Assembly: GCA_003139775.1 (NCBI GenBank)
Contig: PLGI01000127.1
Location: 1-44,774 of the forward strand
Reading direction: 5' to 3'
Source of the DNA: Syntrophaceae bacterium
Lineage (GTDB): Bacteria; Desulfobacterota; Syntrophia; Syntrophales; Smithellaceae
DNA length: 44,774 nt
In this document: positions 1 through 44,774 of the stretch, in pieces
How positions within the stretch are numbered: the first letter of the stretch is position 1
Layout of the letters: the number at the start of each line of letters is the position of its first letter
Made by a program: the position numbers and the translations under genes
Notes under the pieces: model-generated
What the model saw: only the letters and a program-made list of their open reading frames with translations
Database searches by the model: none
What the model was told of the DNA's origin: nothing

Positions 1-1
1 C

Positions 2-37
2 GCAAACAACAGATCTCTTTCGACTTCTGTTGTTTGC
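2..37. repeat. 12-bp inverted repeat (hairpin) downstream of thiolase
   Basis: GCAAACAACAGA (2-13) and its exact complement TCTGTTGTTTGC (26-37) enclose a 12-nt loop. It lies about 60 bp past the stop of the minus-strand thiolase, so it could end the operon transcript. No T-run can be judged because the window starts here. Terminator function is inferred. Confidence 0.5.
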
Positions 38-95
38 ATGGTCATCACCATGACAACCGTTGTTGACCGATATGATCTTTTATAAGTAGATGCCT

Positions 96-1307
96 TTAAT
101 CCACCTTGATGATGACCGCATCTCCCTGAGCCAATCCTCCGCAGATGCCGGCTACGCCATAGCCACCACCTCTTCTCCGAAGTTCATACATCATGGTCAT
201 GAGGATGCGTCCGCCACTGGCACCCACCGGGTGTCCGATGGCGATAGCGCCGCCATTCACGTTGGTCCTTGCCATGAGTTCTTTCCACTTTGCTTTATCC
301 CTATCGGCAAGGATTTTCGTTGACACCAGCGTAACAGCGGCGAAGGCTTCGTTGATTTCGATGAGTTTCATGTCGTCGATGGTAAGCGATGCCCGCTGAA
401 GCGCTTTTTGAATGACAAAACCCGGTAGCTCTGCCATCCGTCTCGGCTCGCTCGCGCCGCTCGCCACGGATACGATGGTGGCAAGGGGTTTTATTCCCAA
501 TGCTTCAGTCTTTGACCTCCTCATGATGATCAGGGCCGTTGCACCGGCATCGAGTCCGGGTGCGTTGCCCGCGGTAACCGTGGGACTTCCGTAGATGGTC
601 TTCAGTTTGGATAAAGCCTCCATTGTCGTATCGGGACGGGGTAATTCATCTTTATGGAATACAAAGGGTATGCCTTTTTTCTGGGGAATCTCCACCGGCA
701 CCAGCTCTTCATCAAAGTGTCCATTCTTGTCGGCCTGTGCCCATTTTTTGTGCGAGGCAACTGCCCAAGCATCCTGTTCTTCCCTGGTGATATCATACTC
801 GATGGCGATCTCACCTGCATCCTTCCCCAGGGGCGTGTATTCCCGGTAGGTGATGGGGTTCAGGTAGTCCTGGACCAGAAGCGGTTTCATGCCCGATCCC
901 CAGCGGTGTCCATTCATGAGCAGTGGTGTATTGCTCATATTCTCGGCCCCCACGGCCATGCAGGTATCAGCCTCGTTTAATAGTATGGCCCTCCGACCAA
1001 GTTGGACGGCGCAGAGAGACGAGCAGCAGGCCCTGTCGATGGTAAGAGACACCAGTGTGTCGGGAAGTCCTGCTCTCAGAAGCGCCTGACGGGCGTTAAC
1101 ATTGTCATAGAGCGCGGCCTCGGCCTGATCGCACATGCCGTAGTAGAGCTCATCAATTTCGTCACCTTTTAGCCCTGCTCTCTTGAGGCTTTCCTTCATC
1201 ACGATCACACCAAGATTCGTGCTGTGGATTTCCTTTAATGCACCGCCAAACTTACTGAATGGCGTCCTTACTCCGCTTACGATTACGATGTCGTCTCTGT
1301 TATTCAT
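96..1307 (-). CDS. Thiolase family protein (acetyl-CoA C-acetyltransferase), last gene of the operon
   Basis: Predicted to cleave acetoacetyl-CoA or 3-ketoacyl-CoA with CoA, the final step of beta-oxidation, in the cytoplasm. The protein is 403 aa, normal for the family. The nucleophile is Cys94 in the motif DRACCSSLCAV, with NEAFAA near residue 320, His359 in GHPVGASG and the C-terminal catalytic Cys389 in CGGLAQG. The ATG at 1307 was chosen over one 18 nt upstream because AAAGGAA sits 7 nt before it. It starts about 30 bp after abfD, consistent with one transcript. The usual Gly after the nucleophile is a second Cys (C-C-S-S instead of C-G-S-G). The family call is firm; chain-length preference is unknown. 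Confidence 0.9.
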   Translation of the reverse strand: MNNRDDIVIVSGVRTPFSKFGGALKEIHSTNLGVIVMKESLKRAGLKGDEIDELYYGMCDQAEAALYDNVNARQALLRAGLPDTLVSLTIDRACCSSLCAVQLGRRAILLNEADTCMAVGAENMSNTPLLMNGHRWGSGMKPLLVQDYLNPITYREYTPLGKDAGEIAIEYDITREEQDAWAVASHKKWAQADKNGHFDEELVPVEIPQKKGIPFVFHKDELPRPDTTMEALSKLKTIYGSPTVTAGNAPGLDAGATALIIMRRSKTEALGIKPLATIVSVASGASEPRRMAELPGFVIQKALQRASLTIDDMKLIEINEAFAAVTLVSTKILADRDKAKWKELMARTNVNGGAIAIGHPVGASGGRILMTMMYELRRRGGGYGVAGICGGLAQGDAVIIKVD

Positions 1308-1338
1308 TGATCTATTCCTTTCCATTGATGATTATTCC

Positions 1339-2799
1339 TTATTTATCGCCTGCATCTATACCGCAGAGCAACCTGGCGATCCTCTGTTTTTCTTTCATGT
1401 TCACAAGGCGAGCAATCATGATGCGCTGGGCCTGGGGTGATCCGGCACCATGCATAGACTCGGTGAGGTAACCCACCGCTGCCGTGCCCATGGTGATGTT
1501 TTCGATGAGTCTGAGAATGCGAAGCCTGTGCTCCGTGGAAACCCCGGATCGTGCACTGAAGTACTTCTCGACCCACTTTCCCGTCTCCGGCGATCGCAGA
1601 TCCTGCTCGGACGGGCAGGTGACCATGAGCCCCCCCGCGATATCCTGGGCGATCCGGGCTATCTCGTATGGGAAGCGGGTGATGTTCTGCTTGTGTACGT
1701 TCGCCAGCAGTACATCCACCAGATAAGTTCCGCTTTTTTCTCTATGCCCCTGGGAAGCACAAGCAATACAGCCGCAAAACAGGGTCTCGTTGAGTTGATT
1801 CATTTCAATGATCTTGTCCTTCACATGGGAGGCCCGTTCGGCGCCGTTATACTCAGCTGCTGTCTGGGTTGCCCCGATGAGCACATCACCCACCCCCACT
1901 TTGCACGCGTAGCTCTGGCGGTGGTAGGCCGCGAAGTTTTCCACGAGCTGAGTCGTGAAGTCATGCTCTTTGTACATGAACACTCGCTCCCAGGGAACGA
2001 ATACCTTTTCAAAAACTACGAGCGCCTCATGTCCGCCATAGAACATGTTGCCCCGGTCAAAGGTCATGCCTTCGAGTTTGCGTGTATCGCAGGACTGGCG
2101 GCCCATGATATAAGTGATGCCATCGGTGTCGGCGGGCAGAGCGAATGAGACGGCATAGTCACGGTCCTCTTCCCGCATGGTGATCGTGGGCATGACGATG
2201 ATCTCGTGGGAGTTTACCGCGCCGGTCTGATGGGCTTTGGCTCCGCTCACTACGATACCGTCAGCCCTCTCCTCGACGACATGAAGGTACATGTCCGGAT
2301 CCGGCTGCTGCGAAGGGGGCAGGGAGCGGTCGCCTTTGGGATCGGTCATGGCGCCGTCGCACACCAGGTCATTTTCCTGGACGTAGGCTAGATATTTCAG
2401 GAATCGCTTATTATAGTCAGTTCCGTGTTTCTCATCGATGGCATGAGTGGTAATGGATAGGGCGTTGAGGGCGTCCATGCCCACACAGCGCTGGAAACAG
2501 CAGGCCGTGAGCGAACCCATCAATCTCCCCATCTTGCTTTTTTTTACGAGGTCTTCGACGCTTTGGTGGATGTGGGTAAAACGGTTGATCTTCTGTCCCG
2601 TAATGTGCGACTTTGCGGTCAGGAGATCTTCATATTCAGGCTTGTGGGTATACTCATAGGTGGCGGCCACCGCATTCATGGAAGGCCGGATAATGGGATC
2701 GTCCACCACGTTCTCCACCCGCTTGCCGAACATATAGACCTTCAGGTTCAGCTTCCGTAAACTTTCTTCATACTGTTTTGCGTTCATCAAGTTACTCAT
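1339..2799 (-). CDS. abfD: 4-hydroxybutyryl-CoA dehydratase-like flavoprotein (AbfD family)
   Basis: AbfD dehydrates 4-hydroxybutyryl-CoA to crotonyl-CoA by a ketyl-radical mechanism using FAD and a [4Fe-4S] cluster. The 486-aa product resembles the Clostridium aminobutyricum enzyme along its length as I recall it, including VYMFGK, NRFTHIHQS, GAMTDPKGDR, GAKAHQTG, FPYEIARIAQDIAGG and the C-terminal SMHGAGSPQAQRIMIAR. The cluster ligands are present: Cys101 and Cys105 in CFQRC, His293 in YHRQSY, and Cys299. In the characterised enzyme the last two are seven residues apart; here they are six. The ATG at 2799 has GGAGG about 6 nt upstream and overlaps the end of the preceding 53-aa ORF; the ATG at 2820 lies inside that ORF without a good site. 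Beta-oxidation neighbours support the role. Substrate is inferred by homology. Confidence 0.85.
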   Translation of the reverse strand: MSNLMNAKQYEESLRKLNLKVYMFGKRVENVVDDPIIRPSMNAVAATYEYTHKPEYEDLLTAKSHITGQKINRFTHIHQSVEDLVKKSKMGRLMGSLTACCFQRCVGMDALNALSITTHAIDEKHGTDYNKRFLKYLAYVQENDLVCDGAMTDPKGDRSLPPSQQPDPDMYLHVVEERADGIVVSGAKAHQTGAVNSHEIIVMPTITMREEDRDYAVSFALPADTDGITYIMGRQSCDTRKLEGMTFDRGNMFYGGHEALVVFEKVFVPWERVFMYKEHDFTTQLVENFAAYHRQSYACKVGVGDVLIGATQTAAEYNGAERASHVKDKIIEMNQLNETLFCGCIACASQGHREKSGTYLVDVLLANVHKQNITRFPYEIARIAQDIAGGLMVTCPSEQDLRSPETGKWVEKYFSARSGVSTEHRLRILRLIENITMGTAAVGYLTESMHGAGSPQAQRIMIARLVNMKEKQRIARLLCGIDAGDK

Positions 2800-2953
2800 A
2801 TAATCCTCCAAAATCTTCATTTTCTTCCAATTCCATCATCAGGACATCGTGTTCAAGCATAAAGCCCTTTAATGTATGAGACGGATTATTGCTCATGGCC
2901 GTCAGTTTCGCTACATGTTTATCAACGGCAAGTAAAAGATATTCTTCCTTCAT
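2792..2953 (-). CDS. Small 53-aa ORF translationally coupled to abfD
   Basis: An ATG at 2953 preceded by AAGGAG at good spacing opens a 53-codon frame that ends inside the abfD start (ATGAGTAA overlap). The product begins MKEEYLLLAVDKHVAKL, is acidic toward the C-terminus, and has no Cys motif, signal peptide or membrane segment. It lies 12 bp after the patatin-like gene. I do not recognise it. The Shine-Dalgarno site and stop/start overlap favour real translation, either as a small accessory protein or as a coupling leader for abfD. Confidence 0.6.
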   Translation of the reverse strand: MKEEYLLLAVDKHVAKLTAMSNNPSHTLKGFMLEHDVLMMELEENEDFGGLYE

Positions 2954-2965
2954 ATTCCATTCTCC

Positions 2966-3835
2966 TTATTTAGTAATATGTTCCATTTGAAACAATCGGG
3001 ATTTCATGACAAACTGCGATCCCACCTGTCGGCCCATCTCGTAGTCGGCCTTCAAGAACTCAAGGCGTGACCGGATTCTTGTCGAGCGGAGTCGAAACGG
3101 TGGCGTGATCTCAAAGATACGGGCATCACCGGGCGGATTATGAATAAATTGTACGGCATCCTGATATACGCGGTGGAGCCTGCGGATCTGCGAAGAGAAC
3201 ACTGGATGTCCGCGTAGAAACAGCATGGCCAGAAGCGAGTCAATAAACCAGCCCTTTGATTGGTTCGCTGCTCTGGTGCGAATCACAACTATGCTCCGGG
3301 CACCTCGCTGGTACGCTTCCTTCACGGGTATCGGAGAAGCTACGCCGCCATCTGCGACCAGCCGTCCATCCAGTTTCACAAAACCGCGATACATTATGGG
3401 CAGAGCGCTTGATGCCAATAGCGTATCAAGGAGAGTAGCGGCATCGGGCCGTATAAACAAAGGGTTACCTGACTGTACATCCGTAATACCTACCAGAAAT
3501 TCACGTGATTTGTTGCAGACAGCCATCCTCACGTCCAGTGGATCATGGGTGGAGGAGAAGTCCCACAGCCAATCCAAGTCCATGAAGTGGCCGCCTGCAA
3601 GGAACCTTGCAAGACTGATGAATTCTTTTTTTTGCATGGGTCCGGTGCTGAGCCTGTAATATCGCTGATACTGCTCGGAGAGGTATGAGGCAAGCGATAC
3701 CGCTCCTGCCGAGATCCCGATGAAGAGATCAAAGGGATTAAATCTCTCATGCATGAACGTATCGAGCACGCCGGCAGCAAAGATGCCGCGCATCCCGCCT
3801 CCTTCGACAACCAGAGCTTTCTTGACCTCCGGCAT
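2966..3835 (-). CDS. Patatin-like phospholipase family protein
   Basis: Patatin-type serine lipid acyl hydrolases use a Ser-Asp dyad. The 289-aa protein shows the glycine-rich oxyanion loop EGGGMRG (residues 11-17), the nucleophile elbow GISAG with Ser42, and the catalytic Asp162 in ADGGVASPIPV, which makes it a probable active enzyme. There is no signal peptide, so it is likely cytoplasmic or membrane-peripheral. The ATG at 3835 has AGGTGA just upstream; a GTG 9 nt earlier is possible. It lies inside the acyl-CoA operon, 12 bp before the small ORF, so it may release fatty acids from lipids or act on an acyl-CoA. Substrate cannot be deduced. Confidence 0.85.
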   Translation of the reverse strand: MPEVKKALVVEGGGMRGIFAAGVLDTFMHERFNPFDLFIGISAGAVSLASYLSEQYQRYYRLSTGPMQKKEFISLARFLAGGHFMDLDWLWDFSSTHDPLDVRMAVCNKSREFLVGITDVQSGNPLFIRPDAATLLDTLLASSALPIMYRGFVKLDGRLVADGGVASPIPVKEAYQRGARSIVVIRTRAANQSKGWFIDSLLAMLFLRGHPVFSSQIRRLHRVYQDAVQFIHNPPGDARIFEITPPFRLRSTRIRSRLEFLKADYEMGRQVGSQFVMKSRLFQMEHITK

Positions 3836-3983
3836 TAGAATCACCTATCGAATATTATGTAATTCATACAGATCTAGTCCTTATAGATTAACTGAAGCGG
3901 AGTTAGCGGTTTCTGCCCATCTTCTCATGACTAGACACCCAATCATGCGCCAGGATGGCGATCAAGAGTGAGAGCTCGCCAAT

Positions 3984-4597
3984 TCAATATCTATACAACC
4001 CATTATCGATCTTATCCTTTATCTCAGCTGTCAGGGGCACATATCCTGATTCACCGGGCAATAAGACATAAACAGGGTCTTTGATCACACCGATATCGTA
4101 GCCTTCTTTCCGCAAGACGTCTTTCTTCAGTTTTCCGACCATGGTGGTGCTCTCGGCCTGTTTTTTGATCTCCTCGAAATTCTCCGTTAGCCAGATCCCG
4201 AAATCGCGAGCCTGACGGGCGTTCTCGAAGATGAAGACCGGGGCGCGTTGCATGGCTTCATCTTGAATCGTGGTCATGACCCCGCCGCAGAGTTTCATGA
4301 TCTTCATTCCATGGTTGCAGCTGGCAACCAACGTGCCTTCAGTGGTGGCCATGGGAACGTAGAATTCTCCCTGGGCATGTTCGCCATTCACCAGCAAAGG
4401 CCCGGCAATTCCGATAGGCACCTGGGCATAATACCGATAAAGCTTTCAATATTGCCCTTGAGCACGGAGGGGTCGAAGGAACGGCGGCCGACATGATTCA
4501 TGGCCTTACCGATTTTTTCCTTCATAAAGTCATGGCGGTCAGCGATTGCCTCCTGAGTATAGTCATCTTTCAAACGAGGGATTTTGTCTTCCGTTAT
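3984..4597 (-). pseudogene. Chimeric remnant: HMG-CoA reductase 5' part joined to acyl-CoA ligase 3' end, frameshifted
   Basis: The first part reads as class I/archaeal-type HMG-CoA reductase (VPIGIAGPLLVNGE, then MATTEGTLVAS with the catalytic Glu), but needs a frame change near 4430-4436, consistent with one lost base. Around 4130-4155 (residues AESTT then MVGKLKKDVLR) the similarity switches to the A10 lysine motif of AMP-forming acyl-CoA ligases, followed by a ligase-like tail ending DNGLYRY. All reductase residues after AESTT are missing. The expected start position, just after AAAGGAGT, reads ATA. The simplest reading is a deletion that fused two former neighbours at similar short sequences. 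It lies about 17 bp after the intact ligase. A sequencing error could explain the frameshift but not the fusion. Confidence 0.75.
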
Positions 4598-4613
4598 CTT
4601 ACTCCTTTAGCTT

Positions 4614-6440
4614 TTATTCATTATAAAGCGCATTAAGTTTTTCCCCGTATTTCTTCATGACTAACGGCCGCTTGAGCTTCATCGTCTGGGTCAGCATACC
4701 GCTTTCCACTGTGAAGTCTTCAGCGATGAAAAGGAACTTCTGCGGCACTTCGTAGCCGCCATAAATCTTTCGCAGGTGAACAATAATATCTTTGGACAGA
4801 TAATCCTGCAAATCTTTGTTCTTCAGGGATTCTTCCAATGTGTCTTTCATAAACGCTTTGGTGTTCGCATCGGCTTGCAGTGCGGCAAAGTCGGGAACAA
4901 CAAGAGCCACGTTGTAGTCTTTGCCGTCGCCGTAAAGCAGCACGTTGAGGATGTAGCGGATCAATTTAATTTCATTTTCAATGCCTTCCGGATGGACATA
5001 CTTGCCGTTGGCCAGCTTGTATTCGTCCTTGAAGCGGCCGGTAATATGCAGGTAGCCTTCTTCATCAAGCCAGCCGCGGTCGCCGGTGTGGATGCCGGGA
5101 AAACCGTTCCATTTATCCGGCATCATGATTTCCGCTGTTTGCTTTGGCTTATTGTGGTACCCCATCATGACATGAGCACCATATGCGCATATTTCGCCGT
5201 CCTTGCTGTTTTCTCCAACACGGGATTTATCAATCACCACGTGCATGTTTTTAACCACCTTGCCGACAGTTCCCAATTTGTTGCCGTACTTGGGGGTATT
5301 GGAGGTAATGACCGGTCCTGTTTCCGTCATGCCGTAGCCATCGTAGGTCGGTTGACCGATATCTTGGAAGAACATAGCGATTTCCGGTTTGACCATTGCA
5401 CTGCCGGTGACGAAGAATTTCAGAGCCCCACCGAAAACATTGCGAACCTGGGAAAAAACCAGCGCATCGTAATCGTTAAACTCTTTTGTTTTCTCCGTAA
5501 GATCTCTGTTTTTGATTGCTTCGGCGACGGCCGCGTCAAAAAACATCTTTTTAGTAGGATCGGCGGCAACCCCCACCTGAATCGTGTCATAAACCTTGTT
5601 GACAATTTTGGGAACAACGCAGAGCCCTGTGGGTTTGACTTCCTGGAAGTTCTGAATCAGCTTTTCCACGGATTCGGCGAAAGCAATGCCGCCGCCTGCA
5701 ACGATGTAAAGGTGCAGGTCAGTGGCCAGGCCATAGACATGCGCCCAGGGAAGAATGGCCACTATATGCATGGTTTCATTTATACCGAATGAGTCTAACC
5801 CGAGACGCCCGTTTAAAGTAAGACTCCCGTGAGAGAGTTCAACGCCTTTCGGATCGCCGGTTGTACCGGAGGTATAGACGATGTTGGCCATATCCGACCA
5901 GGCGGGTTTGATGGACGGCGCGGAGTTTTTCTTGCCCATTTCCTCCAGGGCGTTCATGGAATTCTCGCCTTCACCGTAAATGACAAATATTTCTTTCAAG
6001 GTGGGAACATCTTTTTTGAAATCCTTGATTTTTTCATAAATGCTTTTATCGCGGGCAAACAGAAACTTCATTCCGGCGTCGGTGCAGATGTACTTCATGA
6101 CTTTTGGAAGTTCCTGCAGGTACATGGGAACAAAAACACCGCCAAGACCATGAACAGCCTGCTCGCAGATAAACCATTCAGTGCAATTATTGAGAATGAC
6201 GCCGACGGTCTCGCCTTTTGACAAGCCAAGTTTTTTCAAGGCACTCCGGAGGTTATCAACCCTGTCGGCTACCTGCTTGTAGGTCACCCATTCATACTGT
6301 CCTGAAGTCTGATTCTTCGTACCAAAAAGTCTGTTGTCTGGCCAATGCTTCACGCTGGACTCAAAGAGATCTACAAGGTTATTTGGGCTGGTGTAATACT
6401 TGTCTAATTCCTTGATTTGTGCTGCCGATAGGTCTTTCAT
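4614..6440 (-). CDS. Long-chain-type acyl-CoA synthetase (AMP-forming ligase)
   Basis: Activates a carboxylic acid to its CoA thioester through an acyl-adenylate. The 608-aa protein carries the ATP-binding motif YTSGTTGDPKG (about residue 189), the A5 motif YGMTETGP (about 369), the A7/A8 region HTGDRGWLDEEGYLHITGR, and a C-terminal lysine motif TQTMKLKR. Length fits long-chain FadD-type synthetases, but chain length cannot be read from sequence. Of two in-frame ATGs, the one at 6440 was chosen because GAGGAG lies 6 nt upstream; the ATG at 6446 abuts that site. It is the only intact ligase in the operon and could supply 4-hydroxybutyryl-CoA or butyryl-CoA. A 127-bp gap separates it from the acyl-CoA dehydrogenase. 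Confidence 0.88.
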   Translation of the reverse strand: MKDLSAAQIKELDKYYTSPNNLVDLFESSVKHWPDNRLFGTKNQTSGQYEWVTYKQVADRVDNLRSALKKLGLSKGETVGVILNNCTEWFICEQAVHGLGGVFVPMYLQELPKVMKYICTDAGMKFLFARDKSIYEKIKDFKKDVPTLKEIFVIYGEGENSMNALEEMGKKNSAPSIKPAWSDMANIVYTSGTTGDPKGVELSHGSLTLNGRLGLDSFGINETMHIVAILPWAHVYGLATDLHLYIVAGGGIAFAESVEKLIQNFQEVKPTGLCVVPKIVNKVYDTIQVGVAADPTKKMFFDAAVAEAIKNRDLTEKTKEFNDYDALVFSQVRNVFGGALKFFVTGSAMVKPEIAMFFQDIGQPTYDGYGMTETGPVITSNTPKYGNKLGTVGKVVKNMHVVIDKSRVGENSKDGEICAYGAHVMMGYHNKPKQTAEIMMPDKWNGFPGIHTGDRGWLDEEGYLHITGRFKDEYKLANGKYVHPEGIENEIKLIRYILNVLLYGDGKDYNVALVVPDFAALQADANTKAFMKDTLEESLKNKDLQDYLSKDIIVHLRKIYGGYEVPQKFLFIAEDFTVESGMLTQTMKLKRPLVMKKYGEKLNALYNE

Positions 6441-6567
6441 GTTCATCTCCTCATTTTATATGCTCATTTGTCTTTCCAGGAATGCTGGATAGTGCAGGGC
6501 TTTTTCCTCCGGTCGAGTATGTGCCCTAGTCTTTCAACACATCATTTCTCACCAGGCAGCTCCTATG

Positions 6568-8424
6568 CTATCTGAAACAGGTCTCGTCCACATCAGCCAG
6601 CGAGAATTCCTCGTTGCTCAGGGCTATAACCTTGCCCTGGATGACGGGGAGAACCCGCGAGATAAAAAATTGCGCCGAGTGGATTTTGCCGCTATAGAAC
6701 GCCGCCTCTGTATCACTGATCACAAGACTGCGGCGCTGCTCATTATCTCGAGCTCCTTTCTCTTCAAAAAGTTTATTAAGCCGCTCGTTTGCTATAATCG
6801 CCTGCCACAGGTGCATCCAGCCGAGCAGCATATCCCCCACGATCTCCATCAGGGGGGTGGCACCCATGAATGCATCATGAACCCGACCGGCTTGAATCTG
6901 AGAGGTGAGATGGGAAACTGCATCGAGCATCTGTTTACGGGCCATCTTGACTGCTGAGGCACTTTTTTTCAAAGTCGGCACGTCGGCTGCGGCCTCGATA
7001 GTCTTGTCGATTTCTGCTATTAGGTGTTTCAGTACCTCTCCCCTGGACATGGAAATCTTCCGGGAAAGCAGGTCAATGGCCTGGATGCCGTTGGTTCCCT
7101 CGTAGATGGCCGTAATCCGGCAGTCGCGAGTGAACTGTTCCACCGGGTAGTCCTGGCAGTATCCGTATCCGCCGAATACCTGGATGGCCGCATTACATAC
7201 CTGAAATCCCATATCACTCGTGTATGCCTTGCAGACGGGCGTCAGAAATTCAATCAGACCATACAACTTCTTTTGTTCCTGTTCGTCAGCAGTGGAATTG
7301 CGCCTGTCTATACAAAAAGCGGTATAATAGTTCAGAGCCCTGAGTCCCTCCACATAAGCTTTCATCCAAAGGAGCGACCTGCGAATATCCGGATGAGCAA
7401 TGATAGGAACCGGTTTTGCCGCAGCCCCCTTCTGTGTAATGTCTGTCCCCTGGATGCGCTCCTTTGCGTAATCCCTTGCATTCAAGTATGCCGTACCGGC
7501 AAGGCCCTGGGCCTGCATGGCCACAACGAGCCGCTCCTCGTTCATCATGTAGAACATGGCTTGGATACCCTTGCATCGATCTCCGAGCAGTTCACCGATG
7601 CATTCGCCGGAATCACCAAAGATAAGCGAACAGGTTGCAGCACCCCGAATGCCCATTTTGTGCTCAATGCCTGAGCAGTAAACGTCGTTGGACTTGTCCA
7701 GTGAACCGTCATGGCTCACGAGATGCTTGGGAACGATGAAGAGAGAAATTCCCTTGATCCCTGCGGGATCGCCGTCCAATCTGGCCAGCACGGCATGGAT
7801 GATATTGGGCTTGCCGTCATGATCCCCTGCGGTGATGAAACATTTCTGGCCTGTGATCCGGTAATACCGGTCATCGATCTTTTCCGCTCGGGTGATGATC
7901 CGGGCAAGATCGCTCCCGGCGCCGGGTTCGGTGAGGCACATGGTTCCTCCCCATTCAAAACCAAGGAGCTTTTCCAGATAGAGGTTCTTCTGCTCCTCTG
8001 TGCCAAAGAGCTTAATTAGCAGGGCCGTGCCGTGGGTAAGGGTCATATACTGGCTCATGGCCATGTTCCCGGCCACAAAGGCCTCGTACGCTGCAGTAAA
8101 CAGGGTAAGCGGCAATCCCTGTCCGCCGACCTCCGGCTCTTCAACGGACGCCACCCATCCCTGCTCTGCATATTGCTGCAAGGGTCCGTGGAAAGATGGC
8201 GGCAGGGTGACCTTCCCCTCTTTCCACTGGGCTCCGATGCGGTCGCCGTCAACGTTAGTGGGAGCCAGGTCGTTCTGGGCAAACTTCACCGCCTGATCCA
8301 AAACCATGTCGAATTCCTGCTTCGAAAAATGGCTGTATTTTCCCGATGTGGTCAGCGTTGTAATGCCGAGTTGCTCATAGAGCACGAAATCCATGTCCCT
8401 TCTATCTACTATACTGCTTGCCAT
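6568..8424 (-). CDS. Acyl-CoA dehydrogenase, large form with extra C-terminal domain
   Basis: Oxidises an acyl-CoA to the 2-enoyl-CoA with FAD. At 618 aa it is about 220 residues longer than ordinary acyl-CoA dehydrogenases and matches the FadE5/DmdC-like class with an added C-terminal helical domain. It shows CLTEPGAGSDL (about 163), QVFGGYGYCQDYPVEQ (415-430) and the predicted catalytic base Glu442 in YEGTNGIQA. The C-terminal domain spans roughly 460-600. The ATG follows GTAGGAG with 7-nt spacing; the upstream crotonase stop lies within that site, so the two are translationally close (10 bp). Electrons would go to ETF, which is not encoded here. Acyl chain preference is unknown. Confidence 0.9.
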   Translation of the reverse strand: MASSIVDRRDMDFVLYEQLGITTLTTSGKYSHFSKQEFDMVLDQAVKFAQNDLAPTNVDGDRIGAQWKEGKVTLPPSFHGPLQQYAEQGWVASVEEPEVGGQGLPLTLFTAAYEAFVAGNMAMSQYMTLTHGTALLIKLFGTEEQKNLYLEKLLGFEWGGTMCLTEPGAGSDLARIITRAEKIDDRYYRITGQKCFITAGDHDGKPNIIHAVLARLDGDPAGIKGISLFIVPKHLVSHDGSLDKSNDVYCSGIEHKMGIRGAATCSLIFGDSGECIGELLGDRCKGIQAMFYMMNEERLVVAMQAQGLAGTAYLNARDYAKERIQGTDITQKGAAAKPVPIIAHPDIRRSLLWMKAYVEGLRALNYYTAFCIDRRNSTADEQEQKKLYGLIEFLTPVCKAYTSDMGFQVCNAAIQVFGGYGYCQDYPVEQFTRDCRITAIYEGTNGIQAIDLLSRKISMSRGEVLKHLIAEIDKTIEAAADVPTLKKSASAVKMARKQMLDAVSHLTSQIQAGRVHDAFMGATPLMEIVGDMLLGWMHLWQAIIANERLNKLFEEKGARDNEQRRSLVISDTEAAFYSGKIHSAQFFISRVLPVIQGKVIALSNEEFSLADVDETCFR

Positions 8425-8434
8425 TTATTATCTC

Positions 8435-9229
8435 CTACTTATCTTTGAATTTAGGTACGCGTTTTTCCAGGAAGGCTGCTGCGCCCTCTTTCTTGTCCTC
8501 ACTCGCGTAACATATGCCGAACATCTCGCGTTCAAGTTTCATTCCCGTGTGAAGATCCATGGCCGATCCTTCGCCGACGGCCCGGATAGCGGCTCCAACA
8601 GCGATACGGCTTTTTGATGATATGGCTTCGGCAAGTTTCATGGCCTCTTCCACGACAGTCCCTTTGGGAACTGCCCGGTTAATCATTCCGTATGCTTCAG
8701 CCTGCTTGCCGTTGACAAAATTTCCCGACAGGATGAGTTCAAGAGCCCGGGCCCTGCCGATGAGGCGCGGTGTCCTTTGGGTGCCACCGTAGCCCGGGAT
8801 GATGCCGAGCTTGATTTCCGGCAATCCCAGAGTGGCAGTCTCGTCGGCCAGTCTGATATGGCAAGCCAGAGCCATCTCCATGCCACCGCCAAGGCAGAAG
8901 CCGTTGATGGCAGCAATGATGGGCTTGTCCGCATGCATCATAAGGTTGGAGAGCTCCTGGCCATTGATGAGAGACTCCGCCCCTTCTCTGGCGGTTGTAA
9001 AGTCGTTCAACTCGCCAATATCCGCTCCCGCAATAAATGCCTTTCCTGCACCGGTAAAAACTATGACCCGCACTTCTTCGTTATGAATGGCCGCAAGCAG
9101 TGTGTCCCGAATCTCATCCAACACACTCCAACTGAGCGCATTCATGGGCGGGTTATTGATCTCCATGAGGGCTACACCTGTGCTATTTACGATGTATGTA
9201 TACCGCGACCCTTCATTGACTTTTTTCAT
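8435..9229 (-). CDS. Enoyl-CoA hydratase (crotonase family)
   Basis: Hydrates 2-enoyl-CoA, for example crotonyl-CoA, to the 3-hydroxyacyl-CoA. The 264-aa protein has the oxyanion-hole segments AFIAGADI (64-71) and GFCLGGGMEMA (110-120), and both catalytic glutamates of hydratases, Glu118 and Glu138 in LPEIKLGIIPGYGGTQR. Keeping both argues for a true hydratase rather than an isomerase. GGAGG lies 7 nt before the ATG. It sits between the AbfD paralogue (59 bp upstream) and the acyl-CoA dehydrogenase (10 bp downstream). In a 4-hydroxybutyrate route it would act directly after the dehydratase. Confidence 0.92.
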   Translation of the reverse strand: MKKVNEGSRYTYIVNSTGVALMEINNPPMNALSWSVLDEIRDTLLAAIHNEEVRVIVFTGAGKAFIAGADIGELNDFTTAREGAESLINGQELSNLMMHADKPIIAAINGFCLGGGMEMALACHIRLADETATLGLPEIKLGIIPGYGGTQRTPRLIGRARALELILSGNFVNGKQAEAYGMINRAVPKGTVVEEAMKLAEAISSKSRIAVGAAIRAVGEGSAMDLHTGMKLEREMFGICYASEDKKEGAAAFLEKRVPKFKDK

Positions 9230-9288
9230 AGCAAAACCTCCGCTGTATTTTCACCCTTTAATATTTTTACGTTAATGGTTAATAGTCA

Positions 9289-10746
9289 TCACTTGCCATC
9301 GATCCCCTGCCAAGGGATAATTCCGGCTTTACGCCTTGCCATCTCCTCATACCTGCTGAGTGGAGATTCTGCCAGGATCATCATCTTCTGTGCCTCCATG
9401 GAGCCTTCCGCATGCACGGTGATTACCTCGTGGAAGGCAGACTCATGGGAGCAAGTCTGGCGCATGGTCTCATGGATCATCTTCATACGTTCCTCCGTAC
9501 TAAACTTTGCCGAACCACCCAGGTAGTGTTCCAGATAGTCATGGAGGTCCGGGTGGTCCCAGTCCTTCTTGTCCGGCGCCGTACCGATGATGCCTCCACC
9601 AATATCCTGGATGAGTTCGATGAAAGAGTGATATTTGCTGGCGAAGTGGAGCTTGGCCATGTTGGCTATTAGCGGGTTTGGAACCGCGATATCGCCGTAC
9701 ATGACAGGGTCGAAGGCCGCTGCATTGGTCAGGGCGCGGAGCGTCTCCACATAGGCCGCGATATCGGCAAGCTTATTGCGTATGTGCCCGACCTTTTCCA
9801 GCCCGTTGTATTTAGCCATGGCCACGGCGCATCCCGCTGCGGTCTCCACCAAAGGGATCTTATAGCTGATGGCCGTGAAGCGGTGGAAGGTCGCGAAGGT
9901 GTATGCGAGCAGCATGGAGTGCTGCCACTCGCCGCACATGAAGACCCTCTCCCAAGGAACGAATACATTGTCGAAGATAATAATAGCCTCGGTCAGGGTC
10001 TTGATGGGATTGTCCGGATGGAAGTCATGTTCAGTCCAGGCTCCCCTTCCGCCACGGCAGATAAAGGTCACCCCTTTGGTATTCGCCGGTATAGCGAAGC
10101 TTACCGCATACTCCGATTCGTTTTCCCGCATCTGACGGGTAGGGATGACCACTATCTCGTTTACGATGGGTCCGCTCGTGATATGCGCCTTGGCGCCCTT
10201 GACGATAATGCCTTCTTTGTTCTTGTCCACCACATGAACATAGTAGTCCGGGTGCTTCTGGTTCGCCGGTTCTTTCGACCGATCACCTTTCACATCGGTA
10301 ACGGCACCGCAGGTAAAAAGATCGTTCGTTCTCAGATATTCCAGGAAATTGGCGGCATTGTCCTGATATTCTTTCTTGCCCATCTTGCCGGCCACAACAA
10401 AAGCGGCGTTGAGGCAATCCGTACCGATATCGCGTCCGAAAGGCAGGTCTCCCAGAATCTCTATGGAGCGCCGGATCATCTTGGAGCGGTTGGCAAGATC
10501 TTCTTTTGTGTGTGGCGTTATATAGAAACGGCTGATAGGTTCACCCGTAACCGGATGGGGTGCTACATAGAGATCCCGCACAGTAGGGTCTTTGGAGGCG
10601 CACAGCTCATAGGCGCCTCCCACGGTGTCACAGGTTGGGCCTAGCACCGGGTGGGCAGTGACATCCTCCACCTTTTCGCCCATGATGTACACGTGTCTGC
10701 CGTCACGCAGGCTTTCTTTATATTCGTCTACGGTTCGGATGGCCAT
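9289..10746 (-). CDS. HpaB/AbfD-family flavoprotein lacking the [4Fe-4S] cysteines
   Basis: The 485-aa protein belongs to the 4-hydroxyphenylacetate 3-hydroxylase / 4-hydroxybutyryl-CoA dehydratase family, seen in AVTDVKGDR (148-156), GAKAHITSGP (184-193) and IIFDNVFVPWERVFM (256-270). Aligned by eye with AbfD, the three cluster cysteines are replaced: Pro102 and Asp106 in PFGRD, and Tyr295 in FHRFTAISY; only the ligand His288 is kept. It is therefore unlikely to bind a [4Fe-4S] cluster like AbfD. No HpaC-type reductase is nearby and the context looks anaerobic, so oxygenase activity is doubtful. It may be a flavin-dependent acyl-CoA isomerase or dehydratase, or a structural partner of AbfD. 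GAGGAGG precedes the ATG by 7 nt. Confidence 0.82.
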   Translation of the reverse strand: MAIRTVDEYKESLRDGRHVYIMGEKVEDVTAHPVLGPTCDTVGGAYELCASKDPTVRDLYVAPHPVTGEPISRFYITPHTKEDLANRSKMIRRSIEILGDLPFGRDIGTDCLNAAFVVAGKMGKKEYQDNAANFLEYLRTNDLFTCGAVTDVKGDRSKEPANQKHPDYYVHVVDKNKEGIIVKGAKAHITSGPIVNEIVVIPTRQMRENESEYAVSFAIPANTKGVTFICRGGRGAWTEHDFHPDNPIKTLTEAIIIFDNVFVPWERVFMCGEWQHSMLLAYTFATFHRFTAISYKIPLVETAAGCAVAMAKYNGLEKVGHIRNKLADIAAYVETLRALTNAAAFDPVMYGDIAVPNPLIANMAKLHFASKYHSFIELIQDIGGGIIGTAPDKKDWDHPDLHDYLEHYLGGSAKFSTEERMKMIHETMRQTCSHESAFHEVITVHAEGSMEAQKMMILAESPLSRYEEMARRKAGIIPWQGIDGK

Positions 10747-10804
10747 AACGTTTCCTCCTCTGCACTAAAAAGTATGATTGGCAATTGACTGTTTTAAAAC
10801 AGCA

Positions 10805-11311
10805 TCATTGCGCTTTTATAGACTTTTTCTTAGCCAGTGACTCCAGTATCTTCACTATGCCCAGAATTCCTGCAATAAACAGCGCGCCACCGACGACTTC
10901 AACCCCCATCCATGAAAATACGTTGGGGTCCGGGGCCTTCGCTGCTACTGCAGCCACCAGGAAATACATAAAGGTGTAATTGTTGAATAAAACAGGAACG
11001 ACCTCTCCCAAGGCCACAATGGCATAAACAAAAACGAGTACATACAGCAGTTTCGCCAGTTCCAGCCCTAGAGATGGCGCTGCAGCCTCTAGGAAGATTT
11101 TGATAATGATCAAATTGGCAATTCCGAAGAGCCCTCCTACAAGGATGTTAGGGGCCTTTTTCATATCCATATGCGCCTCAAAGAAAAAGATCATAACCAT
11201 GAAAGCCGGCCATGTCGCGAGTTTGAAGTGGGCAAGAATGATCTCTCCCAACGCAATCAGGACAATCAGCAATACGCCGAAAATAAGTCTGTCTTTACTC
11301 AGTTTAGCCAT
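10805..11311 (-). CDS. Small integral membrane protein, unknown function
   Basis: A 168-aa hydrophobic protein with about five predicted membrane segments (roughly residues 9-28, 31-48, 55-75, 83-120 in one or two spans, and 133-156), a short charged N-terminus MAKLSKDR and a lysine-rich C-terminus AKKKSIKAQ. No signal peptide or known motif was recognised. AAGGAGG lies at ideal spacing before the ATG. It is the second gene of the acyl-CoA operon, 49 bp after the hydroxyacyl-CoA dehydrogenase and 58 bp before the AbfD paralogue. It could be a substrate permease or a membrane anchor for an electron-transfer step; nothing in the sequence decides this. Confidence 0.8.
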   Translation of the reverse strand: MAKLSKDRLIFGVLLIVLIALGEIILAHFKLATWPAFMVMIFFFEAHMDMKKAPNILVGGLFGIANLIIIKIFLEAAAPSLGLELAKLLYVLVFVYAIVALGEVVPVLFNNYTFMYFLVAAVAAKAPDPNVFSWMGVEVVGGALFIAGILGIVKILESLAKKKSIKAQ

Positions 11312-11360
11312 TTTTCTTCCTCCTTCATTTAATTATTTTTTCTGTCATGAAATGACAGAA

Positions 11361-12224
11361 TCATTTCTTCCCGTAATGATAAAAGCCGTTGCCCGTTTTA
11401 CGGCCATAGTCCCCCCGTGCATACCGCTCAACAATGCTGGGACTCGGCCTGTCAGCGGGGTTTTGGGTTTCCTGAAATCTTTCTATGGTAACAAGATATT
11501 CCAAGTCGATTCCTGTCATATCCAGAAGCTGGAATGGGCCCATGGGATGTCCAAGCCCGTTGCGAGCGGCATTGTCGATATCTTCGATGGATGCAATACC
11601 GAGATCCAAAAGAGAGCAGGCTTCCCGAGTAATTGCGCTGAACATGCGATTACAGATAAAACCGTAAATCTCTTTATTCACCTTTGTCGGTGATTTACCC
11701 AGCGTGCGGCTTACTTTCATGACCGTATCGACTGTCTCGGCAGACACATGGGGACCACGTACAACCTCTATCAGTTTCATTACCAGAGCAGGATTAAAGA
11801 AGTGCATATTGAGCACTTTATCCTGACGTTTTGTGGCATCCGCTATTTTAGAACTGACGATATATGAACTGTTTGTGGCCAGAATTGTATGGGGCGGACA
11901 TATTTTATCAAGCTGCCGGAAAAGGGATCTTTTGGCCTCCAGAATTTCAATGATGGCTTCGATAATCAGATCAGAATCTTTTGCCGCAATTGTGAGATCT
12001 TCGGTAAAACAAAGACGTTTGTGAATATCATCAACTTCCGATGCCTGCAGCTTTCCTTTTTCTACGCGATCACTCAGCCATTTACCGGCAAAATCCTGGG
12101 CATTTTTCAAAACAGCTGCTATGCTGTCGGTACAATATACTTTGAAGCCTGACAGAGCGCACTGAAGAGCAATCTGCCTCCCCATATTGCCTGCCCCTAC
12201 GACACCGATTGTTTTGATTTCCAT
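11361..12224 (-). CDS. 3-hydroxyacyl-CoA dehydrogenase (3-hydroxybutyryl-CoA dehydrogenase type)
   Basis: Oxidises 3-hydroxyacyl-CoA to 3-ketoacyl-CoA with NAD(P)+. The 287-aa length is that of the single-domain enzymes. The Rossmann loop is GAGNMG (10-15), the catalytic His141 lies in MHFFNPALVMKLIEVV with Glu153, and the C-terminal domain shows NRMFSAITREACSLLDLG and GLGHPMGPFQLLDMTG. It is the first gene of the minus-strand operon; a -24/-12 promoter lies about 90 bp upstream. A weak AGGAT precedes the ATG, with GGAG slightly farther back. It would supply acetoacetyl-CoA to the operon thiolase. Confidence 0.93.
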   Translation of the reverse strand: MEIKTIGVVGAGNMGRQIALQCALSGFKVYCTDSIAAVLKNAQDFAGKWLSDRVEKGKLQASEVDDIHKRLCFTEDLTIAAKDSDLIIEAIIEILEAKRSLFRQLDKICPPHTILATNSSYIVSSKIADATKRQDKVLNMHFFNPALVMKLIEVVRGPHVSAETVDTVMKVSRTLGKSPTKVNKEIYGFICNRMFSAITREACSLLDLGIASIEDIDNAARNGLGHPMGPFQLLDMTGIDLEYLVTIERFQETQNPADRPSPSIVERYARGDYGRKTGNGFYHYGKK

Positions 12225-12310
12225 ATCCTGTTTGCTCCTTCGACTTTTTTGTATTGCTCATCGCAGGAGAGATGCTCCTTGATGATGAATGATTTTTCAC
12301 TGTTTTTACT

Positions 12311-12325
12311 TCAATAGTTGTGCCA
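12311..12325 (-). promoter_or_regulatory. Sigma-54 (-24/-12) promoter of the acyl-CoA operon
   Basis: On the minus strand TGGCAC-N5-TTGA reads toward the 3-hydroxyacyl-CoA dehydrogenase gene. The distance between the GG and the G of the -12 element is the 10 nt expected for sigma-54; only the final C of TTGC is changed to A. Transcription would start near 12299, leaving about 75 nt of leader. The divergent neighbour encodes a sigma-54 activator, which supports the call. Confidence 0.72.
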
Positions 12326-12430
12326 CGAAGGTATGCATTGAAGAATTAAAAATAATAACAAGTAATAATAATATGATGTGTCTATTCATCTTGGAATTGC
12401 CACTTGGAAAAGAAATATTGCTATCCCGGC

Positions 12431-12450
12431 GTGATTCATATATGAATTAT
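12431..12450. promoter_or_regulatory. Degenerate third operator copy
   Basis: GTGATT-N8-AATTAT contains the palindrome ATTCATATATGAAT (12434-12447) and has the same 6-8-6 geometry as the two better copies downstream. It is centred about 140 bp upstream of the predicted sigma-54 start site. It may be a weak activator site or chance AT-rich symmetry. Confidence 0.4.
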
Positions 12451-12461
12451 TGGTACTGTTT

Positions 12462-12481
12462 TTGATCAATTTATGGATCAA
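12462..12481. promoter_or_regulatory. Candidate activator-binding inverted repeat 1
   Basis: TTGATC-N8-GATCAA is a perfect inverted repeat that extends one more base each side. It lies about 170 bp upstream of the predicted sigma-54 start site, a usual distance for enhancer sites, and shares its form with the copy 28 bp further on. Likely ligand: the Fis-type HTH of the divergent activator (inference). Confidence 0.6.
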
Positions 12482-12489
12482 ATATGATT

Positions 12490-12509
12490 TTGATTTATTT
12501 TTGAATCAA
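12490..12509. promoter_or_regulatory. Candidate activator-binding inverted repeat 2
   Basis: TTGATT-N8-AATCAA has the same arm length and spacer as repeat 1, differing mainly at the inner arm base. It ends 64 bp before the activator start codon, so it may also serve autoregulation. Confidence 0.6.
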
Positions 12510-12573
12510 CTTAGAATAGGCATAATAAAAAATATTTGTGCTGATACATCATTTTTTGTCGGGGGTGTATATT

Positions 12574-14736
12574 ATGGATGATCTTAAAGCGGCTCATTTT
12601 CTGGATCAGTTAAATAACCTCTTGATTGAAACAAAAACATTGAAAATGAATGAAAAGGTCAGCGATTTTATGCGACCTCATCCCATCGTCATAAAGAGCA
12701 CCGCGACTTTGAAGGATGCGATTGAAATAATAATCAATAACAGGATAGATGGTGTTCCCGTTGTCGACGAGGAGAACATGATGGTGGGCCTCGTTACAAA
12801 AACCCTAGCCTTGAGGGAAATCAATAGAAGCAACGATCTCCAACAGAACATCAGCAAAATCATGAAAACGGATCCTATCGTGACGGAGCCTGACGAAGAC
12901 ATATCAACTCTGATCACCGTCAATGTCGGATGCCTTCCTGTTGTTACTGATAGAAAGGTCGTGGGTATGGTTACCCTGTCCGACACAGTCAGAGCCTATT
13001 TCAGCTCAATCATAAATCTGAAGGAAGAACTGGATACGGTCATCAATTCCGCTTATAACGGCATCATTACCATCGATACCGATGGGAATGTCCGTCTTAT
13101 CAATTCGGCAGCTGAAAAAACCCTGGGCATGCTGAAAAAAGATGTTTTGGGATGCCCCCTGTCCCAGATATTGCCTGATTCCAATCTGTACGACGTCGTG
13201 CGCAGCGGCAAAACCGATTTTGGACAAAAAATAAATTTTGGAGACAAGATCCTGGTTACGAACAAAAGTCCTCTTGCACATAAGGATAACATTATCGGCG
13301 CCGTTGCCGTCTTTCAGGATATTTCCGATTTCGAGCTGATATCGGAAGAATTGCATTATACGAAAAGTCTGAAAGAAGAACTGGCAACCATTATAGAGTC
13401 GTCTTTTGACGGCATTTATCTTACGGACAGCTCCGGAAGAATTCTGCGTGTCAACGAAGCCTTTACACGAATAACCGGCATAGGAAGCGAAGAGCTTCTC
13501 AACAAAACCGTTGACGAGCTTGTCGAAAGGGGCGTCTTTAAGCATACCATACCTCTTGAGGCTTTGGCGGATGGCAGACCTGTAACCATTTCACAGGAAG
13601 TAAGAACCGGAAAAACCATATTAGTGACAAGTAATCCGATCATGGATGCGGACGGACACATTTCACGCATCGTTCATAATGCACGGGACATAACGGAACT
13701 AAATAATCTCAAGAATAAACTGGAACAGGCGGAAAGTCTGAGCCAGCATTACCGGGAGCAGCTGAATAAAATAAAAATATCAAATAAATACATTACAAAG
13801 GCACAGAGCTCCAAAGCATTGATTGAACTTGTCATGCGGCTCAGTGCTGTAGATACGACGGTCCTCATCACGGGTGAATCCGGGGTTGGTAAAGAAATCA
13901 TCGCGGAGATTCTGCACGAGAACAGCGATCGGCGTGATAAATTAATGGTCACCGTCAATTGTGCCGCCATACCGGAAAACCTCCTGGAATCGGAACTTTT
14001 TGGATACGAAGCCGGAGCGTTTACAGGTGCCAGCAGGAAAGGCAAAATCGGCACCTTCGAATTGGCCAACGGGGGAACAATCTTTCTGGATGAAATAAGT
14101 GAATTGCCCTTGAATCTGCAATCAAAGCTTCTGAGGGCTCTCCAGCAAAAAGTAATCACCCGCTTGGGAGGCAATAAACCGTTAAAAGTTGATGTAAGAA
14201 TCATTGCCGCTACAAATCAAAACCTGCTGGACATGGTGTCGAGAAAGGAATTTCGGAATGACCTGTTCTACAGACTCAATGTCATTCCTATTAAAATACT
14301 GCCTTTAAGAGACAGGAAAGAGGAAATTCCCGATTTAGTTTCTCATTTCACGAAGCTGTTCAACAAGAAGTACAAGCTCAATAAACGATTAGATGAAATG
14401 GCCGTCTATGATCTTATGCAATATAACTGGCCGGGTAATATTCGAGAATTACAAAATATGATAGAACGAAATATGATCACTTCTGAAAAAGATGTGATCA
14501 AAAGCTTGGACTTCGGGGAGGACAAACCCGATAGATACCGGACGGACACGGCGTTCAAGGAACCCCTATCGGCATTGAAATTAAAAACAGCCGTGGAAAA
14601 CATGGAAAGAGACATCATTCAGGAAGCGCTGCACCATCATGGCACATCAAGAAAAGCGGCTTTTGCCTTAGGCATAAGCCAGCCAACAATCGTCCGGAAG
14701 GCTTCAAAATACAAGATCAAGATAAAAGCATGTTAA
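12574..14736 (+). CDS. Sigma-54-dependent transcriptional activator with CBS pair and two PAS domains
   Basis: A 720-aa enhancer-binding protein. Order: tandem CBS domains (about 27-148; DFMRPHPIVI and GCLPVVTDRKVVGMVTLSD), PAS1 (150-255), PAS2 (268-375; FDGIYLTDSSGRILRVNEAF), a short linker, the AAA+ domain with Walker A GESGVGKE (434-441), the sigma-54 contact motif GAFTGA (481-486) and Walker B GTIFLDEI, and a C-terminal Fis-type HTH (TSRKAAFALGISQPTIVRK). CBS pairs often bind adenine nucleotides and PAS domains bind small ligands or redox cofactors, so it may read energy state and a metabolite; this is inference. The ATG at 12574 follows GGGGGTG; a GTG 36 nt upstream lacks a good site. 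Divergence from the acyl-CoA operon makes that operon its likely target. Confidence 0.92.
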   Translation: MDDLKAAHFLDQLNNLLIETKTLKMNEKVSDFMRPHPIVIKSTATLKDAIEIIINNRIDGVPVVDEENMMVGLVTKTLALREINRSNDLQQNISKIMKTDPIVTEPDEDISTLITVNVGCLPVVTDRKVVGMVTLSDTVRAYFSSIINLKEELDTVINSAYNGIITIDTDGNVRLINSAAEKTLGMLKKDVLGCPLSQILPDSNLYDVVRSGKTDFGQKINFGDKILVTNKSPLAHKDNIIGAVAVFQDISDFELISEELHYTKSLKEELATIIESSFDGIYLTDSSGRILRVNEAFTRITGIGSEELLNKTVDELVERGVFKHTIPLEALADGRPVTISQEVRTGKTILVTSNPIMDADGHISRIVHNARDITELNNLKNKLEQAESLSQHYREQLNKIKISNKYITKAQSSKALIELVMRLSAVDTTVLITGESGVGKEIIAEILHENSDRRDKLMVTVNCAAIPENLLESELFGYEAGAFTGASRKGKIGTFELANGGTIFLDEISELPLNLQSKLLRALQQKVITRLGGNKPLKVDVRIIAATNQNLLDMVSRKEFRNDLFYRLNVIPIKILPLRDRKEEIPDLVSHFTKLFNKKYKLNKRLDEMAVYDLMQYNWPGNIRELQNMIERNMITSEKDVIKSLDFGEDKPDRYRTDTAFKEPLSALKLKTAVENMERDIIQEALHHHGTSRKAAFALGISQPTIVRKASKYKIKIKAC

Positions 14737-14890
14737 GCATGTTTTTTATATATCATTGGTTTTTCTATCTCATGGAAGCTAGTAGCTTTTCTCCATCCTA
14801 ATAAAATAAAGATTATACTTGCATATTAATGCACTACAAAATATATTATAACATATTTAATCCACATAGGCATTCTTGGGAGGTTTCGAT

Positions 14891-15451
14891 ATGAACGTAA
14901 AAGGCACTTTTTATGTTTTGACAAAGACTGCTATGACCACAGCTTTCGGCGAGGAACGCTGGAATTCCTTTATGACCAAGCTGGCAGAGAAGGACAAATA
15001 TTTCAAAAATATGATTATGTCCATTACTCTCATTCCAGTGGAAAAATTAATCATTTTTTTTGACGAGATGTGTGGGGAATTCTTCAACAACGACAGAACG
15101 TCATACTTGATGTTTGGGAAAGTAGGCGCTAAATATGCCCTGTCACCGGAAGGCCCGTACAAAGCTTTTATGCTCACAAAGGATATAAAGCAGTTCGTCG
15201 AGGTTTACATGCCTAAGCTCTGGACGGTGTTTTATGATGGAGGTACAGTTATCACAAAGTTAGAGAACAACATCGTTCATCTCAAAGTCACTGGGATTAA
15301 TATAAAAAATTTGTACTTCGAGCAACTTATTATGGGTTACAATCAGCAGGCACTCAAAACGTTCGGGAAAAAATCTGTTGTGAAAAAGGTCAGGAGTATT
15401 GCATCGGGCGATGATGATATTTATTTCCAGTTTGAGCTAAAGGACTCTTGA
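14891..15451 (+). CDS. Conserved-looking hypothetical protein, 186 aa
   Basis: The product (MNVKGTFYVLTKTAMTTAFGEERW...) is soluble, alpha/beta in character, with no signal peptide or membrane helix. GGGAGG lies 7 nt before the ATG. The opening 'VKGT...FGEERW' and a later 'GGTVITKLENNIVHLKVTG' recall the DUF2378/heme-NO-binding-like sensor fold common in deltaproteobacteria, but this is by eye only. No catalytic motif is visible. It follows the sigma-54 activator by 154 bp with its own ribosome site, so it may be part of the same regulatory unit or independent. Confidence 0.7.
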   Translation: MNVKGTFYVLTKTAMTTAFGEERWNSFMTKLAEKDKYFKNMIMSITLIPVEKLIIFFDEMCGEFFNNDRTSYLMFGKVGAKYALSPEGPYKAFMLTKDIKQFVEVYMPKLWTVFYDGGTVITKLENNIVHLKVTGINIKNLYFEQLIMGYNQQALKTFGKKSVVKKVRSIASGDDDIYFQFELKDS

Positions 15452-15725
15452 CCACAAAATATAAAGGATGGTGTCGATGTTTGCCGTTGTGTGTAAATGT
15501 GTTTATTACAGATTGAAGTCTTGCATTTTAGCCACGGTTGGCGATTTGTTTGTTACAGGAAGTTATCGATTATCTTGACACTCACTGTCAGGTCAAGTTC
15601 TATTTAGGGTACATATATATAATGGGATATTTCCGAATTGTAGTGGAATCAGTGACTCTTTAGACAAAAAGTGTTCTTAATTCCTCACTTTTTATTATAA
15701 AATTATTTATTCCGACCAAATCCAG
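15452..15725. other. Intergenic stretch with weak hairpins
   Basis: No credible gene; the longest frame seen is about 34 codons. Two inverted repeats occur: CTTGAC-N12-GTCAAG (15574-15597) and AAAAAGTG-N12-CACTTTTT (15666-15693). The second, followed by AT-rich sequence, may act as a weak terminator after the 186-aa protein gene. Confidence 0.4.
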
Positions 15726-15754
15726 TTGACATACGAATCTTCTCTTCATATACT
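15726..15754 (+). promoter_or_regulatory. Sigma-70 promoter of the purO-purH genes
   Basis: TTGACA (15726-15731), a 17-nt spacer, then TATACT (15749-15754): a perfect -35 and near-perfect -10. Initiation would fall near 15761, giving a leader of about 40 nt ending in AAGGAGAGAAGG before the purO ATG. Confidence 0.8.
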
Positions 15755-15799
15755 CCCGCAGTAAAAATCCTTACACATAACCAAGGAGAGAAGGAAAAA

Positions 15800-16531
15800 A
15801 TGAAAGAGAGCTTATACGAATATCTGGCCGGCAACGAATATCCGGGCCGCGGCATCTGCATCGGGAAAATGCCCGGCGGAAACAAAGCTATGATTGCCTA
15901 CTTTATCATGGGCCGTAGCGTAAACAGCCGTAACCGTGTGTTTGACCCCATTGACGGCGGTATCCGCACCATGGCGGCCGACCCTTCCAAAATGACTGAT
16001 CCGCACCTGATTATTTACAACCCCGTGCTGACTCTGGACAACACGACGATTGTGACCAACGGCGACCAGACCGACACCATCCGTGATTTCATCGTCCGTA
16101 ACGATTTTTCCGGTTATGGCTTTGAAGCCGCACTCGCGACCCGTACTTTTGAGGATGACGGCCCCAACTGGACGCCCCGCATTTCCGGTGTGGTGGATAT
16201 GAAACTTGGCAGCTACAAACTCAACATTCTGAAAAGCGATGACGGCAATGAGAAGAGCGTGCAGCGTTTCACTTTCGATTACTCAGAGCCTCTGGCCGGT
16301 GAGGGACACTTTGTCAGCACCTATAAGTGCAATGGAACGCCGATTCCCAGTTTTGCAGGCGAGCCGCTGTGCGTCGCCGTAGACGAGGATGATCCCGATA
16401 AATACGCCGCCAAGCTTTGGAAAGCACTGAACGATGACAACAAAGTAAGTCTGTTTGTGCGCTCCATTGACCTGGCGACCCAGACATACAAGGACGTCAT
16501 CATCAACAAATACAAAACAGTGGAGGGATAA
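15800..16531 (+). CDS. purO: Stand-alone IMP cyclohydrolase (PurO type)
   Basis: Closes FAICAR to IMP, the last step of purine synthesis. The 243-aa protein matches the IMP_cyclohyd family by overall sequence (YEYLAGNEYPGRGICIG, AYFIMGRSVNSRNRVF, IYNPVL, TFEDDGPNWTPRISG). This is the type common in archaea and unrelated to the N-terminal cyclohydrolase domain of bacterial PurH. Its partner, the formyltransferase, follows 3 bp downstream, which confirms pathway placement. The start is supported by AAGGAG upstream. It is driven by the strong promoter at 15726-15754. Confidence 0.88.
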   Translation: MKESLYEYLAGNEYPGRGICIGKMPGGNKAMIAYFIMGRSVNSRNRVFDPIDGGIRTMAADPSKMTDPHLIIYNPVLTLDNTTIVTNGDQTDTIRDFIVRNDFSGYGFEAALATRTFEDDGPNWTPRISGVVDMKLGSYKLNILKSDDGNEKSVQRFTFDYSEPLAGEGHFVSTYKCNGTPIPSFAGEPLCVAVDEDDPDKYAAKLWKALNDDNKVSLFVRSIDLATQTYKDVIINKYKTVEG

Positions 16532-16534
16532 TCA

Positions 16535-17713
16535 ATGAACGAACTCGAACTCAAGTACGGCTGCAACCCCAACCAGAAGCCCGCCCGGATCTTCATGGCG
16601 GAAGGCAGCGATCTGCCGGTGACCGTATTGAACGGCAAGCCCGGCTACATCAACTTTTTGGATGCTTTCAACAGCTGGCAACTGGTGAAAGAGCTCAAAG
16701 AAAATACCGGCATGGTTGCCGCGGCCTCCTTTAAACATGTCTCTCCCGCCGGCGCCGCTCTGGGCTATCCCCTGGACAGAGTTCTGCGTAAGATGTATCA
16801 CATCGACGCCAAAATGAAGCTATCCCCGCTTGCCTGCGCCTATGCGCGCGCCCGCGGCGCCGACCGCATGAGCAGTTTCGGCGACTGGATTGCGCTTTCC
16901 GATGTGTGCGACGTGCCCACGGCAAAGATCATCAAAACCGAGGTCACCGACGGTATCATTGCCCCGGGCTATGAGCCGGAAGCTCTGGAGATTTTAAAAT
17001 CCAAAAAAGGTGGAAACTACAATGTAGTTAAAATCGACCCAGACTACGTGCCCGTTTCTCTGGAGCACAAACAGGTATACGGCATTACCTTTGAGCAGGG
17101 CCGCAACGACCTGAAGATCGACAACCGCATGCTGGAAAACATGGTGACCGAAAACAAGACTCTGACCGACGCGCAGAAACGCGATCTGGTGCTTGCCCTG
17201 ATAACGCTGAAATATACTCAATCCAACAGCGTGTGCTACGTGCAGGATGGCCAGGTCATCGGCGTGGGCGCGGGACAGCAGAGCCGCATCCATTGCACCC
17301 GTCTGGCTGGCCAGAAGGCCGACAACTGGCAACTGCGCCATATGCCCAAGGTTTTGAATCTGCCTTTCCGCGAAGATGTTGCCAAACCCAACCGTGACAA
17401 CGCCATCGACGTTTATCTGGGCGATACACCGGAAGACGTTATCGGCGACGACGTTTGGGCCGAAACGTTTACCAAACAGCCCAAACCTTTAACCAAAGGT
17501 CAAAAGAAAAAATGGCTGAGCAAAGTAAAGGGCGTTTGTTTAGGCAGCGACGCGTTCTTCCCCTTCGGCGACAACATCGAGCGCGCGCACCGCAGCGGCG
17601 TGACCGCCATTGTCGAGGCCGGCGGTTCCATCCGCGATCAGCAGGTGATCGACACCTGCAACAAATACGGTATTGCGATGGCCTTTTGCGGCCTGCGCTT
17701 GTTCCACCATTAA
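16535..17713 (+). CDS. purH: Stand-alone AICAR formyltransferase (PurH C-terminal domain)
   Basis: Transfers formyl from 10-formyl-THF to AICAR, giving FAICAR for the upstream PurO. The 392-aa protein covers only the AICARFT part of the usual bifunctional PurH; the IMP cyclohydrolase domain is absent. The catalytic Lys-His pair is in ASFKHVSPAGAALG, with LKYTQSNSVCY, GVGAGQQSRIHCTRLAG, and a C-terminal SDAFFPFGDNIERA and EAGGSIRDQ as in PurH. Its ribosome site lies in the last codons of purO, so the two are coupled. Confidence 0.93.
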   Translation: MNELELKYGCNPNQKPARIFMAEGSDLPVTVLNGKPGYINFLDAFNSWQLVKELKENTGMVAAASFKHVSPAGAALGYPLDRVLRKMYHIDAKMKLSPLACAYARARGADRMSSFGDWIALSDVCDVPTAKIIKTEVTDGIIAPGYEPEALEILKSKKGGNYNVVKIDPDYVPVSLEHKQVYGITFEQGRNDLKIDNRMLENMVTENKTLTDAQKRDLVLALITLKYTQSNSVCYVQDGQVIGVGAGQQSRIHCTRLAGQKADNWQLRHMPKVLNLPFREDVAKPNRDNAIDVYLGDTPEDVIGDDVWAETFTKQPKPLTKGQKKKWLSKVKGVCLGSDAFFPFGDNIERAHRSGVTAIVEAGGSIRDQQVIDTCNKYGIAMAFCGLRLFHH

Positions 17714-17741
17714 ACTGATAAATAATGATGGGAGTTAAACT

Positions 17742-18995
17742 ATGGAAAGCTTGAAAGACTTGCAGTTGCGTTATGAGTCCCTCAAAGGGCTTGGTTTGAA
17801 ATTAAATATTGAACGCGGCCAACCGGGAGACGATGATTTTGATCTGTCGAACGCCCTGTTCGGCATTGTAACGGAAAAGGACATTAAGACCCAAAGCGGC
17901 TTCGATATCCGTAATTATCCCGGCGGTGTTTTGGGCCTGCCGGAAGCACGTGAATTATTTTCCGGAATCTTAGGCGTGAAACCGGAAGAAATGATGGTCG
18001 GCAACAATGCCAGCCTGCTCATCCTCTCCAAGGTTTTGATGTGGGCTCTCCTGCGCGGTGTGGTCAGAAGCCCCGCGCCCTGGTGCAAAACCGATAAGCC
18101 GAAGATGATTGTCACCGTGCCCGGCTATGACCGGCATTTTACGCTCCTTGCTGAAATGGGATTCGAGATGATCCCGGTCAGAATGACGAAAGATGGGCCG
18201 GATATGGACGAAGTTGAAAAAGTGGCCGCAGCGGATGCAAGCGTCAAGGGAATTATTTTCGTTCCCACTTATTCCAATCCCACCGGAGACACGGTTTCCG
18301 ACGACACCGTGAAAAGACTGGCCTCCATGAAAACAGCCGCGCCGGACTTTACAATTTTTGCCGACGACGCCTATGTCGTTCATCATCTTGTTGACAATCC
18401 CCAAAAGCCGAAAAATCTGCTGCGCGCATGCGAGGAAGCAGGGAACCCCAACAGGGTCTATCTTTTCAGCTCGACATCCAAAATTACATTTTCCGGCGCG
18501 GGGCTGGGTTTCATGGCGACAAGCGCAGCCAACTTGGCGTATATTTCCAAACTCTTCGGAACCACATTCATCGGGCCCAACAAGGTGGAACAGTTGCGCC
18601 ATGTTAAATTCCTCAGTGCTTATCCGGGCGGGGTTGCCGGTCTCATGAAGGAACACGCCAAACTGCTAAAACCCAAATTCGACATCACTCAAAAAGTGTT
18701 GTCGACGGAACTTGGCGCAACGGGTCTCGCCACCTGGAGCAATCCGGCGGGCGGTTATTTCATCAGTCTGGATACGGCAAAACCGGTAGCCAAGCGAGCC
18801 GTGGCGCTTTGCAAAGAAGCGGGCGTTGCAATTACACCGGCAGGCGCGACGTTTCCTTTCGGCAAAGATCCCAATGATGCCAATATCCGGATTTCTCCGA
18901 CCCGGCCGCCCGTTGCCGAACTGGAAAAAGCCATTGAAGTGCTGGCCGTTTGCATTAAACTGGCCTCGGCGGAATTTGACAGCGCGGCAAAATAA
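17742..18995 (+). CDS. Aspartate aminotransferase, class Ic-like PLP enzyme
   Basis: A fold-type I PLP enzyme of 417 aa that transfers amino groups, most likely between aspartate and 2-oxoglutarate. The PLP lysine is in SSTSKITFSGAGLGF; PTYSNPTGDTVS and FADDAYVVHH provide the Asn and Asp/Tyr cofactor contacts, and the C-terminal NIRISPTRPP holds the substrate carboxylate Arg. The N-terminal region (RYESLKGLGLKLNIERGQPG) is typical of the MocR-like class Ic AspATs. It lies 28 bp after purH and ends before a strong terminator, so it probably shares the pur transcript. Aspartate is consumed in purine synthesis, a possible link (inference). Confidence 0.87.
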   Translation: MESLKDLQLRYESLKGLGLKLNIERGQPGDDDFDLSNALFGIVTEKDIKTQSGFDIRNYPGGVLGLPEARELFSGILGVKPEEMMVGNNASLLILSKVLMWALLRGVVRSPAPWCKTDKPKMIVTVPGYDRHFTLLAEMGFEMIPVRMTKDGPDMDEVEKVAAADASVKGIIFVPTYSNPTGDTVSDDTVKRLASMKTAAPDFTIFADDAYVVHHLVDNPQKPKNLLRACEEAGNPNRVYLFSSTSKITFSGAGLGFMATSAANLAYISKLFGTTFIGPNKVEQLRHVKFLSAYPGGVAGLMKEHAKLLKPKFDITQKVLSTELGATGLATWSNPAGGYFISLDTAKPVAKRAVALCKEAGVAITPAGATFPFGKDPNDANIRISPTRPPVAELEKAIEVLAVCIKLASAEFDSAAK

Positions 18996-19325
18996 TTACG
19001 TTTCCTTTTTGCTATGGAGTGTCATTCCGGACAATCGAAGCGCGATCCGGCTTGTGCCCTTCAGGGTGAATCCAGGAAAATTTAAACCGATGGGTCAAGT
19101 CTTTTTGACTTGATCCATTTTTTTAACCATTTGTCTTCCAATATCCTTCTCCAAAACCCAATTATTAATATTCCATTGATTTTCAAAAATAATTTTTGTA
19201 GAAGATAAACATTTCCAAAACAGATTTTGCACCACGAATCAAATTTTAACATTTTACATATATCAATTGTTGTGCAAATAACTAAATATAAATTGTGAGC
19301 AGGCTGCATAGCGGAGAAATAATGT
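18996..19325. other. Intergenic region: GTCATTCC-type repeat, terminator, AT-rich DNA
   Basis: Positions about 19020-19078 resemble the dispersed GTCATTCC...AATCCAG repeat seen again near 32946-32995. A terminator follows at 19090-19124. From about 19125 composition becomes clearly AT-rich up to the next gene, marking the edge of an accessory segment. No gene seen. Confidence 0.5.
19090..19124 (+). terminator. Rho-independent terminator after the aminotransferase
   Basis: A 12-bp stem (one G-T pair) around a 5-nt T loop, built on GGGTCAAGTC (19092-19101) and GACTTGATCC (19107-19116), followed by ATTTTTTT. This is the clearest intrinsic terminator in the window and would end the purO-purH-aminotransferase unit. 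Confidence 0.85.
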
Positions 19326-19862
19326 ATGGATTGGGTGAAATACATATTAGAATTTTTAAAAGTGGTTAAAGCGGGCGTTGCTGGTGAAAGTGATTTGCCA
19401 GCTATACTTCTTGGTATAGTGGTTGCCTATCTGACGATCCTTATCTCAGTAGCGATTGCAATTTTTAGTGAGAAAAAAGAATTTGAGGCATTAGACAGAA
19501 ATGTCATATTGGATCACATCATAAGAGCCAAAAGGCTCTTGTTATATTTGGTTTTCACATTCTTCCCTCTTTTATTCTGGAATGGCTCACTACCGTGGAC
19601 CAGAATATTGGAGATACTTTCTTGGATTATTGGTATAGTTCTTATGACCAAGATTTTAATTAACTCCTATCACTGGATGAAAGGAAATAAGTTTCGATTG
19701 AGGTTTGATTATTTGAGAGACTTACAAGATAAGCAAGATATGGAAGAAGCATGGCGGTCTGTATGGCAAACTGAGAACATCAATTTTAAGAATGAACAAG
19801 AATTCTTTAGTATATTCCATTCTACTGTGAATCAATTATTGGAAAACAATGAAAAAAGATAA
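19326..19862 (+). CDS. Hypothetical membrane protein (AT-rich accessory gene)
   Basis: A 178-aa protein with three predicted membrane segments (about 26-46, 70-88, 96-112) and a charged cytoplasmic C-terminal half (KFRLRFDYLRDLQDKQDMEEAWRSVWQ...). No recognised domain. Its codons and flanks are much more AT-rich than the pur genes before it, suggesting horizontal acquisition. The last 14 nt overlap the next gene, so the two form a coupled pair. No clear Shine-Dalgarno site precedes the ATG. A two-gene accessory system (membrane subunit plus cytoplasmic subunit) is possible but unproven. Confidence 0.7.
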   Translation: MDWVKYILEFLKVVKAGVAGESDLPAILLGIVVAYLTILISVAIAIFSEKKEFEALDRNVILDHIIRAKRLLLYLVFTFFPLLFWNGSLPWTRILEILSWIIGIVLMTKILINSYHWMKGNKFRLRFDYLRDLQDKQDMEEAWRSVWQTENINFKNEQEFFSIFHSTVNQLLENNEKR

Positions 19863-20914
19863 TCTTATAATCGCATCAAAATTGCTTGATGATTTCAATA
19901 ATTTCCTTGATAAGCGCTCTGCTGTTTTTTTAACATGGTCAGATAAGATGTTTGACAGAGTATTGGAATGGCACTTTGAAATATGGAAAAAAGAATATGA
20001 GTATTTATTGTTAGGGCAAGATAAAAAGTTAGATGAATGGAGTATGTATAGTGAACTTTCGAGGACGTTGGATTCTATTTTTCGACAGATTGAAATACAT
20101 GCCTTAAAGGAAAGGACATCTTTTCCTTTTTTTGATAAGTTAAAAAAACATGCAGAAAAATATAAGAAAGAATCGGTGTCATCTCGCTCCTACATGGAGT
20201 CTTTATTTAATCTTGTTTGGGGTTAATTCCCCTTAGCTTGCTACGAAAGGCCTATTCCTTATAGAGGCTTTTGATACCCCGTAGCTTGCTGCGGGGTAGT
20301 TCATTACTTTTTATCATATTTTCTTTCAAAATATTTACGATGCACCCGAGAGATTTGATATTTGGGAGCATTACTTTCCCAAAGAATGGAAGGTCACGAG
20401 GAGTAATCTCCAAAATTCAGAGAATATAATATCCATAATATCTCTTAACCATTTCCTTGAGTGGGCTAGTGGCAGAATTTGGCAAACAAGCAAAGAAAAT
20501 GATTTTACGTTAGATGATGTATCAAGAAATCTTTTCCCAGAAGTAGATCCAATTTTATGGGCTAAAATCATAATCTTTTGTTTTTCACCATACGGCGAAG
20601 ATCGGTTACGCTCGGTGATAGAAAGACCTTGGAATTTTGGTTTTATGGGTCGTGTTAAAGTATTTATAGGCGATCAAGAGAATGAAATTAAACAAATGCA
20701 TAAAGACGAAGAAATAAACACTTTTAATTTGTCTTATTTTCTCTTTAAAAATGAGTTTTCTGGGACTAAGTTGGACAGTTATATAAAATTGCTTGAACAG
20801 CTTTCATATCCTAAAGATTCGGAAGAGTATAGCAAAAAGTCAAGACTTCAATATCTATTTACTGAGATGTTAGCTTTTGTGAAGGACATTGAGAAGTCCG
20901 AAAAGTCTAAATGA
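19849..20914 (+). pseudogene. AT-rich unknown gene interrupted by a hairpin repeat
   Basis: The 5' part (19849-20226, 125 codons, starting MKKDNLIIASKLLDDF) stops inside a repeat element. After the element an open frame without its own good start runs from about 20300 to 20914 (about 204 codons; WEHYFPKEWKV, NHFLEWASGRIWQTS, FCFSPYGEDRLRSVIERPWNF, ending KDIEKSEKSK) with the same base composition. The two parts are in different frames. Joined, they would form a protein of roughly 320-330 aa partnered with the upstream membrane protein, whose end overlaps its start. I do not recognise the family. A separate second gene starting at GTG 20615 is an alternative, but the open frame well upstream of that GTG argues against it. 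Confidence 0.6.
20222..20306. repeat. Short hairpin repeat inside the unknown gene
   Basis: Two related hairpin units: CCCC-TTAGCTTGCTACG (decayed) and TACCCCGTAGCTTGCTGCGGGGTA (20274-20297 region, stem ACCCCGTAGC/GCTGCGGGGT). The element separates two open frames of one apparent gene, so it looks inserted. Exact boundaries are uncertain; no target duplication was identified. Confidence 0.55.
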
Positions 20915-20923
20915 TCATTAGGG

Positions 20924-20986
20924 AATTCCGAGGACATAACACTTAATTAAAATGACGGACGAGAGGAAATCACGGGGGTGAACCCC
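20924..20986 (+). repeat. Dispersed repeat, copy 1 of a direct pair
   Basis: Contains TTCCGAGGACATAACACTTA followed by ATGACGG and GAAATCACG-GGGG-GAACCC. It matches the second copy at 21949-22013 over about 60 bp with roughly 80% identity by eye and in the same orientation. TCCGGGGACA...ACTTAATTA strings recall sequences next to IS200/REP-type transposases (from memory, unverified). Confidence 0.6.
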
Positions 20987-21033
20987 TCTACGCAGAATAT
21001 CCGAATCCTATTCCATGTTAAATCAAGATGGAA

Positions 21034-21225
21034 TTACAGGATCTCTTTAACTCTTCCCACAATTCCGCTTTCCAGGCGCACCTTGATACCGTGTGGATGG
21101 GTGGCCGACTTTGTGAGAATGTCTCGCACGACGCCTTCGGTAGTTGTGCCTGTGCGTTGGTCCTGCTTCTGCACAACCTTGACGCGTGCACCCACTTTTA
21201 TATCAGCGCTGTTATTTCCAAACAT
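21034..21225 (-). CDS. YwbE family protein (DUF2196)
   Basis: A 63-aa protein carrying the family signature: KVGARVKVVQKQDQRTG, then GVVRDILTKSATHPHGIKVRL and SGIVGRVKEIL. YwbE proteins are small beta-rich proteins of unknown function found widely in bacteria. The ATG at 21225 has GAGGA 8 nt upstream; a TTG 15 nt earlier would extend it to 68 aa. It lies between two direct repeats together with the HigBA genes and is 73 bp downstream of higA on the same strand. Confidence 0.82.
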   Translation of the reverse strand: MFGNNSADIKVGARVKVVQKQDQRTGTTTEGVVRDILTKSATHPHGIKVRLESGIVGRVKEIL

Positions 21226-21297
21226 GGAGTCTGTCCTCAAAAAAATTATTTGTATAAACTATTAGGAAAAAATCGGGACAGGTACATTTAATCAAAC

Positions 21298-21600
21298 CTA
21301 TACTGCCATTCTCAGGGGATGCACTTCCCGGAAAACCTGTTGAGCCAAAGCGTCTTCCGCTGTATCCATATCGAAGCGGCTTTGCAGATTGGTCCAATAC
21401 CGCGGTTCCTGGCTGAAATACCTGCCCAATCTGAGCGCGAGCTCTGCATTGACGGGACGTTTGCCGCTGACAACATAGCTGATGCGCATGGCCGGAACAC
21501 CTATATCATGTGCCAGCCGATACTGAGAAAGCTCCAGCTCGTCCAATAATTCTTTTAAATAAACACCCGGGTGAATGGGTTGAATACGTTTTTTAGTCAT
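21298..21600 (-). CDS. higA: HigA-family antitoxin (XRE-type HTH)
   Basis: A 100-aa helix-turn-helix protein: HPGVYLKELLDELELSQYRLAHDIGVPAMRISYVVSGKRPVNAELALRLGRYFSQEPRYWTNLQ is the typical HigA addiction-module core. It neutralises the HigB toxin and represses the operon. AAGGAGG overlaps the end of higB and lies 6 nt before the ATG, and toxin-before-antitoxin order is characteristic of higBA. The operator is probably the inverted repeat at 21901-21921. Confidence 0.92.
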   Translation of the reverse strand: MTKKRIQPIHPGVYLKELLDELELSQYRLAHDIGVPAMRISYVVSGKRPVNAELALRLGRYFSQEPRYWTNLQSRFDMDTAEDALAQQVFREVHPLRMAV

Positions 21601-21611
21601 TATAAACCTCC

Positions 21612-21893
21612 TTAGTGGTAATCAACAATTTCAACTTTTTCGGCATTACCATTGCGCCAAACAAAGCAAATACGCCATTGATCGTTGATTCTTATGCTCC
21701 ATTGCCCCTGCCGTTTTCCTTTCAATGCTTCCAGGTGATTGGATGGCGGCAGCCGTAGGTCTTCGATTTTGATTGCCGCGTCAACAGCATTGAGTTTCAT
21801 AAACGCCCATTGTTGGATATCCAGAGGGAACTTACGCGAATGCTCACGATGAAATATCTTTTCGGTTTCGCGGCAATGAAACGATTTAATCAT
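21612..21893 (-). CDS. higB: HigB-family mRNA interferase toxin
   Basis: A 93-aa RelE/HigB-like toxin: MIKSFHCRETEKIFHREHSRK, then LDIQQWAFMKL, LRLPPSNHLEALKGKRQGQWSIRINDQWRICFVW and a final VEIVDYH. HigB toxins cleave mRNA on the ribosome. The family's basic and aromatic C-terminal residues (RIND-WR-CF) are present, so it looks active. It ends 11 nt before higA. No Shine-Dalgarno site precedes the ATG; the predicted promoter places transcription initiation at or next to the ATG, so the message may be leaderless. Confidence 0.92.
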   Translation of the reverse strand: MIKSFHCRETEKIFHREHSRKFPLDIQQWAFMKLNAVDAAIKIEDLRLPPSNHLEALKGKRQGQWSIRINDQWRICFVWRNGNAEKVEIVDYH

Positions 21894-21899
21894 GGGAGG

Positions 21900-21928
21900 A
21901 TAGTAAACAATAAGTTTACTAATGTCAA
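21900..21928 (-). promoter_or_regulatory. higBA promoter with embedded operator
   Basis: On the minus strand TTGACA (21928-21923), a 17-nt spacer, then TACTAT (21905-21900). The perfect inverted repeat TAGTAAAC-AATAA-GTTTACTA (21901-21921) fills the spacer and overlaps the -10, so a bound HigA or HigBA would block RNA polymerase. The start site would fall at about 21893, the first base of higB. Confidence 0.7.
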
Positions 21929-21948
21929 GCAAATCGTTGTTGCGTTGA

Positions 21949-22013
21949 ACTCCGGGGATATTACACTTAATTATGATGACGGGAGGAAGGAAATCACGAG
22001 GGCGAACCCTTCC
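21949..22013 (+). repeat. Dispersed repeat, copy 2 of a direct pair
   Basis: CTCCGGGGATATTACACTTA then ATTATGATGACGG and GAAATCACGAGGGCGAACCC. Same orientation as the copy at 20924-20986; the pair encloses YwbE, HigA and HigB (about 960 bp). The segment 21894-22201 otherwise contains the higBA promoter and hairpin repeats and no gene. Confidence 0.6.
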
Positions 22014-22061
22014 GCTTGGCTCACTATCAGCGCGTGTCAATCCCACTCCGCTTCGCTTCGG

Positions 22062-22215
22062 GGATAATTCCACTTACGCTTCGAACATTGCATAGCTCGT
22101 TTTACCACGGCGCTATGCGCCTGGTATAGTTTGCCTTACGCTTAAAACTTCACTTCGTTCGTTTTACACAAGGTATAATTCGTCTAATAAATTTCAGTGT
22201 GCTACACTTCTGAAA
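22062..22215. repeat. Micro-hairpin repeat element (copy 1) reaching into mutY
   Basis: Begins with a 25-bp segment (GGATAATTCCACTTACGC...) identical to 36369-36393 and ends with TTTCAG-N12-CTGAAA, which is also found in the second copy. Inside are several short hairpins with CTTCG/TTTG-like loops, for example GGCGCTATGCGCC. The right end supplies the last codons and stop of mutY. No coding frame. Confidence 0.55.
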
Positions 22216-23311
22216 ATTGGGACTCATTATCAGCTTGGCTCACTATCATTCTGTCAATCTTCGACAAAGGCAATTTCTTTAAATCGCTGAGCGATGCCCA
22301 TCGCCAATTCTGGCACCCGAGCGGTTTCGGGGTGCCTTTCAGCAAACGGCATTCATATGCCTGAAGCGTTACGCGGAAGTGTGTGTAGGCGTGATTGACC
22401 GAGGCCAGATGTTTTCCCGGTTGGATGGAAATGCCCAGTTCTTCTTTCACGCAACGCCTCAAACGGCTTTCTATGTCTTCACCTGATTTAATAAAGCCGC
22501 CGGGCAGTTTCCATAAAGAGGCCAGTAAACCTGTTGTTGGCCGCTGAACAACCAGTAACAAGCCCTTTGAATTACGGATGACGGCTGCTGCCGCCTGCCG
22601 ATGAGGGATGGCAGGTGCCTTCCGGATTATCGGAAGAACGTTTTGTAAATCATGAAGCCGGGCCTGACAATGGTGGGCTACAGGACAACGGGAACAGTCG
22701 GGATTTTTGGCTTTGCAGATCGTTGCTCCCAGATCCATCATGGCCTGGTTGAAATCGCCGGGATGTTTGACGGGAATCAGCGAAGCGGCAAGCTTCTGCA
22801 ATTGCTTTTGCTCCCGTGTGTCGTCCACAGGTTTACGGATGGCAAAAAGACGACATAAAATCCGGCGAACGTTTCCGTCAACAGCGGGAACCGCCTGTCC
22901 ATAAGCAATGCTTAAGATGGCGCCAGCCGTGTATTGGCCTATGCCGGGTAGTGTTTGTATCACTTCCCAATTATCGGGAATTTGGCCGCCGAACTTTTCT
23001 ACAATCATGCGGGCGGCGGCGTGAATATTTCTGGCCCGTGAATAGTAACCCAGGTTTTCCCAGACCTTGAGCACATTCTGCAAGGGGGCGCGAGCGAGTG
23101 AGGAAACGGTAGAAAAAGCTTTCAGGAAACGATGATAGTACGAAATCACTGTATCAACCTGAGTTTGCTGGAGCATGATCTCCGAAATCCAGATATGGTA
23201 AGGATCGTTTGTTTTGCGCCAGGGAAGGGAGCGTTGATTGTGCCAATACCAGGCCAATAGTTGACGGCCCAGAGGACTTTTGATTTTATTGATATCTTTT
23301 ATCATCACCAT
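22202..23311 (-). CDS. mutY: A/G-specific adenine DNA glycosylase MutY
   Basis: Removes adenine mispaired with 8-oxoguanine. Residues in the 369-aa form: catalytic Glu44 in SEIMLQQTQV, HhH motif LPGIGQYTAGA (about 121-131), catalytic Asp145 in VDGNVRR, and the [4Fe-4S] cysteines Cys199-x6-Cys206-x2-Cys209-x5-Cys215. A C-terminal NUDIX-like domain (about 235-345) carries a box with the usual Glu of REx replaced (RRCVKEELGI), normal for MutY. The start is uncertain: ATG 23311 is chosen, ATG 23305 is possible, and neither has a strong ribosome site. The last residues (QFSEV) come from an adjoining repeat element, so the original 3' end has been altered, but all catalytic parts are intact. Confidence 0.93.
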   Translation of the reverse strand: MVMIKDINKIKSPLGRQLLAWYWHNQRSLPWRKTNDPYHIWISEIMLQQTQVDTVISYYHRFLKAFSTVSSLARAPLQNVLKVWENLGYYSRARNIHAAARMIVEKFGGQIPDNWEVIQTLPGIGQYTAGAILSIAYGQAVPAVDGNVRRILCRLFAIRKPVDDTREQKQLQKLAASLIPVKHPGDFNQAMMDLGATICKAKNPDCSRCPVAHHCQARLHDLQNVLPIIRKAPAIPHRQAAAAVIRNSKGLLLVVQRPTTGLLASLWKLPGGFIKSGEDIESRLRRCVKEELGISIQPGKHLASVNHAYTHFRVTLQAYECRLLKGTPKPLGCQNWRWASLSDLKKLPLSKIDRMIVSQADNESQFSEV

Positions 23312-23409
23312 ATGTATATCCCATACCCGGAAACATCGCAATGAATTAGGCGTTGATAAGACTCGCTATTTCTTCTAAACGATTATTTATATCCTCTTCC
23401 CTTTTTATC

Positions 23410-23438
23410 TTGACAGATTAACTCTAAATACTTACAGT
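23410..23438 (+). promoter_or_regulatory. Probable sigma-70 promoter of the cyclophilin gene
   Basis: TTGACA (23410-23415), 17-nt spacer, TACAGT (23433-23438). The -35 is perfect and the -10 matches at four of six positions. Its start site would leave a leader of about 25 nt before the ATG at 23470. Confidence 0.5.
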
Positions 23439-23469
23439 TTCAATAATACGAAATAGAAGGGGAAATACT

Positions 23470-24012
23470 ATGAAAAACGATTTAAAAGCAGTTATGGAAA
23501 CAAATAAAGGAAAAATCAATTTGCAGCTTTTTGCCGGGCAGACGCCGATTACCGTCGGGAATTTTGTGAATCTGGCCCGGCGCGGTTATTACAATGGTTT
23601 AAAGTTTCACAGAGTTATTCCCGACTTCATGATTCAGGGCGGATGTCCTTCTGGTGATGGCCGTGGCGGACCCGGATATAAATTCCCGGATGAATTTGTC
23701 AAAGAATTGCGACACAGCAAACCCGGTATTTTTTCTATGGCTAATGCCGGTCCGCAGACCAACGGTAGTCAGTTTTTTATCACTCATGTGGCGACGCCGT
23801 GGCTGGACGGCAAACATACAGTGTTCGGCGAAGTCGTAAGCGATGCCGACCAGAAGATTGTCAATCAGATTGCTCAGGGCGATAAAATCATTTCCGTAAC
23901 CATCGAAGGCGATGTTTCGGAACTTATGGAAAACGTCAGTCTGATGATCGAAAAATGGAATGCGATCCTCGATGAAAATTTTCCCAAGTTACCGAAAGTA
24001 TCGAAGGCCTAA
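23470..24012 (+). CDS. Cyclophilin-type peptidyl-prolyl cis-trans isomerase
   Basis: A 180-aa cytoplasmic PPIase without signal peptide. Cyclophilin landmarks: [39 protein letters not shown] with the catalytic Arg, [18 protein letters not shown], and [13 protein letters not shown]. The usual conserved core is followed by about 45 residues ([32 protein letters not shown]) forming a helical tail beyond the standard fold. AGAAGGGG precedes the ATG. It is a single gene divergent from mutY; no functional link to neighbours is evident. Confidence 0.93.
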
Positions 24013-24133
24013 AACAAATCAGAGGCGGCTTATAAACAGTCTTAAAACAAACATAGACGTGGCAAAGAAATCTCCCCCACCCCCTCTGATAACCTGAAGG
24101 TTACGCGAGGGCACACGAGGAAAGAGGGGAGTA

Positions 24134-24154
24134 CCTCCCTTTGATAAAGGGAGG
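24134..24154. repeat. Perfect 9-bp-arm hairpin in an intergenic repeat
   Basis: CCTCCCTTT-GAT-AAAGGGAGG. The surrounding sequence from about 24078 (CCCCCACCCCCTCTGATAAC, a small AACCTGAAGGTTA palindrome, and CTAAGAGGGATT) looks like a member of a dispersed repeat family. It may terminate the cyclophilin transcript, though no T-run follows. Confidence 0.5.
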
Positions 24155-24224
24155 CTAAGAGGGATTTTATGAAGTAGATGTCGTCTATAATATAGGACCC
24201 TTAATAATTAAGGAGGTAGATGTT

Positions 24225-25274
24225 ATGAGAAAAGTAGCAGCAACTCCTGAAAAAATAGTGGAGAAAGGCGGGGCGATTAACTTCGGGACATTCCGTACGC
24301 CTTTTCGCGATGTGAACATTCTCGACGCGCCGCTGTATTCTTCTTCATATAAAGTTCCCGCTTTTTGGAAGAAGTTCCGCCTCAAGGAATGGCAGCATTT
24401 TGGCATTATCACACCCACCCATTATTTCGGCATGGTTATCTTTGATGCAAAATTTATGGGCGTTTCCTTTTTCTATGCCTATGACAGGATAGCAAATAAA
24501 CGTTTTGAGCATAGCAGGCAATCGCCGGGCGGCGCGTCGCGCGTCGCCGGACAGGTCTATGATGACAGTTGTGAATTCAAGAAAAAAGGTTACCGGTTGC
24601 GTTTTGAGAACCGGCTGAGCAAAGGTTTCCACAAGATTATCATTGATATTGACGGCAAAAAAGACCTGCCCACTGTAAAAGGAGAAATTAAGGTTTTCGA
24701 AGACTTGAGCACTATTGAACCTCTTGTTCAGGTCTCTCCTGTTACATCATTCAGACCGTTTTACACGCACAAGGTCGCCGCGCCTGCGGAAGGGACAATT
24801 ATGCTGGGCGCGAAGGAAATAAAAATCGATCGTAAGCGGGACATCGCTTTGCTGGATGAACAAAAAACATATTACCCTTATTCCAGTTTCTGGAAATGGT
24901 CGACTGCGGCCGGCTATAACGAATACGGAGAGCTTTTAGCCTTCAATCTTTGCCAGAATATGATAACCGATGATGAAGATTTTAATGAAAACTGCATGTG
25001 GGTTGACGGGAAAATTTATTGCCTTAAAGCGGCGCGCTTTAAATTCGAAAAAGACATCATGCGTCCCTGGGAAGTCAAGACAACAGATGGATGTTTAGAC
25101 CTGTTATTTACGCCTTCCGGCCAGAGAGCCGAAAAGATCAATGCCGGATTTATCGTCTCCGATTTTCACCAGCCGTTCGGCATGTACAACGGCAGATTCA
25201 AAAATAATGATAACCGGATATATCCGATTACGAATTTCTTTGGCCTTGCCGAGCATCACGTTACGCGGTATTAG
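24225..25274 (+). CDS. DUF2804 domain-containing protein
   Basis: A 349-aa protein covering the full DUF2804 family (FRDVNILDAPLY, RLKEWQHFGIITPTHYFGMVIFD at 50-72, RPFYTHKVAAPAEG, YYPYSSFWKWSTAAG, NENCMWVDGKIYCL, and the C-terminal HQPFGMYNGRF). Members are predicted beta-rich proteins of unknown biochemical function; some relate to lipocalin-like or AttH-like folds. No signal peptide or membrane segment. AAGGAGG lies upstream at about 9 nt. No operon partner. Confidence 0.85.
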   Translation: MRKVAATPEKIVEKGGAINFGTFRTPFRDVNILDAPLYSSSYKVPAFWKKFRLKEWQHFGIITPTHYFGMVIFDAKFMGVSFFYAYDRIANKRFEHSRQSPGGASRVAGQVYDDSCEFKKKGYRLRFENRLSKGFHKIIIDIDGKKDLPTVKGEIKVFEDLSTIEPLVQVSPVTSFRPFYTHKVAAPAEGTIMLGAKEIKIDRKRDIALLDEQKTYYPYSSFWKWSTAAGYNEYGELLAFNLCQNMITDDEDFNENCMWVDGKIYCLKAARFKFEKDIMRPWEVKTTDGCLDLLFTPSGQRAEKINAGFIVSDFHQPFGMYNGRFKNNDNRIYPITNFFGLAEHHVTRY

Positions 25275-25609
25275 GATTGAGGTTCAAAGGACAAGGAACA
25301 AGGGTCAAGGACTGCTCCCCGAACAGTCCGAGTACTGGATTACCCGGTCAAGCCGGGTAATGACACAATGTGTGGCGCATTTAGGGAAACGCTTCCTACA
25401 TTTCTATTCTCTTCGTATCTTCTTCAATGGCGCGAGAAGAACTCAAATAAAGACCATCAACTTTCTTATCAACCGTTTTTTAGCTTTGAAACAGTAAGTT
25501 CGTGCAACACGTAGAGACATTGCATGCAACGTCTCTACACAGACCTGATCGTCAGCGCATAACGATTAATGATTGTAACGAATGCTTTGCTTTTGAATGA
25601 TCACCTTGA
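25275..25609. other. Intergenic region with two palindromic repeats
   Basis: ATTACCCGG-TCAAG-CCGGGTAAT (25339-25361), related to 28394-28416, and GTAGAGAC-N12-GTCTCTAC (25511-25538) with TTGCATGCAA in its loop. Both look like dispersed intergenic repeats. No gene or promoter could be supported. Confidence 0.55.
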
Positions 25610-26165
25610 TTAACTGAAAAGCCCCGTCTTATCAAACTCCTCGATCTGATCATCAGAATAACCAATCTCACGAAGCACGTCCTTCATGTGACTTGATTTG
25701 GCAGTCACACCGATACTCTTATCCTCAGGCTTTGTTTCCGATAATTTGATGGGATTTGCTACCTGCCTGATAGTTCCGCCTGCGGGCACAGGAAGCTCAA
25801 CAACCATCTCCCGCTTTTTTGTCACACCCCGGAAGCCACCGCATTTTCTGTTCTTCGTTGCCGAAACTATCGATGTAACGAATAATGATATCACTGTGGA
25901 GAGGAATCAGCAGGCCGGAAATTCTCCGGTAATAAAGTTCCTCCATGATAATGACGGAATACTCATAACCGGCTGCCAGCCCACCGTATTTCTCTTCAAT
26001 CCAGGGACAGAGATAGCCGTTCTCTCCCATCTTGTTCCACATCGCGCGGGGAACAATTTCATCCTCTTCCCATTTTTCATAATACGGAACAACCTCGCAA
26101 TCGAGATACCTGCCAAAAGCATCCCTGAAGATCCTGTGTTCTTCCGTAAAAAGACTTCTTTCCAT
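25610..26165 (-). pseudogene. Chimeric remnant: acyl-CoA dehydrogenase N-terminus joined to CaiB-type CoA-transferase C-terminus
   Basis: From ATG 26165 the frame reads as an acyl-CoA dehydrogenase N-terminal domain (MERSLFTEEHRIFRDAFGRY, ENGYLCPWIEEKYGGL, IIRYIDSFGNEEQKMRWLPG) and then runs into a stop at 25797 after about 120 residues. Overlapping it in another frame, from about 25825 down to 25610, is the C-terminal end of a class III (CaiB/BaiF) CoA-transferase (MVVELPVPAGGTIRQVANPI, then SSHMKDVLREIGYSDDQIEE). The rest of both genes is gone. The best reading is a deletion that joined two adjacent genes out of frame. It follows a thiolase by 50 bp, so the thiolase operon once continued with these enzymes. 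Confidence 0.75.
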
Positions 26166-26214
26166 TGCCCCATTCCTTTCCGTTTGTTTGCCGGATTTGC
26201 GGTGCTTTCCGCAT

Positions 26215-27387
26215 TTACATTCTTTCCAGGATTGTTGCCGGTGCCATTCCTCCGCCCGTGCAGAGCGAAACCAGCGCGTAGCGAGCCTTCCGCCGCCGCA
26301 GTTCATTAATTGCCGTGACTGTCAGGCGGCAGCCGGAATTGCCGACCGGATGACCAAGGGCAAGGGCTCCCCCGTTTACATTCAGTTTATTCATGTCCGC
26401 TTTCAGTTCCCTGGTCCACGCCAGCGGAATGGGCGCAAAGGCTTCATTGATCTCAAAGATGTCGATGTCCTTCATTTTAAGTCCTGCTCTGTCCAGTACC
26501 TTCGGGGTTACATAGATAGGTCCTGTCAACATAAGCTGAGGGTCTGATCCCACAACGGCATTGCTGACAATACGCGCGAGCGGTTCCAGCTTCAGTTCTT
26601 TCATTTTTGCTTCACTCATAAGGACAACTGCTGATGAGCCATCTGTTATGGTGCTCGATATACCTCCGGTTATCCATCTGGTGTTCGGCAAAACTTTTAG
26701 GGCATTAAGAGTTTCCCGGCTTGTTTCGGGTCTGATGGGTTCATCCGTATCCCTGGTGATCTCTTTTCCGTCCTTATCGATGCCTTTCATGGGCACAATT
26801 TCATTTTTGAAGTAACCCTTGATTGTTGCTTCATGGGCCTTTTTATGGCTGGCAATAGCAAAATCCTGACATTCTTCCATAGTGATTCCCCATTTATCCG
26901 CGATCATCTGTGCGGCGGCGATCTGGTCAGGTTGGCCATGTCTGCTTGTGTAGTACTTTCCGAAAGGATTACCCATGGGGTTACCGTTATATAAAGTGCC
27001 GTTCAAATCGCTGAACATCGTGTACTTCGACATCAGCTCGCAGCCGCTGGCGATGATGACATCCATATTTCCGGACGCGATCATCCCATGCGCAAGCTGG
27101 ATGGCCGTGAGGCTGCTGCCGCACTGACGGTTTACTGAAACACCCGGAACGGTTGTGGGAAGTTTGGAAGCGAGAATGCTCATTCTGGCTAAAGTAAAGC
27201 CTTGCTCGCCAACCTGGTATACGGTGCCGCTGATGACATCATCAACAATCGCCGGATCGAGATCTATCCTGTCGATGACTGCATCCAGGACAGCGCCCAG
27301 TAGTTCAGGCGCGGTCCAATTCCGCAGATATCCGTTTTGTCTGCCAACCGGCGTCCTTGCCGCACTGACGATGAAAACATCTTTCAT
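26215..27387 (-). CDS. Acetyl-CoA acetyltransferase (thiolase)
   Basis: A 390-aa thiolase with a complete active site: Cys89 in VNRQCGSSLTAIQ, NEAFAP near residue 323, His346 in GHPVGNSG and Cys376 in CTGGGMAPATI. It catalyses acetoacetyl-CoA or ketoacyl-CoA thiolysis. It is more canonical around the nucleophile than the thiolase at 96-1307. It lies 101 bp after a TetR-family regulator on the same strand and before a chimeric acyl-CoA dehydrogenase/CoA-transferase remnant, so it is the only intact enzyme left in what was a longer catabolic unit. AGAAAGGAG precedes the ATG. Confidence 0.93.
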   Translation of the reverse strand: MKDVFIVSAARTPVGRQNGYLRNWTAPELLGAVLDAVIDRIDLDPAIVDDVISGTVYQVGEQGFTLARMSILASKLPTTVPGVSVNRQCGSSLTAIQLAHGMIASGNMDVIIASGCELMSKYTMFSDLNGTLYNGNPMGNPFGKYYTSRHGQPDQIAAAQMIADKWGITMEECQDFAIASHKKAHEATIKGYFKNEIVPMKGIDKDGKEITRDTDEPIRPETSRETLNALKVLPNTRWITGGISSTITDGSSAVVLMSEAKMKELKLEPLARIVSNAVVGSDPQLMLTGPIYVTPKVLDRAGLKMKDIDIFEINEAFAPIPLAWTRELKADMNKLNVNGGALALGHPVGNSGCRLTVTAINELRRRKARYALVSLCTGGGMAPATILERM

Positions 27388-27488
27388 TGATTTTCTCCTT
27401 TCTTGTGATTATTTATCGCTCCCTGGCGGGGAACGTGTGTTGTGAGAATTATCAGGCCCAACCCCTTCTATGGTTGAGGCTCGTAAGG

Positions 27489-28118
27489 TTAACGTTTGCT
27501 GATGCCCATCAGAATGATCTCCATAGCGCCATTGATCGTGGATCGGCGATAATCGGTTTTCCCTTCTTCCAACCTGTTTTCCTGGAATTGGATAATACCC
27601 ATAAACGTATTCCAGAAAATAATTGCTGTCATTTTGGAATTGTGTTTATGAAAATAACCCTGTTTGATACCATCTGAAACAATTATTTCTAATTGGTCAA
27701 GATTTGAGCGCATCAGGTGCTTGAGATGGTCCAGCTTGTCACGTGATAGAAGTTTAGAGAATACAGACGCATCATAGCGTGATATGAGATGGTAGGCATC
27801 GGGATCTTTAACGTAGAAGTCGTAAGTGGCATCAATGGCTTTTTTTATTCTGATTTTGGGAGAGATTTTTTTCATGCCGGCTATCTTGATCAGATTCTTG
27901 GAAAGCTTATCAAGGGAGGGCTCAACCAGACTATAATAAAGATCATCTTTGCTTTTGAAATAGAGGTAGACCGTTCCCTTGGATATTTCGGCCAATTCGG
28001 ATATGTCTTCAATGGTAGTGGCTACAAATCCTTTCTTGTAAAAAAGGGTGGCGGCGCTATCCTTGATTTGTTTGATGCGGTATTCTTTTTCTCTGCTTTT
28101 TCTTTCGCTGATGCTCAT
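27489..28118 (-). CDS. TetR/AcrR-family transcriptional regulator
   Basis: A 209-aa repressor-type protein. The N-terminal HTH is standard (AATLFYKKGFVATTIEDISELAEISKGTVYLYFKSKDDLYYSLV, about residues 23-67); the helical C-terminal domain is unspecific. Such regulators near fatty-acid genes usually sense acyl-CoAs or CoA intermediates. A palindromic operator candidate lies 43-77 bp upstream of the start codon. The gene leads a unit with the thiolase and may also have regulated the lost acyl-CoA dehydrogenase and CoA-transferase. Confidence 0.92.
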   Translation of the reverse strand: MSISERKSREKEYRIKQIKDSAATLFYKKGFVATTIEDISELAEISKGTVYLYFKSKDDLYYSLVEPSLDKLSKNLIKIAGMKKISPKIRIKKAIDATYDFYVKDPDAYHLISRYDASVFSKLLSRDKLDHLKHLMRSNLDQLEIIVSDGIKQGYFHKHNSKMTAIIFWNTFMGIIQFQENRLEEGKTDYRRSTINGAMEIILMGISKR

Positions 28119-28160
28119 GAATCCGTCTAATCTCCTCTGCTTTGAAGAATGCGGAAAAAA

Positions 28161-28195
28161 TACTGAACATGATTATTAAATGAACATGTTCAGTA
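28161..28195. promoter_or_regulatory. TetR operator candidate
   Basis: TACTGAACATG (28161-28171) and its complement CATGTTCAGTA (28185-28195) form an 11-bp-arm inverted repeat. The right part is also the perfect 12-bp palindrome TGAACATGTTCA (28181-28192), a form typical of TetR operators, with a half-site TGAACATG to the left. Autoregulation is inferred. Confidence 0.7.
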
Positions 28196-28393
28196 ATTAG
28201 ACTAAAAAAAGAGGATTGTCAAACAGAAAAACAATGAATGATTGCATAAATTGTTGAATTCGACAGCGATCACGCCATCGGTGTAGCTGCGAGGTAATCG
28301 AAAAAAGACTGAATGATATTGTTCTGTTCAACGAAAATAAAAGACTTCAAACAATAGTGTGGATGAAGCGAAGCGCATCAACAACTTTTCTAG

Positions 28394-28416
28394 ATTACCC
28401 AGTCAAGCCTGGTAAT
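28394..28416. repeat. ATTACCC-type hairpin repeat, second copy
   Basis: ATTACCCAGTCAAGCCTGG then TAATGACA; same family as 25339-25361 (ATTACCCGG-TCAAG-CCGGGTAATGACA). The stretch 28196-28451 around it has no supportable gene. Confidence 0.5.
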
Positions 28417-28451
28417 GACAAGACACTGGATGTGTCTTCCCGGGTACACCT

Positions 28452-28647
28452 TTCCAATTCTTAATCAAAGATGATATCGAGGCGGCAGTGAAACTCGAAT
28501 TACAGTTACGCAGTGAACTGGAATTCGTTAGTTGAACTGTCCCGCTTCAGCGGGGCAAGGAGGAGGCGCCGGAGGCGTATATGAAAATACGTTGAGGACG
28601 CTGACGACGAAGCCAACAAAGATATCGCTTTGATTCAGGATTGGAAG
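28452..28647 (+). repeat. Miniature inverted-repeat element, copy 1, with nested insertion
   Basis: Terminal inverted repeats around TTCTTAATCAAAG (left, 28457-28470) and CTTTGATTCAGGA (right, 28628-28640). The core GATGATATCGAGGCGGCA ... GGAGGCG-C-GGAGGCGTAT ... ATACGTTGAGGA ... GCCAACAAAGATA matches copies at 29996-30130 and 39021-39137. About 68 bp between two GGCA tetramers (from 28489) is absent from the other copies and contains the hairpin CCCGCTTCAGCGGG, so it looks like an insertion within the element. Confidence 0.65.
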
Positions 28648-28649
28648 AC

Positions 28650-29978
28650 TTATTCTTTACGTATCTTCCTCATGTGATCAATACGTTTCTGGATGAGAGC
28701 ATCCGTGCCGATGTCGGTGCGGTAGGCGACGGGGCCTTTGACGGCTTTAACGCCTTCCTCGGCAATCTTGCGGGCTTCTTCCAATGTGTTCGCAATGCCG
28801 ACAATGCCGATAGCGCGCGATGAACTCAAATACAGACCGTCCTCTTTTTTATCCACTGATGAATAGTAAAGACGGGCTTTGCCCACATCTCCCACTTCGA
28901 TTTTCGCGCGTGAGGATGCGGCATCGGAATGATCGGCGGGCAGGCCGTAATCTTTCGGTACAACGTATTTGCAAACTGTCGCTTTGGGTTCGAATTCAAT
29001 TTTAAGTTTGTCCAGCGTTCCGGCTACTATGTGGCGGCATATTTCCACAAAATCTGTTTTTAAAAGCGGCAAAATATTCATTGCTTCGGGATCGCCGAAG
29101 CGCGCGTTGTATTCCAGAAGCTTCACGCCGTTTTTGGTGGCGATGAATCCGCCGTACATAACACCTTTGTAAGGGCTGCCGGTTTCCTTCAAGAGCGCCG
29201 CCGCGACCTGACGGGTGATCTCCAGTCCGTCCTCCAAATCCTGCGGCTTTAAAAAAGGCATGGAATGATCGGGCAGGGAATAAGAGCCCATACCTCCGGT
29301 GTTGGGTCCTTTGTCGCCTTCAAATCTTCTTTTGTGATCCTGCACCAGCGGTGTGGCAATCACAGTTTTCCCGTCGCACAGGCACTGCAAGGAAAATTCC
29401 TCGCCGTCGAATTTTTCCTCGACGATCAGGGATGAGCTTTCCTTCAGAATCTGGAGACACAATTGCAGAGCTTCTTCTTTCGTCGTGAAATGATCGTCCT
29501 GAACCAGCACACCTTTACCGCCGGTCAAACCATCCGGCTTGATGACAATACCTTCCAGTTGATCTAAAAAAGCTTCCACGCCATCAATCGTGTTAAATAC
29601 TTTGAACTGCGGATTGCCGGGAATATGGTATTTGCTGACGAGATTTCTGGTAAACGATTTGGAAGTTTCCAACCGCGCCAGGCTTTTTGTGGGCCCGACG
29701 GAAGGAACTCCTATTTTCGCCAGAGCATCCACAACACCATTATTGAGCGGATCTTCCGGGCCGATGACGACAAACTCGATTTTATTTTCCACGGCAAACC
29801 CTGTAATTGCCTCCAGATCGGCATAACTGCCCAACTTTATCTTTTCCGAAAGAGAGGCTATCCCGGGATTGTTTGTCTTCATAAAAGAAAATAACCGGGG
29901 TTTTTGTTCAGAGCGTGAAATCGCTTCGGCCAGCGCGTGTTCCCTGGCTCCGTTTCCGACAAGTAATATATTGGGCAT
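28650..29978 (-). CDS. purD: Phosphoribosylamine-glycine ligase (GAR synthetase)
   Basis: ATP-grasp enzyme that joins glycine to phosphoribosylamine in purine synthesis. The 442-aa protein shows NGAREHALAEA near the N-terminus, FVVIGPEDPLNNGVVD, IVIKPDGLTGGKGV (ATP-grasp), DHKRRFEGDKGPNTGGMGSY, YKGVMYGGFIATKNG, and LLEYNARFGDPEAM for metal binding. GAGGAGAAAGG precedes the ATG. It is a single gene, separate from purO-purH, and is closely bracketed on both sides by inverted copies of one miniature repeat. Confidence 0.95.
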   Translation of the reverse strand: MPNILLVGNGAREHALAEAISRSEQKPRLFSFMKTNNPGIASLSEKIKLGSYADLEAITGFAVENKIEFVVIGPEDPLNNGVVDALAKIGVPSVGPTKSLARLETSKSFTRNLVSKYHIPGNPQFKVFNTIDGVEAFLDQLEGIVIKPDGLTGGKGVLVQDDHFTTKEEALQLCLQILKESSSLIVEEKFDGEEFSLQCLCDGKTVIATPLVQDHKRRFEGDKGPNTGGMGSYSLPDHSMPFLKPQDLEDGLEITRQVAAALLKETGSPYKGVMYGGFIATKNGVKLLEYNARFGDPEAMNILPLLKTDFVEICRHIVAGTLDKLKIEFEPKATVCKYVVPKDYGLPADHSDAASSRAKIEVGDVGKARLYYSSVDKKEDGLYLSSSRAIGIVGIANTLEEARKIAEEGVKAVKGPVAYRTDIGTDALIQKRIDHMRKIRKE

Positions 29979-29995
29979 TCCTTTCTCCTCAGATA

Positions 29996-30130
29996 CCGCT
30001 TCTAAATCAAAGAGCTATCTTTGTTGGCGTCGTTGTCGGTTTCCTCAACGTATAACCTGAAGGTCACACCTATAATATGCCTCGTTGCCTCCGCCTAGCC
30101 GCCTCGATATCATCTTCGATTTAGAAGTGG
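29996..30130 (-). repeat. Miniature inverted-repeat element, copy 2
   Basis: The 18-bp ends (29996-30013 and 30113-30130; core CTTCTAAATC) are inverted repeats matching at about 16 of 18. Read on the minus strand the core is GATGATATCGAGGCGGC...GAGGAAACCGAC...GCCAACAAAGATA, as in the other copies. A 20-bp piece containing AACCTGAAGGT interrupts the middle and is absent from the copy at 39021. The gap 30131-30279 is AT-rich with no gene. Confidence 0.7.
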
Positions 30131-30279
30131 TATAAATATTTGACTGTTTAAATAGCGGAAAATGCGCCTCAAGTCAAATAGTGACAAACTATCAATCATA
30201 AAATATTTGTCTTTTCCGGCTCTAATCTGGTAGATTAGTATCCATAATAAAGCAATTATAGGCGGATGGAGATTTCGAA

Positions 30280-31536
30280 TTGAGCTTTGATATATTTATA
30301 ATATTCATTCTTTTTTTGTTTTCCGGCTTTTTTTCTTCGGCGGAAGCTTCCTTGTTTTCGCTCACGGATCTGCATCTGCACAAGATGAAATCTGATAATT
30401 ATCCCTTTGCCGGCTTTGTCAGCAAGTTGCTGGAAAAACCGCAACGTTTGCTGATAACGATTGTCGCGAGTAATGAGGCGGTAAACATAGTCATCTCTAT
30501 TCTGGCGGCTTCATTTTTTATCGGTTTATTCGGCGTTAATGGTCAATGGGTTTCCATTATTTTTACATCCCTTGTTCTTTTAATTGCCGGTGAAGCAATT
30601 CCCAAGACCTTCGGCGTCACTTATCCGATGCAAATATCTTCGACAATCTCTCCTCTGCTTACGCTTATATACCGGCTGGAATACCCTGTCGTCGCCATTT
30701 TGGAGAAAGCATCCGGCTTTATTAATTACAGCCGCGTCCAGTCTCATGATGACGATGTTTTAATGGAGGACGAATTCAAAACCCTGGTTCATGCCGGAAA
30801 ACTGGCGGGTGTTGTGAATGAATCCCAGAAAGAATTGATCAACAAAATTTTTGAACTGGGCGATAAGCCGGTAACCGATATTATGATACCTCGCGTAGAT
30901 ATGTTCTGCCTTCCCATCAATATGCCCATGGAGGAAATAATTGCCGTGGTGGTCAAAGAGCGTCGCGAAAGGATCCCCATTTACACGGATGATCGTGATG
31001 ATATCGCCGGCATTCTTCTTGCCCGCGATTTGCTCGCCGCCGTCGGTTTAGGCAGGCAGACAAGCATTGAAAGAATATTGATCAGGCCTTACTTCGTTCC
31101 GGAAGGAAAAACAATCAATGGTCTTCTGCATGATTTTCAGGAAAACAGAATGCAGATTGCCATAGTTGTGGATGAATACGGAGGAGTATCCGGCCTGGTT
31201 ACTTTGGAGGATATTCTTGGCCATTTATTTGAAGAAGCCTATAGTGTCGACAATGAGGCTTTTGATGATTGTGAAAAAATCGACGACCATACAATTATTA
31301 TTCCCGGTAAAATGCCCATGGAACAATTCAATAATTTAATGCAAACGCAAATGCCGGAGGAAGAATTCGATACCATCGGCGGCTTTGTTCTGCATTTGTT
31401 TGGCAAACTGCCGGTAAAAGGGGAAGAAGTGAGCTTCGAAGGCTACACCTTTTTAATCGAGAACGTCGGCAGGGCAAGGATATTGAAAATTAGAGTATCG
31501 TCACCAACAGGTGAGGGGACGGATCAAGAGAAATGA
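30280..31536 (+). CDS. CNNM/CorC-type (HlyC/CorC family) membrane protein, first of a pair
   Basis: A 418-aa protein: N-terminal DUF21 membrane domain with about four helices (1-180) including SSAEASLFSLTDL and the signature GEAIPKTFG, a CBS pair (about 195-315; VTDIMIPRVDM and AIVVDEYGGVSGLVTLEDILGHLFEE), then a C-terminal CorC_HlyC domain (about 330-412; IGGFVLHLFGKLPVKGE). CNNM/CorC proteins are linked to magnesium or other cation export. The start is TTG at 30280 with GGAG 8 nt upstream; the nearby ATG is out of frame and stops after five codons. Its last 4 nt overlap the next gene, so the pair is probably coupled and may form heterodimers. Confidence 0.9.
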   Translation: MSFDIFIIFILFLFSGFFSSAEASLFSLTDLHLHKMKSDNYPFAGFVSKLLEKPQRLLITIVASNEAVNIVISILAASFFIGLFGVNGQWVSIIFTSLVLLIAGEAIPKTFGVTYPMQISSTISPLLTLIYRLEYPVVAILEKASGFINYSRVQSHDDDVLMEDEFKTLVHAGKLAGVVNESQKELINKIFELGDKPVTDIMIPRVDMFCLPINMPMEEIIAVVVKERRERIPIYTDDRDDIAGILLARDLLAAVGLGRQTSIERILIRPYFVPEGKTINGLLHDFQENRMQIAIVVDEYGGVSGLVTLEDILGHLFEEAYSVDNEAFDDCEKIDDHTIIIPGKMPMEQFNNLMQTQMPEEEFDTIGGFVLHLFGKLPVKGEEVSFEGYTFLIENVGRARILKIRVSSPTGEGTDQEK

Positions 31537-32801
31537 ATACATATTTGATCATAGCCGTCATTTTTATCTGTCTGATTTTGGAAGCTCTCTATTCCGGCGG
31601 CGAGATAGCGCTGATTGCGTCGGATATTCACCGAATGAAGTTTTTTGCCCGGCGTGGGTCATTTTCCGCGGGGCAGGCGGTAAAACTGATGGAGAAGCCG
31701 GAGTGGTTTATTTCGACGACTCTGATCGGAACTAATCTGGCTATTATTGCCGGCTCCACGTTGGCAACGAGTCTCTTAATCGGCGTTTTCGGGCCGGCGC
31801 GCGGTGAAAAAATTTCTTTCTTTGTTATGCTGCCGACGCTTTTTATAATGATCATGATTCGCCGGACTTTTCTGCACAGAGCCGAAGCAATGGCAATCCG
31901 TGTAGCTCTTTTTATCCGCGTTTCTTCCGTAATATTATATCCGCTGGCCTCTATTATTGCTTTGATATCCAAAGGCGCTGTAAGCGTTTCCACGGGGCAG
32001 AAAATAAATCGAAATTCTTACATTACCAAGGAAGGGCTGAAGTATATTCTGGGAGAAAACACAAAAGGCGGCGATATTTTAAAAACGGAAAAGGAAATGG
32101 TCAGCCGCGTATTTGATTTTTCCGAGTTGACTGCGGATAAAATAATGATTCCCATCTCAGTGCTGACAGCGCTGCCGATTACAACGAAGGTCGACGAAGC
32201 CGCCGGATTCGTGGCCGGTAAAAAATATTTAAGAATTCCCGTGTATCAGGATCAGGTTATTAATATTGTCGGCATTCTTAATTATTTCGATTTACTGGCC
32301 ACAATACAAAGACATAAAGATTCAGGAGGAAAAACTGCTGACGAGACGATCGCAACTTGTCTGCAAACGGAGATTTTCTACGTTCCCGAGACAAAAAAAG
32401 CCAGTGAATTATTGATGGATCTGCAAAAAAGGCAGGAGCATATGGCCGTTGTCGTTGATGAATATGGCGGCGCTGTCGGTATCGTGACTATAGAAGATAT
32501 TGGAGAAGAGATTGTCGGCAGTATTGATAACGAATATGACAGCGGTGAAAAGTTATATAAAAAACTGGCTCCCGGAAGGTATCTGATCAACGGCCGCATA
32601 GACATGGATACTTTAAATCAACTTCTGGCGACGAAATTTCCGGAGGGCAATTATGAAACTTTGGGGGGATTTCTCATGCATAGATTAGGAAAAATTCCTC
32701 AGAGAAGAGAAAGGCTGGACTATAGAGGCATTACGTTTATCATTGAAAATGCCGATCAGAAATCTATAAAGGAAGTAATGGTGATTTCGCCGGTGCAGTA
32801 A
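31533..32801 (+). CDS. CNNM/CorC-type membrane protein, second of a pair, lacking the GExxPK motif
   Basis: A 422-aa paralogue of the preceding protein: DUF21 membrane domain (about 1-170; ALYSGGEIALIASDIHRM), CBS pair (VVVDEYGGAVGIVTIEDIGEEI) and C-terminal CorC_HlyC domain (LGGFLMHRLGKIPQRRERL). Where the first protein has GEAIPKTFG, this one reads FIMIMIRRTFLHRAEAM, so the family's Gly-Glu-x-x-Pro-Lys is missing, apparently by a short in-frame loss. It may have altered transport or serve mainly as a partner of the first protein. It starts in the ATGA overlap. Confidence 0.88.
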   Translation: MNTYLIIAVIFICLILEALYSGGEIALIASDIHRMKFFARRGSFSAGQAVKLMEKPEWFISTTLIGTNLAIIAGSTLATSLLIGVFGPARGEKISFFVMLPTLFIMIMIRRTFLHRAEAMAIRVALFIRVSSVILYPLASIIALISKGAVSVSTGQKINRNSYITKEGLKYILGENTKGGDILKTEKEMVSRVFDFSELTADKIMIPISVLTALPITTKVDEAAGFVAGKKYLRIPVYQDQVINIVGILNYFDLLATIQRHKDSGGKTADETIATCLQTEIFYVPETKKASELLMDLQKRQEHMAVVVDEYGGAVGIVTIEDIGEEIVGSIDNEYDSGEKLYKKLAPGRYLINGRIDMDTLNQLLATKFPEGNYETLGGFLMHRLGKIPQRRERLDYRGITFIIENADQKSIKEVMVISPVQ

Positions 32802-32803
32802 TT

Positions 32804-32924
32804 GGGCTGTTCAAAAACGCCCATATGCGGCGTTGCACTGCAAACCGCACCGCTCAACGTATGTATAATACGCCTCGCGATACGGTTCTTGCGCGCCTTG
32901 CATCTGAGCATTTTTGAACAGCCC
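32804..32924. repeat. 121-bp repeat with perfect 14-bp terminal inverted repeats
   Basis: GGGCTGTTCAAAAA at 32804-32817 and TTTTTGAACAGCCC at 32911-32924. The interior (AAACCGCACCGCTCAACGTA, then ATACGCCTCGCGATACGG and GCGCGCCTTGCAT) recurs at 42868-42974. No coding capacity; a non-autonomous miniature element or a structured repeat. It lies 3 bp after the CorC-pair stop and could act in termination. The adjoining 32946-32998 holds a GTCATTCCC...GGGAATCCAG repeat. Confidence 0.75.
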
Positions 32925-33054
32925 CTAAGTTGGTGTATACTTTTTGTCATTCCCGTCATGGATGACCTTTAGGTTACGAAGGCGGGAATCCAGAAAAGGA
33001 GATAAGAAAGGTTGATATTTTAAAGACTGGTCCCATTGTAAGGAGGGTTGCATA

Positions 33055-33645
33055 GTGAAAAAAACAATAAATAAAATCGTCCCCAATATTTTTTTATTTC
33101 TAATCACTATTTTATTATCATCAACGATGGTGGGCTGTGCGACGGCGCCTCTCTATCCGGCAATGCCGTTTGCAGTTCACCGGGCTGGCGCAACAATGGT
33201 GCAGGAAGTGAAACTAGATTATGATGTATATTATGCATTTGATTTATTGCTTTATTTTAATAAAGACACTGCCGACCGTGTACATAAGTTAGCAGGTAGC
33301 GGGAGGTTTCGAGAAGATGAAACCGGCAAACCAATTTATTTTAATGACGGTGTTCCTATTTATCTGGAACTTAAAATAATAGGATTGGATGAAGCAGTCA
33401 AGGGATTTTATTTTGAAGATAAACTCTTTTCAGGTGCACTGGAAAGTGCTGGGCCTGATCCGCATAGTCCGTATGTGCCGAATTCCGGTAAGGGTGTTTT
33501 CTATAGAATGATCAAAACAATGCGGCTAAAACCAGGACTTTACCGGATTACCTTGAAGAGCCTCCGGGATATTCCTGAACTGGAGGGTACTCCTGTAGCA
33601 TTCTGGCTTCATTGGGCTCATGATGCCCGGCCTTTTTATGAATAA
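33055..33645 (+). CDS. Lipoprotein, DUF5625-like
   Basis: A 196-aa exported lipoprotein. A lysine-rich start (MKKTINK), a hydrophobic stretch (NIFLFLITILLSSTM) and a lipobox ending VGC (Cys28) are clear. The mature part (FAVHRAGATMVQEVKLDYDV, YYAFDLLLYF, DRVHKLAG, PIYLELKII, MRLKPGLYRITLKSLRDIPEL) resembles DUF5625 by eye; its function is unknown. The start is GTG 33055 with AAGGAGGG upstream. It lies 20 bp before the uridylyltransferase gene, so it may be co-transcribed with it. Confidence 0.72.
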   Translation: MKKTINKIVPNIFLFLITILLSSTMVGCATAPLYPAMPFAVHRAGATMVQEVKLDYDVYYAFDLLLYFNKDTADRVHKLAGSGRFREDETGKPIYFNDGVPIYLELKIIGLDEAVKGFYFEDKLFSGALESAGPDPHSPYVPNSGKGVFYRMIKTMRLKPGLYRITLKSLRDIPELEGTPVAFWLHWAHDARPFYE

Positions 33646-33665
33646 AAAGTGAAAGGATTGATAAG

Positions 33666-34403
33666 GTGAAAGAAAAGAAATTTTGTGCATTGATATTGGC
33701 GGCGGGTAAGGGCACCCGCATGAAATCGGATTTGGCTAAGGTTCTTCATGTTTTGAATGGGAAGCCTCTTTTGCACTATTCTCTGGCGGCTGCAGAAAGC
33801 GCCGGAGCGGAAAAGATAGTGGTGATTATAGGTCATCAGGCGGATAAGATAAGGGATGATTTTTCCAGCAGGGGTTGTATCTTTGTTGAGCAAAAACCGC
33901 AGTTGGGTACGGGCCACGCGGTTTTGCAGGCTAAAAATGTGTTGGCTGATTACAAGGGGCTTATCGTAATTCTTTGCGGGGATGTGCCTCTGCTAAAACC
34001 TGCGACAATTAAATCGCTGGTGGATAATCATCTTGCTGCGAAAGCCGTGGTTTCCGTGTTGACAACTATTCCACCTCCACCTCATGCCTATGGCCGCATC
34101 GTTAAGGATGACAAGGACAATGTTTTAAAAATAGTTGAGTATAAGGATGCCACTGAAGACGAGAAAAAAATCGGAGAAATAAATACCGGCATTTACTGTG
34201 TTGACACAAAATTTTTATTTTCCGCTTTAGGAAAGGTTAACAACAATAATCAGCAACACGAATACTACCTTACGGACATAGTCGAGATAGCATGCCGTGC
34301 GGGGCAAAAAGTTAAATCATTTATAGCTTCCGATTACATTGAAGTTATGGGAATCAACACAGTGGAAGAACTCTCCCGCGCTGAAAAATATCTTCTTGCA
34401 TGA
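33666..34403 (+). CDS. glmU: GlmU-type UDP-GlcNAc pyrophosphorylase domain protein
   Basis: A 245-aa nucleotidyltransferase: ALILAAGKGTRMKSDLAKVLH is the UTP-binding loop, with QLGTGHAVLQA, ILCGDVPLLKP, YGRIVKDDKDNVLKIVEYKDA and EINTGIYCVD as in GlmU. It would form UDP-GlcNAc from GlcNAc-1-P and UTP. The C-terminal left-handed beta-helix acetyltransferase domain of bifunctional GlmU is missing; the gene ends naturally and overlaps dusB by 4 nt, so this is a single-domain form rather than a break. The start is GTG 33666 with AAAGGAT upstream. The acetyltransferase partner must be encoded elsewhere. Confidence 0.87.
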   Translation: MKEKKFCALILAAGKGTRMKSDLAKVLHVLNGKPLLHYSLAAAESAGAEKIVVIIGHQADKIRDDFSSRGCIFVEQKPQLGTGHAVLQAKNVLADYKGLIVILCGDVPLLKPATIKSLVDNHLAAKAVVSVLTTIPPPPHAYGRIVKDDKDNVLKIVEYKDATEDEKKIGEINTGIYCVDTKFLFSALGKVNNNNQQHEYYLTDIVEIACRAGQKVKSFIASDYIEVMGINTVEELSRAEKYLLA

Positions 34404-35392
34404 TGAACATAATTCAAACAGCTGGGAAAAAAGGAGCTTTTCTTGCTCCGCTGGCGGGAATTTCCAATTTGCCGTTTAGATTGATAGCGCGCTCTTTAGG
34501 TTGTGCTTTAGCCTATACGGAGATGATCAGTGCCAATGGACTTGTCAGGGAAACAGCTAAAACTTTTGAATATTTAAAGACTTGTGCCGATGATCACCCT
34601 TTAGGAGCGCAAGTTTTTGGAGCTGATCCGGAAATAGTGGGCCAAGCCTCTCGTATTATTGCGAATAGTGGCGCTGATTTAATTGATATCAATATGGGTT
34701 GCCCGGTGAAAAAGGTTATCAAGACCGGATCGGGCGCCATTTTAATGAAAGATCCCGATCTGGTTGCCCGTATTGTTACTTCAGTAAAAAAAGCAGTATC
34801 AATCCCCATTACAGTGAAGATTCGATCAGGCTGGAGGGGCGGTTCAATTAATGCTGTGGAGATTGCCCGCATTGCCGAAGATTCCGGAGCCGATGCAATT
34901 ACTATTCACGCCCGTACGGCCGATCAGGGTTACAGCGGCAAAGCCGACTGGAGAATAATAGCGAAAGTTAAAAAAGCCGTTAAAATTCCGGTAATTGGCA
35001 ACGGCGATATCTGGCAGCCGCAAGACGCAGTAAAAATGTTACGGGAAACTTCCTGCGATGCGGTAATGGTAGGAAGAGGAGCCTTAGGCAATCCATGGAT
35101 ATTTAAAGGGATTATTCAGGCATGTTCCGGCCAGATGGAAAATTATCTGCCGAGTTTAGATCAAAGGCAAAAAATGATTAAAAATCATTGGGAAATGGAA
35201 ACCCAATTATTGGGCTCAAAATTAGCTGATAAAAGATTTCGTAAACATCTTCTTTGGTATACAAAGGGATTAGAAGGCGCCAGCTGGTTTAGACAGTTGG
35301 CAGGGAAATTAAAGGACGGAGAGGCCATCCTGAATGAATTAAATGAATATTTCCGGTCGTTGGAGGAGGGGCAGACGAAAATAATGCCTTGA
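34400..35392 (+). CDS. dusB: tRNA-dihydrouridine synthase (DusB-like)
   Basis: An FMN enzyme that reduces uridine in the tRNA D-loop. The 330-aa protein has LAPLAGISNLPFRLIAR, QVFGADPEI, DINMGCPVKKVIKTGSGA with the catalytic Cys, VKIRSGW, ITIHARTADQGYSGKADW, GNGDIWQPQDA and VGRGALGNPWIF for phosphate binding. It begins with ATGATG inside the ATGA overlap with glmU. In many proteobacteria dusB neighbours fis; no fis gene is seen here. Confidence 0.93.
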   Translation: MMNIIQTAGKKGAFLAPLAGISNLPFRLIARSLGCALAYTEMISANGLVRETAKTFEYLKTCADDHPLGAQVFGADPEIVGQASRIIANSGADLIDINMGCPVKKVIKTGSGAILMKDPDLVARIVTSVKKAVSIPITVKIRSGWRGGSINAVEIARIAEDSGADAITIHARTADQGYSGKADWRIIAKVKKAVKIPVIGNGDIWQPQDAVKMLRETSCDAVMVGRGALGNPWIFKGIIQACSGQMENYLPSLDQRQKMIKNHWEMETQLLGSKLADKRFRKHLLWYTKGLEGASWFRQLAGKLKDGEAILNELNEYFRSLEEGQTKIMP

Positions 35393-35434
35393 CATTAATT
35401 CTATAAATTGGCATAAAATAAGGACAAAGAAACT

Positions 35435-35710
35435 ATGGAAAATCACACTTTGTTTAATGAAGGAAGGGTAAAATCGACCGTGGAATTGGAAAAATTTAAA
35501 AAACTAGAGGATAAGATTCAAAGCATTATAAGTGAAAAAGTTTCATTAAAAAAACAAATTCAGATATTGGAGGAATCGTTAAAAAATAAAGAGGCGGAAT
35601 TAGAAGGGGTAAAAGGTAAAATAAAGACATTAGATGAGGAAAGGAATAGCGTACGCGCAAGGGTAGATTCACTGCTTGATTTAATTGCAGATGTAGATTC
35701 AGTAAAATAA
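35435..35710 (+). CDS. zapB: ZapB-like coiled-coil cell-division protein
   Basis: A 91-aa protein that is almost entirely coiled coil (ELEKFKKLEDKIQSIISEKVSLKKQIQILEESLK region through DEERNSVRARVDSLLDLI). Its size, heptad pattern and position immediately before zapA are those of the ZapB/DUF904-like Z-ring factors. Coiled coils diverge fast, so the name rests on context as much as sequence. AAGGACA lies upstream of the ATG. Confidence 0.72.
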   Translation: MENHTLFNEGRVKSTVELEKFKKLEDKIQSIISEKVSLKKQIQILEESLKNKEAELEGVKGKIKTLDEERNSVRARVDSLLDLIADVDSVK

Positions 35711-35728
35711 GCTTCCAGGGCGTGTGTT

Positions 35729-36007
35729 TTGAAAAAAAGTCACAAAATAACTATATTAGGGCAGGAGCTTTCTGTTTTAAGCGATTCCGAAGATGAACAA
35801 GTGGCCAACGTTGTCCAATTTGTAAATGAAAAAATGGAAGAGGTTTTGCACTCCAGCAATGGTCTCAAAACCTTAAACGTTGCCATCCTGGCAGCTTTAA
35901 ACATTTCAGAGGAATTTTTAAAATTACAAGGAGTTAATAGGGATCTCTGCGATCAACTGGAAAGCAGAGCCGAAAAACTAATTCAACTGATTGAGGATGC
36001 AAATTAG
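35729..36007 (+). CDS. zapA: Cell-division protein ZapA
   Basis: A 92-aa FtsZ-ring-stabilising protein. The N-terminal beta part (HKITILGQELSVLSDSEDEQVANVVQFVNEKMEEV) and the C-terminal helix (ILAALNISEEFLKLQGVNRDL...) are typical of ZapA. The start is TTG 35729, shortly after AGGG. It follows zapB by 18 bp and is followed by 6S RNA, the conserved order in many proteobacteria. Confidence 0.88.
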   Translation: MKKSHKITILGQELSVLSDSEDEQVANVVQFVNEKMEEVLHSSNGLKTLNVAILAALNISEEFLKLQGVNRDLCDQLESRAEKLIQLIEDAN

Positions 36008-36017
36008 CAAATTTTTA

Positions 36018-36216
36018 TTCGCCCCTGCGATGTTCGTGATTAACATTTGTCTTTGAGCCAACACTTTGAACTTGGGACCTTTCCTTGATTGCGGTGTGCA
36101 TGTCTGCTTTTTCCCGCTGGTCGGAAAGCAGAAAGCCTGAAACAATCGATACCGGGTGCCCACTTTATAAAACCGGTTCAAAAAGATGATTAATACGGCA
36201 TAAGCGGGGGTTTTTT
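36018..36216 (+). ncRNA. ssrS: 6S RNA
   Basis: 6S RNA mimics an open promoter and binds sigma-70 RNA polymerase. The stretch shares the landmarks of E. coli 6S in order: CTGCGATGTTCG near the 5' end, TTTGAGCCAACA, GGTGTGCATG with a following hairpin (TCTGCTTTTTCCCGCTGGTC, then GGAAAGCAGA), AAGCCTGAAACAATCG, and a closing 3' strand CGGCATAAGCGGGGG. The ends pair (CCCCTGC with GCGGGGG, then ATGTT with GGCAT) and a TTTTTT run follows. Position directly after zapA is the standard location. The exact ends are estimated. Confidence 0.85.
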
Positions 36217-36284
36217 ATGCCCACCCCCCAAGCGTCGCAAAATCGTTTCCGCCTTTAGAAAAAAATCACGTGTATAAATTCCAA

Positions 36285-36464
36285 AAGTTGTGGAAGAAAT
36301 TACCCCGCTTTGCGGGATAATTTCCAATAGCCTTTGGCTATTGGATACCACAGTATGCTTTGCATGCAGGATAATTCCACTTACGCTTCGAACTTCGCAA
36401 TGCTCGTTCTTAGCGAGTGTCATTAATTTGACTTGCAAGTTTCAGATCACTGCGTTTCTGAAAC
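36285..36464. repeat. Micro-hairpin repeat cluster (copy 2) upstream of rny
   Basis: Outer GTGGAA (36288-36293 region) and TTCCAC (36375-36380) enclose three tight hairpins: CCCCGCTTTGCGGG, CCAATAGCCTTTGGCTATTGG (36325-36345 region, split by a TTT loop) and GTATGCTTTGCATGC. Then a 25-bp block identical to 22062-22086 and a right end GTTTCAG-N12-CTGAAAC (36439-36464) shared with the mutY-side copy. No coding frame. The rest of 36217-36634 is untranslated leader of rny. Confidence 0.6.
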
Positions 36465-36489
36465 TGGAGTCTCGTTAGAATAGATTCTT

Positions 36490-36520
36490 CCGGCTGAGTG
36501 TCCTGACAACAGGATGCCGG
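36490..36520 (+). other. Stem-loop in the rny leader
   Basis: Outer stem CCGGC/GCCGG and inner stem TCCTG-ACAA-CAGGA, about 115 nt before the rny start codon and followed by GGGGAGG. It could be a leader regulatory structure or the site of RNase Y autoregulation. It does not match a riboswitch that I recognise. Confidence 0.35.
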
Positions 36521-36634
36521 TGGGGAGGTTTAAATATAGCTCTGCTGGAGATAAATTTTACTGTAAAAACGGCGATAAAATTGTCAGGTCGTAAGGATAG
36601 ATTTTCCAGAGGAGCAAAGAGGAGGTAAAGTTCT

Positions 36635-38200
36635 ATGTTTAATGCCAGTTTATTAGCGCTGGTTATAGTTGTGGCATTGGTGGCAGGTATTGTTGTCGGC
36701 TTTATTTTAAAGCAAATGCTTACCGCCAAAGAGATCAAGTCATCGAAAACATTAATGGCGCGGATTGCCGAAGAGGCCAAGAAAGAGGCGGAAACCATTA
36801 AAAAGGAGGCTATCCTTCAATCAAAGGAAAACCTTCTGAAGATGAAGGCCGAATTTGACAGCGAAACGAAAGAGAAGCGGGGTGATTTTGATGCGAGGGA
36901 GAAGCGCATCCGTTCTAAAGAGGAAAATCTGGATAAAAGGATCGATGGGTTGGCGCAAAAGGAATCAAGTATTGAAGGGCGTGATAAATTAATAACTAAT
37001 AAAGAAGCGGTTATCGAAGAAAGACGCCGCAAGTTAGATGCTATACTGGAGGAACAACAAGAAAAACTCGAAAAAGTAGCGGGAATGTCTTCGGAAGAAG
37101 CAAAAAAGATATTGATTCAGTCGATGGAAGCCGATGCCAAACTTGATGCGGCGGCGATTGTCCGCAAAATTGAAGACGAAGCCAAATTAACCGCCGACAG
37201 GAAGTCACAGGAAATCGTTGCTTACGCGATTCAAAGGTATGCAGGCGATGTTGTGGCGGAAAAAACTGTTTCGGCAGTTAACCTGCCCAGTGAAGAAATG
37301 AAAGGGCGCATTATCGGCCGTGAAGGCAGAAATATCCGGGCGATTGAAGCGGCGACAGGAATTGATTTAATTATTGACGATACTCCCGAAGCTGTTGTTC
37401 TATCCAGCTTTGATCCGATTAGAAGGGAAGTTGCCAGAATTTCACTGGAGCGATTGATTCAGGATGGACGAATTCATCCCGGCCGTATCGAGGAAATTGT
37501 TAAGAGGGTAAAAGTAGAGGTCGATCAAATCATCAGGGAAACCGGAGAAAAGGCGTCTTTTGATGCTGGAGTTCACGATATCCATCCCGAGATCATCACT
37601 TTGCTGGGCTCCCTTAAATACCGCACCAGTTATTCGCAAAATGTTTTGCAGCACTCGATGGATGTTTCTTATCTTGCGGGGATTATGGCTGCGGAATTGA
37701 AATTGAATGTTAAGGAAGCCAGGCGCGCCGGATTATTACATGATATCGGCAAGGCAGTCGACCACAAAATAGAGGGAACACACGCGGCTATTGGAGCAGA
37801 TTATGCCAAACGTTTTGGAGAGAATCCGCGAATTGTTCAAGCGATTGCGACTCACCACGATGACGGACGCAATAACACTCTGCTCGGTGTTTTAGTGCAG
37901 GCGGCGGATACGCTGTCGGCGGCAAGACCGGGCGCACGCCGCGAAATGCTGGAAACTTACGTTAAACGTTTGGAAGGGCTCGAAAAAATCGCTCATTCCT
38001 TTAACGGGGTTGATAAATGCTTTGCCATTCAGGCAGGTCGGGAAATTCGCATTCTTGTGGAAAATGAAAAAATATCCGAGAATGATGCCACGATGTTGTG
38101 CAAAGATATTATCAAGAAAATCGAAAGCGAGCTTACCTATCCGGGGCAGATAAAAGTAACTGTAATCAGGGAAACCCGTGTTTCTGATTTCGCGAAATAA
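36635..38200 (+). CDS. rny: Ribonuclease Y
   Basis: Membrane-anchored endoribonuclease that starts mRNA decay. The 521-aa protein has an N-terminal transmembrane helix (about 5-25), a long charged coiled coil (about 35-200), a KH domain (about 215-280; [19 protein letters not shown]), and an HD domain ([11 protein letters not shown] and ATHHDDG). Length and order are typical of Rny. GAGGAGG lies 8 nt before the ATG. It is followed by ymdB, a pairing conserved in Gram-positives and many deltaproteobacteria. Confidence 0.96.
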
Positions 38201-38233
38201 ATTTTTGCGGGGCAGCGAAAGGGAAAACCATAA

Positions 38234-39019
38234 ATGAAAATACTGTTTATTGGCGACATAGTGGGCAGCCCCGGTCGCATGGCGGTAAGAGAACTTCTAC
38301 CGCCATTAATTGCCAAAAAGAAAATTGACTTTGTCATAGCCAATTGTGAAAATGCTGCCGCCGGATTCGGCGTAACCAAGAAAAATGTGGAAGAACTTTA
38401 TAGCTACCACATTGATGTGCTTACTTCCGGTAATCATATTTGGAATAAAAAGGAAGTGCTGGAGTTTATCGGAGACTATGAAAAGTTGTTGCGGCCGGCC
38501 AATTATCCGACTGCAACTCCAGGCTCCGGCAGTGTTTTGATACCTGCGGCGACAGGAGAATATGTGGGAGTTATCAATTTAGCCGGCCGGATTTTCATGC
38601 AGGCGATTGACTGCCCTTTTGTAACGGCAAAAAACAAGATTGCCGAGTTGAAAGAAAAGACAAAAATCATTATCGTGGATATGCATGCCGAAGCGACTTC
38701 GGAAAAAAGAGCGTTGGGTTGGTATCTTGACGGCGAAGTGTCCGCTGTATTGGGCACTCATACCCATGTGCAGACAGCGGATGAAGAAATTCTGCCACAG
38801 GGAACGGCATACATAAGTGACGCCGGGATGACCGGACCTTTTGATTCCGTTATCGGCATCAACAAAGAAACCATTATTGAGCGATTTTTAACGCAGATGC
38901 CCAACAAGTTCGACCTGGCCAAAGACGATATCAGAATGCAGGGAGTCATCATGAATATTGATCCGGTCAACGGGAAAGCGAATTCTATAGAAAGAGTTAG
39001 CATTAAACTGAAAGATTAA
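38234..39019 (+). CDS. ymdB: YmdB-family (TIGR00282) metallophosphoesterase
   Basis: A 261-aa calcineurin-like phosphodiesterase, in Bacillus shown to hydrolyse cyclic nucleotides. Metal ligands: Asp8 in FIGDIVGSPGR, Glu/Asn in ANCENAAAGFG, Asn-His in TSGNHIW, His in VDMHAEATSEK, and His-Thr-His in GTHTHVQTADE. The sequence is full length. It starts 34 bp after rny, so the two are probably one operon. Its role near RNase Y is likely in signalling or RNA metabolism (inference). Confidence 0.93.
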   Translation: MKILFIGDIVGSPGRMAVRELLPPLIAKKKIDFVIANCENAAAGFGVTKKNVEELYSYHIDVLTSGNHIWNKKEVLEFIGDYEKLLRPANYPTATPGSGSVLIPAATGEYVGVINLAGRIFMQAIDCPFVTAKNKIAELKEKTKIIIVDMHAEATSEKRALGWYLDGEVSAVLGTHTHVQTADEEILPQGTAYISDAGMTGPFDSVIGINKETIIERFLTQMPNKFDLAKDDIRMQGVIMNIDPVNGKANSIERVSIKLKD

Positions 39020-39020
39020 T

Positions 39021-39137
39021 GCCATTTCGATTTCAAAGGATGACGAGGCGGCAAGGCGGAGGCGACGAGGCGTATTAATGCATACGTCGAGGAAACCGAC
39101 GACGATGCCAACAAAGTTAGCCAAAGACCGGAAGTGC
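39021..39137 (+). repeat. Miniature inverted-repeat element, copy 3 (uninterrupted)
   Basis: GATGACGAGGCGGCAAGGCGG, then GACGAGGCGTATTAATGCAT, ACGTCGAGGAAACCGACGAC and GCCAACAAAGTTA, matching the copies at 28452 and 29996 but without their inserts. It begins 2 bp after the ymdB stop. The remaining gap to tyrS (39138-39243) has no gene and no T-box features. Confidence 0.6.
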
Positions 39138-39243
39138 ATCCCGAAGGGGAGTGAATAGTAAATCAAATTTTTACCTTACCGGTAATTACCGCCTGTAAGG
39201 TGGTAACTTACAAGCGAATTGGCATAATAAGAGGCATGATTAG

Positions 39244-40569
39244 ATGAAAACGGCCTACGAAGTTTTAAAAGAAAGAGGTTTCATCGAACAGGTAACCGAG
39301 GAGGCTTTAATCAAAAAGCTTTTTGCCTCAGGGCAGGTTACCTGCTATATCGGTTTTGATCCCACGGCCACCAGCTTGCATATCGGCAGTCTTGTGCCGA
39401 TAATGGCGCTGGCGCATATGCAGAAAAACGGAAATAAACCAATTGCTCTTGTCGGCGGTGGCACAGGTTTGATAGGCGATCCCAGCGGTAAAACGGAAAT
39501 GCGCCAGGTTCTCACCAGAGATCAAATTGACTTCAATGCCCAATGTCTGGGAAAACAACTTTCCCAATACCTTGATTTTTCCGACGGCAAAGCTCTCCTT
39601 TTGAACAACGCCGATTGGCTGACAAAAATTAACTATATCGAATTTCTGAGAGACGTTGGCCGTCATTTCAGCGTGAACAAGATGCTGGCGGCGGAGAGTT
39701 ATAAAATCAGGATGGAAAAAGGCCTGAACTTTATCGAGTTTAATTACATGATTCTTCAGGCTTATGACTTTTTCTATCTGTTTCAGAATCACGGCTGCGC
39801 GTTGCAGATGGGCGGCAACGACCAATGGGGCAATATGCTGGCCGGCACCGAGCTGATCCGCAAGATTGCCGCTAAGGATGCCCATGCCGTAACCTTTCCG
39901 CTGATTACCACGTCGTTGGGTCAAAAGATGGGAAAGACCGAAAAAGGAACAGTCTGGCTGGACGGCAATCTAACCAAGCCTTATGAATATTACCAGTACT
40001 GGGTCAATTGCGATGATGCCGATCTGGAAAGGTTTCTTAAACTTTTCACCTATCTGCCACTCAACGAAATAAGCATTGTCAAAAAACTTACTGATGCTCA
40101 ACTGAATATGGCCAAAGCGGTGCTGGCCTTTGAAGCTACACGGATAACGCATGGAGAGCAAGAGGCCCAGGCCGCCTGGCGCGCGTCAATGGAAGCTTTT
40201 CATTCGCGTCCGGTGGATGCGGATATGTTTCCTTCCAGTACCATTCCCCGCGGAATGCCAGCATCCATATCGGAATCCGTTGGAGTTACCGCCACCTCCG
40301 ACGCAGATGTAATTAAGGCTATTCCTCATTATAAAATTTCCCGGAAGGAAATGGATGCTGGCATCCAGATTTGCGCGACCTGCGCCAAAGCAGGATTGAC
40401 GCAATCCATATCCGAGACCAGGCGCCTCATTGAACAGGGCGGTATTTACATCAATGACCGGCAGGTAAAATCCGTTGATGAGAAAATTACTATTGCCGAT
40501 TTTAATAACAGCGATGAATTGCGCGTGAGAAAAGGCAAGAAAAAATATTTAATCATAAAAATGGATTAA
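39244..40569 (+). CDS. tyrS: Tyrosyl-tRNA synthetase
   Basis: A class I synthetase that charges tRNA-Tyr. The 441-aa protein has the HIGH-type motif HIGS (46-49) in DPTATSLHIGSLVP, the tyrosine-binding segment NYMILQAYDF and QMGGNDQWGN, and the KMSKS-type loop KMGKTEKG (228-235). An S4 RNA-binding domain closes the protein (about 375-440; TQSISETRRLIEQGGIYIND). The KMGKT form is common in bacterial TyrRS. It starts after a repeat element with its own leader. Confidence 0.96.
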   Translation: MKTAYEVLKERGFIEQVTEEALIKKLFASGQVTCYIGFDPTATSLHIGSLVPIMALAHMQKNGNKPIALVGGGTGLIGDPSGKTEMRQVLTRDQIDFNAQCLGKQLSQYLDFSDGKALLLNNADWLTKINYIEFLRDVGRHFSVNKMLAAESYKIRMEKGLNFIEFNYMILQAYDFFYLFQNHGCALQMGGNDQWGNMLAGTELIRKIAAKDAHAVTFPLITTSLGQKMGKTEKGTVWLDGNLTKPYEYYQYWVNCDDADLERFLKLFTYLPLNEISIVKKLTDAQLNMAKAVLAFEATRITHGEQEAQAAWRASMEAFHSRPVDADMFPSSTIPRGMPASISESVGVTATSDADVIKAIPHYKISRKEMDAGIQICATCAKAGLTQSISETRRLIEQGGIYINDRQVKSVDEKITIADFNNSDELRVRKGKKKYLIIKMD

Positions 40570-40677
40570 TGTGCCCGTTTCTGTTTTCTGCGCCATATCA
40601 TCTTCACTCCTCAATCTTTGCGCACTTTGCCTCTGAATCTCGCATGCCCTTTTTAAAACGAGAGAATCATAATTATA

Positions 40678-42768
40678 ATGCAAGAAAAAATTGAGAAAAA
40701 AAAGAGACCCTTTAAGTTTAAGCGTTCCAATACCTTTGGGAAACCTAAAAACAAGGAGCGCATATCATATTTTAAACCGGAAATCGCATCCGCGCTGAAA
40801 AGTGTTCTGGCAAAAATAGGAAAACCGCATCCAACTCCTTTTGTTCCCGATGATTTTCAGATCAAAGCATTGGAGGCGATTAAAAAGACGGATTGTCTGG
40901 TCATTGCCCCCACCGGTTCCGGAAAAACATGGATTGCGCGCGAGGCGATTTTATCGGTGCTGGAGAAGGGCGGACGCGCTTGGTATGCCTCGCCCCTGAA
41001 AGCACTTTCTAATTCCAAATGGGTGGAGTTCGGCCTGCATTTCGATCCGGAGAATGTCGGCATAATTACCGGCGATACTAAAGAAAATACCGAAGCGCCC
41101 ATCATTGTGGGCACTACGGAAATACTGCGCAATCAGCTCTATGATGCCATGCATCAGGGTTATGACTTGAATTGCGATCTGGTAATTCTGGATGAAGCTC
41201 ATTTTCTGGGTGATCTGGATCGCGGAGTTGTCTGGGAAGAGGTAATGACTTATCTGCCTGTGCGCGTCAATTTGTTGCTTTTGTCGGCGACAATCGGCAA
41301 TGGCGAAGAGATTGCCCAATGGCTGGAATCTATTCGGAAGAAGCCCTGCATTGTGATCAATGAAGAAAAACGTCCCGTGCCCTTATATCCTCTTTTTCTG
41401 CATCCTTCCGGGTGTCTGCATCCCTTTTTGGATGGGAAAAAGATTGCGCCGCCTGTTGCCGATTGTTTAAGAAAAGCTAATGAAAGACGCTTCCGCGGCA
41501 GGAACATGCCCGATTACATCGGAATTATCAGAATATTAGAGAGGTTCAATCTTTTGCCGGCCATCTTTTTTTTAAAATCACGTGCGGAATGCGATGAGGC
41601 GGTAAATGCGCGAGGTTCGCTTCCTCTACTTCCCAACTCCACGGAATTTGACGACTGTCTGTATGACTTGCTGGACCGCTTTCCTTCATTGAGCGGTCAT
41701 CGGCAATTAAAAGCATTGCGAACGGCAGGCCTTGCCGCCCATCACGGCGGGCAGTTGCCAGCCTGGAAGATGTTTGTGGAAGAAATGATGAATCAGGGAC
41801 ATTTGCGGGTGATCTTTGCTACATCCACTATTGCCGCCGGGGTAAATTTTCCGGCGCGGACTATTGTGCTTTTTAATTCGGATTTATTTAATGGACATGA
41901 TTTTAATCCGCTTTCGGCTACTGAATTCCGGCAGATGACGGGCCGGGCAGGGCGACGGGGACAGGATAATATCGGTTTTATGCTGGCCATCAGCGGCAGG
42001 TTTATGGATTTAAATCATATCCGCCGAATGTTGTTTCGCGCGCCGGAAGATATTTTCAGCCAGTTGAAAAATGATTTCGCCATGGTTTTAAATTTACTTT
42101 TATCTCAGACTCCGGCGGACATTCACAAAATATTTGAGAGGTCGCTCGCAGCTTATCAGCAAAATAAGCGACATCAGGGCGCGTCGTCTTCCGCGGCCAA
42201 ATCGCTTTGGACTGATTTTCAACGGCATTTGCATATTTTGCAGAAGGAAGGATTTGTCAACAGTGATGAACGGCTTACACCAGACGGTTATTGGGCGTCA
42301 CGTTTGCGTCTCGATTATCCCCTGCTGGTAGCGCAGTGTTTGCGCGAGCATGCTTTTCCTGAAGATAATGAAAAATTTCTTGCCGCCGTAGTTGCTGTCT
42401 TTGCGTATGATCGTGACGATGAAATAAAATTGACTGTAAAAGACCCGCCGCCGAAATTGATGCTGTCGTTCAAGAAAGTTATCCTTGCCGTGCGGCCGCT
42501 TGCCCATCGTCTGGAAGCGGCAGGATTTGCCACCGCAAAGCTTCATCCATCCGCAGGCATTGCCATGTATTACTGGGCGCAGGGACACAATTGGGAGTCT
42601 GTCATCAAGGCCACGGGAATTGCCGAAGGCGATATGGCTTCATTGGTTTTGCGCACAGCTGATAATTTGCGGCAGATAGCCGCGCTTAAAGATACGCATC
42701 CGGAAGTTGCCGCTTGCGCTTTTCGGGCGAGGGAGGCGATTCTACGGGAACCGGTACTCTTTTTGTGA
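40678..42768 (+). CDS. Ski2-like DEAD/DEAH-box helicase
   Basis: A 696-aa superfamily 2 helicase. A basic N-terminal tail (QEKIEKKKRPFKFKRS) precedes motif I APTGSGKT (77-84), motif II DEAH (172-175), motif III SAT (LLLLSATIGNG), motif V (IFATSTIAAGVNFPARTIV) and motif VI QMTGRAGRRGQD. The C-terminal third resembles the helical DSHCT-type region of Ski2/Mtr4-like proteins. It probably unwinds RNA in a decay or processing pathway, and its proximity to rny and ymdB fits, though it lies after tyrS in a separate unit. The ribosome site is weak (AGAGAA). Confidence 0.9.
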   Translation: MQEKIEKKKRPFKFKRSNTFGKPKNKERISYFKPEIASALKSVLAKIGKPHPTPFVPDDFQIKALEAIKKTDCLVIAPTGSGKTWIAREAILSVLEKGGRAWYASPLKALSNSKWVEFGLHFDPENVGIITGDTKENTEAPIIVGTTEILRNQLYDAMHQGYDLNCDLVILDEAHFLGDLDRGVVWEEVMTYLPVRVNLLLLSATIGNGEEIAQWLESIRKKPCIVINEEKRPVPLYPLFLHPSGCLHPFLDGKKIAPPVADCLRKANERRFRGRNMPDYIGIIRILERFNLLPAIFFLKSRAECDEAVNARGSLPLLPNSTEFDDCLYDLLDRFPSLSGHRQLKALRTAGLAAHHGGQLPAWKMFVEEMMNQGHLRVIFATSTIAAGVNFPARTIVLFNSDLFNGHDFNPLSATEFRQMTGRAGRRGQDNIGFMLAISGRFMDLNHIRRMLFRAPEDIFSQLKNDFAMVLNLLLSQTPADIHKIFERSLAAYQQNKRHQGASSSAAKSLWTDFQRHLHILQKEGFVNSDERLTPDGYWASRLRLDYPLLVAQCLREHAFPEDNEKFLAAVVAVFAYDRDDEIKLTVKDPPPKLMLSFKKVILAVRPLAHRLEAAGFATAKLHPSAGIAMYYWAQGHNWESVIKATGIAEGDMASLVLRTADNLRQIAALKDTHPEVAACAFRAREAILREPVLFL

Positions 42769-42867
42769 TACAAAAAGGCTGTTGACCGGGAGCGCATTCC
42801 CGCAAGGGAGGCGCAATAATTAATAATAATATTCCTTACCGGAAAAAGCCGAAGGATTTTACAATGT

Positions 42868-42974
42868 ACCCATCTGCTGTGTTGCGCTACAAACCGCACC
42901 GCTCAATGTATATTCATATACGCCTCGCGATACGGTTCTCGCGCGCCTTGCATATGAGCATTTTTGAACAACCC
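42868..42974. repeat. Second copy of the GAACAGCCC-type repeat, left end lost
   Basis: Shares AAACCGCACCGCTCAATGTA, then ATACGCCTCGCGATACGG, GCGCGCCTTGCAT and the right end TTTTTGAACAACCC with 32804-32924. The left terminal repeat is not recognisable. The surrounding gap 42769-43340 has no gene; it also holds the hairpin listed next and AT-rich DNA before the HD-GYP gene. Confidence 0.7.
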
Positions 42975-43033
42975 GAAAAGATGAAAAAACATAAGAAGGT
43001 TGTTATGCCTTCACGGTAGCCTGATGACCGGTG

Positions 43034-43052
43034 GTGCGCCAAAATGGCGCAC
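43034..43052. repeat. Perfect GTGCGCCA/TGGCGCAC hairpin
   Basis: GTGCGCCA-AAA-TGGCGCAC, an 8-bp GC-rich stem with a 3-nt loop, followed by AATTAAAACGGTTTTTT. It could serve as a weak terminator or belong to a repeat family. Confidence 0.5.
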
Positions 43053-43340
43053 AATTAAAACGGTTTTTTCCCTTACCGGGAAGTGACGACTTAGAAGGCG
43101 GCATCTTTCAATCAAATCGGTATATAAAATGCCCGCTTTGCATCTGGACATTTGTTTCTTCCTATAATGTTGTTTTTCTTATTTTCCTAATTCACTCAAC
43201 ATTTTAATCCGTAATCAATAAAACAGCGTTTTTTCTCTTTTAAAAAAAATAAATAGCGTTATAATGATACTTGATCCATCGGAAAAAGCGAACTTCGTAT
43301 ATTAATCGTTAGCTGGTAAAATATTTTCAGGAGGAACGAT

Positions 43341-44600
43341 ATGCAGCGAAATATTACCGTTAATTTAGGGAATCTGGTTCTTTCACTTTCCGACGCCATG
43401 GATTTGGCCAGTCCTTTATTGATACAACATCAACAGAGGACAGCTCTTGTCGTGTGGAAAATGGGGAAAGCCGCAAACTTTTCCGATCAAAGATTGGAAA
43501 AAATTTTTATAGCAGCGCTGCTTCATGATATCGGCGCTTTCTCGTTGGAAGAAAAAATCTCACTGCGGAATTCTGAAGTCGAAAATCCCGAAGAACATTG
43601 CATTCGTGGCGAGCTTTTGCTCAATAACATACCATGGTTAAAGGACTCGGCAAGAATCATCAGATACCACCACAAAGAGTGGCAGCAATGGGGGGAGTCA
43701 ATTGAAAACCCCGTTGTTTTTGAGTCACAGTTATTATCTCTTGCCGATAATCTCGAACGCGCAATAAATCGTGAACATTATATTCTTCATCAACACGAAG
43801 ATATTATTTCCAAGATGGAATCTTTGTCCGGCTCTGCCTTACATCCTCAAGTTGTGGATCTTTTCAAATCGATATCTCATAGCGAAGAATTTTGGCTGGA
43901 CCTGGTTTCTCCCCGATTGTATTCTATTTTACTTCATGAAGGTCCTTTCCGAAAAATAGAAATAGACTATGCGGATATTTCTATAATAGCCAAGCTTTTT
44001 AGAAATATAATTGATTTCCGGTCCCGTTTTACTTCCACTCATTCTTCAGGTGTTGCCGCGGCTTCATCCTTGTTAGCAAAAATCTTCGGATTTACGGACG
44101 TAGAAATAGGGCTTATGGAGGTTGCCGGAGATCTGCATGATTTAGGGAAATTGGCAATTCCCAATAGTATTCTGAATAAACCTGGAAGCCTTACAAAAGA
44201 AGAGATGTCTGTTATGAAATGTCACACGTATTATACTTACCTTGTGATTAATAGCATTGGCGGACTTAAGCAGATTGCGGAATGGGGTGCTTATCACCAT
44301 GAAAGACTTGACGGTTCCGGATATCCCTTTCATTGCACAGCAGCCGAGCTAAGTACCGGAGCACGAATAATGATGGTCGCGGATATATTTACGGCACTGG
44401 CTGAAGACCGGCCATACCGGAAAGGAATGTCCAAAGAAGGAATTATTCAAATTATAAAACAATTTTCCGATAATCGCCTTTTGGATACCAGAATAGTTAA
44501 TCTCCTTTTTGAGAATTACAACGAGATTTTTTCCTATGTAGCTGAAAAACAGGTTGTTGCCAGGGAGTTCTACGAAAAACAATTTTCTTTTATACATTAA
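43341..44600 (+). CDS. Tandem HD / HD-GYP domain protein (c-di-GMP phosphodiesterase-like)
   Basis: A 419-aa cytoplasmic protein with two HD-type domains. The N-terminal one (about 25-145) keeps HD at 62-63 and HH at 110-111 but reads HHKEWQQWGES where an HD-GYP has HHExxDGxGYP, so it is probably degenerate. The C-terminal one (about 225-400) is complete: H266-D267 in DLHDLGKLAIP and the signature HHERLDGSGYP (319-329), then MMVADIFTALAEDRPYRKG. HD-GYP domains hydrolyse cyclic di-GMP to GMP. No sensor or receiver domain is present. GGAGGAA precedes the ATG. Confidence 0.93.
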   Translation: MQRNITVNLGNLVLSLSDAMDLASPLLIQHQQRTALVVWKMGKAANFSDQRLEKIFIAALLHDIGAFSLEEKISLRNSEVENPEEHCIRGELLLNNIPWLKDSARIIRYHHKEWQQWGESIENPVVFESQLLSLADNLERAINREHYILHQHEDIISKMESLSGSALHPQVVDLFKSISHSEEFWLDLVSPRLYSILLHEGPFRKIEIDYADISIIAKLFRNIIDFRSRFTSTHSSGVAAASSLLAKIFGFTDVEIGLMEVAGDLHDLGKLAIPNSILNKPGSLTKEEMSVMKCHTYYTYLVINSIGGLKQIAEWGAYHHERLDGSGYPFHCTAAELSTGARIMMVADIFTALAEDRPYRKGMSKEGIIQIIKQFSDNRLLDTRIVNLLFENYNEIFSYVAEKQVVAREFYEKQFSFIH

Positions 44601-44774
44601 CGATCCATATTTTGGATTATCAATGATTGAGTAAATAGCAACCTCATGAACTCTAGCAAGAATTCCCATTGCGCTCCATTGCCAACCAGTTATGCGGAGC
44701 GTTCGATCTTTCAAATGGTAATCCTCAATTCTAATAACTGCCCGATACTGAGATAAGTAGGGTATGCCGTGTAA

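Follow-up and report, generated by a model that had tools for sequence, protein, structure and literature searches.

A predicted sigma-54 control region linking a divergent enhancer-binding protein to an acyl-CoA operon in a Syntrophaceae bacterium

The question raised by this locus is how a cluster of acyl-CoA genes might be switched on in a bacterium of the Syntrophaceae. In the analyzed window (the whole 44,774-nucleotide contig PLGI01000127.1), a gene cluster on the minus strand and a gene for an enhancer-binding protein (EBP) on the plus strand diverge from a gap of 349 bases (12225-12573) (Table 1). This shared control region is very likely a dedicated sigma-54 circuit in which the divergent EBP would activate the acyl-CoA operon from three upstream palindromes. 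The elements of the circuit, their improbability, their conservation in an ortholog locus (L035) and the correspondence between operator and recognition helix were computed; binding, looping, the signal and regulation itself we infer.

Table 1. Predicted features of the control region, the EBP gene and the minus-strand gene cluster
Feature	Position	Strand	Remarks
Sigma-54-type -24/-12 promoter, TGGCAC-AACTA-TTGA	12325 down to 12311	-	Predicted +1 at 12299
Predicted 5' leader of operon	12225..12299	-	GAAGGAG before ATG 12224; start inferred
Operator 1, TTGATTTATTTTTGAATCAA	12490..12509		0 mismatches to KTGATT-N8-AATCAM; centre 174.5 bp before TGG; farthest upstream
Operator 2, TTGATCAATTTATGGATCAA	12462..12481		2 mismatches to KTGATT-N8-AATCAM; centre 146.5 bp before TGG
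Operator 3 (weaker), GTGATTCATATATGAATTAT	12431..12450		2 mismatches; centre 115.5 bp before TGG
Possible sigma-70-type promoter of EBP gene, TTGATT-16-TAGAAT	12490..12517	+	Overlaps operator 1
EBP, CBS-CBS-PAS-PAS-AAA+(GAFTGA)-HTH_50	12574..14736	+	ATG 12574 behind GGGGGTG
3-hydroxyacyl-CoA dehydrogenase, first operon gene	11361..12224	-	ATG 12224
168-aa hydrophobic protein	10805..11311	-	No family above threshold
HpaB/vinylacetyl-CoA-isomerase-type protein	9289..10746	-	Lacks the two Cys residues of the iron-sulphur site in AbfD
Enoyl-CoA hydratase	8435..9229	-	
618-aa acyl-CoA dehydrogenase	6568..8424	-	
AMP-forming acyl-CoA ligase	4614..6446	-	
Further co-directional genes	96..4421	-	Transcript membership uncertain
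HMG-CoA reductase fragment	3984-4421	-	Matches only profile positions 43-140 of 368, as a gene fragment would
Patatin-like	2966-3844	-	
AbfD-type 4-hydroxybutyryl-CoA dehydratase	1339-2820	-	CFQRC and HRQSYAC present
Thiolase	96-1325	-	

The element TGGCAC-N5-TTGA, which a sequence-only reading had described as facing the acyl-CoA operon, is indeed present on the minus strand and shows one mismatch to TGGCAYN5TTGC. The -24 element fits TGGCAY, and the -12 element keeps G-13 and has A in place of the consensus C-12; an identical TTGA is found in L035. Taking TGG as -26/-25/-24 gives the same sequence-predicted transcription start as that reading. Matches with at most one mismatch on either strand appear in 128 of 3000 dinucleotide shuffles of 12225-12549; not being rare by chance, the promoter match on its own is weaker evidence. 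No IHF-like site (at most one mismatch) lies between operator 3 and the promoter in either the window or L035.

The divergent gene encodes a sigma-54 EBP, as had been proposed, with its activity predicted from the domain content. The AAA+ sigma-54 interaction domain is clearly recognizable (PF00158, E=5e-69) and its GAFTGA motif is read directly; the N-terminal part consists of two CBS and two PAS stretches, and the C-terminus is a TyrR-type HTH (HTH_50, E=5.5e-13). As the start, ATG 12574 with its upstream GGGGGTG is preferred over GTG 12538 of the open reading frame list. Relatives of this EBP within the same genome show at most 52% identity over part of the length, and rpoN is represented by one PF04552 match (215 bits).

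All three palindromes are where they had been described, that is, TTGATC-N8-GATCAA and TTGATT-N8-AATCAA 28 bp apart and a weaker third copy about 31 bp away (start-to-start spacings of 28 and 31 bp). The description of these repeats as phased applies to one interval but not to the other: at 10.5 bp per turn, 31 bp corresponds to 2.95 turns and 28 bp to 2.67 turns, so that only the former is near a whole number. Among 5000 shuffles of the 325-bp stretch 12225-12549 with dinucleotides kept, two exact TTGAT-N10-ATCAA sites at a distance of 20-45 bp never appeared together, a pair at up to two mismatches to KTGATT-N8-AATCAM appeared in 26, and a triple at up to two mismatches in none; these single-region figures are optimistic because the motif was picked after looking, and the ortholog L035 is a more independent test. 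Among spacers from 0 to 20, exact TTGAT/ATCAA pairs in the gap come from N10 only.

The genome of the window (3.4 Mb) has 14 single TTGAT-N10-ATCAA sites, versus 2 for the reversed control, and within it the exact tandem TGAT-N10-ATCA (gap 1-16) is confined to the window (control 0). At up to two mismatches, single sites are found at 1084 places (418 for the reversed control), which is too common to be of use for a regulon search; the EBP may have a weaker second target in this genome. In a phylum-wide sample of 395 genomes, the exact tandem pattern matched 26, counting that of the window, and many of these matches are, judged by eye, coding-like stretches; the reversed control, whose composition is different, gave 0 among the genomes listed.

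A search for the EBP in 155 genomes of the order (E<=1e-160, up to 7 candidates scored per genome) matched the window and one other locus, L035 (57% identity, residues 11-730); no second ortholog was found at this threshold among the 154 other genomes. In L035, the promoter reads TGGCAT-GTAAA-TTGA and has three operators upstream, their centres 179.5, 149.5 and 118.5 bp from TGG, with 1, 3 (the middle one) and 1 mismatches, the last being the copy that matches operator 3. In 5000 shuffles of this region, neither the triple nor the triple in register with the promoter was ever seen; 95 shuffles contained the promoter at up to one mismatch. When the two regions are aligned, the longest identical runs (about 10 and 8) fall in operators 2 and 1, the promoter contains two of length 5, and another, of length 6, is outside these elements. 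In the search for repeat pairs suggested in the sequence-only reading, the exact tandem was found in the window alone within its own genome, and L035 carries the KTGATT triple but no exact TTGAT-N10-ATCAA site. The L035 contig runs out 168 bp past the promoter start, which puts the gene driven by this promoter out of view, and a search with the last 26 bases for a continuation of this contig returned only the contig itself. The expectation that the repeats would be conserved upstream of orthologous operons found no support, as searches of the order's 155 genomes with the HpaB-like and acyl-CoA dehydrogenase queries turned up no orthologous operon. By these comparisons, conservation apparently extends to the regulator and its control region and does not take in the target operon.

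The EBP resembles those of four Bacillota loci (L059, L060, L061 and L066) and of one locus from the same order (L165), with 41-45% identity, in the operator consensus, the recognition helix SQ[PS]xxV[KR][KR] common to these loci, and the -24/-12 promoter. The differences are that the CBS part lies outside the aligned region and that the sites are located near -59, with a pair or a single copy near -162/-142. Specifically, seven -24/-12 promoters in these five loci have a KTGATT-type palindrome (up to three mismatches) near -59 from TGG. A pair near -162/-142 is present at both promoters of L060 and in L066, the pair in L059 (11917) is at -148/-128, and at the remaining promoters one or both copies of the pair are weak. 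The genes next to the seven promoters encode three URO-D family proteins, a pterin-binding protein, RACo (corrinoid activation), an MFS transporter and a periplasmic binding protein.

Across 41 EBP loci, KTGATT-type sites upstream of -24/-12 promoters were detected in 7 of the 8 loci with the SQ[PS]xxV[KR][KR] helix versus 0 of the 33 others; these counts are descriptive because the layouts had already been seen when the looser rule and the class of helix were defined, and both groups include close relatives. Counted per promoter, the -59 site and the upstream pair each occur in 7 of 23 cases for this helix type versus 0 of 69 for the others. One of the pairs, at 19412 on the plus strand of the window, consists of weak sites inside a reading frame, looks like chance and is therefore discounted, leaving 6 of the 7. 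The helix could be read in 32 of the 33 other loci and is of another type in all of them (the contig of L172 stops before the HTH), with the near-variant helices of L074, L075 and L078 (SQST..RL) counted among the others. The single locus with the helix type and no sites, L085, sits on a long branch. Under a stricter earlier rule for pairs (up to two mismatches), 3 of the 41 loci pass, namely the window, L059 and L060, and L035 fails; permuted half-sites give a mean of 0.15 of 41 under this rule, and near-variants of the motif up to 3. At L075 (7671, plus strand), where the EBP has the helix SQSTCARL, TTGAGTCATGATTGAGTCAA and CTGATTCAATAGTGAGTCAG are found upstream of CGGCAT-N5-TTGC; these sites are perhaps a related operator variant.

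Several alternative explanations of the palindromes have to be weighed against this evidence. They could mainly repress or autoregulate the EBP's own gene, with the divergent operon driven by another promoter. A sigma-70-like match that faces the EBP gene does overlap operator 1, but it is no better than chance (1 found versus a mean of 2.1 in shuffles), L035 preserves the spacing of the operators from the divergent -24/-12 element to within 5 bp, and the sites in the Bacillota relatives and L165 precede -24/-12 promoters that are located 3' of the EBP gene and face other genes. Such a role is accordingly unlikely.

The FNR half-site is TTGAT and the FNR box is TTGAT-N4-ATCAA. The half-site letters here are the same, and the palindromes could serve another regulator, for example one of the FNR/CRP type, with an incidental -24/-12 match. 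The spacer, however, is N10, and TTGAT-N4-ATCAA is absent from both the gap and the L035 region even at one mismatch; moreover, the operator tracks the type of the EBP recognition helix across loci, which makes a regulator of this kind quite improbable. Least probable of all is a chance assemblage of palindromes and a degenerate promoter in an AT-rich intergenic stretch: the region has 30% G+C and single sites at up to two mismatches are common, but the shuffle statistics for the pair and the triple, the single tandem occurrence in the genome and the conservation in L035 all speak against it. Given these statistics, the conservation in L035 and the association with the recognition helix, the palindromes are very probably enhancer sites of the divergent EBP. 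They form several copies located 100-250 bp upstream (centres at 115-175 bp) and are conserved with the EBP, both in L035 and in the helix type. Of the regulatory circuit outlined in the sequence-only reading, the sigma-54 promoter, the enhancer sites and the cognate EBP are supported by motif statistics, L035 and the helix association; strict helical phasing is not.

The phylogenetic tree of the EBPs recovers the window and L035 as a supported pair (100/100), and the Bacillota-type EBPs together with L165 as another group (100/100) which includes an L066-L165 pair (100/96); the tree leaves the relation between the window/L035 pair and the Bacillota-type group unsettled. The sister EBPs of L165 (1514, minus strand; the window's order) and L066 (10026, plus strand; a contig of an uncultured Desulfosporosinus) share the -59 operator and the -24/-12 layout, suggesting a transfer between phyla. 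A more general scenario is somewhat less likely than not: EBPs with the SQ[PS]xxV[KR][KR] helix would read KTGATT-N8-AATCAM as a transferable module, in the window's phylum as in Bacillota, the EBP travelling between phyla with its -24/-12 architecture and being re-aimed from mostly URO-D, pterin-binding and corrinoid-activation genes (5 of 7) toward the degradation of acyl-CoA, and CBS domains would have been acquired to sense energy status.

Another CBS-PAS EBP is encoded in a locus from the same genus (L069, 535-7208), where it is followed by a permease-like gene, an AbfD-type dehydratase (65% identity to that of the window) and a CoA-transferase-like gene, the permease and transferase names being given by eye. 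This EBP has a different helix (DRATVFRK), and there is no KTGATT pair at this locus. A TCGCAT-N2-ATGCGA palindrome is present at the end of the EBP gene; it was not found at the same spacing in L162 or L163.

By predicted functions, the putative target operon is a beta-oxidation-like gene set. The intergenic gaps are 10-59 bases among the first five genes and 121 bases before the ligase gene; the place of the genes at 96-4421 in the transcript is uncertain because gaps of 139-192 bases precede three of the four. Two HpaB-fold genes are present in the same cluster, one with CFQRC (1339-2820) and the other with PFGRD (9289-10746). The Cys residues of AbfD are ligands of a 4Fe-4S site. Identification of the second of these genes as AbfD was rejected, as it has PFGRD where 6vjr has CFQRC. 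Its product is probably an enzyme distinct from AbfD because it is without the AbfD Cys motif and yet is 75-81% conserved in 13 genomes, in other neighborhoods.

At a threshold of 1e-120, the HpaB-like protein is found in 18 of the 155 genomes (own included), with 13 others at 75-81% and 4 at 45-48% identity. Neighborhoods were examined in 16 of the 17 other genomes (G101 and a second place in G103 were left out). In none of the 13 genomes, some with short contigs, was an acyl-CoA dehydrogenase, a hydroxyacyl-CoA dehydrogenase or the EBP found beside the HpaB-like gene at 1e-10; an enoyl-CoA hydratase-like match (33-47%) is nearby in 3 of them, and a hydroxyacyl-CoA dehydrogenase (34-37%) in 2 of the 3 remaining examined genomes. 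The acyl-CoA dehydrogenase has matches at 1e-180 in 73 of the 155 genomes (own included), the best other identity among the matches listed being 50%. Within G018, the genome of L035, the best match to the hydroxyacyl-CoA dehydrogenase (52%) lies well inside a 37-kb contig.

EBPs act as dimers and then as a ring. In the proposed circuit, EBP dimers would bind the three KTGATT-N8-AATCAM palindromes, 115-175 bp upstream, through the C-terminal TyrR/Fis-type HTH, and a cytoplasmic signal at the CBS/PAS part would lead the EBP to assemble its AAA+ ring. With the intervening DNA looped, hydrolysis of ATP would act through the GAFTGA loop to open the complex of sigma-54 RNA polymerase at TGGCAC-N5-TTGA. 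Transcription from near 12299 would then cover the genes for the 3-hydroxyacyl-CoA dehydrogenase, the membrane protein, the HpaB-like protein, the enoyl-CoA hydratase, the acyl-CoA dehydrogenase and the ligase. With operator 1 positioned a short way upstream of the EBP gene, self-limitation of the EBP through this operator is plausible. Our guesses at the inducer are an adenylate-type ligand, from the CBS pair, and an acyl-CoA or acid, from the operon. CBS domains respond to adenosyl ligands (PMC11887813), and the mechanism of EBPs at sigma-54 promoters is established (PMC6615313).

Comparable systems are described in the text of a Clostridiales reconstruction, which distinguishes 39 EBP groups and assigns one target operon to 170 of 263 EBPs; the target is usually the neighboring operon, the sites are mostly 100-250 bp upstream, and the targets include butyrate and acyl-CoA genes such as hbd, crt, bcd and abfD (PMC6615313). 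The window circuit resembles the CrbR, AhcR, XcgR, YctR and XanR regulons described there in having a neighboring acyl-CoA target and sites upstream of a -24/-12 promoter, and differs in that two CBS domains precede PAS; CBS is listed in that text with no group given (PMC6615313). The operator TGT-N10-12-ACA, reported for 15 of the groups, with CrbR, AhcR, XcgR and PrdR among its users, was considered and rejected, as the arms here are TTGAT.../...ATCAA; on the text descriptions by which the groups were compared, KTGATT-N8-AATCAM may match another Clostridiales group, e.g., YctR or XanR (PMC6615313). In classes of Bacillota, a survey reports that acyl-CoA dehydrogenases, 3-hydroxyacyl-CoA dehydrogenases and COG2368 are controlled by sigma-54 (PMC12316311). 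The sigma-54 regulome of Desulfovibrio vulgaris similarly comprises many EBP regulons in a deltaproteobacterium and includes one predicted EBP site that is palindromic and AT-rich; none of the words CBS, TTGAT and TGATT appears in its main text (PMC4641369). A literature search by title and abstract found no paper on this operator or regulator.

Altogether, the window circuit is a well-supported but ordinary instance of a known sigma-54 switch, with one target found, and it leaves the existing picture of sigma-54 regulation unchanged. It provides a concrete, testable assignment of regulator, operator and promoter for an acyl-CoA degradation cluster, and a pair of recognition helix and operator that is usable for predicting the targets of related activators in two phyla.
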